A DNA stretch of 64,000 nt, from contig NW_023501039.1 in NCBI RefSeq assembly GCF_014066305.1, positions 682,001 to 746,000 on the forward strand, written 5' to 3'. Positions 1 through 64,000 of the stretch are shown one piece after another. Position 1 is the first letter of the stretch; each line of letters opens with the position of its first letter. Made by a program: the position numbers and the translations under genes. The DNA is from Letharia columbiana (Eukaryota > Ascomycota > Lecanoromycetes > Lecanorales > Parmeliaceae). The notes under the pieces were generated by a model. The model had not been told where the DNA came from and did no database searches. It saw only the letters and a program-made list of their open reading frames with translations.

Positions 1-524
1 GAAGCCTGACATTCAAGATGTCGGATATCAATGGACAAGCTGGACTTGAGATGTCAGTGAAAAGTTATTAATGAGTTGTGTCTGATGTGTGAGTAGCAGC
101 TGTCAGAACGCGAATGATGTAAATGGACCGCATCATCCATGTTTTTTTTGCCCAGGGCCTGTAAGGCTGTACCGGAGACGGAGACGCTAGTACTTAAACT
201 CCGACCTGCAAACCGTCCTCTAGGGCGCGCCTAATGAGTGTCGGGCCCGTCGTTACACTAGTGTACCTTACTTGTACCGGTACCGTATACGGTATGTCCA
301 GCCGCACAGGGCAGCAACTTTATAGACCACCTAAAGGTAGGTAAGCTAGTCCTCCTAATCCTAGTGCTAGACTCTGCCAGCCGTGCAGTCCTTGATAAGG
401 AGCTCCTAGCCTCCCACGTCCTCCTCTCCATGTTTTCACGTCCTTGCTGCTCTCTGCTATTATTGCCTTGAAAGGAGTCCATCAGCGCAAACCGCGCAGT
501 CACTCGCTCACACCGCCATCCATC
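1..524. other. Upstream region of the MARVEL gene
   Basis: No convincing gene. The stretch from about 400 to 520 is C/T-rich and looks like a fungal promoter and 5' leader for the plus-strand gene that follows. The short ORFs here lack family features or rest on weak start contexts. Confidence 0.5.
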
Positions 525-1444
525 ATGTTTCCTCGAATCGAGCTACCCAGGGACCGAGTCTCCAAAAAGCCCTCACCATACCCGACCCTCGCATTCCACC
601 TCCTACGACTGGGCCAGTTGCTCTCCTCCATCATCGTCTCCAGCGTTCTGCTCTTCTTCATCCATCATCTCCACAAGGAAAAATACTACATTCCCTGGAC
701 CTTCATCCTCGTACGCGATATCCATTCCTTTTCCCTCCACTTTGCGATGTCTAGCCTTGTACTGATTGGGAACTACAGCTTCTTACTGTCTCCCTCTTGA
801 CTACAATCGCCCTCATAGCAACTACCATCTTACATTTCACCCTCACCCTAAATCCGAAACACAATCTCCTCTCCAATCTCTCTCTTCTCATCCTCTGGGT
901 CCTCGGGCTCTCGCTCCTCTCCTGGAACCTTGGCTGGACCCTCGGCCACCGCTGCACCTCAGTCACCTGGCACAACGACTCCGGCATCATGGTCTGCCGT
1001 CTCTACAAAGCCCTCACCGCCTTCACCGTTACGGGCCTTGTGTCCACGCTTTTGGCATTGGCGCTCGATCTCCGTGTTCAGAAAAATTCTACGCAGTTGG
1101 GAAGTTACAATCAGATGCTTGACGTCAAGGGGCCGACGGATCTGAGGTCGAGTAGTCCGTTTCACGGAGGCGCGGAGGGATTTGAGCCGGCGCATAGGAG
1201 GGAGAGCAGTCCTTATCACACCGGTGCTTTGGAGGCGACTTATGATGATCAGAGAAGGGACCCGAGTCCGTACGAGTCAGAGGGGATTGAGACGGCGTAC
1301 TCACATCGGAGGGACCCGAGTCATGACGCGGCTCGGCCGTACAAGGTACAGAAGCCTATCGAGGCCCAGCAATTTGGGTATAGTGCTCCAAGTGAGCAGA
1401 CAAGCTATGGGGGAGGGGGAGGGGGAGGGACGGGGTGGTTGTAG
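525..1444 (+). CDS. MARVEL-domain-like four-helix membrane protein
   Basis: Exons 525-710 and 779-1444 give 283 residues. Intron 711-778 starts GTACGC and ends TACAG; splicing joins ...WTFIL to LLTVSLLTT in frame. Four hydrophobic segments are visible: near residues 20-45, at the exon junction (about 60-85), at about 90-115 and at about 140-165. A conserved-looking loop has two cysteines and a tryptophan (GHRCTSVTWHN). The C-terminal ~110 residues are hydrophilic and rich in S, P, Y and G, with repeated SSPYHTGALEATY-like units (SPFHGGAEGFEP, SPYHTGALEATY, SPYESEGIETAY) and end in a run of glycines before TGWL. This architecture is common in fungal MARVEL-family proteins of the plasma membrane or eisosome region. 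The family is assigned by topology, not by a diagnostic motif. The start is the first ATG of the open frame, after a C-rich leader. Confidence 0.75.
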
Positions 1445-2102
1445 GATATTGTGAATGGATTCGAAGAGCCCTTGTTGTTCCATCTGTATCTTTCACTTCT
1501 CCACGCCGCAGTAATTAGGAAATATGAGGGTGGAATATAAGAGGATCGAGAAAAATTCACGCATAGAGGGCGAAACCCAGTCCTACAGTTGCTAGAAAAT
1601 ATCGACAGTCTTCACGAATTCTTCCTAGCAAGGGAGTAAATCGTAGAAGTCGTACAACCCAGGCGTATGGCCAGAGAAAGGGAATTATTTCCACAAACTC
1701 TCCCTAAAAACTGTTGTGAATTGAAGATCCTTGACTGAAAAAAGTCGATGTATTTCAATCGATATCTACAAAAACCTGTGTAAATGGAAAGAAAGAGAAA
1801 TTTCTCCTGTGGTGAATTGAAGTTCTCTATGCATGACTTTTGCTACATTCTTTTACAATGATTGGGCCATTCAGATTGCATCTGAGCTTCAATTAGTGGG
1901 AATCTGATGGAGCATCTATACTGATAGCATGAGCAAAGCCGATGCTACTTAAGTCTGACGTACCCAAGCTCGTTTGTCCTTCATATCTTCTGCTGATCGC
2001 CTATTACTTTGTTTTTGCGCCGTATCGTACGATTCCATGCAACGCAACATCAAGAGCCGTCAGCACTTGATAGGCTCTTGACCCATTGCCCACAGAAAGA
2101 CG
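1445..2102. other. Convergent 3' intergenic region
   Basis: Lies between two genes transcribed toward each other. A/T-rich, with no ORF of note. It probably holds both 3' UTRs and polyadenylation signals. I see no repeat or RNA gene. Confidence 0.5.
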
Positions 2103-5100
2103 TTACGACCCCACCGTCCGCTGAGCCGCTTGAAGCGGCGCATTGACGACTCGTTCTCCAATGTCCTCCGCCCTCACAATTCCACCTCCGCGAATACCAG
2201 GAAAGACTGGATTCCCACCCATCTCAAGGCGCCTCACTAGCTCTTTGTTTTCCTCATTCCCCTCCAACAAGAATCTCAAACACATGACCGCGTGCTCTCT
2301 AATATACGGATTGTTGCCATCGTATGTGCAGCAAGCTACCACCATCTCGACCCCGCCATACTGCCTGATCTGGTCCTGCACCGTGCGACTCTTCCATACC
2401 AGAGAGGAAAGAACAAGTATGACGAGCTTCTTGAGGTTGCGCCACTCAAAGTCAGATGGGTCGGCAGCGTCGAGAGCGTCTTGGTCTTGACTGTCGGTTT
2501 GGGACAAGGGAGACGGAGCTGGCATCGGCCCATCCGTTGGCATCGGTATGCCGGCAACATCGTTAACGTCGAAAGGGCGCTCGACTGCCACTGGATTGGC
2601 TGAATCGACAGATGGTTGGGCCGGCTGCGGTGGCTGCTGCTGCGTTTGCTGCGCTTGCTGCTTTGCTGCTTGTTGTGCGTCTGCTGTCGTTTGAGGCAGA
2701 GGGGTCGTAGTTACGTCAGCGTGGGGAATGCTGCCTTCGAGTTCGCGGAGCAAGGTTACGAGTTCTGATACAATCTCCCAATTCACAAGTAGGTCTTTCC
2801 ATTCTTCGCTCTCGGTAAGAACAGCAAAGAATTCGAGGAATTGGTAAACGCCTTCGTAGACACGTTCCATGTCCCAGAGGTTCAAAGGAAAGTCCTCTGG
2901 CATTGCGTGCTTTTGTTTGATTTCGCCCTGGAGATAGATCAAAGCACAGGTTTCCGGAATTATGCATTGGCGAAAGATGGTGAAGATGTACTTCACGACG
3001 TAGACGTCAACTCGGCGAGAAGTATCTGCATGTGCATTGCCGGCTGTCCAGGTTGCTTTTCCAGTCGTAGGAGGCAGACCCTGCTTGCCACGAAAAATCT
3101 GCGTGAGGATCTTGATGACCATACTCTGAGCCGGCGACACGATATCCTTGACTTCGGCGAAAGTCTGATAGGCGTACGGCATGAGTCCGTTTTCCAGTAT
3201 GGCCTCCATGATTTGCATCATAAGCTTGAAATACATCTCGTCATCCTGGAGATCCCAAGCAGCAATGAAGATGAGCAATTCTCTAAGGAGATTCCGACCA
3301 GATTCACCAGCGAGAAGGATGTTGCATCTCATGCCTTGCATATCCCTACCGTGCATGACCACGTCCCGTGCAGCGCAGATCCCTATTTGGATAATCATAG
3401 GTAAGGCCTCAATTTCTTGGGGGCCCAGAACCAAGGGAATATCTGTCAGTAGTCCACGTTCTTGGTCTCCAGGCTCACCGGGGCTTTTATAGCCTTCATC
3501 GTCATCGCTCAAGGGCGCGCCATGGCTGTTGGGATCTCCGCCGTCCGGGAATGTCATTAGGTCTTGCTCCTCGTCATTTATGACACCAGTAGCTGTGTCA
3601 GCTAGTCGAGCCATCAATTGGTCCTTTGCGGTTTGCAGAGTAATCGCGGCTGACTGAGGTGTTTTCAGTGCCCCAAATTCATCTTCGCGGTCAGTCTGGG
3701 CTGCTCCAAACTGGGTGTCGGTACTCTTGTCTGCGATCGGAGTATCATTGGCAAATTCCTCATTTGGCTGGGTTTCCCTTGAATGCTCGGTTTGGGCCTT
3801 TTCCGTTTTATGCGCGATCGACAGGTCATTAATGGAACCCTCACTTGATAAAGCCGCGCCTGAAGCCAGGTCTTCACTCTTTTTGCTCTCCTCTTGAATA
3901 TGAACGCCTCTGCTCAAGTCCGCTTCAGGGTCACTAATGGACAGATGATCTATAGAGTTCAGAGGGTTCGTATTGTCATCATGACGCCCAGCTCTGTCTG
4001 TAAGGCCGTTTGCTGTTGCTGTGGTGTCGGATGTCCCATTGGTGTTGCCCACTGGTTCATCAGTTGCCGACAAGTCAGAGCCTTGCTCAGGCATTTCCTT
4101 CGCCTCCTCCGCACCGTGATTCTTAGTACCACCAAGCCTGGCAGCAAAATGGTCTCGACCCATACCAGCAGGTAAGGCACCAGCAGCGTACTGATTTGCA
4201 ACCTTGGAACTTGCAAAGAGATCTAGCCATAACAAAAGCTTACGCTGTTCGTTCTCCTGGATAAAGTTGTAGAGGAATTGCAGGCATGTGATGAGAAGCT
4301 TTTTATCTGAAAGCGTAGATACCAAGTCAGTCACAGGCCATGATGATATGGAATCAGAAGCTGTCCGTCGACTTACATGCACCAATGACGTTTCCCCACT
4401 GTATCTCTGTACGACTGCCGGTATCCCCATCGTAGCCCCTGGCCGTAACACGGACGCAAAGATCGATAAGTTTCTGGACTTGCTGATCGAGTAGGCTTTC
4501 CCCTGCAAGATTCTGAGCCTTTGTGACAGTCGCCAGACAGTTCCGAGCAACCAGCAGAATATCATTCAAGCGGTCAAGATCTTTCATCAAGGTATCGTGA
4601 TTCAGCGCCATCAATGCTGAGAACGAGCCACTCGCCCCAGTTTGAGGGTCAATGGGAGCGAGAGATTGCGCTTCTAAGACAGGAATGGCAAGCGTAAACA
4701 CATGATGAATGTCCTTCCAATTGTCCGGATTGATCCCAAGAAGTGTCCTGACCTTCTCATCGTTGTTTGTTCGACGGACAAGGATCTTGCAGGACTTCAA
4801 TGTATCTTCCCAGACGACATCGTTCAAGGTCTTGCGGTTCCTGAAAAGAGCCTGGGTACAGCTGCAAACCATGTACAAACACACCTCTTCGGCTTCTTTC
4901 CCAAACTTGGACCTGAAAGAGCTTGGTACAGGCATGATGAGTTCTTCGTCAACTTCAACAATCCTGTCAACACTCTGGATATATTCGGAGGAGAGCCCTG
5001 AGATGAATGCAATGTGATCTTCAAGGATTGAGTTATGGCAAGGTTCTTCGTATGGGGCAAGAGGTTTGCAAGGGGTTTCGAAGGGTTGATATCGACGAAG

Positions 5101-5568
5101 CTTGCTGCAGCGGTGTCCTAGTAGAATGAGAACAGGAAGCGGAAGATTTTTGACCCAGCCTTCGGGGTCGACGTCGTTAAGTCTGGGGAACTTAGTGGGC
5201 TTGTAGTCTTTCTCTTCCCTTGGAAGCGCTTTCTTTGCCTTTGCTGAGCGGAGCAAATCCTCACGGTCCTCCCTTATTTCGCTGAGAGAAAAGACGAGAG
5301 CATCTTCAAGAAGCTTGTGTTGATCTGGATAATTGGTCTGCAGTCCATTGATGAAGCGTCCCACTATGAATCTCCTTGTGCATGGGTCTATTCCATTTGT
5401 GCGAAGCTCTTGAAGTTCGCTGGGATAAATGATTGGTTCCAAAGTCAGGATTGGTGGGATAACGTCTGTGGAGGCCTCGGCCGGTAAATTGTCGGCAGCC
5501 GACTGTCCGGGTCTAGCTGCTTTTGATTGACACATATTTCGATGAACTATGAAAGGTGTCAAAATCAT
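2103..5568 (-). CDS. Ataxin-10 / Ctr86-type armadillo-like protein
   Basis: Exons (minus) 5568-4377 and 4306-2103 give about 1131 residues. The intron has a GTAAGT donor and TTTCAG acceptor and restores frame as ...NVIGA-Y-KKLLITCLQF. The last ~130 residues match the ataxin-10 C-terminal domain: a WRNLKKLVILVLSSLVWK helix, then the signature NPYIREHAVMCLRFLLEGN and ENKELVRRLE. The N-terminal half is helical and leucine-rich, as expected for armadillo-like repeats. Between them lies a ~250-residue acidic, Ser/Thr-rich insertion (about 440-690) and a short Gln/Pro run. Relatives are human ATXN10 and yeast Ctr86; the exact role is poorly known (proposed in cytokinesis and copper homeostasis). 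Start uncertain: the frame is open upstream, but the first ATG is at 5568, with another at 5535; a further 5' exon is possible. Confidence 0.85.
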
Positions 5569-6010
5569 CTTGTTGTATGCTGATGGTTGTTGTTGACCAC
5601 GAGTTGGCACAACAAAAGTCGCTTAAGTACATGAATTTGGATGCCGAGAAATATGTCGTTTGTCGGATTGTGTGAGTGTTTCCGGGCATCAAGCCGGCTA
5701 CGATATACAATCTACAGCCTCAAAGTCTTGACCTTCTCACAGGTGTAGAACAGCAGTAGTATATCCAAACTATACACTATATAAGAGTGTGCAGAGCTGT
5801 CCTGCCTTTGACACAGAATGTTCGAAGTTGATGTTCCTTTTGGTGACTTAGATCTGCATATCTTAATTTAGAAGCATGCAGTTGTCTTACATATTCTCAC
5901 TTCGTCTTGCTTCGTCTTGTATCTCTCTTGTTGAATCTACAATTTTTGTTCTCCTATATTCTCTATCTCATCTTTTTTCTCCCTATAAGCTCGCTAAAGA
6001 AGCACTCATC
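5569..6010. promoter_or_regulatory. Divergent promoter, ataxin-10 gene / P-loop kinase
   Basis: Separates two divergently transcribed genes. A TATATAAG box at 5778-5785 points toward the plus-strand kinase gene and lies about 225 bp before its ATG. A T/C-rich leader (5900-6010) precedes that ATG. Confidence 0.4.
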
Positions 6011-6682
6011 ATGGCCTTTGTCTACATCAATGGTTATCCAGGTGTTGGGAAGTTAACAGTAGCAAAGGAACTCTGGCATGTTCGCCTTCAGCGCTAGTCA
6101 CGATCTTCCTTTGACTAATCTTGCTTCAGGAGACTTATACCATCATCGAAAGTCGTCGACAATCATAGCCTCATTGATCCGGTAGCCAAGAAGTACGAAA
6201 GATGGATGCCTGAATATTACCCTATGAGGAAGGAGGTGGTGAGTCACCCTTGGGATTCCCTTTCCTATAGTCTTTCCGTCTGACGTTAACCCATGTTGTA
6301 GCGCAGCTCAGCTCTGAACGAAGCGATTGCGTCCACACCAGATGTCACATACATCTTCACGGACTCGCAGTCATCCGATGAAATCGGCTCAGTTACAGCA
6401 CGAGAGTACGAAGCCTCGGCAAAGAAGAGAGATTGTCCGTTCGTATCAATCATCCTCTCTTGCCATCTCGAAGAAAACATGAGGCGCCTTCAGGCGGTAG
6501 GCCGGGGTGGATCAAGCAATACGAAGCTGACTGATCTTGGCATCTTTCGCATGGTTCGGGAGACAGAGGATATCTACCACTTTGGTGGCCCCATGGAATT
6601 GGACCTGGATGTCACCGAGCACTCTGCGACAGCTACTGCTAAGAAGATACATGCTTTCATTCGAGAACGTTTGTCCTCATAG
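6011..6682 (+). CDS. Small P-loop kinase-like NTPase
   Basis: Exons 6011-6075, 6130-6238 and 6302-6682 give 184 residues. The start MAFVYINGYPGVGKLTVAK carries a Walker A loop (GYPGVGKLT) right at the N-terminus, as in the AAA_33 / zeta-like small kinases of fungi and bacteria. Next come KVVDNHSLIDP and a helical core with ...SIILSCHLEENMRRL (substrate and lid region). Only an intron that begins GCATGT joins exon 1 to exon 2 in a way that fits the family (KEL-W-RLIPSSKVVDNH); GT donors nearby break the frame. The second intron is canonical (GTGAGT...TTGTAG). Substrate unknown. These proteins resemble nucleoside, sugar or antibiotic kinases, so no specific reaction is assigned. Confidence 0.75.
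6076..6129 (+). other. Probable GC-AG intron
   Basis: Donor GCATGT at 6076 and acceptor TTCAG ending at 6129, 54 bp, with a CTAAT-like branch region. Needed to keep the kinase reading frame; inferred from family similarity. Confidence 0.5.
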
Positions 6683-6972
6683 AAGAACCCTGAGGTCACA
6701 TAGGCGACGTTTTGTACTCTCAGGAGCAATCCCACGATGCTGGGAGCAGCAATACCGGAAACCTTATGTGTAATGGGAAGAGCATACCGAGGATAATACG
6801 ACGGAGGAGCCAGGGAGAAATATAGTACCCAGCAGTCAAAGAGCAGCCAAAATCAGCTATCGTTATCAGCTGACAAATCTGGAAAATCTGCATACATTCT
6901 CATGATAGGTATGACTGAGTAGTCGTTCGCCTTGGCCCTTGTCTAGCCCGTTTTAGGCCTTTTCCACCACAA
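6683..6972. other. Convergent 3' intergenic region
   Basis: Short spacer between the kinase and transporter 3' ends. No feature seen. Confidence 0.5.
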
Positions 6973-9148
6973 TCAGACCCAACCAACCCTTCTGGCGGCC
7001 CAACTCATCCCACCCAGCATAGCACTGACTCCTGTAAAGACAATCAACCCGCCGTAACCAGTCCCGTATCCTAACATTGCATCCCCAGCCCACGGCCGCT
7101 CGCTCAGCAAGGCCTCGCTCAACGGCCCGCTCACTACGCTCCCTATCCCTCTCCCTGCGGAGAGCAGTCCGAGGACCAAGCCTGCTTCAGCACGATCGTC
7201 GACCCTCTTCACCTCTTGAATGCTACCAGTGTATGTGGAAGTGAAGCCACCTGCAAACAGACCGTAGAAAAGGCTGAAGATGCAGAGGAGAGGGAATGAG
7301 GTGGAAAAACCCCAGAGGAGGAAGACGGATAGGGTGGCACCGATGGTAGAGATGAGGATGACGGCTGGATTACAATTTCAAGGTCAATGATGCCTTTCTG
7401 AGGGGGTATATTGTGCCTTGGATCATGTCTATAGAGTAGACACTCCGAAGCCACCTTCCAGGACTTAGGATTTTGTCCAGAAGAGAACGTATGGATGCCA
7501 AGAGTACTTACTTGTGATGTGTAGTCTGTCGCTAAGAAATCCCAAAATAACCTGACTAAAAACCGAAGTCGTATTGAATAGAGATACCGTTACGGTGCCA
7601 GAAACCGAGGATAGACCCAAAGTCCGTGCGTAAGTAGGCAGGTAGATGTTCGGGATGAAGAAGCCAAGGCTCTCGAGGATGTTGCCGGTTTGAAGGATCC
7701 AGAATGTGGATGCCCTAAGAAACCCCCAATGGAGCCGCCGACTATGAGATGTTGGGGAGACTGGTAGACGGGGCTTGACGTAGTAGAGGAGGCTTGATGA
7801 TTTCGGAGTCAGCATTACTCTTTCGGAGGACTTCTGGGTCGCGAGACAAGTCTTAGGAGCAGAGAACTCTTCAAACATGTCTGACGACCCATAAGACAGC
7901 ATGAATGGGGAAGAATCGCCTCGGAAAGTATAACGTACAGGCCCACGAGAAGAAAGAGGATGATGGACCATGCGCGCAGCATGGTACTGAAAGAGTACTT
8001 GCTGAGACCCCAGTTCATCAAGAAGGGTATGCAAACCCCACTGAAGCCTAAGATAATCAGACGGAGTCTTGAGTTTAATGTGGATAGGAGGATGATTACC
8101 TGTGCCTGCCCACATGACACCAAAGGCAAGACCCTTGCGTGCGATGAACCACTCGTCTAGGAAGATGATTGTCGGTGTGTACAGCATGGAGCCCCCAATT
8201 GCATACAAAACGCCTTGGGTTAGAATAAGGTGCGAGACACGGGTTGCGAAGGAAGAGGCCACGAGACCAATAATCATGGTGAATAGGCCAACGACGGCAC
8301 AGTGGCGGCGGCGAAGTGGAAACCGTTGAAGGAGGGCAAAGGAGAAAGGTGCACCAAGGTACATGATACCCTGAATGGAAGGATTCGATATTAGCAAGGC
8401 AGTGATATTAGGGTAACAGACTTGAGTCTATTGTGAAAAAACCATACCATTGCCGAAGTACCAATGATAGCAATGCCAGATGGTTCCGTCGAAAAGGGCG
8501 TATGCGTGCTGTAGTATTCTTGGAATACTCCGAAAGAAAAAGGGAATCCTGAGAGAAGTTTTAGCATCATAGTCACGGCTTTTTTGACATAGCTGGAGAC
8601 GATGCTGGTGAGGTAGAGGCTAGCTGCCGCAATTGCATGTCACTTTAACAATCTGGCCCCAGGACCTGCCAGTGTGTAATAGGATTTGCCCTTCCAAATG
8701 GTCAATATGCAAACAGCTGAAGCTTGGCTGGGGGCAACCCAATTATCATAGAAGCCAAAGACCGTTCGAAGCGACGACGGTCAGGATGGCCAGCATTTAA
8801 GACACGGACAGAATGGTGCTAAGTATGAGCAGATGAAACGACCGCCTTCGCCGCCAGTCCGCTTGGGTATGGGCCATGATCATGACTGTTCTCTTGGAGC
8901 GTTGCAGCGAAATACAGCTGTAGCAGACAGATACACTCACCCCATGTCAAAGCTTCTATGCAGAAGCAGCCCGCTAAGAACAGCCATGCGTCTTTCCCAC
9001 CATCAGCCTTTGGTAGGGAAACATGTTCGTTTTCCGCTCCATGTGGGTGTGAATGTCTGCTTTGAGCGCGCTGTAAACCATCCTCTTCGTATCCAGAGGC
9101 CAGTGCCCTGCCAACATTTGACAAAGCCAAATTCTGGTTTGAGGCCAT
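6973..9148 (-). CDS. MFS transporter, monocarboxylate-permease-like
   Basis: Exons (minus) 9148-8941, 8548-8448, 8370-8100, 8047-7939, 7792-7512 and 7364-6973 total 1362 nt, or 453 residues. The hydrophilic N-terminus (about 52 residues) is followed by KDAWLFLAGCFCIEALTWGF and about twelve membrane segments in two halves, with a central cytoplasmic loop around residue 235 (YYVKPRLPVSP). Features of the MCT-like branch of the MFS: the WGFPFSFGVFQEYY start of helix 1-2, DEWFIARKGLAFGVMWAGTG after helix 4, and GFLSDR in the second half. Substrate unknown; likely a plasma-membrane proton-coupled carboxylate or related permease. Intron 1 is unusually long (392 bp). Intron 4 (7793-7938) is an introner-like element. 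Intron 5 (147 bp) shows no similarity to it. The ATG at 9148 opens the only frame that fits. Confidence 0.85.
7793..7938 (-). mobile_element. Introner-like element, copy A (intron 4 of the MFS gene)
   Basis: A 146-bp intron whose whole length, from donor GTACGTTATA to acceptor ATCATCAAG, matches copy B at 44524-44670 with about 17 substitutions and a 1-nt indel (about 88% identity, counted by eye). Similarity stops exactly at the splice sites; flanking exons are unrelated. A branch point TGCTGAC lies about 15 nt before the acceptor. It interrupts codon 230. The left flank ends CCT and the right flank starts CCT, compatible with a 3-bp duplication, but copy B has no such duplication. Matches the described properties of introner-like elements (near-identical spliceosomal introns multiplied into unrelated genes). 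Confidence 0.85.
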
Positions 9149-9428
9149 AACGATAGCTCGAACTGCACCGCGATTGAGCTTCTTGATCCTTTTCCAACAA
9201 GCTGTGGAAAGATTGAAATCAAGAGTGCTCAGGTTCGAGTCAGCCGGTGGTAGCCGCCCGCCGGTTGCGGCTGAAGGCTAACGTCTTCATAAGTGCCCAA
9301 ATAGCATTTTGCCATCTTAGGGAACGCTGTGTACTAACTTCGATCCGGGAATATGCTAAGAAAGGTGTCATACGGGGTAATGAAACACTTCTTTGAAGAG
9401 TACAGTGGCACAAGTAGGTATGGTTCCA
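9149..9428. other. Intergenic, promoter side of the MFS gene
   Basis: Between the MFS start and the Swf1 stop, both on the minus strand. No feature seen; a GGTTCGAGTC string at 9232 lacks an upstream tRNA A box. Confidence 0.4.
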
Positions 9429-10737
9429 CTAGGTGTACAAGACATCCATAAAGTTGTCCCAGAAACCCAGATCATACAGGTTGTGGACTTCATGCAACCC
9501 TGAGACTCTTCTCCAGCGAACGTTCCCCGTAGCGGTATTGTTCCGAGGCCAAATTGCACGAGCTTCTGGAGGTTCCCCATCGCTAGATCTTACAAGCTGT
9601 TGCATGCTTGAGATCGGCCAGTCCACAATCGGCTCTACGTCGTCATTCCTGGGGCTATCATCGGGATTTTCAGGTGCCTTATCGGCCCTGAAGACCAGAC
9701 CGTCTGCGATGTCGTCCCTCCAATCCGCCCACTTGCCGCTCTCGTTGGTCGTCATACCGGCCCAAATCAGATACATGTGGTACCAGAACAAGCCCCAAGC
9801 CAGCGGTGCAGTCATCAAGGCAAGCATCCCCACGCTGCCGATGCGCACATCATCAGCGAAAGCCAAACCCCATGATTGAGCATATTGTGACCAGCTCTTG
9901 CCTGTGCTCCAGTGCGCTCTTGCGTCAGGCCCATCTGAGCGGCGAAGTGTACTGGCTTGCAGGCTCCCATCGAGGATCATGTAAGCGAGGTAAGTACCAT
10001 AAGATAGCATGGCTCCAAGGCTCGACATCAGGCCCACGAAGTAGACGTAATTTCCTTTGCCTAGGCAATTCATGACCCATATGCAATGATGGTCAGACTT
10101 CGCTACGCAGGCGTTGCAAACACTGCAATGCTTGCTCCTTGCAGGTTTCAGAAAGTGACAAGTGCGGCAGCTTTGGCCCGGCTGAAAGAGTACATGGTCG
10201 TATGGATACCTTTGCATTTCGGTTCTGAGGTTTTCTAGTGTGATCACTGATGACCTGGACCTTACTGCTTTATAAGTGAAGACGTATGGTAGAGCGCACG
10301 TCAGGATAGCCAAACCACGATGGACTTGGCTCAAGCGTGGAAACGCTGTGGGAACGAAAAGCAATTGAGACGTTGACAAGACCAAAAGGTAGAAGATCTG
10401 GCTTCTGTCAGATAAAAGACGAGGATCCATTCATGGGTTCTCGCACCAAAACCAGTGGATGATTCTCATTCATCAGGTAAGTTCCCAGCCGGTGAAAAGC
10501 AGGAGCCAATCTCCCGCCTGTAAGAACAGCATCAAGCTTCCAAAGGCCGGCTGGCAGTGTAAGGCATATGAGGCGGTTGAGTAAACCAATTGGAGTCTTT
10601 CTGGAATTACTTAGTATGCGTCCGATATACTGATATCTAAAGACATACCTTAAAGCAGGGAGGCGGCCAAAAAAGGCAACGAAAACAACAAATGAGAGAA
10701 GCAACACAGCTGCAGCGATCTTCTTGAGAAGATTCAT
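9429..10737 (-). CDS. SWF1: DHHC palmitoyltransferase, Swf1-type
   Basis: Exons (minus) 10737-10649, 10600-10447 and 10397-9429 give 403 residues, normal for Swf1. Introns are 48 and 49 bp (GTATGT...CCAG and GTGCGA...CCAG). The N-terminus is a membrane anchor followed by [14 protein letters not shown], typical of Swf1. The cysteine-rich domain reads [18 protein letters not shown], then a DHHC active site in [17 protein letters not shown]. The DHHC cysteine accepts palmitate and passes it to a cysteine near a transmembrane segment of the target. Flanking hydrophobic segments give about four membrane spans. Yeast Swf1 works in the ER and modifies SNAREs such as Tlg1; the same role is inferred here. 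Its start lies 338 bp from that of Rap1, in a divergent arrangement. Confidence 0.9.
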
Positions 10738-11075
10738 GATATATAAAGTTAGATGTAGGAGGTATTTAGCTAGACGGAAGCCTTTCTTGATGACCTATCT
10801 ACTCCAATAGAACCTATCACCGACGCTAATCATCAGAGTTGCACAATGGATCACATATTAGTGATGATGGAAAGCGATAGATTTGGCTAATTTGTCTGCA
10901 TACCAAAATATATCGAGTTTGAGAGGAGACGAAGCGGTCGAGGTCGTGTGACTTCGTGACAACCAAACTGTGGCGCAAACGCGGTTGTCGCGTACCTCAA
11001 GGAGCCTCATTTCGACACACCAAACACTCGTTCACCAAGCTCCCACCACTGCTGCCATTCTCAAACACACTCACC
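10738..11075. promoter_or_regulatory. Divergent promoter SWF1 / RAP1
   Basis: A 338-bp spacer between two divergent starts. The Rap1 side (10990-11075) is a C/A-rich leader ending CACCATGG, a good start context. No conserved operator recognised. Confidence 0.45.
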
Positions 11076-13721
11076 ATGGCGGAGATAGTTTTTAGCGGTG
11101 TCACTAACGACGCCGATGTGCAGGGAACACTCTTTCAAGGCATCAAGTTCTGGATCTCGCACAAAGTCCCGCAGAGATCAAGGTTCCTGAGTGATGTCAA
11201 AGTAAAGAGCAGCTGAGCGAGATCATTGTCATGATCACTTTGCTTACTTCTTCGCAGGCCAATGGCGGTGACATTCTTCCTCTGGAAAAGCATGCGAACG
11301 TCAAGATTGTAGATCATGCAAGGAAGGAAGCTCCGCCTGGATCGTATGTTGCTCCGCTGGCTACTCAAGGTCCTTCTACTCTGGGCGCAGCCTGATCTTA
11401 GCCCACACAGACACTCATATACCTTCATCGAGAAGTCAATACGCAATGGCGTTCTAGAAGATCTTGATGATCACAAGGTTGGGCCACCTGAAGGAAATAT
11501 CAGGAGCATTGGGTCCATTGTGCAACCTCCGAAGGGGACGCGCAACAAATACACGGAAGCAGATGACCGTATACTTTGGAAATGGGTCAATGATCATCCT
11601 CAACAGGGGGGTGGTACAGATGGCAATGAAATCTACAAGCAGCTCGAGAAAAAGGTACGAGGAGGGCGTTGAAATTCTAGTAGGTAGTATCGCTGAGTCA
11701 CAAGACAGCATCCACAGCATCCATGGCAATCTTGGAGAGATCGGTGGATAAGGCATCTTAAAGGGAGAACGGCTCCGTTTGCACTTCCTCACAATGCTCC
11801 ACCAACACCACCTTTTGACATTCGCCACACAACCGAGTCCTCAAAGAATTGGGCAATTACATCGGATACCGCCACTGACGATTACCAGTCTTTCTCGGAT
11901 GATGATGCCGAAGCGTTGATGGCCAACGGCGATGACATTTTGAAAATACACCCAGACAACATCAATGAGGCCTGGGAGAGCTGGACTCGAGACCACGATG
12001 TGAGCAGGAGCAAAGTCGTCGTCACATTTAATGGAAACCGCTAACACTTTGACGTTTAGAAGGGTAGTATTCACACTGCACAGCAATGGTACTTATTTTG
12101 GGAGGATAGGGTGCGGCCTAGATATTTCAGAAGAAAGGCCAAACAGACCAGAAGAGCGTCCCCCGAGAAAACTATACCTGCCAGATCCCAGATCCCTATT
12201 TCACCCCAGAGAACGGTGGCCACTCCTCCATCGGCTTTCTCGTCTTTCAAGAGAGACTACTCGCTCATGCCAGAGCTCACCCAGAAGACGATTTCCAAAT
12301 TTCAGAACCCAACCTCACCTAAGAGGTCCAGGGCTGCTCTGCCATCCACTCTATCGCCCGTTTCCAAGTCATACCAATCGCTCATTGCCGAGCCCCTCAA
12401 AAAAACAGTTCCCTTTGAAGTTCGGAACCCTGTCTCACCCAAGAGATCCATGGTCGTCCCCCCCTCATCCGGATTCTCGCCTTCTGTTGAGAGAGACTAT
12501 TCGCTCAACCCGGCGGCCAGAAGCCCATCTTACCATCCTGAGTCACCTACGGTGACAGCCACGGCTCCATCAATGATTCAACAAGCAAAAGACATCCTCA
12601 GCATGCATTTGCCAAGCTTGCCGTCCAAGAACGAGTGGCATACCCAAAGGACCTCTGAGAAAACCCCCTCGCCATATCATGAGACGCTCAAGAGGAAGCA
12701 TGTTGCTATCGAGGAGGACCTCCCGTCAAGTTCGCCCATAGGACCAATTTCTCCGAAGCGTAGGCGGCCAAGTGCGTCAGAGTTGCCCCTGGAAATTGCG
12801 TCAACCCCCGAAAAAAGTCGAGAGCTAGACATTGAAGGTCCATTCTCTCCTCTGTTGATCAAGTTGGAGCTTGAAGAATATGAGCCTAGTCTCCCCGAAG
12901 GTTTCACCAAAAACGATAGTCTTCTTGGCCAACAGCTGTCTGACACTCTTTCCGAGCGTGGCCGTGTTGTCAACGATACACAAGCCGTATTTGGAGACGC
13001 TACCCAGCTGATCGACTTTGACATCCCTGCGCCCGAAGGAGGCTGGGACAATGATGAGCTCCCAGTCCAAAGTTCTAGCCAGCCCTTGGGTTTTGACGTC
13101 TCACCACCGGAAGACGGCAGGGAAGACAACAAGCACAGTAGCAAAGAATCTACTCAGTTGGTAGACTTCGATCTTCTGCCTCCTGAAGGCGGCTGGGCTG
13201 AGGAAGAACCCCAGGTGAAAGAAGAATTCAAAGCCTCAAACACAGAAATGTACGACGCTCAGCCTACTCTACCAGACACTCAGGCAATCCTGCGGAGCAA
13301 AACTCCAGCGCCAGATTTCTCCATCCCAGATCCCGACGGTGGCTGGAACAGCTTGATAGCCCCATCATCGCCGCTCATGCCCAACTCCCCACGCGCTGAA
13401 AGCGTGTTCTCGCAAACAGACCTCAAAGATCAAATGGATGCCTGGATCGATGCTCACGCCATCAAAGGTATATCTGTTGAGCAGGTGGAGTCAGTGCTCA
13501 AGAGTACGAGTATGGACACTACTCTCGCAGACAAGGCTTTACGACATCTGGCGAAGAAAGGAATGTTGCCGAAGGATCGGAGAGGTGTGTGGACGGAATC
13601 AGATGACGAGGACTTGAAATCAACGGATGCGAGGAAAATCCAGCGATTACAGGAGAAGCATGGCGCGGACTGCCTGACGGCGAGATGGGAGTTTCTAGAC
13701 TTTTACGCAGAGGATGCATGA
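11076..13721 (+). CDS. RAP1: Telomere-binding protein Rap1
   Basis: Exons 11076-11201, 11258-11343, 11411-11654, 11709-11999 and 12060-13721 give 802 residues. Residues 1-95 look like a BRCT domain (IVFSGV...GIKFWIS, ...YTFIEKSIRNG). Residues 117-176 are a Myb-type domain with the conserved tryptophans (DDRILWKWVNDHP, then WQSWRDRWIRHLKGR). The last ~100 residues (DLKDQMDAWIDAHAIKG to ARWEFLDFYAEDA) match the Rap1 C-terminal (RCT) protein-binding domain. BRCT-Myb-RCT in this order is diagnostic for Rap1/TERF2IP, which binds telomeres directly or through a partner and recruits regulators of telomere length and silencing. The linker holds three SP[QK]R repeats of 38-40 residues and a strict 25-residue FDxxPPEGGW repeat (see findings). 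With only one Myb domain, binding through a TRF-like partner is more likely than direct DNA binding. Confidence 0.93.
12150..12520 (+). repeat. Three coding repeats with SP[QK]R sites in Rap1
   Basis: Repeat units start near residues 284, 322 and 361. Each has K-T-[IV], then P-x-SP[QK]R, then a Ser/Pro stretch and SY/DYSL. The SP[QK]R serines are at residues 297, 335 and 375 and fit the full cyclin-dependent kinase consensus S-P-x-K/R. Confidence 0.7.
12999..13373 (+). repeat. Five-unit 75-bp coding repeat in Rap1
   Basis: FDIPAPEGGW, FDVSPPEDGR, FDLLPPEGGW and FSIPDPDGGW begin at residues 569, 594, 619 and 669, an exact 25-residue spacing with one degenerate unit at 644. Confidence 0.8.
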
Positions 13722-14389
13722 TGATTGTGGCAGCGAATTCTCAAAGTGAGCGTCGGCGTTTGTTGTGCTCTGGACCTGGAGGGAGTGTTGCGACTGGCAA
13801 CGTTCATCTGACAGTACACGTAGCAACAACGTCCTCGACACCAACGTCCTCGACACCAACATGCAAGTAATTGAAAGCGAGCGCGAGACAGTCTAGAATC
13901 GCCGTTTGCCTCGAATAGGTAGGAAACTTCCGGGACCAGATCAGATCGCCCACTGTTTTCAATCCACACATAGCACTCCTCGAACCAATTGGTTTCCGAA
14001 TACTTTCAAAGTCCTCTCATATTTCCCAGGTCTCAACAGACACTCTCCCAAAACAAGGGACAATCGTGATCAGACAACCCCCCAACCAACCCATCCTCGT
14101 CGGCGAAAGGGAAATCATCTCTCCAGCTCCAAACAGCCCTGATCCCGAATCTCTCAAGATGAACAACCAACCAACCTATTCCGATCGAATTCCCCCAAAA
14201 GTGTGCCAAATTTAATTTGAAAACCCCCCCTCCAACCCCTCGGCAACACAACATGCTCCACCGTAGCCTCGACCTCCGACCTCACTATCTTCAAACCCCT
14301 CGTCCCCCCTCTACGTACAGACGCAAGAATAACCGTCGCTTAATGCCCTTGTCGAACGACAAGGCCCTATCCCGGCCAACGGAGCATCC

Positions 14390-14426
14390 TTTCTTCCTTC
14401 CTTCCTTCCTTCCTTCCTCTCTTTCC
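14390..14426. repeat. (TTCC)n microsatellite
   Basis: About seven tandem copies of TTCC/CTTC. Confidence 0.85.
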
Positions 14427-14587
14427 ATCATCCCCGCCCCGCTGCTTCGGAGAGTGCCTCGAATCGATCTGAACACGACCGCCGACCGGAAAATCGTCTC
14501 CGTGTCCCACAGCAGGGCAGCATACCATATCATATCACAACCGCAGACCCGAACAGTGAGTCGGATCCACGTACGTAAAAGGGAGAT

Positions 14588-14610
14588 CGCACGCACGCAC
14601 GCACGCACGC
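14588..14610. repeat. (ACGC)n microsatellite
   Basis: About five and a half tandem copies of ACGC. Confidence 0.85.
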
Positions 14611-14695
14611 TGCTCTCGTTGGCAAAAACGGAAACGGAAGAGAAACCCGGTAGAAGTGAGATAGATACACTAGATACCATAAAGCACAAGAATTA

Positions 14696-14720
14696 CCCCC
14701 CCCCCCCCCCCCCCCCCCCC
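14696..14720. repeat. Poly(C) tract, 25 nt
   Basis: Uninterrupted run of 25 C. Its exact length may be affected by sequencing error. Confidence 0.85.
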
Positions 14721-15202
14721 GTGTCCTCTATTCTCAAGCAACGAACCTTTTCCAACAGGCAACGGAGCCCGCAACGTCACCGGGGGATAGACGACTGGGA
14801 CGCTGAGCGCGACCCCCTTTTGCGCGGCCGAAGCGTCGGACCCTGGGGCCCGTGTCGGCTCGGGATTGATGGCTGGCGGTTCGGCTGGGCGGGGTTTGGG
14901 AGGTGGTGGGGATACCGCGGGGGCTTTGTCGGGTTGGATTGATGGTTTGTTTTGGATGTGGTGCAGGATTAACACTGTTTTTGGTTTCATGGGGGGTTCG
15001 ATGGGTGGGAGGGCGCTGTGCTTGTGGGGGGGGGGGTAAGGGGTTGCAAGTATGACTTTCTTATCTGGATGGATTTTGACCGTATGGCGAGCCTACTAGG
15101 TTGCAAGACGGATGATCGGGGATTGGTAAGGCGCTCATTCAAGCGGCCGAGTGTGGGATCCTCTTTCTCCCTTCACTCCTATATAAAGGTCCGCCATACC
15201 AC

Positions 15203-18066
15203 TTACGACGCGGTAACGACACCGGTGCCCCCGGCCTTGATCTTCCTCGCCACACCACCGGGTCTCCGTTTGTACTTCCTGGGATCTGTTTCCACAGTCA
15301 GCGCAAGTATCTATCTCTTCCCCAGACGACCACGAGGACCACATACCTTTCCTCGACTACGCAGATTTCCGAGTTAGCATTGCTGGTTCGAGATAGGTAG
15401 TGGAGTGGCAAGACTAACCATGCGACTCTTATCGCGCGTCCCCTTGCCCCCCTCCCAAAACCCGCTCCCGGCTTTCTTAATAAGACTCGAATGACAGATA
15501 CCACAATCCTCGGGTCTATAATTCTGCTCTCTCGAACAGTACCCACATATCATGCGATTGGCATGCTCATTCGGGTGATCGCTTTCGGTATCATGACATT
15601 TGTCGCAGGCAAATACTCTAGAGCAGCAACTGAAACGGAACCAGCGGTAGGATTTGCTATAGTGGGTACAGCGGCCATTTCGGGGTAGGGGTTGGCCTGC
15701 GGTAATGCCCAGGGAGTCTTTGGGCCTTTTACGGACGGGGGCTCGGTTTGCGCGGGCTGCGGCCGATATGAGGAGAAATTTCACTTCGGGGATTTTGAAG
15801 GCTGGATGCGTTTCGTCAGAAAGTCGCTATGATCAAGGCATAAAATAGGGAATCTTACTCATTTTGCGATGACACTCTCGGCAAACTGCCATGGAAGACT
15901 CGCCGCGAACCGATACTAAACCTGGCGCAGGCTGTGTGGTTGAGCATTCAGAGCAAATTGGGAGAAAGTTACTGTAACAATGTAAGTGAGGTACTAGGAA
16001 GTAAAGAGGGTAGCTATGTCACCTTGGAAGCATATCAAGCACAGTACACCCCTCGAGATCCAGGTACCCAGCTCTCACAGAATTCGCATGCATGAGCTCC
16101 CTTCGATAACCGACGCCAAGAGGCATGGCGCACTTTTTACAAGACTCAGAGCGGCTTGCATTATTCCGCAGGTTGCTGATGTCCATAGTATCCTTGCAAC
16201 GCTCGCACTTGATCGTGATACACAAAGAGACGAGCTCTAGCAGCTCAATGCCGTAGAGCTCTAAGAATGGGAAGGAAAGAGAGATGCCACGCTCTGGAGC
16301 CGTTGTTGATGTCGATGATTCAGGAACACGATCGACAGCAGCGCCTCCGTCATCTTCGTCTTCGTCGCCTGAATCGTAGGAGTCAGAGTACTCGCTGTCA
16401 GTGGAATCTTCCACTTCGTTTTGAGCAGACCACTCGGGAGGGCGTGGGATGAACTTGATATGGCTGCGATCGTCTTCGTCACCTTTCGCTGGGCCAATGT
16501 CTTTTTCAGGGGCTGCTTCCTCCACTGACAGAGGGGCGACGTCTGGAAAATCAGCCTTTTCTGCTTCTGGCTCTTCCAGAGGCTGTGTAGCCAGCAAATG
16601 CATATTCTGTGCCAAATAATTCACATGCCCCATCAACGTCGTTGCCGGACTCTCCTTGATTTTCTTCTCAAACCCTCTTTCGGTATTCTTGGCCGCTTCT
16701 CTACTCACACCTTGAATTTCCACCCTACAATGCTGCAAGGGGTAAAGCGAAGGGACAAAGAGCTTAATAGTGTTGACAGCTTGTAACGGCACAGGCAGAT
16801 CTTCATGTTTCCGTGGCGCTATGGGGATCGTATAAGCTACGCCGTCCGAAGACTTGGAAAAGAGAGGGAGACGGCCTATGCGGGCTTCAAGCTGGCGCGT
16901 TTCTGCCTCTCGACGTTCTGAAGCGAGACGACGTACTTCTGGGGTGAAGAACTTTTGAGGTCTGCTGGGATTCGTGGGCTGTGGTCGAGGTTCTCTAATG
17001 TCTTGAGCAGGCTTGACTGGCTCTTGCTCTACACTTCTTCCCTGTACCGGTATTTTGTTTGGGATGATAGTGATAGTCTCAGCCTTCTGCTCCGTAAGCA
17101 AGCTCTCCAGCTGTTTGTCCAGATTGTTCATCAGCCCCAACAGCGTGCTCTGCGGCCTACTCTCCGCCAAACGGGCAAAGCCACGCTCGATGTTGATCTG
17201 AAAACCTCTACCCATCTCCTTGTTCTTGACATGGATGGACGGTCTTCCCTCTTTGGGGTAGGTGACCGGCACATGGAGCACGCACTCCAACCCGACCATC
17301 TCAAAGGGAAAGTCTGGGTCTGAGGGTGCCATAGAGAAAGCATAGCTTGTCCCGCCATTTTCGCTCTGCTCTGTGGGAGAGAACCTCCGCTTCAGCTGTT
17401 TGATCTGAAACTCCCTTGGGTCTTCGGTCTGAGCTATGGGGACGGGCTTGCTGACTACGCGGCTTCCATCTACGGGCGGTGGTATGAAGCGGCGGCCTTC
17501 CGTCAAGCTTGTAGATGGGACACCGGCTGGTGTATCACTCCGGGCCTCGGTCTGCTTGGAGCTGCCAGCAGGGTTCCCTGGTAGCGCAGATTGTGCAACG
17601 TGCCGGGGACGTGTCCTCGGCTTAGGTCCATTACTGGCGTCTTTCAGCCTGGAAGGATCGTGAATGAAGGGGCAAGCGTCACCGGTTCGACAACCTGCAA
17701 TGTCATTTTATGAGACGCAAGCACAGACTAGATACTAGGTGCAGAATGTGACCACGTAACAGAGGTCGAGATCGACGCTTGTAAGATGAAGCACGTGCAC
17801 ACACACCAGACATTCATCGTCACCAAAGGCACTATGAAAAAGGAAGGAAACGGATGGAATTACCATTTTTGGTGGCATAAAACTTGCAGTAGTTCGTTTT
17901 CCCCTGTGGCAATGCCGGTTGACGTGATGGCTGAGGCGCAGAGCCTCCCCCTTGAACAGCGCCGAGGAAAAAGAATCAGCATGCGTGTCCTTGTGACCAA
18001 GTTTTTTGCCAGCGCATCATCTCGCTTTCACATACCAACAACGAGCTGACTTGTTTGGTTGTCCAT
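15203..18066 (-). CDS. CCCH and CHY zinc-finger protein
   Basis: Exons (minus) 18066-18036, 17950-17864, 17694-16023, 15971-15859, 15801-15419, 15356-15347 and 15285-15203 total 2379 nt, or 792 residues. Near residue 32 a CCCH finger spans an intron (C-x8-C-x5-C-x3-H; the second half is CRTGDACPFIH). Two repeated modules follow (HVPVTYPKEGRPSIHVKNKE...GLMNNLDKQLESLL and KLFVPSLYPLQHCRVEIQG...LMGHVNYLAQNMHLL), which look RWD/UBC-like. A highly acidic stretch precedes a CxxC-rich region (CERCKDTMD, CKKCAMPLG, CSEC, CREC). The C-terminal CHY finger carries CTHYSKSYRWFRFSCC, ACDKCHD, ICGYCSREQ and DCGICH. CHY fingers occur in Hot13/RCHY1-type proteins and bind zinc; this fungal fusion with a CCCH finger has no settled function. 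Exon 6 is only 10 nt. The tail SRKDPRKYKRRPGG is basic. Confidence 0.88.
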
Positions 18067-19867
18067 GATTCGTTACCCAGGAACGTGGATGTGGGATGTC
18101 TTTGAGTCTTGACTTTTGGTTTGATATTGGGCCGAGTCTTTGATAGAACGTCGTTGGATTATGCAGGTTGTGAATTAGTGGGGACCTCAGATGCGCGTGC
18201 TTACCGACTTGCAGATATTCCCCGAGAATGGGCGATGATCGGTCAGGTGAATGGTGTTTTGAACGCCAAACCGGACGCCACAAGTTGCTCCAAGGGTTTC
18301 CGAGGCCTGCGGATGAACGAGAGTATTGTGTTCACGCGTTACATTTGACGGCCGAGATATAGTGTGAATTATGAGAGACGGTTCCCTCGGTTGCGCGAAA
18401 GAAAGAAAGACTAGGTAGTACTATCACCATACACTATCTATCACCACTATCTACCATAACGGCCTTGCTCGGTTGAAAGCGATGAGTCAACGGCAACAAC
18501 GGCATGACAGGACATGACAGCAGTCCGGATAGAAGGTACACTACAGTAAGTATGATTGTTGATCTTCCAACTCGGCGATGATCTGCTATCTGCTCTCGTC
18601 TTTTTGCCTTCTTGCCGTCTTGCAGTATCTACTATCTACCGTACCGCTGTCGACCAGAACTCTAAAAGGTCGATACAAGTAATTGTCCCTTGATTTGCAC
18701 GCTAGAGTTCAGCTTGGTAACCCATCATTCGCACGCACGCCGAACAGCGCAATGCACGCAATGCAAAACAACCTCCCCACCTCCCCCCCCTTATCGTAAC
18801 TGCAAACCCTAATCACAGGAGCCCTACGCCAAGGCACCTCCCCCCCCCCCCCCACCCACAATGAATGAAACAAATAACAATGCCCCTCCAACCTGGGCCT
18901 ACCCAGCAGGAAGTGGGTTCCTCCACCGCATACGGAGTGCATGAGTCGGCATGATTAGTCCCCAATGACCGCGATGCAAATTTCCCAACCCTGTGGTAAA
19001 GTTGAATGTGGGTGTAGGGCCCCGACGAACCCCTGGGGGCGCTTAAATTATCGGCGCTTGGGGAAGCACAAGGGGACATGTTGAAATGTGCTCCTGCATG
19101 CAACGGTCAAGCTTTCTGACCTTTTCATGTGTGATAAGCGAGAAATGGCTACATATGACTGCGACTTCGCATACCACTTTCCTGGTACTTTAGAATGCTC
19201 CTTGGGCCATCCATCGGACATGTCCGGAAGATATGGTCATAGGCTAAAGTACTTCTGGCACACGAGGAAGCGAGAGAAAGCAAGAGACTGAGAGTGATGC
19301 CCAACGGTGGCTTGGCCTGTTGCATGTGTGCAAAGCAAGACCTTGCAGAAAGCATCACAACTCACGCAACACGACTTCGGGCGATGTGTTCAGAATGGCA
19401 GGAGTAATTTCTTGATTGTGCCTATGTACTGTTATCAACTGCCTCTGCCGAAGCCGTTGCCTCCACCAAGCCAACGGTCTCGGGGCCTTCCCGTCTCCTT
19501 CGCACTGTTGAAGCTTGTTCTTCAAAAGGGGCTTTGCCGATGAGAACCGCATCTATGGCACCTCGGAGGTAGGATCGAAACCCCTCAGCCCTTTCCGTCC
19601 CGAAAAAAACATACAGCAATTTTGCAATGTGCGAGGCACAGAGCAGTAGTGGTATCATATGTAGTATTGCATGATCGAACCTTTTTGGAAAACGCCGCCA
19701 CTGATGGCTCCGTGTATGAAACATCGCTAAAAGTGGTCATGATGCCGCTGCGCCATGCTGTGAAGATGCCTCTGAAATATATTCGCTAAAGCGCAGCGTG
19801 AAGAAAATGAGAATCGTTAGTAGTAGCTCTGCTGTATTCGTAATATGTGCGGAAGCAGTACGCATGG
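18067..19867. other. 1.8-kb intergenic region
   Basis: Upstream of the CHY gene and downstream of the next minus-strand gene. A C-run of 14 lies at 18840-18853. A 100-codon minus-strand ORF (19724-19422) has one hydrophobic patch but no family signature. No supported gene. Confidence 0.5.
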
Positions 19868-21573
19868 CTACCAGCCAGCCCTGTGGTATTCACCAAGCCC
19901 TGCTTCGAAGTAGTGATCGAAGGAGGTGTTCCTAGATCCCTGCGTGGAGGCTTGCACTGCTTCGCCGGGAAAGTGTTGTAGACTCGTCAGGTTTTGGGCA
20001 GTGTGCCGACGTTTTATCATGGCGTTGGTTGTTGCCTTTTTCTGCTGTCGCTCCCACAGGACGTTCGTTCTTAGTGACTCAGTCATCTCCGTAGCAAGCA
20101 TGTGTCGGCGTGTAGTTTTGGGTGAAAAGGCCATTTGTTGTGCGTTGCCGGCAGTCATAACTATGGGTTTCGATCTGGTCATCTGTCCTGGAAGCAAGGT
20201 AAGTGAAGCGTCCTCCACCGGAGAAAGTCCATCGGAAGGACCGGTCAAGGTCGACGTTTTGGTTCGTCTTATCACTGGAGTGGATTTTGAGGCCAGATTT
20301 GCGAAAGTAGCAGCCCGGTCGAGCTGATGTAATTCAGTTGTTAAGACAGATCGCCGTGATACTAGATTTGGTTGCGAGTCGACACGTTGGAATAACGGAT
20401 TGTCGTTGGCAGTATTCTCAGCACTTTCTGATGCGTCATCTTCCCAGTCGTCATCGTCCTCCTCCTCAGAGTCATCATCAATGGCGCTCTCGTCATCTTC
20501 GTCGGACTCAAACACCTCCTCATCCTCGTGAGATCTCTTTTCCAAGGCGCGTGACTCGACCTCGTCCCTGAAGGAAAGTGTCTTTTTGTTTCCACTCGGC
20601 CGCTTGAGGCCTAGGGTGAGTGAGCTTTGCTGAGGTTGAGAAGTCATTTTTTCGTCCAAGGAACTGTCGTCTTCTCCTGAGGAGCATCCAAGCAGGAACA
20701 CGGGACCCTTCTTAGAGGCGGTCTCTGTTTTGTTGGTGGAATTGTGTTTCATCGGCATCGCTTCAGGAGCGAGGTGTGTGTGAGAGCGATAGAAGGACTC
20801 CTGGCCCATCGAGAATCCTCGAACCACGCTGTGCGAATTGAGAATCTCGGCACTGGTATCAGAACCAACCGTCTGCTGTGGGCTGTTGTCGCTATCAGGA
20901 CTACTTGGAGGAGCAGTGAATGAGGAAGATTCCGAGGAACGGAAAGGTGCATCAATGGTGGGAGACGCCGCACGAGGAGTGACATCGGTAGACAGTGGCA
21001 TTGGTGGCATTGCATCGGCAATCCTTGGTGAAAGAGGCGCGATCTCCTGCTTGTCTTGGATCGAATGGACCATCTTCTCCAGGCCCAAGGAGGTAATGTG
21101 TTTCTCTTTCCCTCTGCTCCTTGATAATGTGGGTTCGGATTTTGGTGATGTGTTGGGGTGAATATTGAGGGGTGCTGTGGGTGGCGATTGAGTATCTTCG
21201 CTTGAGTTTGAGCCAATGGAGACCAAAGATTCGACGCTGGCGGAGAGGCCAGGCACGTCCCTGCGATTTGGTCTCGACCTCGCGAAATCAATTGTAGGTG
21301 TGGTGGTGTGGTTATGTTGTGGCTGAGGCTCGCAGCAGAGGGTTTCTCGGTTCCATAATCGCCATGTGAGATTCTCTAGCCGGCGACCGTCCTCCATTGA
21401 CTCGGCGCATTTCGAAAACACTGGGACGTATATTAGTATGAGTTTTGGGAAGGCAGTGCCAGAGACGACGTACTACTGTACAAGCCGAAGAGGTGTTCCG
21501 CATTCCTGGTGTCCAATTCTCGCAATTTCTCCACGTCCACCGAGAGCATGGGGGTTTCCAATCGAATCGGCAT
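19868..21573 (-). CDS. AreA GATA-like / DUF3295 regulatory-type protein
   Basis: Exons (minus) 21573-21474 and 21420-19868 give 550 residues. The N-terminal block (MLSVDVEKLRELDTRNAEHL, then FSKCAESMEDGRRLENLTWR and LWNRE) matches the motif in Pfam called the AreA GATA-like domain (formerly DUF1752), shared by AreA and several non-GATA fungal regulators. The C-terminal ~110 residues (SPKTTRRHMLATEMTESLR, LWERQQKKATTNAMIKRRHT) match DUF3295. The middle is Ser/Pro-rich with a long acidic run (ESDEDDESAIDDDSEEEDDD). There is no GATA zinc finger, so DNA binding is not implied; a role in nutrient-responsive signalling is only inferred. The intron uses a GTACGT donor. The start is the ATG in ACAACATG at 21573; codons upstream in the same frame lack an ATG. 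Confidence 0.82.
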
Positions 21574-22040
21574 GTTGTAAAACACTCGCGACGAGTGTAA
21601 GCAAGAATTGAAGCCAGGTGAGTAGTGGTTGAGAGTTTTCAAGTGTTGTGGGTGGTGTTGAGAATTCTCGTCAGGCACCGTTATTGCCCGAGGCACGGAA
21701 TCGATCTAGAAGGGTGTGGTGGAAGGTCTTTGCCACTTGCAAATTTTGCAGGTGGGCGGCGTTAAACTGAGTAAGAAGAATCAGTATACGAGCAGAATTG
21801 AGGCCGTAAAATGGGCTTGGTAAGGAAGGTGAAGGAAGTGGTGATATAGACTTGGTGAAGAATAAAGTTGGAGGAGGATTACGGGCGTGAATGTGGAGTT
21901 GGGATGTGGAGGAAAGTGGAGGTGGTTTTGTTACCAGGATGAGTGAGGATCTGTTGCAGCGCAGCGGTGTAAAGCGATTACGGATGCCCCGATGATCGAT
22001 TACTGTACCTTCGGTGCGATCGATCCAACAAGTTCCATAA

Positions 22041-22091
22041 TCAGTAGTAGTAATGATGGAAGGAGTAGTAGGAGTAGTAGTAGTAGGGTAG
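22041..22091. repeat. Imperfect (TAG)n tract
   Basis: Interrupted TAG/AGT trinucleotide repeats upstream of the DUF3295-type gene. Confidence 0.7.
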
Positions 22092-22187
22092 TATGTATGC
22101 GTCAAGGTAAGGTGAAATGGATAGGCTGAATGTTAAGCTTGCTTATTTTCTGGTTATGCTGGTTATATTCTGGACCCAAGTCAGAGT

Positions 22188-22216
22188 ATGCATGCATGTA
22201 TGCATGTATGCATGCA
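22188..22216. repeat. ATGCATGT array, nearly palindromic
   Basis: Three tandem 8-bp units flanked by GCATGC at both ends, able to form a hairpin. Confidence 0.75.
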
Positions 22217-24891
22217 AGCTGCATAAGTGACAAATTCTAGAAAATAAGAAAGAAAAAGTTGGGGACCTAGGCCATTATGATCAAATATGTACCCCTCGCT
22301 TTATGAAGACTTATTATTATTATTACCCGTAATTGTTTTTCTTTTTTCTCTTTTTCCTCCTCAACTTTCATCACAACACCAAACATCCAAACACCAGTCA
22401 CAACAGGACGCGGATCTCAACCGCCAACGAAAGACTAAACTAACTTCACTCTTCCTCCCTTCCCCGACAACGGTGGCAAGGCTTGACAGAACCCGGATGC
22501 ATTTTACAGGGAGATAGACAATTGACCAAAATTCTCTTTACTCTTAGTCTTACTCTTAGCTAGACTTTCATTCGGCTTCGATCCGGAATCTTTGCCTATC
22601 ACAGTGGCTCCCTCAAACAGCAGCAGGGGTAACCTCGGTATAGTTCCAGAACCTAAGTAGAATTCACGCATTTCCTCACTGCTAGACTAATTCCCTACTT
22701 CTTCCGGTCCACCGCCTTTCTGTTTCCATCCCCATTACGTCTTCGCCCCATCCTATTTGGCTCTTTCTCATCGATTCTCAAAACATAATACGAGGCGCAA
22801 ATCTCTACCAGAATGACGGACTCGTAAATAAGTCGTACCTATCAAAAGGAAGAAGCCCAGGGTTCGCTTCCCCAGAATTGCCTGACCCGGGCTGACCCCC
22901 ACGGCACTAATTGCCCACCGAAATTCCTGGGGTTGACAGCGTGCCATGCAGCAGTGAAGCCACAAACGCCACCAACTGCCCTCGAAAATAAACCAGCCCT
23001 TACATACGCCAGTCAGCCTTTCCCATACGTCCACTACCTATACGAAACCAGCATCGTATCAACTCGCCAAATCTTCGACAGCTGAACGCAGTAACCGGGC
23101 TCCAGGAATTGAACACTGCAAAAGGAAATTCGATACCGGCCTGCATCAAAGGATACTGGAATGAGAATGTGTGGTGGCCGAATGCAGAGAGGCGGCTTCC
23201 TTGTTTCATTCGCTTCACCGCCCGACCTGTCTCTCTTGGACCCATCCATCTTGTGATGGCTGGCGTCGGGGAATTCTTTGCCAGCTCCAATCTCACGAAT
23301 CTACATTATTGCTGACATCGATCATCGCGCTCATACGCGACCCATTCATGGCCAATACTTACCCTTTTGGTCGCTTCAGGGTCTGATGGACTGAACGCTT
23401 CGAACGGACGTAAGAGTCAGATGGGTTCACTGTCTTCTCCTCCAATCCTTGAAAGACCGAAGTCATCCTTTGAGGGAAGTGCTACTCGTCACTTCATAGG
23501 CTGAGAACCTGATGACCAGTGTCGCTTATGTATGCGCTTCAAAGCTGGCTGAACAGCGCATCAGTATGGCGCGCATGGACCCAGAGCTCCATGTGACTCT
23601 CCTGAATGGCGGGTTGACCGCATTTTGCTACCAAGCACCGACTTTTGCCTCTTACGTGCATCAAAGGAACAATGCAAGGTGCTCTGGTCACCCTTACTTC
23701 CAAGGCAACAGTACCTACTCTTTATCCTCTACTGTCCTTATCAGCCGTGTGGTTGCCAAGGATTGATCCTGTGTGGGCTTCCCTATGTTGCGCCCTGAAC
23801 AAAGGTGGCGGCTATGTTTGCATCTTGATGCCCTTGACGCTACAATCGAAAGCTCGTATACGCCGAACGGTGAGGCACATACTATCACTACATCGTTGCC
23901 TATGATTGAGGGTTTGAAGACCTCGTGCTGTGAATCTAACTTTGCCGTGCCCTTGCGCATAAATTGAATGAGGATAAGATTGCCGACTAATTTAACAAGT
24001 GAGGCAACCAGGGGAAGAATAAAGACCGAGGGGAAGACGTACCGACAACCGAGTCCGGACGGGAAAAAGCTGGTGGAAATCTCTCAGGTGAAATCCTTCG
24101 GTCTGACTGATGGTGACGAGTGCAAATTATCGAAGGATTATCTTATAATCAACATCCCTTGAAGATTACTTCAGGGACTGTTCCTAGGTACGGTATACGG
24201 TAGACATTTCAACTGCAGAGAGGGCGGGTCATGTGCCCCCGCGGGGTCCGAGCCTCAGGATTTTTAAAGTTCATCTCACCTCCCAATTTCTGGTCAGCAG
24301 ACACCACTGCTGATGGTAAAAGTCTACAAACGTTTCCCCTTTTTTGATGACGCCGCAGTCGGGGTTTCAAGTCGGCGAAGTGACACTTCATCATCGTCAT
24401 CCTTCCCATTTCCTTTCCGCTGAAGCCGCCGCCATTCAGCTTGTTTCAATTTAACCCGTGCAGAGGAGCTCAGCACTCAGGGGGTAAGCTGACCACCCGC
24501 GACGATCGTGTATTCGAAGGCGGCAACCTCGTAACATTTTTAGACATTCAACGTCGTATCCGTCCTGAATGCCGACAAAAAAGAACAACTCCCCCCTGGC
24601 TAGTGGTGATAATCATAATGCTAATGCCAATGCTATCAATCAAATTGGGATTTGGGAGATGAAATTTTACCAACAACCTTTGCGTTGGTAATCCGGTAAT
24701 CCCCAACCCTTGGACTACCACGTGCTGCGTGTCGCCGCGTGGGGGTGATCTATCCCGTGAAGATCCCACTAAAAGTCGGGGAAGGCATCCAACATTTCCC
24801 CGCCCGATGAGCCGACGAGACCCTCCCAAGTCCAAACAGGACAAAGTCCGGCGCGGATCGACCAACGGAGCGGTCCTGCTGCTCACCGTTG

Positions 24892-24939
24892 AAGGATTCT
24901 TCATGAGAAGGATTCTTTACGAGAAGGATTCACTTAGGC
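24892..24939. repeat. Triple 16-bp direct repeat
   Basis: Units at 24892, 24908 and 24924 start AAGGATTC and are spaced exactly 16 bp; the third diverges after nine bases. Confidence 0.75.
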
Positions 24940-26756
24940 CTTGATAAGAAGAACGTGGGATTCTCACGTGCAATCCTCAATCTCCTCTTCCAAATTTCAG
25001 AGTGACCTGAGCCGTGTGGGGTGGAGGCGAAGCTTCCATGGAACGCCACGACACCTTTCACAATTTCCAGCAGCTATGCTAGCAGTCTGTCACCTGTCAA
25101 AATTTGATTACACATCCTTTTTGACTTCAGGAACAATAATTAGTTAAGTGTCTGATAGATCACATTTCAACTTTGCCCTTACTTACCTGCCTCGAGTGTC
25201 AAGATGATCTAGCTCCACCTTTCCCTGCGTACGTAACGTGGGGATAGTCGGCGATTCATGATCTGTCTCTATAAGCCCATGGGAGTCTCTCCAGCCCAAA
25301 ACGCTCGGATTCCGGGCCAAGAGCACGGGGTACATCAGGGTATGCCAAGCCTACATGAAGGCGCCGCCACGCGATAAAAGCAGGGAACGCCGCTATCGTC
25401 ATCCCTGGTTATCTGATCGAGATGCCGAGAGGCCTAGACTTTCCGTATCAGATTGAGGCCCTCGGATATGCTATATCTGGGGCTCTGGGGAAGGAAGAGT
25501 CAACGTGCAGATTTCTTTGGATCCTGGTTCATCGACCTCGTCACCTCCCTCGCTTGCGCGGAGGATCTAATTTCCTAGGTGTGTCCGTGCTCGAGAGACT
25601 AGGTAGTTGCCCCTGGGAACTGTAGTCCATGACGGTGGTGGGCGGCACGCAAGATGATCAGAACGAGTGGCAGTCGAAGTGGCACAAACATCTAGAATAT
25701 CGACACCACAAGCATCGACGAGAAGCCATCTCATTATTGTTGTACGCTCTCACGGAAGTATTTTCCACCATGAATGATAGCCGTTCTGACGATGACACCA
25801 AAATCTAACAACAAGATTATTCAGCGCACAGACTGCCACTCTCCCCGATGCTCTGCTTCGTGGCTGCGATGTCGTGGCATCAGTAGGTCTAGCACGCGAC
25901 GCATTTCTCAGACCTGAAGCCGCTCCAGGATATTCCCGTGTCCCTGTGCTTTGAAGGTACCATCTCGTCTCTAGCGCAAGCTGTTCGAAGATGGACCGGA
26001 GCTCATGCTTTCCCACCCTCTTTCCTTGATCGCAGAAAGGCACCCACGGAGCATGGGCTACTCATGATCCTTCCCCAGTCATTCATTCGATGAATCCACC
26101 AACCAACCAACCACACTGTCATCCATCGCAAAGCCCGCAAGAGCTCCACCGTACCACCTTCCCTCAGAGCCCGCTTCCGATGGAAGGAGCCGTCGATACG
26201 ACAACGGGCGGTCGAGACCACGGGCACGGGAAGTGCAGCCAGAAGGAAGTGGATGCGGCGGCGGTAGAAAGTCTTCTCCCGTCTCCTCCTCCTCCTCGGT
26301 CTCAACGCTATCGGCACTAGTCAGAGAAGAAGGATCGCTGTCCGTTAAAGACACATACACACACTCTCTCTCTCAGCGCAATCGATTTCTTGGCTTGGAA
26401 TACGTGACTGTGTGGGTTTGACACGGCGCCGGTATTCAATAGTGATTGCATTTTTCTTTCTCTCTCTCATACTGGCAGCGTGCGGGCTGCGGCGGAGCGA
26501 TCGGATGTACACGGGACTGGACATGAGGTAGATGAGGTGGTCTGGAGCACGGTGCGTGGCATCTTTTCGTTCTGCTCCCGGAGCTGGAGGGGATAGGTGT
26601 GTGCTCTGGTCAGGCGCGTGGACAATCCGATGATGATGTCTATCTGTCTCGTCAACATTGCCTTTTCTGTCAAATCTATGCCAAAGGCCCTTACGGCTCA
26701 CGCGATGAGGGTATGACAATAAATTAATCCTATCTTCGGTCTACATGGGCGGAGAT

Positions 26757-28800
26757 CTAGAATTCATTGTCGTCGCTTCCGGCGATGATGACATTGTTCA
26801 CCTTGAGCACCATGCGACACAGCTGCGTGGCCAAGAGCAGCTGCTGCCTCTTCCCGATCAGTGGATCGATGACGAAGTGCTCACGCATGTCGTTGCTTCC
26901 ACTCTGCATGCAGTCCACCCCCAGCCTCGAATTCGCCTCCTTAACCTGCCTCGACTTGATGGAAGCCAACGTCTCAATCGGGCTCAGCCCAGAGTTCTCT
27001 GCCAGGGCCATGGGCACCGCGTCAAGTGCGTCGGCGAATGCCCGCATGGCGTACTGTTCCAGGCCAGGGCTCTTGACTGCAGCCTCCTCGACTGCTAACG
27101 AGCAAGCTATCTCCGCGGCGCCTCCTCCATAGACGACACGGTTGTCTTTAACGAGGTTTCGCACGACGCAGAGGGCGTCGTGTAGTGAGCGTTTGGCCTC
27201 GTCGATGATCATCTTGTTGCTTCCTCTGACAAAGACCGTTACTGCTCGTGTGTTTGCGCATTCCTCGATGACCAACATCTTCTCCCTCGTAGTACCGAAG
27301 CTCATCTCCCGCACAACCCCTGCCTTTCCAAGCTTCGCTGCGCTGAGATCCTCGAATCGGGGAACGATCCGGCCGTTTGTTGCTATTGCGATGAGTTCGA
27401 TTTCGGGACCTCCAACCCATCTGACTGCGGGAAGCTTGTTTTGTAATAGCAGGTGGTTTGCCTCGTCGTCAAATCCCCATTGACATATCACAAGGTTGGC
27501 CCCTGTATCTTTTATCTGCTGAATCATCTCTGTGAACTTGTTCTTCTCGTAGTTCTGCAGCTTCTTGAACTCTTCAACAGTCGTTATGTCAAGCTTGTGC
27601 TTCGTCTTCGGCTTCGGTGGCTCGAAGGCGCAAGTCAAGATCGCCAGCTTGGCATCTCGTACCTCGTCTGGCATTTGAGGATGTGAGAAGTCTTTGTCGA
27701 CTATAACGCCCTTTATCAGAAGCGTATCTTCTAATGAACCACCAACTTTGCCGTCAACCTTGATCAGCTCGAAGTCGACATCTTTTCTCTCGAGATCAGC
27801 GACGGAGAGGACAGCGTCAACGGCTATCTGGGCGAATTGATCATGGGCTTTTGATACACTAGACCACCATCAGCTTTGCGTTTCCATGGCTAGTGTGTTA
27901 GATCATACATTTTGCTTCCCAGGCTGGTCTTCGCAACCTTAAAAAGGTTCTGCCGCTGTTCCTTTGTGAACTCGATCTTGTCGCTTATCCGATCCAGCTC
28001 TTCCACTGCGACCTCACAGGCCTGATCGTATCCGTCTGCTATCCGAATAGGATGTATTCCCTTGTCGATCAGGTCCGCAGCTTGTTCTAGAAGAGCCCCT
28101 GCGAGTACAACAACACCTGTGGTCCCATCTCCTATCTCATCGTCTTGCGACTTTGAAAGCTCAACTAGTAACTTTGCAACGTGATTCGATATTTCCATCT
28201 GAAAAGCCAGCCATCAGTACGGTGTCTTGTATCGTAGGCTTGACCGTACCTGTGAAAGTATAGTAGCCCCATCATTGGTGACTGTGATATCTCCGTCTGG
28301 CGAAATAAGAATCTTGTCTAGACCTCGCGGTCCCTTTTAAACCAAATCTTAGTCACATCTCAGGTTTCTCCAGTGGATTCCATGGCCTGATCTCACCAGT
28401 GATGTTCGGACAATGTTGGCCACTGTCCTCGCGGCAGTGATATGGGATTTGACAGCGTCGTTTCCGTGCTGTCGCTTCTTTTTCCCTTGACTAAATCCAG
28501 TCAGACCAGTCTTCCCCTACACAACTCCAATAGCGCCCATATTGTCGTGACAGCAAAATAAGGGGATCCAACGTACTCTCTGACAACGATGAAAGGCCGA
28601 CCCTGTTCGTCCTTCATCACCGAGGCTACAATTCGAGAACGTCAGCTGTGGTACTGATATAGAAATATCATAGGGACCAAGTGTACCATTTGACATATCC
28701 AACTCTGAGCATAAGATGCTATCAACTTCGTATCCTACTTGCAAAGCTTGGGGAGAGCTCTGTTCTTTTGAGTAACTCACGCATGGCCATCTTGAGCACT
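26757..28800 (-). CDS. CCT5: T-complex chaperonin subunit epsilon (CCT5)
   Basis: Exons (minus) 28800-28791, 28704-28687, 28625-28577, 28490-28397, 28333-28250, 28198-27909 and 27858-26757 total 1647 nt, or 548 residues, close to human CCT5. Near-diagnostic matches: [60 protein letters not shown] (ATP-binding GDGT loop), [60 protein letters not shown] and [15 protein letters not shown]5 is one of eight paralogues in the cytosolic TRiC/CCT ring that folds actin and tubulin. The first two exons are only 10 and 18 nt, giving the short N-terminus [20 protein letters not shown]; these two joins rest on frame and splice consensus. It shares a 390-bp divergent promoter with HP1. Confidence 0.95.
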
Positions 28801-29190
28801 GCAGTGCTGTTTTTGTCTTGGAAAAACCAGTCCAGTGATCAGTATCGAGTCAAAAGATAATCTACAGAGGAGAAAGCCAGGTAAATCTGCAGTTCAGTAC
28901 AGATCTTGATTCGTTGTATGATCTAATATCATGTAGGCCGTTGAAAATATTTGGGAGACGTGCCGGCGCGCTAGCGCTATCCACGCGACTTGACCGTCGT
29001 CGATCAAGAACATCCGAGCATCACAATCACTTTGCGCCTCACACCAACATACATTGTCCACTTCATCTTAACGATCACTAGTTTCTTCATCTTCAGAGGC
29101 TATCTACAATTGACCTTTGAGCTTCTTCATTACCGCCCATCGTCGTACTGCACTCCGTGTAGCACTGACTAACAACGCTCACACGTCACA
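28801..29190. promoter_or_regulatory. Divergent promoter CCT5 / HP1
   Basis: A 390-bp spacer between divergent starts. No element recognised with confidence. Confidence 0.45.
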
Positions 29191-30324
29191 ATGCCTCGTG
29201 AGTTCGTCACTGTCTTACTCGAGCTTCGCGTCACTTACACGATCATGCATACTAAACATTTTGTTCTAGCCCCTCTTCCGGTCGAAGAAAGCGACGTGGA
29301 GTCGGCCCCTGAAGATGTCCAACCTACGAAAGCCGAGTCGGCTGAGACCAATGATGAACCCGCGGATTCTACAATGAAGGACAAGGAAGACGAAGAGGAT
29401 GATGATGATGGAGAAGAAGAGGATCCAGAAACGTCAGTCTGGGCTCTTATGGATTGTTGCATCTTACTGACTATGGCTCAGCTTCATTGTCGAAGCCATC
29501 AAGGACCACCGCTCAGACTTCGAAGATGTGAGCGATCGCTGAATGTCCGAACAATTGCCAATCGCCTGCTAATTTGATGGTCTTCCAGGGCCACATGCGC
29601 TATCATGTCAAATGGAAGGGTTACGAGAAGAAGGCAGACCGCACTTGGGAGACCGAGGACAATCTCGAGTAAGCTTGAGTGTTGCCCCAACTCAGCCACC
29701 ATTCAGCTTGCTGAATCCATTACAGGGGCGCAAAAGAGATACTGGAAGAGTACTGGAAAAACATTGGCGGTAATCCGGCTGTAGACCAGCCAAAGTCCAG
29801 CACCAAGAAACGAGGCCGTCAAAGCACAGGCGGAAAGAAACCCGATACAGGGAAGCGACCAAAGATGACCAAGTCAAGCCGAACAAGCAGCGGCAAAGGC
29901 AAAGGCAGAAAGAGCAATGGAGCGGATGATATGGAACAAGACGGCTCACCCGTCCCCCTCATTGGCTACACGGATGAAGGCGACGATGACTGGAAGGCAC
30001 CTCCAGCAAAAGACGGAGCGTGGGATCCACTAGTCCAGTCCGTCGACACTGTGACACGTGAAAATACTGACGGTGAGCTGTGGGGTTATTTGATATGGAA
30101 TGCGAAGAACGAAGACGGCAGATTCTACCGCTCGAAAGCGAAATTGCCTGTCATCTACCGAGCTTGCCCGCAGCGGATGCTGCACTTCTACGAGAAGCAC
30201 CTGTGAGAGCTCTATCAAGGCCGCTTTCATGACCAACGTCGCTGACTGTCACTCTAGTGTCTTCTCAACGAGCGCGCCAGATGCAGCAACAGATGCGCCG
30301 GCGAAGGAGGAGGCCTCTGAATAG
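29191..30324 (+). CDS. Heterochromatin protein 1 homologue
   Basis: Exons 29191-29197, 29270-29432, 29482-29527, 29589-29668, 29726-30202 and 30258-30324 total 840 nt, or 279 residues. After an acidic N-terminus comes a chromodomain assembled from exons 2-5: TFIVEAIKDHRSDFED, GHMRYHVKWKGYEKKADRTW and NLEGAKEILEEYW, including the aromatic and acidic positions that cradle methylated H3K9. A basic, Ser/Gly-rich hinge (KKRGRQSTGGKKPDTGKRPK) follows. The C-terminal part, from DPLVQSVDTVTRE to AKLPVIYRACPQRMLHFYE, is a chromoshadow domain, the dimer and partner-binding module. Orthologues are Neurospora HPO and Aspergillus HepA, needed for heterochromatin and, in Neurospora, DNA methylation. The first exon carries only ATGCCTC. 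Confidence 0.93.
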
Positions 30325-30994
30325 ATCCCCATCTCGATGCAAAAATTGTTCATTTTCACCGGTGTGGGCTAATTCAGGCACGTTGCGGTCTTGGTTATTC
30401 TCCCGCAGCCGGCGCTGCCACGCAGGCTCTGTGCTCAGAATTCATTTCCACGCATGGCGTCTGTCTCGTGGGCGTCGTTTTTCACGTCCGCTTCCCCATT
30501 CTCATCTCCTGTTGGAAAACCCCAGTCATCATTATGTACTTTAGCTCACAGGATCAACCGAATCACTCGGCAGGCGTCTAAAAAGTCAGGGATCTATTCC
30601 GGACTCGACCATGGCTTTCGAGATCGACCTGACGCCTCGTTCGAAGATCATAGATAGGAATGCAGATCATTCACTCATGGTAGTCTGGCAAATTTTATTC
30701 TTATGCGTCTGATGCTACATGATATCTGCACTATTGAGAAGATGAGCTTCCATTTCGCAAGAAATCTCAAGCCAGCCCAGAAACGTATATAAAGGTGCCG
30801 TAGGTTTGTTTTTGAAAGCCAATAAGTCAAAGCCAAAAGATCAAAGCCATACGCTCATAGGGTATCTCTGACAGATCGATCAAAGCAGACACAAGTTCCA
30901 GCAAACTGCCTAGCATATCCCTTCCCACTTTTATCCACCTCCCAGCCGCACAGTCTCAGCACTTGATTCCGGCAGCAAAGTCCCCTCCAAGTCC
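30325..30994. other. Convergent 3' intergenic region
   Basis: Between HP1 and the next minus-strand gene. No ORF with features; probably the two 3' UTRs. Confidence 0.5.
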
Positions 30995-32920
30995 TCAGCT
31001 TTTTTCGGGACAAACAATCCCCTTCGCTACCCCAACGTCCTCCCAATCCACCTCCCAAATACTCAGGACAGCCATCTCAGCTCCAGGCCCCTGCGGCTGT
31101 CCTGGCTCCCTCTTTTTAATCTTCCCCAACACCCTGGCCATCTTCCCCCTTCCCTTCTCACCAACAAGCTCCTTCGAATCATTGTCCCATATCCCGACAC
31201 CTTTCCAGAGAGTGTACGTGCCATTAAGGTACGGCGGCTTGTCTGTGAATAAGTCTCCGAATTGGAAAAACTGCTTATACCCCCCACTAGCATCGCGCGA
31301 GGAGGATACAACACGAGCGTAGAGCTCTATGATGGCGTCGACGTTGGTACGTGAGGCTAGTGCGGCAGCGTTAAACGCTTCTCCTATTCGAAAGCAGGTG
31401 CGCAGGACGGTGCGATTAGTGAAACCGAGGATTGGAGAGCGGTCGCGGATGGCCTTCGGGAAAGGGGGACGCATGAATGGTAGGGCATCCCTGTTGGAAT
31501 TCATGGGCACAAGCTGTGGATCATCAGTGGGAGATACCGGTATTCGAGACGATTTTGCTGGTGTGTAAGTCTTAGGTGAGAGCCACTGCAATTTTGGTGA
31601 CAAAGGTACCTTTGCAGGTGATACAGGGGAAGTAACCTGGAGACTCTTGGATTCGTCGACCAGAAGATCGATGAGGCCATCATCTAGGTCATTGTCATCG
31701 AAGCAGTTCTCGGACCCTTCTGACGTTTTCGCGCGATGTGGGTTGGCGTTGCCTGTGACGTGAGTTAAGATGCATGAGGCTTGGGAACTCCATTGGGGCG
31801 AAGAAGGGACGTCAATAATGTCGCTGGCCACTAAGGGCGGATCCTCGTCATACATGACTAGTCCATCTGAGTCTTGGATAGCTCCAGGCCAGTGCGCTTG
31901 CTCGTTGTCCAGCTGCTCATCAATATGTAAGGTATCATCCAAGAACTCCTGCGGCCGCCACTCTGAGCCCAAGGGTTCTTCTTCCGCTGGAACCGCAATT
32001 GACTGCATCATCTCTTCGAGACACTCATCGTCCATGGGAAATTTGTCTTCTTCGCCACGATCGCCGCATTTGATATCGTCAACCTCACAGAGGTCGCCTG
32101 ATATCGAGTCCAGGGGTTCGAAATCGTTTACCATCATTGTTCCCTGAGACCTTCGGTTTTGGAGAGTCGGAGGGCTTGTTTGAGTAAAGGGTGGTCCACC
32201 AAAGTCTTTGACTATAATGCTGCCATCGGACTCCAGGGTTTTCTGGATGGAAGGCTCAACATGATGGTATGGACTTGCCCGTCGTTCGGTAGTGAAGTCT
32301 TGGCCATGAGACTGATCATTGTGGCTGAAACCTGCTTCGACTTCATCGCTTTTGGGAGGAGTGGGGGGAGTAGCTTGATTGACGACGTTGGCCCGAGTAT
32401 CGGCATACGCAGCCTGATAGTTGTTGGCGAGTCCAGAAGGCTTGCTCTGTCTCTTCCTACCGTTGAACGCTGGCTTAACCTCACATTCGACTGATGTATC
32501 ACGGACCCTCTGCAATTGCGGAATCTGTTTCAACAGATTTCCAAAGGGCAACCCAGCCTTCACAGGTAGCGCTCCATCTGGGGAAGACGTTGGCTTGGTC
32601 CTTGACAAGCCTTGCGAAATATCCTGGCAGTCCAGTTGTGCCGCTGTCCTGGTTCTCTTTGTCTTCTTGGAACTCGCAGCTTTTTTGGGCTTGGATGCTG
32701 TTGTAGCAGCAAATGATTGAGTCTTCCGCCTCTTTGGAGCCCTGGGTTTGTCGGCTGACTTGGACTTAATGGCAGCATCCTCGTGCTCCAAGTACATGGG
32801 AGCTGTGTCAGAATAGCCAAGGTGATTAATAGGTGTGAAGCCGGAGACTGTTGGCGCAGGATAATGATCATCTGAGGTCTCGTCCAGCATTGGCTCATCC
32901 ATGATCGCGGCCTCTCTCAT
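30995..32920 (-). CDS. Conserved fungal protein of unknown function
   Basis: Single exon of 641 residues from the ATG at 32920 (the next ATG, at 32902, is an alternative; the frame is open farther upstream but has no ATG). The first two thirds are disordered and charged, with a possible nuclear localisation signal (KPRAPKRRKTQSF and KKAASSKKTKRTR). An acidic mid-region includes DDNDLDDGLIDLLVDESK. The C-terminal ~150 residues look folded: NRTVLRTCFRIGEAFNAAAL, IIELYARVVSSSRDASGGYK, FQFGDLFTDKPPYLNGTYTL and WKGVGIWDNDSKELVG. I recognise no named family. The basic motifs suggest a nuclear protein. Its start faces the Lsb5 start. Confidence 0.7.
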   Translation of the reverse strand: MREAAIMDEPMLDETSDDHYPAPTVSGFTPINHLGYSDTAPMYLEHEDAAIKSKSADKPRAPKRRKTQSFAATTASKPKKAASSKKTKRTRTAAQLDCQDISQGLSRTKPTSSPDGALPVKAGLPFGNLLKQIPQLQRVRDTSVECEVKPAFNGRKRQSKPSGLANNYQAAYADTRANVVNQATPPTPPKSDEVEAGFSHNDQSHGQDFTTERRASPYHHVEPSIQKTLESDGSIIVKDFGGPPFTQTSPPTLQNRRSQGTMMVNDFEPLDSISGDLCEVDDIKCGDRGEEDKFPMDDECLEEMMQSIAVPAEEEPLGSEWRPQEFLDDTLHIDEQLDNEQAHWPGAIQDSDGLVMYDEDPPLVASDIIDVPSSPQWSSQASCILTHVTGNANPHRAKTSEGSENCFDDNDLDDGLIDLLVDESKSLQVTSPVSPAKVPLSPKLQWLSPKTYTPAKSSRIPVSPTDDPQLVPMNSNRDALPFMRPPFPKAIRDRSPILGFTNRTVLRTCFRIGEAFNAAALASRTNVDAIIELYARVVSSSRDASGGYKQFFQFGDLFTDKPPYLNGTYTLWKGVGIWDNDSKELVGEKGRGKMARVLGKIKKREPGQPQGPGAEMAVLSIWEVDWEDVGVAKGIVCPEKS

Positions 32921-33503
32921 CTCATGTAAATTCCATCTCCAAACTCTTTGCGCTATCAGTCCTTTTTTCAATGCACCTCCAGCCCCTCTAACCCCCACCT
33001 TAGCTCCTCCGCCACCAGTGTTCTCCACAGTAAATGTTTGAAGAGAGAATGTATCGCATAGGTTGAGCAGAGGCAGAGAGAGAGAGAGAGCTCGGAGAAA
33101 TGCCGGTCACATATGCACCCCGCAATCCAAAAAGGGCTAAGTGCGAGGGTTTTGGTCTGAGGTTCCCCAAGTCGAGTCGAAGCTCCATATCAAAAAGACA
33201 TCCTTCTATTTTGACTGCTGGATACACTGTTATTTGATTTGCTTTGATAAACATGCATTTCTAGTTACTTCTAAGACCTTGTTGACAAGGTCTCAATAGA
33301 CTCGAGAATAGCTCGTTCAAACTGGACCTTGTGTCGATTTCGTCATCTTACCATCTCTCGTCCTTGTCCCACAGCAGCTGCTTACATTCAGAGAAGCCAG
33401 TCTCTCATGGTGGTTGCACATAACAATTGTTGTTCTTGTGTCAAACTCCTGCTCATATAAGTGTAACTGAGCTCCACGACTCGAGTCTGACAAGGAGAAC
33501 AAA
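32921..33503. promoter_or_regulatory. Divergent promoter, unknown protein / LSB5
   Basis: A 583-bp spacer that contains a (GA)n run at 33074-33090. No other element recognised. Confidence 0.4.
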
Positions 33504-35059
33504 ATGTTCTCGACTTCGGTAGGTGGCAGATAATGTACCTGTTTTCAATCTTTGGGCCCAAAACTATATCATGTTCTGTCTGCCTTCCGTCCTCGTAGAA
33601 CATCATGCATAAGTAGCTTTCGTTTTGTCGTGGCCATATCATGTCTGCTAGGCATCTCAATCTCGTCTACTTGCAGCCCTTCTGAATTTTCCATGAAGCT
33701 AATGCCACTTGTCCTGGGCTCTTAGAGCAAGCCATACTCGGCTATCACAGTCCAAATCAATCGTTTGACGAGCGAACACTATGAAGCGGATGATATGAGC
33801 GGGATCGTAGACCTGATCGAGGTCATAAGATTGCAAACCGGTGGTCCAACCGAAGCGGCACGAGCGATACGAAAGAAGCTGTAGGCCAAATCGTACATTG
33901 GCAACCAGTTTGAGCTTTGCTGAAATGATGTCGCAGTAAATATGGCAGCGTTGATCAACAACTACGAGCTCTCACGGTCCTGGATGGTCTCATCGAAAAT
34001 GCTGGTCCCCGCTTTCAGCGAGCTTTCGCAGACGAACCATTATTAGAGCGCCTTCGTGTTTGTGCCACAGACTCCTTGTCGGACTCAGAGGTCAAGATGA
34101 AGTGCCAAGTATTGTTCAGACAGTGGGCCGTGGCCTACCAATCCACCCAAGGCATGGAGCGCATCGTAGCTCTCCAGAAGCAGCTTCCGAAGAGGAAAAA
34201 GCCAGTCACCCAGGCACAGTCGAAAGTACTGCAAGAGACCGAACGAGAAGCAAACGAAGACCCTTTCGGCAGCACTGAAGACGAATCCATGTCTGGCGAG
34301 TCAAGCTCAATAGCTTCACCAAGCCTGACTCCCAGAAGTAACGCTGCCGCAAGCATCACGCCAACACCTAAATACCACCCCAAGAAATTGAAGCTTGACA
34401 AGCACAGCAAAAGATCGAGATCAAGAACCTTCAATCTTGAGAAGGAGAAGCCGCAACTCCTTCAAGCCATTGCTTCCGCCTCTGTTGCAAGCACCAACCT
34501 CATGAATGCCCTCAAGCTCCTGAACAGGGAAAAGCTTCGTGTTAGCGAACACGCCGAGACTGTGAACCGCTTCGAAACATGTAAAGGGCTGCGGCGACAG
34601 ATATTGCGGTACATACAGCATGTGGAAAGCGAACAGTGGCTTGGTAGCCTGATCAATGCTAACGATAGCCTCGTCGAGGCTTTGATGGCATATGAGATTC
34701 TCGACAAGAGCGTCGACGACGATAGCGACAGCGAAGGGCAAGAGTGGAGCGACGACGAGCCAACAGCGAAACCTACCGGGTCGGAGCCAGACAAACAGAA
34801 AGATACACAAGAAGCGTTTTCAAAGCTCAACATTGGTAAAAAGCCCAACCAGCCCCATCCGACGATGCTTTTAAACGGGCAAGGTGGGATACGGCATGCT
34901 GAGGATGACGATTCTGAGGAAGAGGAAGAAGATGATCCTTTTGCAGACAGTAATGCCGTGCACACGCCAAAGGCTGAACGGCCTGGCATGACTTGGTGAG
35001 AAAACCTTTTGCAATCAGGGCAGTCTTGAAAGCTCACACATTGCAGGCGAGAGGTATAG
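33504..35059 (+). CDS. LSB5: Lsb5-type VHS/GAT endocytic adaptor
   Basis: Exons 33504-33518, 33726-33880, 33937-34995 and 35047-35059 give 413 residues. Residues 1-150 form a VHS domain: KPYSAITVQINRLTSEHYE, SGIVDLIEVIRLQ, GPTEAARAIRKKLKYG, LRALTVLDGLIENAGPRFQR and CQVLFRQWAVAYQ. A GAT-like helical region follows (KPQLLQAIASASVASTNLMN to SLVEALMAYEILDKS), then an acidic tail with DDPFADSNAVHTP. Yeast Lsb5 binds Las17, ubiquitin and Arf3 and links cortical actin to endocytosis. The last exon is 13 nt and converts a C-terminus ending MTW into MTWREV. The first intron is long (207 bp), and its donor GTAGGT is less certain than the others. Confidence 0.88.
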
Positions 35060-36756
35060 ATTCGATTGATGAAGCGATAGTCGCTCGGGTTCAATGTACC
35101 ATACTTACACCATGCTCTTGTGATGGCTCAAAGCCAATGGCTGCATGCAGAATTATGGATTTCCATGCTTGCTTTTCTAGGTCCCAGCACCTTTGGCTTG
35201 GAGATTCTGGCCCAATCCTTTCCCTGCAGAAGCCACCCATTTTCCCTACTCGGTTCTCCGTACCCCCACGCTCCCACTTCCACTTCTCAAATTCATTGTC
35301 TCCTCCTCGGCTTCCCTTTTTCTTTCCTTACTCCATCTCACTGCCCTCATCCACATCCCTTGTTTGCGGTCCAACGCGGAAAGCCACCCAGATTGCGAAA
35401 AACAGGACGGCAATAGCGAGGATGAAGACCAGCCAGAGCATCGTCCTACATTTCTCTATTGGTAGGTGCATGAGCCAGTGAGACGCCGATGGTGGATTCA
35501 GGGAGGACGAGCCAGGGAGACATCGCCTCAAGTCTTCGCAGTCAACTGGTTTCTTTTAGTATCGAATACAAGTCGTGCCGTAAGGTCTTCCAGTATGTAA
35601 CTCCTGCGATCAGCGTTGCAGCTTGATGTACACAACGAATCAGGGAGCTAGGGTACGGCTTGAGAACCATATCTCACGGGCTCTGTAGGCTACAGCCGGT
35701 GTCCGCGGTGGGGATGGTCGGTGATGGAGGGAGAGCGAGGGAGGTTGGGATTGCATGTCATGTCATGTCATGAGAGAGAGTATCAACTATTGGGGCAAAA
35801 CCCTGGTATGTTTGCGGTCGACGCATCGGGCAAGGAGTTGCAACGGAGAGCTTCGCGGCTGAAAAGAGTGGGATGGACAAAGCCGATGCATCCCATCGGA
35901 TCGCGACTCCGGACACAAAAAGATTTGCAATCGAGTATCTTGGGCCATGTTGAAATATTGTATCGTGCTTTCTGGGCCAGTGTGCGTCTCGGACAGGGCC
36001 ACCGGATACCTACCAGCGCCAGGAGGCAAAAACGGACGAAGTGGATCATACGACTGGATCCAGCATGTGGGGAAGTAAACGATGCAGGTAGATGGTAGAC
36101 ATCTGTATAGATCGTATGGTGTATAAGCCAAAGAGGCGCCGGGTACGTGTGCGCATACGTATGTGGGATGCGTGAGAGAGGGAGGGCACAGAGCGTGGGC
36201 GAAGAGGCAGAGAGAAAGAGTGCCGTTCAAGACGGATGAAGCAGATGGGGTGGTATGCAGGAAGGAGGAGAGTTGTGGGGAGAGGACTGCGTCTGTCGTA
36301 GGCATATTCTGAGAAAGTTCGAGGAGACTGTGAAAGCATGTGAACATTGGAAGTCAGACTCGGAAGACCTGGGAGGTAGAAGGGCATTAAGGGAGGGTGG
36401 AATGTGGAAAAGGATAGACGACGAGATTGGGTGCGCACTACCTGGCCGGTTATTATCAGGCCATAAGTCACGCCGATTCAAGGCTTGAACGATTGTACCA
36501 TATGCATTGTTCTGTTGTATCTGCAGTATGTCTCTGACACGCTAGCTGATGGCCGCGTTGACATGTTCTCAGTGGTCAGGTAACAGAAATCAGTGTACAC
36601 ATTTTCCGCCGGAACACCTTCGCTATAACATTTCCGCTACAACGCTTCGTCAGTTGCTCGTAAAAATGTTGAAGGCTCGCATAAGAACGTTTTCTTCTCG
36701 TCTTCTACTAGACGCCCGTAAACGCACTTATTATCCTCCTAGTTGTTTCCACGCCT
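35060..36756. other. 1.7-kb convergent region
   Basis: Between the LSB5 and KAR9 3' ends. Apart from one tiny transmembrane ORF listed separately, ORFs lie on both strands without features. A TGTCATGTCATGTCATG repeat occurs at 35757-35772. Confidence 0.5.
35328..35441 (-). CDS. Possible 37-residue single-span membrane peptide
   Basis: ATG at 35441 opens MLWLVFILAIAVLFFAIWVA, a clean hydrophobic helix, followed by a short charged tail (DVDEGSEME). It lies in a 1.7-kb gap between genes. No homologue recognised. It may be a chance ORF. Confidence 0.3.
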   Translation of the reverse strand: MLWLVFILAIAVLFFAIWVAFRVGPQTRDVDEGSEME

Positions 36757-39381
36757 TCACCTTCCCCTGATGGTAGCTCCATTCTCCTTCCCCTTTGACG
36801 GGGGCCTTGAACCCAATGAGCTGTCTCTACCGTTGCAAACAGGCCTTGACCCGAAAGAGGTCTCTCTGCCGTTTCCGTTTGACACCGTCCTCAATCCCAA
36901 AGCGGTCTCGCGTCCATTTGGAGTGGCCAGGGGCGAATTCTTCGGCAGCGGTAGCATACTAACGCGACGGCTGCTCGCCAAAGCCGTGCTTGGGCGCTGC
37001 GGTCTTGGTCTTACAGATGGACTATCTCCAGTAGGAACATCTGGAGGTGAGCTCGGTGTTAAGCCAAGGCGGATGCTCTCCTTCTTTGACGCGGTAGATG
37101 GGGGTGTCTTGTCCTTGAATTTCACCCAATCGGTCGAGTTCGCAGGTGAGGACCATGAAGTTTGACGCGTCCCAATCGAGCTTTGGGCACCAGATGCGAT
37201 TCGTGGGCGATGCGACATGGTTGCAGTGACAAGAGCGGGTACTGGGGATGAACGACCCAACGGGCTGGGAAGAGCAAGACCAGGGGAATTTAGATGAGAT
37301 CCAGCGCTGCTCGGAGAGCGGAAAGCCATTGAGCTCCTACGACTAAGCGATAAAGTAGAGTATGGTACTGGCCTTGGTTTCTGACCAAATTCAAAGTGGT
37401 CGACGTTTGGAGAAGAATTCCAGCGAGGCTTATTGTCAACTTGTGGCACGCTAGGTCGTTGGGACCAGCATCCTGGCGTAGTTGTAGGCGTAGGTGTGGC
37501 CGATGCTTGTTTGGCGTAGGGTGATGGTGATGCACCTCGAGATGAGGACCGACCGTCCGATGTGAAAGACCTAGACATTGGTGTTTTGCGAGGCAGCTGA
37601 ATCGAGCCAGGCGATCCGGGGGGCATAGTAAAATTACGACGTGCACTGTTCAGGCGGGTGTTGCCATTAAACACAATGCTGCTTCTGCGGCTCAATCCAT
37701 TCATGCCAGGAGACTCATCACGCTTGTTGCCACTTGTTGGGCCCATAACAACAGAGGATGCAGGCGAGCTGCCGGGGGTGTCAACAGCACTACCATTTGC
37801 AGATCGGTCCAAGGAACGGTCCATGGACATGATACTAGAAATAGAGTCACGCAGCTGTTGATTCTTGTTTATGGTCAGATCATCCAAAGCCAGGTTCATG
37901 TTTTTCATCTCGGAGTTAGTGCTCTGCCATCTAGCTTTTGTGTCCGACTGCAGCCTTAGAACCTCGCCATTAACAGTGAAACGGTCAGTAACACCTTTGT
38001 CAATGATTTCCAGAACCTTCTCAATTGCTGGTCCGTAATGAATCTTCTTTGCCTCATAGGCCTCCACCTTCTTAGCTAGCAATGGAGGATTGCTGTGCTG
38101 AGCCCCTACATCGATAGCTTCTTGAAGCTTGGTGATAGCGCGCTCGATTGACTCGCAGAGCTTTTGAGCTTGCCTTCCAGCGTTGCGGAACAGAAGCACC
38201 CAACGATCCTCGCCGAGCTCTTGCCTCAGACGTTGAGCATCGTGTTCTAAAATCTTCCACTTCTTCTCTAGGCTTATCCTCCTTGACTCTAACTCCTGGC
38301 AAGCTGTAGGCAGCACTGGCTGTGCTTTAGCGTGAAAATTCGACAGAGTCATTGGAAGAAAGTCCAATGACGCCCGAAGTGGCTGCATGCGAGCGAAGAG
38401 AGCCAGAAGTCGGTCATCTTCCGGTGCCATGCCGGTTCCTGGCGACTCCATTGGTGAGCTTGGTGGTAGAGCATTTGATAAGCTAATGCGATGGCTTGTT
38501 GTCTCCCTCTCGCCCTCTTCCACTATGGTGTCAAGCTCCTGCATGTCAAGAGCTCCGATGCTCTCAGATGGATCTGCGAGCAACGCTTTGTGCCTCGCCT
38601 CCTCCATCTCGAAGACCAGTCTGGACAGGTTTTCCACCTCCAAACCGATATCTCCGAGTACAATATTCCATAACTCTTCCCATTCCATTGCCAGTTCAAC
38701 CTGTCGTTTGATGCCCTTGAGTGACCTCCGCACGCTCTCCCAACCCTCAAGGATTCTCTCCATCTGATCAACGACAGCGGGCAGCTGCTCTTTAGGAATA
38801 TCCGAGATGTCGTCTCGATCCTGCAGGTCTTCAATCGCTGTGACGTACACCCCAATAAGGCTTTCGAATTTCTCAATCGCCGTTTGAACCTCCCCAAGCC
38901 CTTCTCGCCCTCCGGCAGCCGCCCATTCCACATCATCTTCGGCATCAAGTCCACTCAAGACCTCCGTTGCCTTCTGGAGCCATCGTCTGATCTGGTCTGC
39001 TGCGCTGCTGAGAGTGGTCGCGGCGATAGGAGCTGTAGGTATGCAGGAGATGCTGCTAGACAACGAGGTCGCATTGGGTAAAGCCAGGGAAGTCAACTGT
39101 GAAAGCTGACTTGTGAGCGATATGCGTGAGAGTGAGTATACCGAATTCGCTCGGGATGACCTTATTGAGTTCAAAGAGTTGAAGTACGACTCTGCATCTA
39201 CTGGCGACACAAGCATCTGCTGCGAGGATATTCCCCCAGAAGATGCCACGGGCTCGTCATCCTCTGAACTGCTGACAGGTAGGATGTCATCTGGCTTCTG
39301 CGCACCGGACTTGAATGTTGTGGTGGATCCATTGCGGCCTTTCTTCGATAACCCTGTCAGTATGTTATAGCCCGTCATCAT
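36757..39381 (-). CDS. KAR9: Karyogamy / spindle-positioning protein Kar9
   Basis: Single exon of 874 residues starting at 39381. Residues 60-480 are helical and match the Kar9 domain: SAADQIRRWLQKATEVLSGL, VQTAIEKFESLIGVYVTAIE, QLPAVVDQMERILEGWESVR, RQVELAMEWEELWNIVLGDI and WVLLFRNAGRQAQKLCESIE. The C-terminal half is Ser/Pro/Arg-rich and disordered, with many SPxx sites, as in other Kar9 proteins, where this part binds the plus-end protein Bim1/EB1. Kar9 connects astral microtubules to myosin-driven transport on actin cables and so orients spindle and nucleus. No intron needed. Directly upstream is an intergenic region with an orphan exon-like ORF. Confidence 0.88.
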   Translation of the reverse strand: MMTGYNILTGLSKKGRNGSTTTFKSGAQKPDDILPVSSSEDDEPVASSGGISSQQMLVSPVDAESYFNSLNSIRSSRANSVYSLSRISLTSQLSQLTSLALPNATSLSSSISCIPTAPIAATTLSSAADQIRRWLQKATEVLSGLDAEDDVEWAAAGGREGLGEVQTAIEKFESLIGVYVTAIEDLQDRDDISDIPKEQLPAVVDQMERILEGWESVRRSLKGIKRQVELAMEWEELWNIVLGDIGLEVENLSRLVFEMEEARHKALLADPSESIGALDMQELDTIVEEGERETTSHRISLSNALPPSSPMESPGTGMAPEDDRLLALFARMQPLRASLDFLPMTLSNFHAKAQPVLPTACQELESRRISLEKKWKILEHDAQRLRQELGEDRWVLLFRNAGRQAQKLCESIERAITKLQEAIDVGAQHSNPPLLAKKVEAYEAKKIHYGPAIEKVLEIIDKGVTDRFTVNGEVLRLQSDTKARWQSTNSEMKNMNLALDDLTINKNQQLRDSISSIMSMDRSLDRSANGSAVDTPGSSPASSVVMGPTSGNKRDESPGMNGLSRRSSIVFNGNTRLNSARRNFTMPPGSPGSIQLPRKTPMSRSFTSDGRSSSRGASPSPYAKQASATPTPTTTPGCWSQRPSVPQVDNKPRWNSSPNVDHFEFGQKPRPVPYSTLSLSRRSSMAFRSPSSAGSHLNSPGLALPSPLGRSSPVPALVTATMSHRPRIASGAQSSIGTRQTSWSSPANSTDWVKFKDKTPPSTASKKESIRLGLTPSSPPDVPTGDSPSVRPRPQRPSTALASSRRVSMLPLPKNSPLATPNGRETALGLRTVSNGNGRETSFGSRPVCNGRDSSLGSRPPSKGKENGATIRGR

Positions 39382-40366
39382 AGACCAGCAGATGTGTCTC
39401 TTGTGAACTAATTGTAAAAGTCGTGGTCTAGTTAAGTTTGCATGAAAGGGTTTCCGAAGTGTCCTTCTCTATTTCCCTGAGAGAAAGAAAAGTTTTCTCT
39501 TCAAGGTTGTTCCTTTCCACCCAAACTGTACGTTTGCTTCTCTTTTCTCCGCCTGCCGGTAGGATCAGGGAGTCGATTTCGTGGTCAAGCCGCAGCTTTG
39601 TTTTTCGAATGAGCGGCTGTAGCACTTTCAAGCAAGATCACTGGAGCTCATACTGCACCACGCTTCATGAGCATCAATGCCGGAACGTTGTGGGCTGGAG
39701 CCTCTCTGGCTGGCGGTGTTGGAGGGCTGAGAGTAGGAAGGTCGAGGTTTGTGTTCAGCCGACCAGGTACAGCTTTGATCTCTGAAGATGTGGCAGGAGC
39801 TTGTCCCTGTGCGTAGTGCATGAAATTCTCAAAAGCAAGGGGGAAATGCGCTGTTGGGGAAAAGAGTGAACGAGGTTCCCTGCTGGTGTAGGTAGCTGCA
39901 GGGGCCGTGTTGAAACCCGATTTCACGCGTTTGAGAGGCCGCAAGAGCTTTTCATCTGATTGCAAGCAAAGCAAGGCAAACGCGATATAAGTGACTTGCT
40001 ATGCAAGCAAAGTTGCAGCGCGATTTCAGCTAGGGAGTAGAAGTATGGGCAAAGGTCTGTATTTTATGAGGGTTGGCGTAGGTGGGCAATTTCATAGGTT
40101 TTGACAGCCGCAGCTCTACGGTTGACCATTGTATCACAGCCCCTCTTGAGTTAAGCACTACGGACGACTTCTGTGTCTAGGCAGGTCTCATCTGCTGCAT
40201 TTGGATTGCCGTGCATTTGAATTGCCATTCTATGGAGGTCAAGATGGTGAACCGGGGGTATCAAAACAAATCTGTCGTCAGGAAATGGGAACACTGCCCG
40301 CCTTGTGCACAGCACCTCTCAACTGATCAAATCTCCAACAACATCTGTTCATAGCCATCATAATCT
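39382..40366. other. 985-bp intergenic region with an orphan exon-like ORF
   Basis: Upstream of KAR9. Holds the open stretch listed next; otherwise no feature. Confidence 0.4.
39648..39952 (-). CDS. Orphan exon-like ORF, possible 3' exon of an unmodelled gene
   Basis: About 100 codons open from a plausible acceptor (CAATCAG just above 39952) to a stop at 39648. The peptide has gene-like composition (LLRPLKRVKSGFNTAPAATY, FPLAFENFMHYAQGQ, DLPTLSPPTPPAREAP, VPALMLMKRGAV). There is no in-frame ATG at its start, and I could not find a convincing upstream exon. Family unknown. Confidence 0.3.
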
Positions 40367-41965
40367 TCATGATTCATTGCACTCATTCATGCCGGTTCTT
40401 TGATCTACGGGAAACATCGTCTGCTGGTTTGGCCGTATTGTTTCTTCCTTGAATTCTTTTGTGAGCTCTTCCCTGACTGTTTTGCTCCATTGAAGGATGG
40501 CTGTATCAAAGTCCATCCAAGCCCCACTCTTTGCATTTACCACTCCCGAGACATTGACTTTCAGCTTGGTTTCCCACCGGATCTCGGCCGCTTTGATCCA
40601 ATAGCGGAGATTCTCAGAGCAGCGGTAGGGTTTGGCGGTGTCGGTATGGAAGGATTTGATGTCGCCAAATTGCCTCCTGGATTTCTTCAACAGAGCATTG
40701 TGCAGATGAACTAGGGTCAGCCCGCTCCGTAATGTTTCCAGGAATGGAGTAGGTGTCTGGGCAGAGTCTTCAAAAGCTGTCCATTCGGGTAGGCTGCCCT
40801 CAGGTAGGAACGAGCATAAGAAAAGCCACTCTCTTTCACGTTCTCGACCCTGCCAGGACCCTTCAAGCCAAGCCCAGCTGTCTTGGGTTTCTTTCTCCTG
40901 CTCCTCCATTGCTGCTTCTTTGCTTAGGAAGGCTTCTATGCCTTCCACCCAATCCTTCATAATCCTCAGTTCTTCCTCCCTCATCCCACCAGCAAAATTT
41001 CGGCCAGCCATCCTTTTCAGCACATCGAGAACACTAAGAAGTTCTTCACGTATCTGACGTTCCGACTTGATGCTGTACAGTCGGTGCGGGTCTTCGTGGG
41101 AAGTGTAGTAGATTTTCGCAGCGCGAATCGCCAGGGTGACAACATCCAATATGTGCACACCTTGTATCTCATACCAGCCTGATGACTGTGAAAACGACGA
41201 TGACACGTGGTTTTTGTTGTCTACGTCAGGAGAGTTGCTTTCTGGTTCCAGCTTTCGTTGTTCGTGGTCCTGCTGATTTTGATCTTGAATTTCTTGTAAC
41301 GCCTTTTTGGCATCAGCCAGAGTGGTCTTGAGATCATGCCTGAGCGTCTCTAAATCTGGTGGCGGAGGGATATACTGGACTCTGTGACTGTAGGTGCTGA
41401 CTGTTGGTGGCAGCATGAGTGGTTCTCCTGGGTCCTTATCTGCTGCCTCAGAAGAGCCATTGCTGCCGTCTGTGTCTCGTCCTAAGTCTGGGCTGGCACG
41501 AATCCTAGGCAGGATATTTGTGGATGGCTTCTCAAAGCCGTTTTTGTTCTTCGATCCTTTTGCCAATTGGCCTCCCTTGCCGTCTAATAAGCCAGTGCGG
41601 GCGAAGTAATATTGGAGATGAGCAATGCTGCCCAAGCTAAGAACACTATCTCTGTTCCCAGCCGAAGGGGCGAATGAAACACCTTGTGGCCGGACATAGC
41701 CTCTTTGGCGGACAGCGCCAGATGCAGAGACAGAACGAGAGGTTATGGATGGTTGAGAGCCCGTAGAAACCGAGGAAGTGGTTGATGAATTAGCGGAGAA
41801 AGATCGACTCAACGGTGGACAGGCAAATAGTGCAGGCGTAGGAGATGTTGACGGAGATGGTGAGGAGTCTCTGGTAAAAGGTGGGGAACAAGAGGCATTG
41901 CTTTCGGTTAATGGACTGATTGCCATGACTGGCACAGGCGAATTATTGCTTACATGATCATACAT
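40367..41965 (-). CDS. Conserved fungal protein with a possible CH-like C-terminal region
   Basis: Single exon of 532 residues from the ATG at 41965 (MYDHVSNNS; an in-frame ATG follows at 41926). The first ~200 residues are Ser/Pro-rich and disordered. A coiled-coil-prone stretch follows (LETLRHDLKTTLADAKKALQ). A helical middle contains IQGVHILDVVTLAIRAAKIY and ERQIREELLSVLDVLKRMAG. The C-terminal region (FLETLRSGLTLVHLHNALLK, then KSFHTDTAKPYRCSENLRYW) resembles the core of a calponin-homology domain in spacing and key residues, but the match is by eye only. Function unknown; actin or microtubule association is a speculation from that resemblance. Confidence 0.65.
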   Translation of the reverse strand: MYDHVSNNSPVPVMAISPLTESNASCSPPFTRDSSPSPSTSPTPALFACPPLSRSFSANSSTTSSVSTGSQPSITSRSVSASGAVRQRGYVRPQGVSFAPSAGNRDSVLSLGSIAHLQYYFARTGLLDGKGGQLAKGSKNKNGFEKPSTNILPRIRASPDLGRDTDGSNGSSEAADKDPGEPLMLPPTVSTYSHRVQYIPPPPDLETLRHDLKTTLADAKKALQEIQDQNQQDHEQRKLEPESNSPDVDNKNHVSSSFSQSSGWYEIQGVHILDVVTLAIRAAKIYYTSHEDPHRLYSIKSERQIREELLSVLDVLKRMAGRNFAGGMREEELRIMKDWVEGIEAFLSKEAAMEEQEKETQDSWAWLEGSWQGREREREWLFLCSFLPEGSLPEWTAFEDSAQTPTPFLETLRSGLTLVHLHNALLKKSRRQFGDIKSFHTDTAKPYRCSENLRYWIKAAEIRWETKLKVNVSGVVNAKSGAWMDFDTAILQWSKTVREELTKEFKEETIRPNQQTMFPVDQRTGMNECNES

Positions 41966-42393
41966 GATTGTGTATAGGCGATTGGGGATATGGACGACCA
42001 CAAGAAGTGTACAGAGGCATGAACAGGAAGACACTTCACTCAACCATTGATCTTACTGACGAAGCCATTTTCTTGCTTGTTGTTGAACGAAGTGTGGAGT
42101 CGGGCCAACAGGGGCACTAGGGTCCAGGGGTGAAACTCAGCGCGACGCGCTTGTAAAGGGACATGCCGGTGTTTAACCTCGGAACGCGTTTTACCGCTAT
42201 GGCTTGTCCACATTTCTACAGGTTGTGAGTCTGCGAAAGAACATGCACCTTTTCGGTGGAGCGATAGAGCAGAGTGGAATTGTGCCACTATGGATATAGG
42301 CAATTTCTTCTAGCTGTGGTGGTGGCTTCTCTTTGGGCTCTAAGCTATGTCCTATCGCTAATTTCCTGATCCATTCGACAGAAAGGATTAGAT
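41966..42393. other. Intergenic spacer
   Basis: Between the start of the unknown gene and the 3' end of the acylphosphatase, both minus strand. No feature seen. Confidence 0.4.
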
Positions 42394-43208
42394 TCACTGG
42401 GTCCCAAAGGATTTCTCTCCTTCCTGCGCATATACCCCAGTCAGCATCGCTTCTTCGATCCAGGAACCCGAGTTCTAGAGAAAATCTGGGAATAGAGAGA
42501 ACGGGACCCTTCCGAAAGATTCCAGTGACTCTGCTTTGGAACCAAGTAGGAAGAAAACGCTCTGAAATGACAGACCTTTGTCTTGATCTCTTCCTTCTCT
42601 ACCTTTACTACGTGTGCCGCACCGGGCCCATTGTTGAGCTCTTTGAGGAATGACTTGATGCTGTCTTCCGAGCCTTGCGCTTCCCCAGCTACCTACACAG
42701 CCGACTGTTAGTCACTAAATTCGATATATCATCATGTTGACGTTTGGGAAATGGTTCCTTGCGGTATCTTGTTACGTGATAGCCCATCTAAGAGGAATTG
42801 TGGATGGAAGAGGTGCAAAAGAGCAAGCAAAAATAGTGAAAGGAGCAGGAGACAAATGAATAACGCTTTGAAGAATTGCCAGGAGCCCGTACCTTGTCGT
42901 CCGAAGTGTTCGCAACAAAGCCCGTTAGGTTCAGGGACTTTGCTTTTGATTGGGTGAACGATCTGTCAAGTAAGAAATAGTCAAACATGGCCTATCCTAC
43001 ATTTTGTGAAATTGGCGTTGCAGTATGCCTACCGAAAGTTGACACCTGCTAACAGTCAACAGCCTGAGCTAATCGAGGCCTCAGAATGAGATAATGACAA
43101 ACCCTGCACTGTGCCATGTACTGTGTAGGAAATCTGTTCGAAGCGAGGATCAGCTGGCTAACCCTCTTCATCAATGCCTCCGCCCATGCATACACGTTGT
43201 TGAGACAT
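42394..43208 (-). CDS. Acylphosphatase
   Basis: Exons (minus) 43208-43194, 43133-43103, 43045-43033, 42962-42893, 42692-42576 and 42423-42394 give 276 nt and 91 residues, the normal size. The product reads MSQQRISYTVHGTVQGVNFR, then SFTQSKAKSLNLTGFVANTS, then EAQGSEDSIKSFLKELNNGP and a tail EGEKSFGTQ. The active-site arginine (G-x-V-Q-G-V-N-F-R) and asparagine (G-F-V-x-N) are both present. The enzyme hydrolyses acyl phosphates such as 1,3-bisphosphoglycerate in the cytosol. Five introns interrupt this tiny gene; exon 3 is 13 nt; introns 4 and 5 are 200 and 152 bp. The last join uses GTCTGT as donor and is the least certain. Confidence 0.88.
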
Positions 43209-43553
43209 TGTGCCGGCAGTAGTTGAGAAGAGTCTTTGCATCAATGTACTTTGAGCGTCAAGTCGTGGAGAAATCAGTAGAGCGGTTGCAATGTGCCCTC
43301 AATTATCTTTCACGTAGTCTCAGAATTCAGACTCTACTTTTTGGGGGGGCTCCGGAACATTATACTGCCGAGCCGATTCCGTCACAACCCCCCATGTAGA
43401 AAGGTCATTGCTGAAACCTGCACGTGACGTCAACTGTACGCGCTGAAACTTCAGTACTTCATTGTCTTCACGAATGCCTTATATTTGGAAAGGTCTTATG
43501 AATGGCAGGCCTGTTATCATCTACTAAACTCTCTCAATATCTATCAATGCTCT
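43209..43553. other. Intergenic spacer
   Basis: Upstream of the acylphosphatase and downstream of the kelch gene (both minus). Contains a 7-G run at 43343; otherwise nothing recognised. Confidence 0.4.
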
Positions 43554-45881
43554 CTAACGTCGCCTGTTGGGCCCTCCAGTGTTGGCTCGATCGGCCATGC
43601 TAACAACATCCCCAATACCAGCCTCTTCTTGCCTCTCTTCTTCCGCTGTGATCTCTTCCCTGCTGTCCCACCATCTAGTCTCCGCTAGATCAAATGCCAC
43701 CTTCCTCAACTCTTTGATAGAATTATTCGCGCCATCACTCTTGCTATGCAATTTCTCAAGAACAAGCTCTTGCCATGAATTCGAAGTCCTAGAGAAGAAT
43801 TCGCGAAGACTTTCAAATGCTCGCGGGTGAGGCCTCGTGTCGATCAATGTAGTTTCTGGCTGTTCATCTTCAGTCTCATCCATGTGCTCCTCTGCCAATG
43901 GTATTTCCGTAGACTTTGTTGGGATCTCTGTTGGTAGCAGAGCCACACCTGAAGGCGTGTCTCCCTCCATGTCTTCATCTGTTGAACCGAATTCTTCCTC
44001 TCCATCGGAACCCGATTCGCTCTCCGAATCGTCGACTTGCCAATTTTCGAGTTCCCTTCTGTAAATTTCTTGAATGCCATCGAGTTTACCGAGATCGACG
44101 GCGTGCATCTCATCAAATGTATATTCGCGATCACCGCGCTCATAGGTGCCTCCAAAGATATACAATACATCGCCTTGAACGGCCAGCTGGGCGTTGAACC
44201 TGGGATGGGGCATGGTGCTTTGGATTGGTTTGGCTGCCTTAGGCGGCGACCCTTCTGCCTCCATCATGGGCTCTGTATCTATAGTATGTGAATCCGCAAT
44301 GGTTCCCTTTGTTTCCAGTGCCGCAAGGTTGCGGAGCAACTCAGCTTCATCTGCTTTGCTTCTGCCTCTTCTTGCACCACGATCTTCCATCTGCTTCTTG
44401 GGAGCAATTTTGGCTCGCCGCAATGTTAGGGGGAAAAATCTATTACGCTCGATGTTGAATGCAAAAAGTTGGTCGAAGAATTCGCTGTCGATGCCTTCAT
44501 CGCTCTCTTCGACATCGTGAACTCTTGATGATTTCGGAGTCAGCATTACTCTTGCGGGAGGAGTTCTGGGTCGCGAGACATGTCTTAGGAGCAGAGGACT
44601 CTTGAGAGACATCGGACGACTCATAAGACAGCGTGAATGGGGAAGAATTGCCTTGGAGATTATAACGTACCCACCAAACATAATGCCACGACCTTTGTGA
44701 TAAGCCTGGGTCACGCCTGCTCTGGGTGGATTCGGCGAATTTACCGGTTTCTTGCGACGTTCCCATCGCATTGTTGGGGCAGCGCTGCTTGTTGCATCTG
44801 TAGCTGGTGGCTCGATTCGAAGCACCCAAGTGTCTTGATGTATTGTCGGTTTCAAGACCGATTTCGATGATTGAAGGCCTCCTTTAGTCTGTTTGCCAAC
44901 GGTAGTGTTGGCTTTGACCCTTGAATAGCCGCCAAATAAGACAGCTCCTGCGTCATGTGGAAGAAAGGAGAACGAAGACCTCGCATCAGGCTTCTGAGGC
45001 AGCACAGGATTGTGCCACACGTAATTTTGACAGTCATAAACCCAAAGATCTTGTAAATACTTGGTTACCTGGGAAGTATCCTGGAACCCTCCAAACAGGA
45101 TTATGTAGTTCTAGGTCGATTGAGCAGCTGCTAGCTACCGTAGTCTAGATCTGTGAACTTACTTTATAATATACTAACCTATGTCCGCTTCTCGCAGGCG
45201 GGCTCTTACCTTTACTTTCTAGTCTGGTCCACTCTCTAGTGGATGGTTCTAGCCTCCAGAAGTCGTTGTAATGGTAAAAAGTACCCTGTTTCGGTGACGA
45301 AAATTCGCCTGATCCCAGATTAGCGAGCCTGATATAGCAAGGGACTCTTTCCTTCGGTTTGATTCCCAGGCGTACCCCCAAATAGATACACGCCGCCTGC
45401 ATTGCCACCTCGACACCATGCATGCCCACTTCTAGGCAAGGGACTATTGGGGCTCGTCACTTTTCGCCATTCGTCTCTTTCAACGTGGTAGATAAAAAGG
45501 TCGTTGAAGAACGAAGCAAGAGCGCCGTTGTAATACTCGCCCCCAAAAAGAAAAAGCTCCTTCACATTGGAAGGTGAGCCGATGAGAGTTGCTGATGAAC
45601 GAGGAGATGGAGCTTCGCAAAGAGTCTCCGTGACTTTGAGAAATTGGGCTTGCTAATTTCGTGAGTGGCTTGAGACCATTCCAGGATGCCTTAGAAGAGA
45701 AGTTACCCACTTGTTTGGCGTACTCTTCTAGCAATGATTCCAGGTCGACATCTTCAGCGTCACTATCGTCCGCTCCTTTGGGCTTGACTTTCTTTTCTTT
45801 TTGGGCTGTCTTTTTGCTTTGTTTGGCAGCAACGCGAGCTTTCTTCTCAGCGTCTTTGGATTTCTTATCCTTCTTAGCCAT
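43554..45881 (-). CDS. Kelch-repeat protein, Kel3/KLHDC4 type
   Basis: Exons (minus) 45881-45711, 45652-45376, 45308-45163, 45110-44671 and 44523-43554 total 2004 nt, or 667 residues. The lysine-rich start MAKKDKKSKDAEKKARVAAK is typical of this family. Kelch blades follow: KELFLFGGEYYNGALASFFN, LPRSGHAWCRGGNAGGVYLF, PPARSGHRLVYYK, IILFGGFQDTSQVTKYLQDL, SSFSFLPHDAGAVLFGGYSR, RAGVTQAYHKGRGIMFGG and LAVQGDVLYIFGGTYERGDR. The acidic segment DSESESGSDGEEEFGSTDED precedes a C-terminal helical region (ESLREFFSRTSNSWQELVLE). These proteins form a beta-propeller; cellular role unclear (yeast Kel3 is cytoplasmic). Intron 4 (44524-44670) is an introner-like element inserted between a blade's GG and the next strand. 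Confidence 0.9.
44524..44670 (-). mobile_element. Introner-like element, copy B (intron 4 of the kelch gene)
   Basis: A 147-bp intron nearly identical to copy A over its full length, with the same donor GTACGTTATA, the same branch region (AATGCTGACTCC) and the same acceptor ATCATCAAG. It splits codon 345 so that splicing joins IMFGG to VHDVEESDEG. Its length is a multiple of three and the host frame runs through it without a stop. Confidence 0.85.
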
Positions 45882-46257
45882 GACCGTTTGATGGACGCAC
45901 AGTATCACTCAAGGCTTATCAAGCCGGGTATTGAACGTTTGTGATTCTCTAAGACTTTGGGGAAATAAAGATCTGTGCGTATCAAACGCTCAAGTCATCA
46001 CCAGAGCTGGTCCAAGAAGCGCATATTATTGATGCGTGGAGTCAAATCAGAATGCCTTCTTCAACTCCAGATTCAGATCCTACGACGAATTTCACGTGAC
46101 TTCGTACTAGCGGCAGAATCCGGAGGGCGCGTCTCGTATCACACGCGAAGTGGAATTTCGCGCGCAATTCCACCTCTTCCATATGAACTCGCTCAGAGGA
46201 CTTTCGGTCTCAAGATCTTGATGGCTGCTTTCCCCAAAGCAGCTATGACTAGATTCT
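45882..46257. promoter_or_regulatory. Divergent promoter, kelch gene / SGS1
   Basis: A 376-bp spacer between two divergent starts. No recognised element. Confidence 0.45.
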
Positions 46258-49200
46258 ATGACTAGACATAATTTAAATCAGCACCTCCATTGGCTTCTCG
46301 GATCTTCACTTACTGAACCCCCACAGCCAGCGTACGCCCCACCACTCACTTCATCCGTTGAAGACCCCTCGTCGTTGCCTCAAGAAGTCGAGCGTCTTGG
46401 ACTAGATACGATTGTTGAGGAGGCCAACAGCAATGTTCATAGCTCAGCAAGACAGCCAGAATTTGTTCGACCAACCTTACCAGCAAGTGTTCTTAACACT
46501 CAAAGCGGGCATGAGATGGCACGGCTGCAGTCTGGACCCAAATCGAGCAACAAGCCTCGATTGTTGAGCGAGCACATACCCGTCGCACTCCAAATTCCAG
46601 CACCTACCTCTATCCGAAGGCCCGGGACGTCTCTCAAGGACCAGTACAGTGCTCAATGGGAGCGTAGACCTTCTGGTACGGAAGGCGGAATCTAGTGCGA
46701 CTTTGTGAGCGTGGCTGACAAACATCCAGACTCTACGCTGGATACGACAAAGTCTGCTGCTAAGAGGCACACAGCAGATACGCTTAAGGCACCTGTCCCA
46801 AGAGGTCCCCAATCTCGTTATGAAGCTACCTCCCTTGACCTCACCCGAGATGAACTACATACATCCTCATCCAGTACGGTCGAGACTTTTGGAGAGTCAA
46901 GGGCCATATGGAGGGAAGACAGTGCTACACGCAAGGAGCCTCCGGTCAAAAAGGGAAAGAAGAGGAAGAGTGACGAGCTTGAGGAGGACGAGCTCCAAGC
47001 AGACGTACCCCTCAGGATGTCACAGACTGGCTTTACTGCTATCGAGATGTTTCCGGATGAGTTCATATTACCGAAGCCTGTAGAGTCTCCTAGAAAACCT
47101 GACAGCCAAGGAGCGACGAAAAAAATCACCAGCAGCCGGAAAGCTATACCACGTCTATCGCCTAATGACCACTTTTTCGACGACGATCTTGATTCGCCAA
47201 GTACTTTAGGGAAACATAGCGGCCAGCAAAAGACACGTTCCTCTAAGGATGCCATTGCTCGGACTGCAGTCAAGGCCGAACCCGACCCAAAGCTTGACGA
47301 GAAGAGGAAGACAATTGCGGACTCGGAAGACGAAGATGACGAGGCAGAATACAGGGAACGACTCAATGAGCTCAAGGCTGAGAGAGATGAAAGCGTCAAT
47401 CTGGTGTTGGCTGCTCCCTCTTCTACCGCCACAACACGTCCCCATTCATCGAATGACGAAAAGAACGTTGACCTGCCAAGCGCGGTGAAGAAGAAGACTG
47501 AAAGTCGATCTTTATCAGACGAGGTTATCCCGACAAGCAGCGGAGCCTCTCCATTCCAACGTGACTCACCAACCAAATTACCACTTGAGCTCCAACAACC
47601 ACATCCACAGCATATCATAACCTCGTCCACTGGTTCAATTGTTTCTTCAAAAGATTCCGATAAGGCTGCTGTCCAAGCTTTCTTGAGCTTCCAGCCAGAT
47701 CGCACTCAGGCTTTCCTTGATGGATTATATCGCGGTCGAAGGTCCGCTGCGGAAATGTTGTTCAATCTCAATGTTGAGGGGAAGACACCAACTGCTGAGA
47801 TGTTAAAGCAGCCTGCTTCATGGACAGCTAAGATAGACGCGACGAACAGCTTATTGTCCCTAAGAGAGGAACATTTCAGGCTTTCCAAATGGAAGCTAGA
47901 GACTAAAGCCCGTGTCATAGCTGCCATCGAAGAAGATCTGCACCAATCGATCTACGCTCAGGACCTGTCCGACACCAAAAGCTTCGCCAGTCGCCTGACG
48001 CAGATCGAATCCGAGATTAGTTTACTATTGGTTCAAGCGGGCCTTCCTACCGCGAACTCTCAGTCGATTCAGGACAACTCCCCGTACGTTGAAGCCAAGA
48101 AACATAAGCACGGCGAGCGCTCCACTACTCTGGTGCAATCCACTCAGGCCGACTTGCACGCGCAGCGAGTAATGACGCCTGATGTACCACCATCAATTTC
48201 AAGCGGACCGGCAACCACACAGTATGTTCAGCAGACTCAAGCTCCAAACATCGCTCCCCGTACACCAAACAAACACCCTTTGGTCAATCTTCCAAGGACG
48301 CAAAGAAGCCCTTTGAGAACATACACCTCTTCGCCGGCTGCGAAAGATGTAAATTCTTACTTCTCCCCTTCAAAGCAGACATCTCGGCGGGCAGGAGCAA
48401 GCGCACAGCAGCGAGATTCCATGACGCAAGATTTTAGCCGTACCAAGACGCCTTCTCGTCCTAGGGATGCTAAGCTAGACTATATTGAAGAAGATGAAGA
48501 TCTTTTCACGACGCACATGGGCAGTCCGTTCCAGGCAGATGTCGATGAAGATGAGTACGGCGAAGACAACGATGATGTAGACATGCTCGAGGTCGCAAAA
48601 GAAATCGAAAACCGGAACACTAGACCTTACTCTAACCATGATATCAGACGACGTGATGTCTTCGCAGAGACTTCCGGTAATGCTTTACAGCCAGAAGCGT
48701 CAAAGCCTGGTCCCGCCTTTGTTCATACAGCTCCCCAGCCTACACAGATGCAACACGTGTGGTCTAAAGATGTAAAGGCTGCTTTGAAAGACCGCTTTCA
48801 TCTGCGAGGCTTCCGGCCCAACCAACTTGAAGCTATCAACGCTACATTGGCCGGAAAGGATGCTTTTGTTTTGATGCCAACTGGAGGAGGCAAATCACTC
48901 TGCTATCAGCTGCCGGCTATCGTGAATTCAGGAAAGACCCAAGGTGTCACAATTGTCATATCTCCATTGCTCAGTCTTATGCAAGATCAGGTTGAGCATC
49001 TGCAGAAACTCAAGATTCAGGCTCTTTTGGTAAACAGTGAAGTTACAGCGGAGTATCGTCGATTGGTCATGAATTGCCTCAAGGAGAAACAACCTCATAA
49101 ATTCTGCCAATTACTTTATATCACGCCAGAAATGATAAACAAGAGCCAAGCCATGGTCAGCGCTTTCCGAGATCTTCATAACCGACGAAAGCTGGCGCGC

Positions 49201-51652
49201 ATCGTCATTGACGAAGCGCATTGTGTCAGTCAGTGGGGCCACGACTTTCGACCTGACTATAAGCTGTTAGGGGAGGTAAGGCAACAATTTCCAGGTGTAC
49301 CTGTCATAGCTCTGACTGCTACGGCCACTGAGAACGTGAAAATCGACGTAATCCACAATCTTGGTATCAAGAATTGCGAAACTTTTTCTCAAAGCTTCAA
49401 TCGGCCTAATTTGGATTATGAGGTAAGGAGCAAGACCAAGGCAAAGGACGTACTCGATAGCATAGCGAACACAATCAATACGTCTTACAGAGGTCAGTCT
49501 GGCATTATCTACTGTCTATCGAGGAAGAACTGCGAAGACATTGCAACCAAGCTTCGTGAGCAGTACAACATTATGGCCCATCACTATCATGCTGGTATGG
49601 AACCGGAGGAGAAGAAAAAGGTCCAAAGACAGTGGCAGGCCGGGGCCTACAATGTCATCATTGCCACAATTGCCTTCGGCATGGGTATCGACAAACCCGA
49701 TGTACGCTTCGTGATCCATCACACTATCCCCAAAAGTCTTGAGGGCTACTATCAAGAGACTGGCCGCGCTGGACGAGATGGCAAACGCTCTGGGTGTTAC
49801 CTTTACTACGGCTACCAGGACACCAGTGCTCTAAAGCGCATGATTGACGAGGGAGACGGCACCTGGGAACAAAAGGAACGCCAACGTCAGATGCTTCGGA
49901 ATGTGATCCAATTTTGTGAGAACAAAAGCGATTGCCGAAGAGTACAAGTCCTCAATTATTTTAACGAATCCTTCAACCGAGAGGATTGCAAAGGCTCATG
50001 CGACAATTGCAATAGCAATAGCACTTTTGAGACTCAGGATTTCAGCGAACTCGCTACTGCTGCCATATCCATGGTCAAGAGGATAGAAAAGGACCAAGTT
50101 ACGCTGCTTCATTGCGTCGATGTGTTCCGTGGGAGTAAGACCAAGAAGATCACTGACCTGCATCATAGCGAAGTCCCAGAGTACGGGGTCGGTTCCAACA
50201 TAGACCGAGGAGACGTAGAACGTATCTTCTATAGGCTTTTGAGTGAAGACGCGTTGTCGGAGCACAATGTCATGAATAAATCCGGATTCGCCAACCAGTA
50301 TGTTCATGTAAGTATCGATCATTCAATCGACCTCTTTGCGAATACTGACCATGCAAAGACGGGGAAAAATAGCTATGACTTTGCGAAAGGCCGGAGAAAG
50401 CTCAAATTGCAAGTTCGTTTGTCTCCAACCGGAAAGACCAAAGACCCGAATAAAGCTCCAAAAAAGGTGTCCAAGAACAGGGAGACTGGAGTGGCCGCGT
50501 CGCGTCCAGACTGTCCGACATCCACGAATGTCTCGTCTCCTATCCAAGCCGCTTCTAGACGACGTGTCAAGCATAAGGAATATGCTCAACCCGAGCTTGA
50601 ATTGAACAGGAACGTTTACTGCGGTGAAGATTCTGTGGTAGACGATGATGAGGATGGCTCGTTTAACGCAACAGAGGATGAATCGGAAGACGGCTTTGGT
50701 CCTATACGACAGAAGGGACAGTCTCGGAGTGTAGCCAAAAAGCCACTTGGGCCACCAATTACCATCGACGAAAAGCTGGAGCGGCTGAATATCATTCATC
50801 GAATGGTGGTGGACGACTTCTTACAGAATGCGAAGGAACTAAGTCAGAAGGTGAGCTCTCCTCAACATCGACATTGACCACGGCACAGTACTGAAGACCA
50901 TCAGATTCTTATCAAGAAGGCCTTGAAGGGTCATCCTTTCACGGATACTATTCTTCGAGAAATGGCAATCAACTTCCCGCAAAGCAAGTAAATTCCCTAC
51001 CTTGAATTTATGGCGCTTCTGCTAATAAACACCAGATGAGGACGAGATGCTTGAGATATCTGGTATTGACCCCAACAAGGTTGAGATTCATGGCAAAGAG
51101 TTTCTCAAACTCGTCCGCGAAGCTCATTGCAACTATGAAGCCATGATGCAGCGAGAGGAAGACCGGCCTCAGGATCCAAATCACCAGAACATTATCGAGC
51201 TCAGTAGTGATGACGAGTTTGACGACGGGAATGAACTTGATGATCTCGAAGGAGACGATGAATCAGTGGAGGAACGAAGCCACTTCTTTCAGCCCTCACC
51301 TGACGTGATTGCATTGAACGCAAGGAGTACGTCAAATCGATTGGCAAAGGAAAGCGCCTTCTAATCAGTTATAGTCTCTCAACTTGCGCCAGCTCCTCCT
51401 GCACGAGCACAGTCCTACGACGATTCGAAGAGTCGTGGTGGTAGAAGTGGACGCGGTAACTCCCGAGGCCTATGGAAGAAGAACAGAAAAGCGTCTGGTA
51501 GCACCAGTAAGGGCAAAGCTTCCGCGGGTGTTATAAAGAGCAAATCTACAAGCAGCAGAAGTAGTGGAAGCAGCTTCGGCGGTGGACCAGCCAAACGTGG
51601 TGGTTTCCGAGGAGGCTTAAATGGTGGTGGGATTGGTATGATGCCCATATGA
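46258..51652 (+). CDS. SGS1: RecQ helicase, Sgs1/BLM type
   Basis: Exons 46258-46675, 46730-50850, 50905-50983, 51036-51326 and 51375-51652 total 5187 nt, or 1728 residues. The start MTRHNLNQHLHWLL is typical of Pezizomycotina RecQ (MusN/QDE-3). A long disordered N-terminal region (~810 residues) is followed by the helicase core: LRGFRPNQLEAINATLAGKD, Walker A MPTGGGKSLCYQLP at about 855-868, IDEAHCVSQWGHDFR (DEAH box at 967), ALTATATENVK, and motifs V/VI with ATIAFGMGIDKPDVRFVIHH and GYYQETGRAGRDG. The RQC zinc site has C residues in CENKSDCRR and CKGSCDNC. An HRDC-like helical part follows (ILREMAINFPQ, EMLEISGIDPNKVEIHGKEF), and the C-terminus is Gly/Ser/Lys-rich. The enzyme unwinds DNA 3'-5' and, with Top3-Rmi1, dissolves double Holliday junctions. 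Intron 3 is a GC-AG intron (GCAAGT at 50984). Confidence 0.95.
50984..51035 (+). other. GC-AG intron in SGS1
   Basis: Donor A|GCAAGT and acceptor ACCAG, 52 bp, with a GCTAAT branch motif. The GT four bases downstream would create a stop right after the acceptor, so GC is the donor that keeps the frame (FPQ-N-EDEMLEI). Confidence 0.75.
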
Positions 51653-51959
51653 TGAAGTATATGTCTTTGCTCGCTGTTCTGTACAGGACGTGCGCTGTGA
51701 GGATTCTTGACGGCCTTGTCGCATTAAGCTCAGTATTTGTTGTGGCATTGCACGCATGGCTCTGGTGCTTAAAGAAATGGGCGGGATTTGGAACGGCCAA
51801 GGGACCTGCACAGAGATGGTATGTTGATCTTCGCAGCTACAAATCTTGAATCCTATCAATAAGACTCCCAGTAGAAGCTTCTGCCTTGTTTCCATGTTGT
51901 CTCCACGTTGTCTCCACCCTTTACCCTGTCTGCTGTGCCCATCTTTCCTCTCCTACTTC
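51653..51959. other. Convergent 3' intergenic region
   Basis: Between SGS1 and the small minus-strand gene. No feature seen. Confidence 0.4.
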
Positions 51960-52236
51960 TTATAGCAGCGTGTTCTGTGTAGTACTCGAGCCAGTGTCCT
52001 TGCCTACGCCCTGATCCATCCTTTCCTTTACATCCTTTTCAGCACTCTGTTCGGTGCCCTTGTCGGCGGTCTGCACTTTCATTAGCAGACGGACATACAT
52101 TGAGTTTGAGAGAGCCATTTACGGGCACGTTGCCCTTAAGGGCAGACTTGGCTTTGTCTGTGAAGCTTTGGCCTGCGTGCCCGCCGGCTGAGTCGCCGGT
52201 GCTAGTATCAGGGACGGTGGAGTCGGTGGAGGCCAT
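51960..52236 (-). CDS. Small hydrophilic, stress-type protein
   Basis: Exons (minus) 52236-52123 and 52070-51960 give 74 residues. Product: MASTDSTVPDTSTGDSAGGH, then AGQSFTDKAKSALKGNVP, and after the intron TADKGTEQSAEKDVKERMDQ and GVGKDTGSSTTQNTLL. It has no hydrophobic core and is rich in S, T, G, K, D and Q, like small fungal hydrophilins/LEA-like proteins that accumulate in stress or dormancy. The intron (GTAAAT...GTGCAG) has a good TGCTAAT branch point. The family is conserved in filamentous ascomycetes as far as I recall, but no function is established. Confidence 0.75.
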
Positions 52237-53342
52237 GGTGATTATGGTGTTGGTCTAGTCTTCGGTTATGTTGATATTGTGGGGTTGGATGGTCGAGGAT
52301 GGTTGAGGATGGTGATGTCAGGGAGGGTAAAAGGGGACAGGAGGATGTCTTGTAATGCCTTCGGGTCTCGCCATGACGTCAACTATGTAGAAAGATAAGC
52401 TTTTCGATGACCAAGATCAGTGTGTTGATGGTTGGCGATGGATGCGGAGCGTGTTCTGCGTTATCTTCCACAGGTGACCAGACCGCCAACGCCAAGCACA
52501 ATTGCCTCACAAGTCACGAGGTCAGTTCTGCAGCAGGGCGCGCCAGTCTACAAGGGGCTTAGCGAGCTTGGCGCTTGTATCACCACCTCCAGCCTCCAGG
52601 ACTGCTTCACGCCAGGAATTCCAGTACTACCCAAGCGAATGAGGTGTGCCCATTTACCACTATAATCCTGAAGACAATGCTGAACCCTAGATTACAATAC
52701 ACGCATACTGGCGCTTCGAGACGAGACGAGACGCTTATTGGTCTTGCCTTCTCCAACTTCCCGTACCAAGATCCATCTGGTTCTGCCATAATGAAGGAAC
52801 GTCGTTGACCAATCAAAACGCAAAGGAACTGACAAGCAACATGTTGATGGTCTCGTAATGCATGCCATTGACACTCAAGATGTAAGGTCAGGGGCAAATG
52901 ATTGCGCTTTCGTCGGAGCTGATGGCTCGCTTCGTACATCCCATACAGCAGCAGCACCTGACTAAATGTTGCAGTGAGCATAAAGTAAGGCAGGCTTTAC
53001 CCTCCTGTACAGGAAAATGTAAGAATGGTTGCCTCGTGAGCGACGGCGCTTTTCTTTGCTGTAAATGAATTATCTGAACCCTGCGTATTCAAGTATCTCA
53101 CTAACAGTACTACTGAAGTCACGATGGATTCGAATTGTGGTTTGTTTAATATTTATAGTACAATTTGAAGAAGACATTGTAGGTGCTGTTCCTTCCGCTG
53201 TAGTCAAGATGCACCATCATGGACTAGCGCTATTTTTCAGTCCGTCCCCGCCAAACCTCATCTTCTCAGCTTGAGTTTCCATTGACTCTCCCGTACTGCG
53301 AGGTGGCCTTTCTTATTAGTGCTCGGAGGTGGTGAAGGCACA
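52237..53342. promoter_or_regulatory. Divergent 1.1-kb region
   Basis: Upstream of both the small stress-type gene and the large plus-strand unknown. ORFs inside have no features. No gene supported. Confidence 0.45.
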
Positions 53343-56300
53343 ATGACAGTGATGCCACTCTCCGAGCTGCCTAGCTATCACCCTGCAAGGAATGCAATCG
53401 GGCAGTCTCAAGACGACGTCCACGATGGTAATCCTCGCACGGGCCCACTAAATGGAGACGAAAATTCGAATATACTCAAGAACCCATCTTCCATCCAAAG
53501 CATGCTCAGAAACACCACGGAGACAGGCAATGTGGGCCAATTCTCCATCAAACCGTCTCGAGTACCGTCTTCACTTCCACGGCCGTCGAAGGCCCGCGCG
53601 ACACCCAGCAAGCAACGTCAGCCAGGAGCATACTACAACAGAGACGAAGACACCAATATACGCCACACTCCATTGCAATCCCGTCAAGAGAAAACAGCCT
53701 CTAATGGCCCAGGGTTTCAGAATCAGATCCCAAGGTCGCATCGGGGACCCGCGAGATCTCCTTCAATCGAGGACTATCGGTCGTACTCCACAACGAAAAG
53801 CTCATACGCGAGCCACAGTCTCACCACCCACCATCCACATACCAATGGGGGTCATGGTGGCCCTGGAGGTCCACACAACTTGAGACCGAGGTCACCTTTT
53901 GCTTATCCTACCAGGCTCAAGCGCCCTGGCTATCGGCCTTCATCACCAGCTCTCAGTGAATTCAACAAGCAGAATCGAAGCCAAACGAGCCTCCACCGCC
54001 GTCCAAGCTTTCGCACCAACTCTCCTTCCTCGCTCCACACGAATGGTGCTCCTTCACCTTGGCGAAAGGGCGTCAACCGGTCAGATCCGTTGCTTCGTTA
54101 TTACCCTCAGTCCGCCGTCCCGATATCCGGAAGAGCCCCGAGTCCGTCGCCAACTTCCACTCGCCCACATACACCAAAAGCCTCACCCAGCGTGAAAAGT
54201 ATCGCAAGCTCAACAAATGGTCTTCAAGCAACACCAAACGGTAGCTGGATCAATTCTCAAATCCCAACTCCTTCACCTATATTTTATGATTACACAGAAG
54301 CTTTCGAAGAGCAAGGAGTTGAGCAGCAAGACTATTCACACTACGTCAGCTTGTCAGCGGGAACTCTGGCGGAGCATCCAATGCTTGATACTGCGACCAC
54401 AACATATTACGAGCTTGATGCGAGCCCCGATAGCACCGGTCGCACTGAACTGCCGTCCGAAGACAGTATCCCAAAGCTGAAAACGCAATCCACGGATAAT
54501 AGATTTGATCAGACTACCTCACAATTCGAGGTAGATGACCAAAGCTCGATGCAAGCGCTTCATAAGGATCTCAGCGAAGTGCCTGAGCTTCCAGAGGGAG
54601 ATTTGTCAAATGCGGAGGCTGATGTTGCACCAACAAAGCACGATGACGTCCCTATTGATCAAGAAATACAGTACCCTTTCCCTAAGCAAGCGTCTCCTTT
54701 GATGGCAACGACAGAACGTTCAAAGCAGCTTTCAGACCAGGAACTATGCCGCGAGTCTCCTTTACAAGTCGAGAATCTAGCAACTACATCGCGGACCTCA
54801 GAAAGCCCCAAACGACGCGTGTCTTCGCCTATTGAATCGATTCATTCAACACATCCTGCTCCCCAACCTGTGCCTGAATGGGAAAGTTCTTCCCCTAAAG
54901 ATCCAAAGGCCCTGCCTAGCTCTGTTGCTTCTCCGCCTCCCGTAGGACAACCGGCAGTAGACTCTGATCATGGCAAGGGCCCTGAAGGCGAGAATCGGCG
55001 TTCATTGCAATTAGTACGAGCGACGTCTTTTGAGGATCACTCTGGGAATGAGCATACAGTAACAGAGATTGTCTCACCAACGCCGGAAAGATCTATTATA
55101 TCGCCTAACAGTGTCAGTAGGTTTAGCAAGATCTTATCTATCAATGATGATCTGTTGAATTTGGACGAGCTTGCTAGTCGAATCAAGGGAAAAGACAGAG
55201 CAGATGGCCCAATGCAGGGCACCATGGACAGCAGGCCCCGCGTTGCCCGCATCGAGCCTCCGTGGCGAAAGCGATCTGTACAACTGCGAGATATTGCAAC
55301 AAGACAGAATGCAGCCGACTATGCCCTAGTTGAGGCGTCGGATTCAGAGGATGAGCCTGAGCTGACGCAGGGTTTGCGGCAGACATTCTGTAAACCAGAC
55401 GAGCGTCCCTTGGATAATCGATCAAGGTCCCCGCCAATCACACTACCGTCTCAATTAGTGCACCGTGGTTATCCGGGACCTCTGAGTATCCGAAGGTCTC
55501 CAGCCGTGAGGAGATCCACATCTGATTTACGCAAAGTGCGAGATCCACCAGTTGCCGATCCTGATCAAGACCTCGGGTCTCCTGAAGAGAGCCTTACTCA
55601 TGTTGCTGTGACCCTGGAAGCCAAGAAGTCAATTCCATTACCGTTGGACTCAGATCAGAAATTCGAATCACCCAGAGAATACACCGTTCAGGAAGATTTG
55701 ACTCCGGACATCAAGCCACCACCATCCCCCAACAAGGAGCTTCCCCCACTACCTAGTGAACGGCCAGCCGTTGTGTCATTGTCACCTCCGGTCGCACCAC
55801 GCCTGCCGAGTCTACCCTTCTCGTTCACGCCTTTGATACAGAGAAGAAGTGAGGACGAGACTGCTTCGGCAGCAGAGCCTGAGCCCGCGGCTTCGTCTTG
55901 CTTGGACCAAGGCGAGAAGAAATATGAAGATGAAGAGACTGAAGCCCCAATACCAGCAACCCAGTTTGGGCCTGATAGAACTTCTATAGCCTCATCACCT
56001 GACTCAAGACCATGGAATTTAGATACCAGCTATCCTTGGAGCGATCAACAGCCAAAGCTCGAAGTCACAATGCCTGAGCCAACAGAGGATCCAAACCAGA
56101 GCACCAGGAGCTTGCCACGTTTCAGATTCAAAATCCAACGAGCATCATCAACTACAGAAGGTACAGCGAAGATAACTAAGTATCCTTCATCCTCGGACGC
56201 CTCGCCAAGTCAATTCGCGTCATCTTATGATGCGTTCCAAGGTACGGCTTTCAGATGGAAGAGGTACCCCACTCTATCCGTAATGCCAGGGCAAATCAAC

Positions 56301-56789
56301 AGCAGCCATGATGTTATTCGATCAAGTCCGAATCAAACCCGCTTCGTTGAAAGTTTTGAAACGCAATCGCCACGGATTACGCTCGTACCTCCGTCCCCCG
56401 GCTTCGAAGCCCGCAGCTTTTTCTCTGACGATAGTTCGCAAGTGCGTCCCAGGGGAGCCTTTAGGAAGCGGTTTTCTGCACTCAGAAATAGAGCGCCAAG
56501 AGGAGCTTCCACGGATGAACCTCGAGGCTACGATCGAGGCTTACTAAGTTCCGCTTTAGGCAGATCGAGAGCTAGTGGCCGCAGTAGCAGGCAGAGTGAG
56601 AATACCGCAATCACGGCCGGGGCTTCTTCCCGTGCATCACAGACCAAGCGCGCCAGACGAAAGCTCGTGAAGAAGCTTAGATCCTGGTGGCAACGAGGCG
56701 AGGATCGCGTCCGAGAATGGAGATGGAGGAGGCGTTACAACGGAGCAATTGATCGCTCAGTGAGCGCTGATCTTTACGCAGGAGTTTGA
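53343..56789 (+). CDS. Large Ser/Pro-rich fungal protein of unknown function
   Basis: Single exon of 1148 residues from the ATG at 53343 (MTVMPLSELPSYHPARNA). Nearly all of it is disordered: Ser/Pro/Arg-rich with many SPxx and TPxx sites, plus a conserved-looking short motif, IPTPSPIFYDYTEAFE (about residues 310-325). The C-terminus is strongly basic and aromatic (KRARRKLVKKLRSWWQRGED, RVREWRWRRRYN), which could bind membrane or nucleic acid. Another possible motif is ISRFSKILSINDDLLNLDEL-like (SRFSKILSINDDLLNLDELA). I recognise no domain. Such proteins in filamentous fungi are often cortical or septal, but I do not assign that here. Confidence 0.8.
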   Translation: MTVMPLSELPSYHPARNAIGQSQDDVHDGNPRTGPLNGDENSNILKNPSSIQSMLRNTTETGNVGQFSIKPSRVPSSLPRPSKARATPSKQRQPGAYYNRDEDTNIRHTPLQSRQEKTASNGPGFQNQIPRSHRGPARSPSIEDYRSYSTTKSSYASHSLTTHHPHTNGGHGGPGGPHNLRPRSPFAYPTRLKRPGYRPSSPALSEFNKQNRSQTSLHRRPSFRTNSPSSLHTNGAPSPWRKGVNRSDPLLRYYPQSAVPISGRAPSPSPTSTRPHTPKASPSVKSIASSTNGLQATPNGSWINSQIPTPSPIFYDYTEAFEEQGVEQQDYSHYVSLSAGTLAEHPMLDTATTTYYELDASPDSTGRTELPSEDSIPKLKTQSTDNRFDQTTSQFEVDDQSSMQALHKDLSEVPELPEGDLSNAEADVAPTKHDDVPIDQEIQYPFPKQASPLMATTERSKQLSDQELCRESPLQVENLATTSRTSESPKRRVSSPIESIHSTHPAPQPVPEWESSSPKDPKALPSSVASPPPVGQPAVDSDHGKGPEGENRRSLQLVRATSFEDHSGNEHTVTEIVSPTPERSIISPNSVSRFSKILSINDDLLNLDELASRIKGKDRADGPMQGTMDSRPRVARIEPPWRKRSVQLRDIATRQNAADYALVEASDSEDEPELTQGLRQTFCKPDERPLDNRSRSPPITLPSQLVHRGYPGPLSIRRSPAVRRSTSDLRKVRDPPVADPDQDLGSPEESLTHVAVTLEAKKSIPLPLDSDQKFESPREYTVQEDLTPDIKPPPSPNKELPPLPSERPAVVSLSPPVAPRLPSLPFSFTPLIQRRSEDETASAAEPEPAASSCLDQGEKKYEDEETEAPIPATQFGPDRTSIASSPDSRPWNLDTSYPWSDQQPKLEVTMPEPTEDPNQSTRSLPRFRFKIQRASSTTEGTAKITKYPSSSDASPSQFASSYDAFQGTAFRWKRYPTLSVMPGQINSSHDVIRSSPNQTRFVESFETQSPRITLVPPSPGFEARSFFSDDSSQVRPRGAFRKRFSALRNRAPRGASTDEPRGYDRGLLSSALGRSRASGRSSRQSENTAITAGASSRASQTKRARRKLVKKLRSWWQRGEDRVREWRWRRRYNGAIDRSVSADLYAGV

Positions 56790-57356
56790 CTATCGATATT
56801 CCTTGTCTGAAAAGTCATATCACCGGAGGATGGTGTTCTTTTTTTTGCTATGATCTGCTTTTCCTAGGCTTCGCTCTTCGGATATGCCTTCCTAATGACC
56901 GGAAAACAACATCAACCAAACATTTAAGCAACATCGCTCAATCTTGCTCTCGCCAGACGTTGATAGAGGTTTTCATGACACGAGAATGGCTCGGATCAAT
57001 ATAAGCAATAGCATTTTGTTAAGCTTTTACATAGTAGATTATCCAGGCTTTTCTTGTAGCTTTACCCTAAATAGAAGGAAATATACCAATTTGAGCACAT
57101 TTATTTATCTTCTCGCTCGAGAAATTCGAACTCTTTTAGTCGGTGACTCAACGCTTTTAAATATATATCTATCATATGAACAGTCCTTTGATTCCTGCAA
57201 CAAACACATCTTCTGTCTGACTGCCACTACCACTACCACCTGCTTCAAACTGCTACACACCACATACCACAAACATCAAGCAACCGTGAACATCAGATAC
57301 TCACCCACACCACCGAAAAAAAAACACATACACATCCCCCACTTTTATCAGCCACC
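56790..57356. promoter_or_regulatory. Spacer and probable leader of the small basic ORF
   Basis: The last ~150 bp are C/A-rich with an A9 run and end GCCACCATG, typical of a fungal 5' leader and start. Confidence 0.4.
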
Positions 57357-57614
57357 ATGTGGGTCCGCCGCTCCTTCCCCACAAAGCACTCCCACGACGG
57401 CATCAACACGCTCCGGCGCAAACGACGCACCGCCAGCCACGGCAACCGCATCGCCCGCGCCCTCTCCCGCTTCCGCTCCTTCGCCGCCTCCACCGTCATC
57501 AAGGCGACCGGGAGCAGCGGCAGGGACGAGGACGAGGACGGGATCGACTGGGGCAGTGAGGAGGTGAGGGCGTTTATCCGCCCGAGGGACGAGGAGTGGA
57601 CTTGGAATCAGTGA
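57357..57614 (+). CDS. Small basic protein of unknown function
   Basis: 85 residues from an ATG in an excellent context (CCACCATGTGG). The N-terminal half is very basic (MWVRRSFPTKHSHDGINTLR, RKRRTASHGNRIARALSRFR); the C-terminal part is acidic (GRDEDEDGIDWGSEEVRAFI). Codons strongly favour C in the third position, unlike the surrounding non-coding DNA, which supports real coding. No family recognised; the basic amphipathic start could be a targeting signal or nucleic-acid-binding tail. Confidence 0.55.
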   Translation: MWVRRSFPTKHSHDGINTLRRKRRTASHGNRIARALSRFRSFAASTVIKATGSSGRDEDEDGIDWGSEEVRAFIRPRDEEWTWNQ

Positions 57615-58159
57615 TTTTGTTGGACGTTCTGGGCGAAGGGAGACAAGACGGAGACGACGGACGGCGCGCCGTTTGTGCGACACCTACGGGCATTTCGACT
57701 GTCAATGGGGTAGCGGCTCGGAAGGCAATGCGACGGACATCAAGTGAATGAGTGAAAGAAGGGTAGGGGGGTTGAAACGAAGATCGGTCCTGGGTGAAAG
57801 TTACGTGGATATGCTGCGCTACAACAGAATGCATGCGCAGTGCGGTTGCGATGACAGCGAGGATGCAACTGTGGGAAGACGGGGAATCGACTGGCGATGG
57901 CCTCACGCGGGAAGAGTCGTTGCGGATTGACGGGCAGGCTTGCTGGTATCACGCAGGTGTCGGAAGCGGGAGGTCTGAGGAACGTGCGGAAGAGGTGTAC
58001 GGAAATTTTTGGGTTTTGAAAGAGGAATGAGATTGAAGATAAGGCGGTGGATGCGCTACACTCCATGGAACCACACATAACGATAGATTGAATAAAAGCT
58101 TCCTTCTACGGATTGGTTTTGCTCGTCGTGGTATCGTTGTGCTCGTGGACTGAATTTGC
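57615..58159. other. Convergent 3' intergenic region
   Basis: Between the small basic ORF and MON1. No feature seen. Confidence 0.4.
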
Positions 58160-60303
58160 TCAAAATACCTGGCGGCAGGAGGAGTCAGCTATTTACAGAT
58201 ATTATGTTCGTCCAAGGATTGGATACTCACTGCGCCACCGATGATGAACACCCTTTCTTCCTCCCTTCGTACCCACTGTATGACCTTGTTGGCACTCTGA
58301 GCGAGGGCGTTGCGGCTGGCGTGAGGACCAGCGACACAGTATAACTCGAAGAGCGGCGTTACCCATGCTAGGGATATCGACTCACGACTGATGCAATGAT
58401 GCACTTTGAGATGAGCGTTCTTTGCGTGTACGCTGGCGTGGAGTGCGTGGTACAACGAGAGTAGTCTCCGTTTAGCCAGTAGCGTGGTAAAGCTCGGCTC
58501 GTAGGATGGCATGGTGAATTGAACATTGGCTCGAGACTTGTACAGAAAATGGCGAAGCACAGTGCCGGGGACAATGTCTGTTGTTGTAGGTCGGCCACGC
58601 CGTACTGCAGATTTTATGATTGCCATGCTACCATTGGCCTCGAGTTCCTCAACGAGTGAATCCCTCATCTTGCGAAGGTCATAGAAACTTTCCTTGTTAG
58701 CGCTGATGAGCAGTATGGCTATGTCGTCCGGTTTTCCGGTCTCGTTTTGGCCCTCACGCCCTTCTTCCCCCCCACTTTCGTATGCGCTGACGAAGCTGAC
58801 GTACATGTATAGATAGCCATTCTTGTTGAATCCAGGAAGACATAATGGTATCCAATTCTCTCCACCTCCTGCCTTGACTCCTCGTGCTTCGAAAAGCATG
58901 TTAAATATCAGCTGCAGGTCGCTCGGATGTAATGAGTGCTTCCTTGGTCGAACGACGCTGACCAACCTCCCACTAGCTACAATCAAGCCATATAACAAAG
59001 TCTCGCATCGTGTGCGTAGTAGCGTATCATTGATGACTTGCCGATGGGTCTTCCGGACTTTCAGACATTCTAGCGCAGAGAGTAATGTAGGCGGTGAGCC
59101 CCGAGTGAAAGTGTCCGCAAGCGCGGAGAGCAATGGCTCTGTACCTTGCAGAGGACGTCGCAAATCGGTGGATGGCCGATTCGAGAACATATGGGTCAAG
59201 TTAGGCAACGTCAGCGTAGACAAAATTTGCATGTACAGAGCCTCTAGCTGGACACGAAGCTGTAGGTCGTTCTCTCCGAGCTTGCTGATGGCTACGAGGT
59301 ATAGAGGACCCTGGGACATGACTACAAATCTTGCGCCTGCTGCTGTAAATCCTTTCAGCTGATCGTGTGCACCCTCGTAGAAAGAGATGATGGTCTGTAT
59401 GATTCCGATGTACCCGGATATGAGATTGTCATCGCCGTGCCGGTTGTAGATGGGCTTTCCAGCCGACGAGAGTATCAAAAAGTGTTTTCTTTTGGACTTC
59501 CACTGGTTCAGTAGCTGCTCTGCAAGTTCGATTCAGTCACCTATATTGGAATCTGTAACCAGTCTAAACTTACCTTCGTTCTCACCGTCCGCAGCAACTG
59601 CACCGATCTCGTCAAATTCTCGATAAAAATCTACAGTCGCCTCATCGTCTTCGTATGCAACCGAGTCGAATGGATTCAGAGCTCCGTTTTGCGTACTATG
59701 TAGCCTCCATGCAGGACTCTCTTGAGATGCTCCGAGGACTTCACCCAGTAGGCTTTCGACATCCCCGCCTGTCTCGAGACTTGGCGCATAGCTCTTGACG
59801 CTGGCAGAATCACCACCCTCGCTGCCACTTAGGTCTTTGATCCTCTTTATACTGCCAAACGCAGCTGTTGCTTTTGAAGGGGGCGTCGTCTGCGCTGAGG
59901 CATCGAAGGTCTCTCGGGATCCATCTTGGTATGACTGAGTGTGGATATCGGTGCGGGACAGAGCAGTGGTAGCAGTAGACAGTAGTTGCGGTCGCGAAGT
60001 CTTCCTGGATCTCTGGAGAGAACTTTTCGGACTGTATGACCCTTCTCGCAGTAGATTCACATTGGTTGGTCTCGGCGGTAATGGTGGACGATACTCTTGT
60101 TCTGTTTCTAGACTTTGAAAGCGTGCCTGCGATATCGTAGATGATTCCACCTTTGAACTCGTCTCAGCACCCTCCTCTTTCAATACTCGAATCGTAGACT
60201 CGTCCTCGCCATCTCTGGGCGGCGATGTTGCTTTGCTCCGGTCGTTCGCAAGCTCTTCTCCACCTTCGCTGGTAGCCAAGGAGTCCTCGCCATCATGGCC
60301 CAT
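58160..60303 (-). CDS. MON1: Vacuolar fusion protein Mon1
   Basis: Exons (minus) 60303-59574, 59519-58231 and 58168-58160 total 2028 nt, or 675 residues. A disordered N-terminal region (~235 residues) precedes the longin domains: [60 protein letters not shown], then [40 protein letters not shown] and [20 protein letters not shown]. Mon1 with Ccz1 is the guanine-nucleotide exchange factor for Ypt7/Rab7 and drives endosome-to-vacuole maturation. The last exon codes only VF-stop; it turns the frame's GGA(V) end into the family ending [10 protein letters not shown]. Shares a divergent 292-bp promoter with DOP1, also a trafficking gene. Confidence 0.93.
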
Positions 60304-60595
60304 AGACGTCAGGGTCTAAAGGTGTTGGGCAATTTGTGGGGAGCCTGAACGCCGATTGGGCATTGGCCGTCGGGGATAGAAAGTTTGGTGGCATGGGAAG
60401 GGGGGGGGGTTATCGCGTCGCCGCCGACGAGTAAAGGGCGCTAGCGAAGCTACGCTACTTGTTCACTTCAGGCACTCACATTCTAAGATAATGAAAATGT
60501 TGTACGGATTCTGTCTTCTCTACGGCAAACCCGTATGGAACGTAAACCGTCGATACATTGAGTCTAGAGATTGTCACCCATGATTCAGCGACAGA
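60304..60595. promoter_or_regulatory. Divergent promoter MON1 / DOP1
   Basis: 292 bp with a 10-G run at 60400-60409. Both flanking genes act in endomembrane traffic. Confidence 0.45.
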
Positions 60596-63500
60596 ATGCC
60601 GGTCAATGCGAGTCAGACTGTGCGCCCAAACTCGCCTGCTATCCCTGATGAAGGTACATTCGTCCGAATATCCAAATAGATCTTTTTTGAGCCACGCAGT
60701 AACATGATTGAAAGCTGGAGCGAACAGGAAAGACAAGGGTTACCGACGCTATGCTTCCAACGTCGAACGGGCCTTGTCTCTCTTTGACACCGCACTTCAG
60801 GAATGGGCAGACTATATTGCCTTCCTAGGACGTCTGTTGAAGGTAATGTGCCCACTCACAGATAAATTCTCTCGGCCTAAACCCATGCGTTAGGCACTTC
60901 AATCGAAACCGTCTGGTACCACCGATGTGCCACATAAAGCGCTTGTAGCCAAGCGTTTATCACAATGTTTGGATCCACCGCTTCCTTCGGGAGTCCACCA
61001 AAAGGCGTTGGAAGTATATGCCTATGTATTTTCTACTTTGGACGTAAGTTAAAACCTCTATTTCTTGCCGCATTATCTGAAAATCAACTGAGTAGAGAGA
61101 TGGTCTCTCACGAGATCTACCACTCTATCTCCCTGGACTGGCGCCTACGTTGTCATTCGCATCGCTATCGGTGAAGCCGACACTTCTATCGCTATTTGAG
61201 ACGTTTATTTCACCTCTAGACCCAGTCATGCTACGCTCGGCTCTCAAGGCGATTACCCTGGCCTTACTTCCCGGCCTAGAGGAAGAAACGAGCGAGGAAT
61301 TTGAACGCACCCTCAGTCTTTTGAACAAGATCAAAAGTGCAGTTGGCCAGGGGCTCGAGCGTAATATTGGTCACTCAAATGTCTCCGGTGATCAGTATTA
61401 TTGGCAAAGCTTATTTTTAGCCTCTATCACCAGCCCAAGTCGACGTCAGGGTGCTCTGGCGTACATGGTCAGAGAGCTTCCTCCTCTAGGGACATCTATT
61501 ATTCCACATCCGGGATCCAATCATGCTGAAGAGTCTGAAATGAGGGGCGTTGGCAGGAAGCTTCCCACCCAGATCGAAGCAGTTACTACACCGGAACCAG
61601 GACTCTTAGTTCGCTGTTTTGCTGCAGGCCTCCAAGATGAACAGCTTCTGATCCAAAGAGGCTTCTTGGATCTTTTGGTCACCCATCTACCACTCCATTC
61701 TGCTGTACTACGTCAGAAGGTTGTATCTAGAGACCTTGAACTACTTGTTGCAGCAGCGGCGGCCGTCGTGGTACGCAGAGAGATGAGTCTGAACCGTCGA
61801 TTGTGGACTTGGTTTTTAGGACCAGAAGCATCCTCAGGGCCAGATGATAGCACTTCGAGTTCTCCAGACTCCAGTCCAACGATTACTCCTGCAAGAAGTT
61901 CCAATCTACAGCTTTCTCAGACGGAATATTTCGAGCGTTACGGACTTGCACCTTTGGTCAGTGGTGTACTAAAAATGGTTGTTGATGATTCTTTAAAACC
62001 CCTGGAGAAAGCTCGTCCATTCCGAATATGTCTCTCTCTAATGGATCGCTGGGAAATTGGCGGGCTTGTGGTTCCACAGATCTTTTTACCAGCAATGGAA
62101 AGTGTTTGGCAATACCAGAGATTAGCTCCATCTAAGGAAGCTTTAGAGGAGGTCTTGCGCAGCGCCAACGTTTTCTTTGATGCAATTGAAAGTAGCTTGA
62201 TCTGGGCCGAGCTGACAAAGATTGTAATCGGAGCACTGAAGACCAAAGATCCTAAGCCTTCAGAAGTCGACTTGTTGAGCCCCAAGGATCGTCTAGATCT
62301 TGTGCTGTTCGTCATTACAAATTTCAATATTCGGGAAGAAGAAATGCTGGCCATTCATATACCAATGGTCACCCTAGCTCTGATAATCAGCTTGCGACTT
62401 CATTTTGAAGCACCTTCGAACACCTTCAAAGAAAGCGTATTCCCCGTAATCGAAATCGCGTTCGATATTGCGATCCACCTGTTCGATCTTATTCCAGCCA
62501 AAATCGTTAAGAGCGGAGAAGAAAAAGAGCCTAAAGCCCGCAGTAATGGACGACAGAAAGATAGCAGCCCTCAAACTCTACAAGAGATTCAGGACTTTTA
62601 TCACAATTTGCAAAGAGGCTCAGAGGATGCAACCCCACCCCTTGACAACACGAACGTAAGAGATCTGCTACTGCACAATGCCACTCAGGTTGTTGCCCAT
62701 GGACTTGAAGTGCCCATCCAGGTAGCTTACCTGGAGAAGGCGGTAGCTTTTCTTGATAAGCTCCTACGCAAAGCACGAGTTTCCAGTCTGGAAGACGACG
62801 AGGAGCCCGATAACGGGGCGCTGGTACCGGTAATGTCAAGTCTTTCAACGGCCTTAGATGCAGGTGTCGCCAAGAATGGAATTGAAATGTTGCCTTTTCC
62901 TACTCTTGCAGTACTGGTCTCCACTCTCGAAATGATGAGCAATGCATCGCCTTCGAAGGCTTGGAATTCCAACCATCGCGTACGACAAATACTCCCAAAC
63001 CTTTTGACCGGCCTTTGGACGTACATATCTCCTGCTAGACCTAGACATAGCGTTGAGGCAGTCCGTTGTCTTTGGCGAGTTCACTCAGTATCGCCAGATG
63101 TACGACTTGTAGAGGGGTCAATTGCTACCCTCATGTTACAGGATGAGGATGGTCATAGAGCTCAGAACGTAAAGATTGAGGGTGCCCGTCGATTCGCTAC
63201 CGTGTGGGCTCATAGCGGCTCGACTGCAAGAATACCAACTGATCGTCGTCTGAACTCGGGACGTTCTCTGCACCAATCAGGCAAAAGAATCAAGGAGCCA
63301 ATTGTACTAGCGCAGCCGTTGCTACTTCTTCTTGACTCGCTCTTTGATCCAAAAACTGAACTGTTCATGTTCACTGTGAGCTGGTTGCAGTCGCTTTCAA
63401 GCATACAACTGTTAGTCTCCAGTACGTCTTCCGTGATAGAAGAAGAGCTTACAATTTCCTTATAGGATTATCGACTTTTTGATTGATCGCCTTGATGCTT

Positions 63501-64000
63501 CGCCATACTTAGCACATGAGAGATACTCAGCTGCACAAACCGATGAACAGGAAATATTGGACAAAACCGGTGCTTCGCTCGAAGTTGATGACTGCTTGTA
63601 TTATCTCCAGACTATTCTCAACATAACCAAGCATTCCACAGCAAACATTAGTGCGTCGCTCGCTGGGAAGTTGAGTGCCACGAATACAAACAGGGACAAG
63701 CACACCGAAGAAGCAGGAGTCTCCGGACCAGTCAAAGTCATCGTAGATATTGAGGAACCGGCCATGACTGTTCAGTCTTATTTGACCCAAGTATGTATGA
63801 GAATTCTGGAGGACCACCACCAGGAGCAACACGGTGGTGTCCGCCAGAGGATTTCGGTTCTACAGCAAACCTCGGCGTCTCTTCTGAAGCAATTGCTACT
63901 TGCTCCCTCTTCTACTATGCTAGTGGCGATGAACCTAGAGGAATCTCTGATTGGAATGCTATCGCGGGCCGTTGAGCAATCGGACAACATGCTTCAATTG
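60596..64000 (+). CDS. DOP1: Dop1 (Dopey) family protein, 5' part; runs off the window
   Basis: Exons 60596-60653, 60733-60842, 60894-61043, 61096-63410 and 63466 to beyond 64000. The first 1056 residues are present; family members are about 1700-1900. Key matches: [80 protein letters not shown] and [20 protein letters not shown], all characteristic of the Dopey N-terminal domain; the rest is HEAT-like and helical. Dop1 works with the flippase partner Neo1/ATP9A and Mon2 at endosomes and Golgi, and affects cell morphology in Aspergillus (dopA). Start: the ATG at 60596 joins as [11 protein letters not shown] across a GTACAT intron; this first join is less certain than the rest. Confidence 0.92.

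Follow-up and report, generated by a model that had tools for sequence, protein, structure and literature searches.

Near-identical introns in two genes of a fungal genome: in all probability members of an introner-like family, with exon-border memory in a sister family

The two near-identical introns of the window, by which we mean the whole stretch of 64,000 nucleotides that was analysed, are almost certainly members of a family of introner-like elements, a known kind, here called family A; in the related family B of the same genome the exonic base on each side of the element follows the lineage of the element. The account presented here, that of a mobile introner-like family bounded by its own splice sites and having, in its sister family B, a route of spreading that carries the exon borders, is held as a whole with high confidence, the exon-border-carrying route being, when taken on its own, a tentative proposal.

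The elements of the window and the genes surrounding the first two of them are as follows.

7793–7938, minus strand: family-A introner-like intron in an MFS transporter gene, 146 bp, GTACGT...CATCAAG
7519–8048, minus strand: partial coding region of the MFS transporter surrounding the first element, with two exon matches (C4:689519–689848 and C4:689902–690048)
44524–44670, minus strand: family-A introner-like intron in a kelch-repeat gene, 147 bp
43554–45020, minus strand: open frame of the kelch gene, continuing through the second element
42424–42575, minus strand: older family-B-like intron, GTCTGT...GCGCAG, with profile scores of 29.4 and 43.8 bits and GT and AG ends recognized by eye
15357–15414, minus strand: 3′ remnant of a family-B element, 58 bp, ending AAATCTGCGTAG, scoring 32 bits over model positions 98–155 and having an exact 3′ end

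Global alignment of the introns at 7793–7938 and 44524–44670 gives 130 identical columns out of 147, with 16 mismatches and a single 1-base gap; the likeness stops at the GT and at the AAG, and the 50-bp flanks yield no alignment. The donor GTACGTTATA is common to both introns, as are the branch-like motif GCTGAC and the acceptor AAG, and this uncommon acceptor is a property of the element, being present in 43 of the 45 exact-ended copies of family A. The premises of the first-pass annotation, namely that two near-identical introns agree over their full length on the same strand, that their similarity is bounded by the splice sites and that donor, branch site and acceptor are shared, are thus borne out by the alignment, which also rules out a chance similarity. 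When the window was compared with itself by BLAST (word size 11, low-complexity filter on, E ≤ 1e-3), no second repeat pair was listed. The length of the intron at 44524–44670 is a multiple of three and its frame is free of stops, so that retention would add 49 residues to the kelch protein. Two further elements had escaped the first-pass annotation: that at 42424–42575, an intact GT..AG intron with borders AAG|GAA, and the remnant at 15357–15414, whose host reads by eye like a zinc-finger gene.

A search of the genome (52,243,142 bases in 161 contigs; 40 of 62 first-look candidates scored) with the intron 7793–7938 detected 40 near-full-length matches, the query included, extending over at least 139 of the 146 bases with 83–100% identity. 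Shorter patterns gave a 27-base tail at 55 places with up to 3 mismatches (0 for the reversed control), a 15-base core in 89 exact matches (0 for the control) and a 17-base core motif at 370 places with up to 2 mismatches, as opposed to 2 for the reversed control; the core being common to families A and B, the resulting several hundred represent the combined total of both. Further copies of the element therefore exist, and the earlier extrapolation from two copies to hundreds holds for families A and B taken together. As to the suggestion of an active or recent source of introns, a fairly recent multiplication is indicated by the closest pair found, 7793–7938 and C25:413923–414068, which are 97.3% identical, whereas current activity is demonstrated for no copy.

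Family A consists of elements of ~147 bp that end in AAG, with a median nearest-neighbour identity of 88%, and the related family B of elements of ~155 bp that end in TAG or CAG (YAG) and have near-terminal inverted repeats. A profile search on 67 merged regions, amounting to 237,507 bases with the window included, recognized 128 distinct elements above 20 bits, 100 of which were matched also on the opposite strand and are thus imperfect palindromes; GT and AG occupy the model ends in 36 of 41 long family-A matches. Exact ends were found in 96 of the 168 profile matches, the other 72, which do not reach the model ends or have no GT..AG at them, being left out, and removal of two segmental duplicates from the 96 left 45 family-A and 49 family-B copies to be counted. 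Many of the latter were fetched by their similarity to one element lying between C and A (C|A), so that the C|A clade is over-sampled. Segmental duplication was rejected as the main source of the copies, just two duplicates having been met and dropped; the pairs C9:671317 / C145:1433 and C77:208424 / C109:29719, whose flanks match across contigs, are either segmental duplicates or redundant contigs. Plasmid records contained no match to the element.

The coding frame offers a first indication of how these elements are placed. In family A the best coding frame is in sense for 31 of 36 copies; in family B a hexamer frame test gave 18 sense and 9 antisense cases (n = 27), a weaker outcome; several B genes contain more than one element and have shorter exons for this reason. 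Of 56 pairs of adjacent elements lying within 1.2 kb of each other, 53 have both members on the same strand. All ten family-A junction peptides sampled from 36 match Pfam, the stretch of the best family crossing the junction in six, and the families concerned are three MFS (one just under the curated cut-off), kelch, alpha/beta hydrolase, aconitase, TatD, LCAT, methyltransferase and M13 peptidase. GT, branch-like motif and AG are present in the elements and the frames are continuous; the elements would be removed by splicing.

Comparison with relatives, made on proteins only, indicates that the kelch homologues continue across the 44524–44670 site in 120 of 120 cases among the matches listed (760 found), the MFS homologues across the 7793–7938 site in 75 of the 76 that cover it (87 found), and the relatives of a homoserine-acetyltransferase-like gene across its family-B site in 119 of the 120 listed (728 found). 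Many MFS relatives begin at an inner methionine, as do plain open-frame calls. The introns would thus probably be absent in relatives at 80–90% protein identity, as judged from proteins that may be plain open-frame calls, and those of the window would have been gained recently.

Clusters of elements occur at C49:147447–148680, C9:617497–618753 and C2:1289325–1290987, with four elements each within ~1.7 kb and a single strand per place. At C29:218748–219046 (locus L050) and C34:217365–217624 (locus L093) two family-B elements stand head to tail with zero exon bases between them (AG|GT), the second beginning where the first stops and missing the usual exact 3′ end; recursive splicing of these pairs is possible. 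Widespread head-to-tail insertion was rejected, the genome containing just 2 such places at ≤1 mismatch and, at ≤3 mismatches, 21 as opposed to 14 for the control.

The borders of the insertions carry no evident target-site duplication, a border repeat of at least 4 identical bases being found in 0 of 45 A and 0 of 49 B copies, and 3-base matches in 4 copies of the two families together with 1.7 expected. The per-base border match, again for A and B together, is raised at some multiples of three (3 bases, p = 0.008; 9 bases, p = 0.016), in keeping with the periodicity of codons. Relative to nearby bases of equal codon position, C is favoured by family A at −2 (27 of 45, p = 0.0028), as is C or G at +2 (37 of 45, p = 0.001). 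In family B the −1 base is C or G in 40 of 49 copies and the +1 base A or G, likewise in 40 of 49. Sites of the type AG|G account for 0 of 45 family-A and 2 of 49 family-B insertions. Three family-A copies, C9:671317 (L129), C56:324499 (L016) and C14:474887 (L131), have the border AGACCC|AG in common and differ in their outer flanks; L129 and L016, which are tree neighbours, share the longer border AAGACCC|AG.

It is in family B that the borders acquire a history. Among 98 pairs of B copies at least 85% identical, the border base matches with a frequency of 0.76 at −1 and 0.72 at +1, the corresponding values at ten other positions within 6 bases being 0.19–0.34; upon permutation of these close pairs the −1 value was reached 0 times in 5000 and the +1 value twice in 5000. 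The B tree calls for 9 changes of the +1 base, as opposed to 20.4 after shuffling, and for 15 of the −1 base, as opposed to 22.2, neither figure being reached in any of 1000 shuffles; positions 3–9 on both sides are unclustered, and +2 (p = 0.019) and the control position −10 (p = 0.016) are somewhat clustered. The C|A clade, chosen by eye on this tree, has 14 tips and is monophyletic (support 0.897); 13 of its 14 copies lie between C and A, and six more C|A copies are found elsewhere on the tree. For the 35 of 49 B copies lying outside the C|A clade, the +1 base agrees with that of the nearest neighbour in 26 cases (10.1 expected, never reached in 5000) and the −1 base, modestly, in 19 (a value met in 83 of 5000 permutations), the control position −3 being raised too (15 of 35 as opposed to 8.4, reached in 146 of 5000).

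Held-out copies behave largely as expected. The lineage of C9:618429 (at least 79%) provided 10 of them, 6 with a fitting 3′ end, in which the +1 base is the expected G in five and T in one, and that of C111:26031 (at least 83%) provided 6, of which 2 were fitting and both had the expected C, so that agreement over the two lineages amounts to 7 of 8 readable cases. Two less similar copies of the C|A lineage (80–81%) have A in one case and G in the other. Family A displays no border memory, the match being 0.24 at both −1 and +1, and its 97.3% identical pair has neither border base in common; the two families may differ in their route, or family A may have lost the signal.

At two junctions the codons seem to be older than the insertions. 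At a C|AA junction Gln is found in all 107 homologues caught by motif search among 120, and Glu in the two best PDB relatives; at a G|C junction the Pro that follows is common to ABCG8. By the look of these two sites, the junction codons predate the insertion, and the bases were probably present in the target already. A single guide base inside the intron was tried as the origin of the −1 and +1 preferences and rejected, no column being found to fit: for +1 the best complement reaches 0.65 and the best identity 0.66, and for −1 both reach 0.49.

Predicted RNA structure was compared between the two families. Fold z-scores below −2 (40 shuffles each) were obtained for 35 of the 49 copies of family B and for 21 of the 45 of family A. 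In all 14 copies of the B1 clade the outermost six pairs (columns 2–7 with 157–162) are unchanged, and a double change preserving the pair occurs in just 2 of 43 predicted pairs; this combination of unchanged pairs and scarce covariation makes the structure look inherited from source copies and not maintained in each copy. A conserved RNA fold in family A was rejected, almost no common fold being found there (7 pairs left); of the two window introns, that of the MFS gene gives a good fold (z −3.62) and that of the kelch gene equals its shuffles (z 0.02). Inverted repeats are near-terminal in family B and, by eye, missing at the very ends of family A.

The mobile unit corresponds to the element delimited by its own splice sites. 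Its insertion causes no evident duplication of target bases, and it occurs mostly in sense and in exons, where the spliceosome can excise it; the copies would then decay to ordinary-looking introns and lose their hairpin, a process suggested by the divergence that is seen among them. In family B the inserted molecule would have brought along a single exonic base on either side, or would have needed a match to it, which would cause the −1 and +1 bases to run in lineages.

The route of insertion allows several readings, and reverse splicing of the excised intron, either into the DNA of an R-loop or into an RNA subsequently copied, has a real though less than even chance of being the correct one. 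Exact intron ends, insertion with no evident target-site duplication and the bias for sense and coding positions are what this mechanism predicts, and it is the favoured model for fungal introner-like elements in the available portions of PMC8469720 and PMC9860276. An excised intron, however, retains nothing of the exons it came from, whereas the B border bases run in lineages; furthermore, no single intron column complements or equals the border bases well, and AG|G sites are as rare as mentioned above in both families.

The border memory of family B points instead to a template that includes the exon borders, be it DNA or an unspliced transcript, and not to the fully excised intron. New B introns might thus derive, as one possibility that we put forward with reserve, from a template having one exonic base per side and settling only at targets that offer the same two bases. 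This template would probably be cut at the foot of the hairpin of the element. Capture of such a hairpin fragment can account for the memory, since insertions at unmatched borders would add exon bases and be lost; taken alone, it leaves the sense bias unexplained unless the fragment is a transcript or its capture is linked to transcription. Indeed, the sense bias suits an RNA-linked insertion better than the capture of free DNA, a point that counts against what we regard as the best explanation. Targeting encoded by the element is a possible alternative source of the B border memory.

That the elements are miniature inverted-repeat DNA transposons doubling as introns is unlikely. The near-terminal inverted repeats of family B, the invariance of the six outermost B1 pairs and the palindromic nature of 100 of 128 elements are reminiscent of such transposons, but target-site duplication is not evident, both splice sites lie inside the element and, by eye, family A has no repeats at its very ends; neighbouring elements, moreover, agree in strand in the proportion given above, and the sense bias would be left unexplained. 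Less probable still is that the border bases merely reflect selection for efficient splicing, with only those sites surviving that suit the signals of each subfamily. Splice-site context does matter for splicing, and G precedes all five copies having the weaker donor GTTCGT; on the other hand, C, a poor exon end for U1 pairing, occupies −1 in nearly the whole C|A clade, and the memory persists within the B copies having both the GTACGT donor and the TAG acceptor (n = 29; +1, p = 0.0005; −1, p = 0.008). Finally, duplicated genes or gene conversion, of which the two removed segmental duplicates (C145/C9 and C109/C77) are reminders, are a very improbable origin of the common border bases, given the low match of close pairs at the ten other nearby positions and the greater apparent age of the C|AA and G|C junctions, the former with Glu in its two best PDB relatives.

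The reading in which family B inserts together with its exon borders can be set beside the systems already described, and the feature fits most of the tested marks of fungal introner-like elements. By their description in the available portions of PMC4457414, the elements of Dothideomycetes (Fulvia, Dothistroma, Zymoseptoria, Passalora) likewise consist of many near-identical introns in unrelated genes, are longer than ordinary introns, form several families per genome, can occur twice or more in one gene, decay with age and have a predicted secondary structure. They differ in their hosts, the present one probably belonging to another class of fungi, and in their preference for AG/GY sites, reported in the part of PMC8469720 that was available, whereas here AG|G is nearly absent and the borders of family B form lineages. 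The sister stwintrons and cropped sister introns of Hypoxylaceae, as presented in portions of PMC8469720 and PMC12403724, resemble our elements in their terminal inverted repeats, in the near-terminal stem joining the terminal Gs, in their seamless insertion in the coding strand only and in a symmetry that fades with age. Unlike these, our elements exist in hundreds of copies, and those that were aligned, 36 of family A and 14 of family B, are by eye single GT..AG units, the internal intron splitting the donor, which is the mark of a stwintron, being absent from them. The same portions of the two papers report no nucleotide bias at the borders of the Hypoxylaceae and Xylariaceae elements; in our case the bias emerges after the copies are sorted by lineage. 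With the DNA-transposon introners of algae and other organisms, as described in part of PMC9860276, the similarity consists in the spreading of introns as mobile repeats, some with inverted repeats, and the difference in that here there is neither an evident target-site duplication nor a co-opted splice site. Fungal introners are said in that part of PMC9860276 to lack duplications and inverted repeats and to be an outlier devoid of transposon marks; inverted repeats and symmetry are stressed for them in the available part of PMC8469720. Among the titles listed by literature searches, none suggests lineage-specific border bases and none points to introners in lichen fungi.

A setting in Dothideomycetes, the group from which the first-pass annotation took its examples, is not supported by the proteins. 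The best named matches are those of Bacidia gigantensis (Lecanoromycetes, 76%) and of Wetmoreana brouardii (69%), a lichen fungus, with close scores for Cadophora (67%) and Monilinia (65%) in the case of the kelch protein, and for Aspergillus (69%) and Hortaea (66%) in that of the other gene; these sequences place the host, weakly, nearer to lichen-forming fungi than to Dothideomycetes.

The family may extend introner-like elements to lichen-forming fungi. The origin of new spliceosomal introns is a long-standing open question, and the border-base memory, countable in any introner genome, would tell models with an intermediate containing exon borders apart from models based on the excised intron. 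If it is true that the family-B template carries exonic bases, each insertion would record the border of its parent, and the genealogies of introns would become readable from the exon bases that flank them.
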